Made by a program: the position numbers and the translations under genes
Part shown: positions 1 through 5,620 of the stretch, piece after piece
Layout: every line of letters starts with the position of its first letter
Numbering within the stretch: position 1 is the stretch's first letter
Assembly: GCA_003661385.1 (NCBI GenBank)
Contig: QMWA01000119.1
Span: 1-5,620 of the forward strand
Source of the DNA: Thermoproteota archaeon
GTDB taxonomy: Archaea > Korarchaeota > Korarchaeia > B14-G2
Length of the DNA: 5,620 bases
Direction: 5' to 3'
The notes under the pieces: generated by a model
What the model was told of the DNA's origin: nothing
What the model saw: only the letters and a program-made list of their open reading frames with translations
Databases searched by the model: none

Positions 1-683
1 GCAGCTCTCCCTAGCAGCTCTGTTGGAACAGCTTTCATGTAGTCTCTGAGCTTGCTGCCGGCTTTGCTGACATAGTAGGCCAACCCCTCCTCAGCCGCCT
101 CCCTTAAGCTGGACACCATCCTAGCTAGCCTTATCTCCCATAGCCTGGTCTTACTGAAGCTCTCCTCAAGCCTACTCAAGGTCTCCAGGATGACGTAGTA
201 GTGTAGCCCAGCCGTCTCCTCAACTAGGGGAAGAACGCTTTTCTCACACTCACTGAGGGGCAATCCAAGGATTGCTGCCGCTGTCAAGGCTCTAGCTTGG
301 AGCACTCTGCTTCTCTCAACCCCATAGGGAGGTACCACCATGGCCTTAGACGTGACTGTTCCTTCACCTCTAGCTTTAGCTGCTGCTGACACACACCAGA
401 CCCCGAGAGCTCTTCTAAGCTCGCCTACGAGCTCAGCTCCCATCGGGATGTTCTCAGCAATGAAGTCAAAGGTCTCTGAGAGCTGGAGCATCAGCTTATC
501 ATTGAGGTCTCTTAGCCCATGTGCTCTAGCAGCCAGCTTAGCATATCTCGTCTTAGCCAAGACTGCTTGGAGCTCAGATGTGCTCCTGCAGCCCATTATA
601 GCCTCATAGTCCTCCCTATTCAGGAGCTTCCCAATCTGGGCCCTCAGCCTCGACGTAAGATAGCTATACCTCCTACTCTCCAA
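1..683 (-). CDS. Diverged A-type ATP synthase subunit C-like protein (AC39/d family), C-terminus cut off by window edge
   Basis: The minus strand is open for 227 codons from a TTG at 683 to the window edge. The N-terminus reads Y-S-Y-x3-R-x-R-A (residues 6-15), then a Leu pair and Y26, C-R-S (32-34) and T-R-Y (45-47). This matches in order and spacing the plus-strand subunit C of this locus (Y-A-Y-x3-R-S-R-A, then Y28, R-S, Y50). A D-L motif (59-60) and a helix ending near P80 also line up. Where subunit C carries F-D-F-D-N-L-K-L-L-L-R, this protein has R-A-L-G-V-W-C-V-S-A-A-A-K-A-R (91-105), so the usual Asp and Asn are missing. Predicted soluble, helical and membrane-peripheral. The TTG is preferred because it puts the Y-x-Y motif at the family position, has GGGGAG just upstream and overlaps the previous gene by only 40 nt; a GTG at 728 is the alternative. 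I infer a subunit C paralogue. Its exact role, socket protein or regulator/assembly factor, is unknown. Confidence 0.62.
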   Translation of the reverse strand, partial: MESRRYSYLTSRLRAQIGKLLNREDYEAIMGCRSTSELQAVLAKTRYAKLAARAHGLRDLNDKLMLQLSETFDFIAENIPMGAELVGELRRALGVWCVSAAAKARGEGTVTSKAMVVPPYGVERSRVLQARALTAAAILGLPLSECEKSVLPLVEETAGLHYYVILETLSRLEESFSKTRLWEIRLARMVSSLREAAEEGLAYYVSKAGSKLRDYMKAVPTELLGRA

Positions 684-868
684 GCTCTCCCCTTCTGACC
701 TAGCTCCTTCCTCAAGATCATCAGCCACACCAGGAGTGTGCCAACTATCACACCCAGCAGCGCTCCAAGCTCAGGCTGATAGCCCATCCTCTTAGCCAGA
801 TAGTACCCGACCATAGCTAAAGCTAGAATATCGAATGGAAGTGAGAAGTACCACATTGCCTTAGCCAT
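644..868 (-). CDS. Small two-helix membrane protein, AtpZ/AtpI-like (minus-strand copy)
   Basis: About 74 residues from an ATG at 868. An in-frame TTG at 880 would add four residues (M-S-S-E). Two hydrophobic segments, roughly residues 7-25 and 35-53, are joined by a short basic turn (A-K-R-M-G-Y-Q-P-E), followed by a strongly basic tail (R-K-E-L-G-Q-K-G-R). The pattern G-Y-Y-L-x-K-R-x-G-x-x-P then a Gly-bearing second helix is that of the AtpZ/AtpI family, found at the head of bacterial F-type ATPase operons and linked there to c-ring assembly and Mg2+ handling. The plus-strand gene at 941 has the same layout. A GGGGGGAG run at 889-882 could serve as ribosome binding site for the ATG, at a rather long 13-nt spacing; it is too close to the TTG. 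Its 3' end overlaps the next minus-strand gene by about 40 nt, suggesting translational coupling. Family assignment is from pattern only. Confidence 0.6.
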   Translation of the reverse strand: MAKAMWYFSLPFDILALAMVGYYLAKRMGYQPELGALLGVIVGTLLVWLMILRKELGQKGRAWRVGGIAILRRG

Positions 869-904
869 CTCGCTGCTCAAGCTCCCCCCAGATACGCCTG
901 CACC

Positions 905-917
905 TAAGTTTTAAATC
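905..917. promoter_or_regulatory. Shared TATA box of the divergent promoter
   Basis: TTTTAAAT at 909-916 contains the palindrome TTTAAA centred at 912.5, so it reads as an archaeal TATA box on both strands. The plus-strand start codon at 941 lies 28 nt from the centre, which predicts a very short leader or leaderless mRNA; no Shine-Dalgarno sequence stands directly before it. The minus-strand start (868, or 880) lies 33-45 nt away on the other side. It is the only good TATA candidate in the 72-nt space between the divergent genes. Direct mapping of transcript starts is lacking. Confidence 0.6.
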
Positions 918-940
918 TTGAACTCTGAGGCTAGTCTCCT

Positions 941-1150
941 ATGCGTAAAGACATCGTCATTCTACTCAAGACGCTGGCCATCGGACTTGAGCTCCCAGCT
1001 CTAGTGCTAGCTGGGGTGCTGGCCGGCCTCCTCATTGGGAGGAGGTTGTCGCCTATAGTAGCGTTTATACTATCTCTCGCTGGGGGGCTACTTGGCCTCG
1101 CAGCAGGCACCCTGCTGTTCCTCAAGCTGGTACGCTACATAGTGAGGTGA
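941..1150 (+). CDS. Small two-helix membrane protein, AtpZ/AtpI-like (plus-strand copy)
   Basis: A 69-residue protein with a short basic N-terminus (M-R-K-D), a first hydrophobic helix at about 11-32, a tight basic turn G-R-R-L-S-P (33-38), a Gly-rich second helix at about 39-61, and a basic end (K-L-V-R-Y-I-V-R). The order G-L-E-L, hydrophobic helix ending in G, basic turn with S-P, then G-G-L-L-G-L-A-A-G is a good pattern match to AtpZ/AtpI-type proteins of bacterial ATP synthase operons, which are proposed to help build the c-ring or move Mg2+. Here it is the first gene of a transcript containing subunit C and stands shortly before the c-ring gene, which fits an assembly role; that role is inference. 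The start is the only ATG near the promoter and is probably leaderless. Its stop codon forms part of the ribosome binding site of the next gene. Such short membrane proteins match by pattern easily, so the family call is moderate, while the gene itself is well supported. Confidence 0.68.
   Translation: MRKDIVILLKTLAIGLELPALVLAGVLAGLLIGRRLSPIVAFILSLAGGLLGLAAGTLLFLKLVRYIVR
1144..1150 (+). promoter_or_regulatory. Ribosome binding site of subunit C, fused to upstream stop
   Basis: GAGGTGA complements the archaeal 16S rRNA 3' end and stands 4 nt before the ATG at 1155. Its last three bases are the TGA stop of the small membrane protein gene, so termination and re-initiation are closely coupled. 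It fixes the subunit C start. Confidence 0.75.
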
Positions 1151-1154
1151 CTGG

Positions 1155-2201
1155 ATGCTAGCTGGAGCTTCCGTGTACGCGTATGCGAACGCCCGCTCGA
1201 GAGCTTTACGCTCCTTCATGCTGACTCCAGCAAACTACGACACGCTCCTAAGAGCCAGGAGCCTGCCTATGATGATCCAGACCCTTCTCTCGATGCCAGC
1301 TTACTCCCAGTACGCTAGGGAGCTCATGCAGGCTAAGACGCCAGCTGACCTTGAGGCAGTCCTCATAAAGGACTACTACGACAAGGTGAGCAGGGTTTCA
1401 AGCTGGGTACCCGAGAGAAACGCCAGGCAGCTGCTTAGAACCCTCTCAATGAGGTTTGACTTCGACAACCTCAAGCTGCTGCTTAGGGCTGCGGTCACCA
1501 AAGCTGAAGCCAGCGAGGTCACCCGGCTTCTAGTCCCTTCACTACGCTACCCTCCAGATGTGGCTGCTAAGCTCGCTGAGCGGGCAAGCGTGGACGACGT
1601 GATAGCGTCAGTATGGGATTCCTCCCTCCGCTCTCTCCTAATGGAGGCGAAGAGAGCTGCTGAAGAGCTTAAGAGCCCTCTCCCGCTCGAGCTGACAGTC
1701 GACAGGTACATGGCTGAGCTCCTCTGGAGGCAGTCTCAGCAGCTACCTGAGGTATCCAAGCAGGCTGTAAGGCACCTTCTTGGAGTTGAGCTGGACTCTA
1801 AGGCCATCCTAGCGTGCTTGAGAGCTAAGGCCCTCAGGGCGAAAGCAGAGGACATGGAGCTCATAGTTCCCAAGATGAGGTACAGGCTTGGAGAGGACCT
1901 AGAGAAGGCTATGAGGGCAGCTACGCTGAATGAGGCCATGAGAACTCTTGCTGAAGGCTCGTACTCCAGCGTGCTAAGGGGGTCTCAGTCTCTCAGCGAC
2001 GTAGAGAGAAGGCTGACCCTCTACATGATAGAAGTCAACAAGCAGGTATTCATCCAGTATCCATTCCAGCTTACTGTCGTCATAGCATTCCTAAACCTAA
2101 AGTACTATGAAGTACGCAACGTGAGGAGCATAGCAATTGGGAAGTTCTACGAGCTTCCACCTAATGTGATTAGAGGTGTCATCTACCACTCTATCACCTA
2201 A
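1155..2201 (+). CDS. atpC: A-type ATP synthase subunit C (central-stalk socket, V-type subunit d homologue)
   Basis: The 348-residue product has the usual length of archaeal subunit C (AC39/d family). This funnel-shaped helical protein sits on top of the membrane c/K ring and couples it to the central D-F rotor. Visible family marks are the N-terminal Y-A-Y-A-N-A-R-S-R-A (8-17), F-D-F-D-N-L-K-L-L-L-R (101-111), a second-repeat counterpart G-V-E-L-D-S-K-A-I-L-A-C-L-R-A (210-224), and a C-terminal N-L-K-Y-Y-E-V-R-N-V-R (314-324) followed by G-K-F-Y-E-L-P-P (329-336). These mark three similar helical repeats of about 110 residues. There are no membrane segments, as expected for a peripheral subunit. 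The ATG is fixed by GAGGTGA 4 nt upstream and places the Y-x-Y motif at the normal distance from the N-terminus. It is co-transcribed with the small membrane protein before it, while K downstream has its own promoter. Codon use is mixed, with many T- and G-ending codons. Confidence 0.93.
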   Translation: MLAGASVYAYANARSRALRSFMLTPANYDTLLRARSLPMMIQTLLSMPAYSQYARELMQAKTPADLEAVLIKDYYDKVSRVSSWVPERNARQLLRTLSMRFDFDNLKLLLRAAVTKAEASEVTRLLVPSLRYPPDVAAKLAERASVDDVIASVWDSSLRSLLMEAKRAAEELKSPLPLELTVDRYMAELLWRQSQQLPEVSKQAVRHLLGVELDSKAILACLRAKALRAKAEDMELIVPKMRYRLGEDLEKAMRAATLNEAMRTLAEGSYSSVLRGSQSLSDVERRLTLYMIEVNKQVFIQYPFQLTVVIAFLNLKYYEVRNVRSIAIGKFYELPPNVIRGVIYHSIT

Positions 2202-2205
2202 ACAC

Positions 2206-2214
2206 TTTTAAAAA
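2206..2214 (+). promoter_or_regulatory. TATA box of the subunit K promoter
   Basis: TTTTAAAAA follows the subunit C stop by 4 nt and lies 35-43 nt before the K start. A start of transcription about 25 nt downstream would give a leader of roughly 12-18 nt that includes the K ribosome binding site. It shares the TTTTAAA core with the other two promoter candidates of the window. Confidence 0.6.
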
Positions 2215-2236
2215 CTCAGCTTAAAGGGCTGCTGTC

Positions 2237-2243
2237 GGGTGAT
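2237..2243 (+). promoter_or_regulatory. Ribosome binding site of subunit K
   Basis: GGGTGAT, 5 nt before the ATG at 2249, pairs well with the archaeal anti-Shine-Dalgarno sequence and selects this ATG over the in-frame ATG at 2261. Confidence 0.7.
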
Positions 2244-2248
2244 AGCTC

Positions 2249-2593
2249 ATGAAGAGAAGCATGCTGCTCCTATTCCTGCTAGCAGCCATAGCTGCCGCCC
2301 TCTCAGCCTTCGGCACAACTCTGCTGCTTGCCAGACAGGAGGGGGGCCCTCAGGGTGAAGCTGGGGGGTCAGCACGCGGCCTAGCCCTCTTAGGCGCTGG
2401 AGTAGCCATAGGGCTAGCTGGCTACGGAGCTGGCATAGGAATGGGCACTGCTGGAGCTGCTGCAGTCGGTGCTGTAGCAGAGAAGCCAGAGGTCTTCGGC
2501 AGGTCGCTAATATACATAGTGTTCATAGAGGCTATAGCCATCTATGGTCTAGTGGTAGCGCTGATGATCCTGATGAAGGTTCCCACGCTTTAG
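2249..2593 (+). CDS. atpK: A-type ATP synthase subunit K (c-ring proteolipid)
   Basis: The 114-residue product is a c-type proteolipid that forms the ion-carrying rotor ring in the membrane. The hairpin has a Gly/Ala-rich first helix (about 44-76, with G-A-G-V-A-I-G-L-A-G-Y-G-A-G-I-G), a polar loop A-E-K-P-E (77-81), and a second helix (about 86-108) carrying the ion-binding carboxylate E94 in F-I-E-A-I-A-I-Y-G. It is a single-hairpin form with one carboxylate. A further hydrophobic stretch (5-27) after M-K-R precedes a Gly-rich polar linker (about 28-43); it may be a cleaved signal peptide, as known for some archaeal proteolipids, or an extra helix. The position after E94 is Ala and the helix-1 site matching the Gln of Na+-type rings appears to be Met65, which favours H+ over Na+ coupling (inference). 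It has its own promoter and ribosome binding site between C and A, which suits the higher copy number needed for a ring. Confidence 0.95.
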   Translation: MKRSMLLLFLLAAIAAALSAFGTTLLLARQEGGPQGEAGGSARGLALLGAGVAIGLAGYGAGIGMGTAGAAAVGAVAEKPEVFGRSLIYIVFIEAIAIYGLVVALMILMKVPTL

Positions 2594-2607
2594 CCGCTTC
2601 CCTAAAC

Positions 2608-2637
2608 ATTATGCTGGCCCACGAGGCCTATTATGCT
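2608..2637. repeat. 8-bp direct repeat upstream of the atpA promoter
   Basis: ATTATGCT occurs at 2608-2615 and again at 2630-2637. The start-to-start distance is 22 bp, about two helical turns, and the space between contains GGCCCACGAGGCC. The pair ends 13 bp before the atpA TATA box, where an archaeal activator would bind. It could also be chance; no regulator is identified. Confidence 0.35.
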
Positions 2638-2650
2638 CAGCAGGCAACGC

Positions 2651-2657
2651 TTTTAAA
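2651..2657 (+). promoter_or_regulatory. TATA box of the atpA-atpB promoter
   Basis: TTTTAAA in a GC-TTTTAAA-TCT context lies about 39 nt before the atpA start. A transcript start near 2680 gives a leader of about a dozen bases containing the atpA ribosome binding site. The core is the same as at 909 and 2206. Confidence 0.62.
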
Positions 2658-2683
2658 TCTCTCAAACAAGGCTCTCCTGAAAA

Positions 2684-2687
2684 GGTG
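2684..2687 (+). promoter_or_regulatory. Ribosome binding site of subunit A
   Basis: GGTG (in AAAGGTGC) stands 5 nt before the ATG at 2693 and supports that start. It is shorter than the sites used for C, K and B. Confidence 0.5.
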
Positions 2688-2692
2688 CTAGC

Positions 2693-4474
2693 ATGCCTGC
2701 CAAAGGTAGAATAGTGAGGATAGTGGGGCCAGTGGTCATTGCCGAGGGTATGAAGGGCAGCCAGATGTATGAGGTTGTATACGTCGGTGAGGAGAAGCTT
2801 ATAGGCGAGATAATAGGCCTCGAAGAGGATAAGGCCACTATACAGGTTTATGAGGAGACTGTAGGCTTAACTCCAGGTGAGCCTGTAGAGGGGACCGGCA
2901 GACCCCTGTCAGTTGAGCTTGGCCCAGGCCTAATAGGAAGCATCTACGACGGAGTTCAGAGGCCACTACCCTCAATATGGGACCTAGTAGGCCCCTTCAT
3001 AAGAAGAGGAGTAAAAGTCCCACCCCTATCAAGAGACAAGAAGTGGCACTTCATACCCAAAGCAGAGAAGGGAGAGAAAGTCGAGGCAGGAGACTTCATA
3101 GGTGTCGTCAAGGAAACCCCCCTAATAGACCACTACATCATGGTCCCCCCAGGAACCCATGGCAAAGTAGTTGAAGTAGCCCCAGAAGGAGAGTACACAA
3201 TAATGGACACCATAGCAGTCCTAGAGACCCCAGACGGCAAAAAGGAGCTCAACATGGTCCAAATCCAGCCCGTGAGAGTACCACGCCCATACAAGGTGAA
3301 GCTCCCAGCAAGCGGCCTCATGGCCACAGGCCAGAGAATAGTCGACCTCTTCTTCCCCATAGCAAAGGGAGGCACAGCTGCAGTCCCAGGAGACTTCGGG
3401 ACAGGCAAAACCGTCCTCCTACAGCAGTTCGCAAAGTGGTCTCAAGCCGACGTGTGCATTCTAGTAGGCTGCGGAGAGCGAGGCAACGAGATGGCAGACG
3501 TCCTAACCGGCTTCATGGAGCTAAAGGACCCAAGAAGCGGCAGACCCCTCCTCGAGAGGACCATAGTCATAGCCAACACCTCAAACATGCCCGTAGCAGC
3601 AAGAGAATCCAGCGTCTACTCAGGGATAACAATAGCAGAGTACTTCAGAGACATGGGCTACGACGTGTTCATGATGGCCGACTCAACAAGCAGGTGGTGC
3701 GAAGCCATGAGAGAGGTATCAGGCCGACTAGAGGAGATGCCTGGAGAAGAAGGCTTCCCAGCCTACCTAGCCTCCAGGCTAGCAGAATTCTACGAGAGAA
3801 CAGGCAGAGTCATAACACTAGGCAAACAAGAGAGAATAGGCTCCGTCACAGTAATAGGCGCCGTCTCACCACCGGGCGGAGACTTCTCTGAGCCAGTAAC
3901 CCAGAACACACTCAGAATAGTCAAAGTATTCCTAGCCTTAAGCAAGATGCTGGCTGAAAGAAGACACTTCCCAGCCATAGACTGGCTTGAAAGCTACAGC
4001 CTATACATAGACGCAGTAGCAGACTGGTGGAACAAGCTAGGCCCATGGAAAGAAATGAGAACAGAAGCCATGGCAATACTCAAAGAGGAAGCAGACCTAC
4101 AGGAAATAGTCCGCATAGTAGGCCCAGATGTCCTCCCAGAAAGGGAAAAGATGATCCTAGAGTCAGCCAGAATGATCAGAGACGACCTATTATACCAAAG
4201 CGCCCTCCACGAAGTAGACACCTACTGCCCACCCGAAAAATCCATCAAAATGATGGAAGTCATCCTGAAGTTCCACAAGCTAGGCATGCAAGCAGTCCAG
4301 AAAGGAGTCTCAGTCAAGGACATAAAAACCCTCCCAATAAGGTACAGGATAGCCAGGATGAAGGAGCTCCCATACGACAAGTTCATTGAGGAAGTCAAGA
4401 AGATAGAGAAGGACATGGAGGAGCAGTTCCAAAACCTAATTAAGAGCAAGGTTATGGAGGCTGCAGCGAGGTGA
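2693..4474 (+). CDS. atpA: A-type ATP synthase catalytic subunit A
   Basis: The 593-residue product is the catalytic subunit of the A3B3 head, which makes or hydrolyses ATP on the cytoplasmic side. The N-terminus [15 protein letters not shown] opens the beta-barrel domain (about 1-75). The bulge domain specific to A-type A subunits follows (about 115-190), then the nucleotide-binding domain: Walker A G-D-F-G-T-G-K-T at 233-240 (K239, T240), G-C-G-E-R-G-N-E-M at 259-267 with catalytic E262, Walker B ending at D330 in M-M-A-D-S-T-S-R-W, and [13 protein letters not shown] (347-359). The C-terminal helical domain is complete. Length is normal and no intein interrupts the P-loop. The second P-loop residue is Asp rather than the Pro I know from euryarchaeal GPFGSGKT. 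It is transcribed from its own promoter with atpB 4 nt downstream. Codon use is odd: the first 82 codons are mixed, but from about 2941 to 4380 T-ending codons nearly vanish. Confidence 0.98.
2941..4380 (+). other. Segment of atpA with third positions almost only A or C
   Basis: In the first 82 codons of atpA I count third positions T 18, C 17, A 21, G 26. In the next 200 codons (2941-3540) I count T 7, C 80, A 75, G 38. Only five T-ending codons follow between 3541 and 4380, after which ATT, ATT, GTT and GCT appear in the last 31 codons. The protein stays typical throughout, so the change is synonymous. Confidence 0.85.
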
Positions 4475-4475
4475 T
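4468..4475 (+). promoter_or_regulatory. Ribosome binding site of subunit B, fused to atpA stop
   Basis: GAGGTGAT stands 3 nt before the ATG at 4479 and contains the TGA stop of atpA (4472-4474). It is built like the site before subunit C, in both cases as an Arg codon AGG followed by TGA. It couples B translation to A and fixes the B start. Confidence 0.75.
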
Positions 4476-4478
4476 ACC

Positions 4479-5620
4479 ATGAGCCTAGCTGCAAGAGACT
4501 ACTACACAATATCAGAGGTCAGAGGCCCCCTGCTGGTCGTTGAGGGGGTTCAGGGCGCCAAATACGGTGAGATAGTCGAGGTCATTACCTCAACAGGAGA
4601 AACAAGGCTAGGCCAAGTCATAGACGCCAGGTCAGATGTAGCCATAGTCCAGGTCTTCGGTGGAACCAGAGAAATAGATATAGTAGGGACGAGAGCCAGG
4701 TTCACAGGAGAAACCTTCAAGCTACCAGTCTCACTAGACATGCTCGGAAGAATATTCACAGGAATGGGCAAGCCCAGAGACGGAGGCCCCGAAATACTCC
4801 CAGAAGACGAGCTCGATGTCAACGGCGCCCCAATGAACCCCGCAGCAAGAGACTACCCAAGAGAATTCATCCAAACCGGGATATCAGCCATAGACGGCCT
4901 CAACACCCTAGTCAGAGGCCAAAAGCTCCCAATATTCTCAGGCTCAGGCCTCCCACACGCCGAAATAGCAGCCCAAATAGCAAGACAAGCCAAAGTCCTA
5001 GGGAAAGAAGAAGAGTTCGCCGTAGTATTCGCAGCACTAGGCATAACATTCGAAGAAGCCCAGTTCTTCATAAAAAACTTCAGAGAAACAGGCGCATTCG
5101 AGCACACAGTAGTCTTCATGAACCTAGCAAGCGACCCAGCCATAGAGAGGATAATCACACCAAGAGCAGCCTGCACAGTAGCAGAGTACCTAGCATTCCA
5201 ACACGGCCTACACGTCCTAGTCATAATGACAGACATGACAATGTACTGCGAAGCCCTAAGAGAGCTCTCAGCAGCCAGAGAAGAAGTCCCAGGAAGAAGA
5301 GGCTACCCAGGATACATGTACACAGACCTAGCCACAATATACGAAAGATGCGGCAGAATAAGAAAAGGAGCCCAAGGCACAGTCACACTCATGCCAATAC
5401 TCACAATGCCCTATGACGATATGACACATCCCGTACCCAACCTCACAGGATATATCACGGAGGGGCAGATCGTCCTCTCAAGAGGATTACATGCTAAGGG
5501 CATATATCCGCCTATTGACGTGTTTAAGTCGCTGTCGAGGCTGATGAAGGACGGTATAGGCCCGGGTAGGACCAGGGAAGACCATAAGGATGTGTTTGCT
5601 CAGCTTTATGCAGCTTACAC
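4479..5620 (+). CDS. atpB: A-type ATP synthase regulatory (non-catalytic) subunit B, 3' end cut off
   Basis: This gene is open for 380 codons to the window edge; roughly 80 residues of a normal B subunit of about 460 are missing. B alternates with A in the hexameric head and helps form the nucleotide sites without hydrolysing ATP itself. It starts with a beta-barrel domain ([15 protein letters not shown]). In place of a Walker A motif it has the degenerate [10 protein letters not shown] (153-162) expected of B subunits, with no P-loop Lys. Further marks are [25 protein letters not shown] and [15 protein letters not shown], all typical of archaeal B. It lies 4 nt after atpA and is probably translated by coupling to it. 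Codon use changes within the gene: 198 codons without any T-ending codon (4818-5411), then ordinary mixed use to the window end. Confidence 0.97.
4818..5411 (+). other. Segment of atpB with no T-ending codon
   Basis: Reading codon by codon, the 198 codons between GAT at 4815 and TAT at 5412 contain no T in the third position. Only 18 codons end in G, eight of them obligatory ATG. In the 69 complete codons that follow (5412-5618), 19 end in T and 22 in G. The encoded protein is a normal B subunit on both sides of the change. Confidence 0.88.

Follow-up and report, generated by a model that had tools for sequence, protein, structure and literature searches.

A diverged second socket-subunit gene encoded back-to-back with subunit C at a korarchaeal A-type ATPase locus

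What might an archaeal A-type ATPase do with two versions of the socket subunit of its central stalk? The question is raised by a 1.74 Mb archaeal metagenome-assembled genome (206 contigs, 91% complete), whose ATPase inventory comprises one gene for the rotor-ring proteolipid, subunit K, and two genes for the socket, subunit C. The stretch analysed here, referred to as the window, is a whole contig of 5,620 bases (contig C119), and the genome has 28 relatives in its phylum. Two units diverge from about base 910, each consisting of a small membrane protein gene followed by a subunit C gene; we call the right-hand pair z and C and the left-hand pair z' and C'.

The ATPase locus and its divergent units

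The mirror-image layout described in the initial annotation holds for all four genes as placed (Table 1). The left-hand unit had been taken to end at base 1, which is merely the end of the contig; the gene goes on into a second contig, C35. The start of C35 is the exact reverse complement of the first bases of the window, the overlap is unique in the genome, and across it the C' frame runs for 70 further codons to a stop, giving a complete 312-aa protein whose C-terminus, ...LLDYPFQLPVAIGAIFLVWLECYNLNVALSKVAGEVEGGEALELIVL, is the counterpart of the right-hand C motif IQYPFQLTVVIAFLNLKYYEVRNV.... The start codon is a GTG at 728, and an alternative TTG at 683 would give 297 aa. The fact that the contig ends within C', in a fragmented genome, might suggest that the left part is an artefact of assembly or binning, but the exact and unique overlap, the continuous frame that delivers a C-terminal family motif, and a tetranucleotide signature in which both contigs fit their own genome (0.89-0.96, vs 0.39-0.72 for other archaea) render this highly improbable. 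Contamination of the two contigs is likewise ruled out by their composition.

Table 1. Features of the locus (window positions unless another contig is named)
Feature	Position	Strand	Remarks
C' (diverged subunit C/AC39 paralogue)	3..728	-	first 242 of 312 codons; runs off the contig; matched by PF01992 and the family profile
C' remainder	contig C35, L038:124-334		joined through a 123-base overlap
Overlap with contig C35	1..123 = L038:1-123		reverse complement
z'	644..880	-	78-aa small membrane protein, hairpin; TTG start; overlaps the C' start
TTTTAAA	909..915		TATA-like box between the divergent units; from word count
z	941..1150	+	69-aa two-helix membrane protein; sub-threshold PF09527 match
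C (subunit C, socket/central stalk)	1155..2201	+	348 aa, full length; PF01992 191 bits
K (rotor-ring proteolipid)	2249..2593	+	sole K found in the genome
A (catalytic subunit)	2693..4474	+	
B (subunit B)	4479..5620	+	cut by the contig end

With both contigs joined and read in the orientation of the window, the gene order is E-F-D-I >< C'-z' <> z-C-K-A-B. Past the C' stop, which overlaps the end of gene I in a tightly packed arrangement, subunit I is convergent and abutting, and D, F and E follow; just one subunit D gene is seen at the locus. This order differs from that of other Korarchaeota ATPases, F-H-E-A-B-D-C >< K-I (a short E-like gene being read as H). A second ATPase was sought in the genome and none was found. 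Because one K gene and two socket genes lie at the only ATPase locus found, the duplicated socket proposed in the initial annotation is correct. Two further features of this ATPase can be recorded here. Subunit I (L038:331-2055) is compact: its 574 aa compare with about 800 aa in the majority of related Korarchaeota genomes. For subunit H of the peripheral stalk, the strongest candidate (G000:C1:33283-33507, minus strand; 31.8 bits, below the cut-off) is not near E but on a different contig.

Between the two divergent start codons there is a single TTTTAAA, within which TTTAAA is palindromic, in line with the earlier proposal of one promoter between the units. This word has 4 matches at 3 sites in the window, where 0.15 would be expected by chance, and the other sites lie only upstream of K (2206-2213) and A (2651-2657). 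Judged from their sequence and position, these sites fit three archaeal promoters, the first of them common to both divergent units. A scan for bacterial-type promoters returned nothing.

The small membrane proteins are less easily placed. AtpI and AtpZ (PF09527) are helpers encoded in F-type ATP synthase operons, and z and z' resemble them in being short membrane hairpins whose genes open an ATPase operon, but neither attains the family cut-off: z scores 17.9 bits against a cut-off of 26.6, a level that arises in most archaeal genomes as membrane-protein background, and z' gives no match to PF09527. We have therefore dropped the label AtpZ/AtpI-like given to both in the initial annotation. 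In z' the first helix is weak by hydropathy and the second strong, and the similarity between z and z' is marginal. A profile started from z' alone finds, among 4,577 ORFs, a 202-aa protein ending in a similar membrane hairpin (E 0.006) in G014, a Korarchaeota genome of the same class; the shuffle Z for this pair is 8.4, a value that exaggerates significance where membrane helices are compared. That protein (L081:9829-10434) has an apparent DNA-binding-type N-terminus in addition to the hairpin, has no match in Pfam, and its gene converges on that of a subunit C that has itself diverged very far. Apart from it, no equivalent small two-helix gene was found near C in other Korarchaeota loci.

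Descent of C' and what it has kept

Is the left-hand protein a subunit C at all? It scores 38-39 bits against PF01992, above the curated cut-off of 29 bits, as compared with 191 bits over profile positions 1-337 for the right-hand C, which together with its neighbours K, A and B is a standard subunit C, as first annotated. Against a family profile built from 76 C proteins, with this genome left out, C' scores 39.0 bits (E 5.5e-12), its N- and C-terminal segments matching in order, and 0 of 200 shuffles pass. The matching segments are residues 17-97 (window about 680-438) and about 233-298; in profile-profile (HH) comparison the first has a probability of 93.7% (shuffles at most 0.6%) and the last 80 residues an E of 0.0012, while the middle, residues 98-232, finds no match in the C family. 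Codon use is coding-like in the frame of C' only and resembles that of the other subunits. The initial annotation had allowed that the left-hand protein might fit another family better; the search was run, and no Pfam family other than PF01992 was found above its cut-off. On these matches, C' is by descent a genuine homologue of subunit C, though one that has diverged very far. TIGR02923 (the AhaC equivalog) scores C' at 30.4 bits, below its cut-off of 240.5, and the ordinary C of this genome also falls below it, at 132 bits. Among PDB sequences the right-hand C found Thermus subunit C (1r5z); a search with full C' found no relative.

Structure prediction was aimed at the three-lobed funnel of subunit C. 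A model of 242 residues of C', made with an alignment that itself consisted of C proteins and missing the C-terminal 70 residues (pLDDT 64.8), has subunit C/d proteins as its first 9 Foldseek matches, with E of 0.019 to 0.17 and TM of 0.34-0.40, and is too limited to tell whether C' retains a cavity. VIA-align lists helical bundles of many kinds for the same model, with yeast subunit d at Z 7.6 over 201 residues (8eas_d) and Z 8.4 over 80 (5tj5_P), values within noise for helical models. A single-sequence fold of C' (pLDDT 40) is too poor for use.

It is informative to examine what C' has kept in light of the Thermus enzyme. There, the N-terminal and C-terminal regions of subunit C together form domain 1; the N-terminal helix binds ring residue E47 through R11 and R13, and inside the cavity the contact with subunit D is between H94 and its E74 (PMC5758568); coupling needs a proper fit of the D helix in the C socket, and the shaft-socket residues vary among species (PMC4355294). 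The block Y-x-Y-x3-R-x-R-A is present in both N-termini, as had been noted, and Thermus R11/R13 align with R14/R16 in C and R27/R29 in C', so that C' keeps the ring-contact arginine pair. The C-terminal glutamate behind a YPFQL-type helix, which is E in 70 of 72 family members, is kept as E286 in YPFQL...LECYNL, on contig C35.

The middle of the protein is another matter. H94 lies in the first of two D..N motifs of the middle domains and shaft cavity (DLHNLQ in Thermus, DFDNLK in C), and in the alignment C' lacks both of them, although its middle is too diverged for this alignment to be sure. The common spacing of later motifs that had been described is thus not borne out, since C' lacks the D..N motifs that come later in other family members. 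A D/E or N is kept at motif 1 in 71 of 72 other C proteins and at motif 2 in 70 of 72; both are missing in none of the 72. A simple pattern scan finds in C' no D/E..N-hydrophobic word but the C-terminal one; 15 other members also have one such word only and one member has none, so the scan is weak taken alone. Over all conserved positions, several genuine C proteins (the Staphylothermus group) are equally degenerate. With both motifs missing, we class C' as a homologue and not as a working subunit C.

Compared with the A/V-type subunit C (Thermus thermophilus 1r5z; PF01992, AC39), C' has in common the order of N- and C-terminal segments, the arginine pair, the C-terminal E..N motif and the gene neighbourhood. 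It differs in that the middle (domains 2 and 3) is unrecognisable and shorter, the protein as a whole being about 35 residues shorter than C, in the loss of both cavity motifs, and in being transcribed divergently beside a normal C. Since the arginines and the C-terminal glutamate are retained and both motifs are missing, we infer that the ring-seated half of C' has been kept and the conserved cavity lining is gone. Loss of the motifs in a middle where the alignment is uncertain would also follow from decay or from another fold. In one alternative reading C', with z', has left the ATPase, combining a remnant of domain 1 with a new middle for some other membrane job, and has stayed next to the operon for historical reasons; residues 98-232 have no match above cut-off in Pfam, just as they have none in the C family. 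We regard this as doubtful given the position of C' inside the split ATPase locus, the promoter region in common, and the retention of E286 and of the arginines that contact the ring.

Additional sockets in other archaea and the origin of C'

C' is known from one metagenome-assembled genome. Orthologues were sought in archaeal genomes, first 60 and then 394, as well as in viral contigs; these searches returned just the N-terminal block of ordinary C genes, and a search with peptide seeds among 84,980 named genomes found no close relatives of C. In a PF01992 search of 393 archaeal genomes, many second C genes proved to be part of a second full ATPase or split matches. In two cases the additional gene does amount to an extra socket. 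In one genome (G313, contig C76; L106:3680-5799), two full-length C genes with 40% identity stand in tandem, with I and two K genes close by, which makes this another, independent duplication of the socket. A single genus supplies the other case: three of its species (G031, G284 and G300) have a second C that is 53% identical to the operon copy and 66-80% identical among themselves (L087:9247-10278, L107:9209-10243 and L108:9938-10990), with no ATPase neighbours within about 10 kb. These cases resemble C' in providing an extra subunit C with no second A/B set nearby, and differ in being full-length, canonical and 40-53% identical to their partners. The suggestion that a duplicated socket is undescribed therefore needs to be narrowed: extra C genes occur in at least two other archaeal lineages surveyed, those copies being canonical and C' not. 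A further genome has a second subunit C gene that is broken, divided between frames and interrupted by internal stops (G315:C2; L109:9803-10608).

The intact duplicates bear on the possibility that C' is an alternative working socket, exchanged with C under other conditions and still passing torque while fitting the shaft in another way. That one organism should have two socket versions has a parallel in the d1 and d2 isoforms of eukaryotic V-ATPase subunit d, which have a single common architecture. At the locus described here, in contrast, one copy is highly degenerate and both copies lie together. The d1/d2 isoforms themselves are known (PMC4595830, PMC6594656). Retention of domain 1 and of the full-length order, the second full-length C genes of other archaea, and the differences between species in shaft-socket residues (PMC4355294) are all compatible with such an isoform. 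Its shorter length, the loss of both cavity motifs and a branch that is the longest among 74 C proteins (3.23) set C' apart from the other duplicates, and with just one subunit D gene seen at the locus, we consider a working isoform unlikely, if less so than departure from the ATPase.

Where C' came from is a related matter. Its long branch is placed without support; topology tests allow grouping with C (p-AU 0.37) and disfavour grouping with Korarchaeota, at a value above rejection (0.065), and grouping of C with Korarchaeota gives 0.126. In its tree, subunit A falls with Desulfurococcales (support 100/97) and not within the main Korarchaeota clade; this, together with a gene order unlike that of related Korarchaeota, makes replacement of the ATPase plausible. 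The operon may, on this evidence, have been acquired or replaced by transfer, and C' may have arisen by duplication, been left over or come in anew. A recent inverted duplication was rejected: the inverted DNA repeat arms are only short and weak, so any duplication would be old. Of the old inverted duplication of a two-gene module envisaged in the initial annotation, the duplication of C is supported; the module as a whole is weakened by the marginal similarity of z and z' and by a tree that gives C' no supported place.

These observations also frame the reading of C' as a gene in decay, whether it arose as a duplicate of C that failed or is what remains of the C of an earlier ATPase since replaced. 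The plausibility of replacement and the precedent of the broken second C in another genome favour it. Against it are the open frame of 312 codons with coding-like use, a start region of its own, a small partner gene, and the disfavoured grouping of C' with Korarchaeota C proteins, and we judge decay to be the most improbable of the functional and evolutionary readings weighed here, behind even departure from the ATPase.

A possible role on the rotor ring

The reading that we place ahead of isoform, exit from the ATPase and decay takes C' for a socket paralogue that binds the ring without coupling and acts as an assembly placeholder or ring cap; we give it a probability of about 0.4. We infer the ring binding, the absent shaft binding and the cap or assembly role alike. 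The initial annotation had offered a cap or chaperone among its suggestions, and this part fits the kept ring-binding domain 1 and the lost shaft-cavity motifs, the mechanism itself being conjectural. A more specific version, that C' is a dedicated paralogue that docks on the ring by its ancestral domain, is unable to take the shaft and is encoded back-to-back with the real socket as its cap or placeholder, is more tentative still, and less likely than not.

One can imagine how such a paralogue would operate. C' would probably be expressed from the promoter region common to z and C and would bind the K ring on its cytoplasmic side, either by itself or together with z', by way of domain 1, that is, the N-terminal helix with its arginine pair and the C-terminal helices. 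With the conserved lining of the D-F shaft cavity lost, it would pass no torque. It may then serve as a placeholder or cap during ring assembly, or when the ring must stay closed and uncoupled, and be exchanged for C once the full motor is built. We know of no prokaryotic non-coupling socket paralogue that acts as a ring cap or assembly placeholder and, to our knowledge, how rotors are built in archaeal A-type ATPases, and how the ring is sealed before the shaft arrives, is largely unknown.

Even if C' were only a decaying copy, it would still document an unusual, split and rearranged ATPase locus. If the preferred reading of C' as a non-coupling socket holds, a variant that seemingly binds the ring and not the shaft would split the two tasks of the socket, and would provide a ready test protein.
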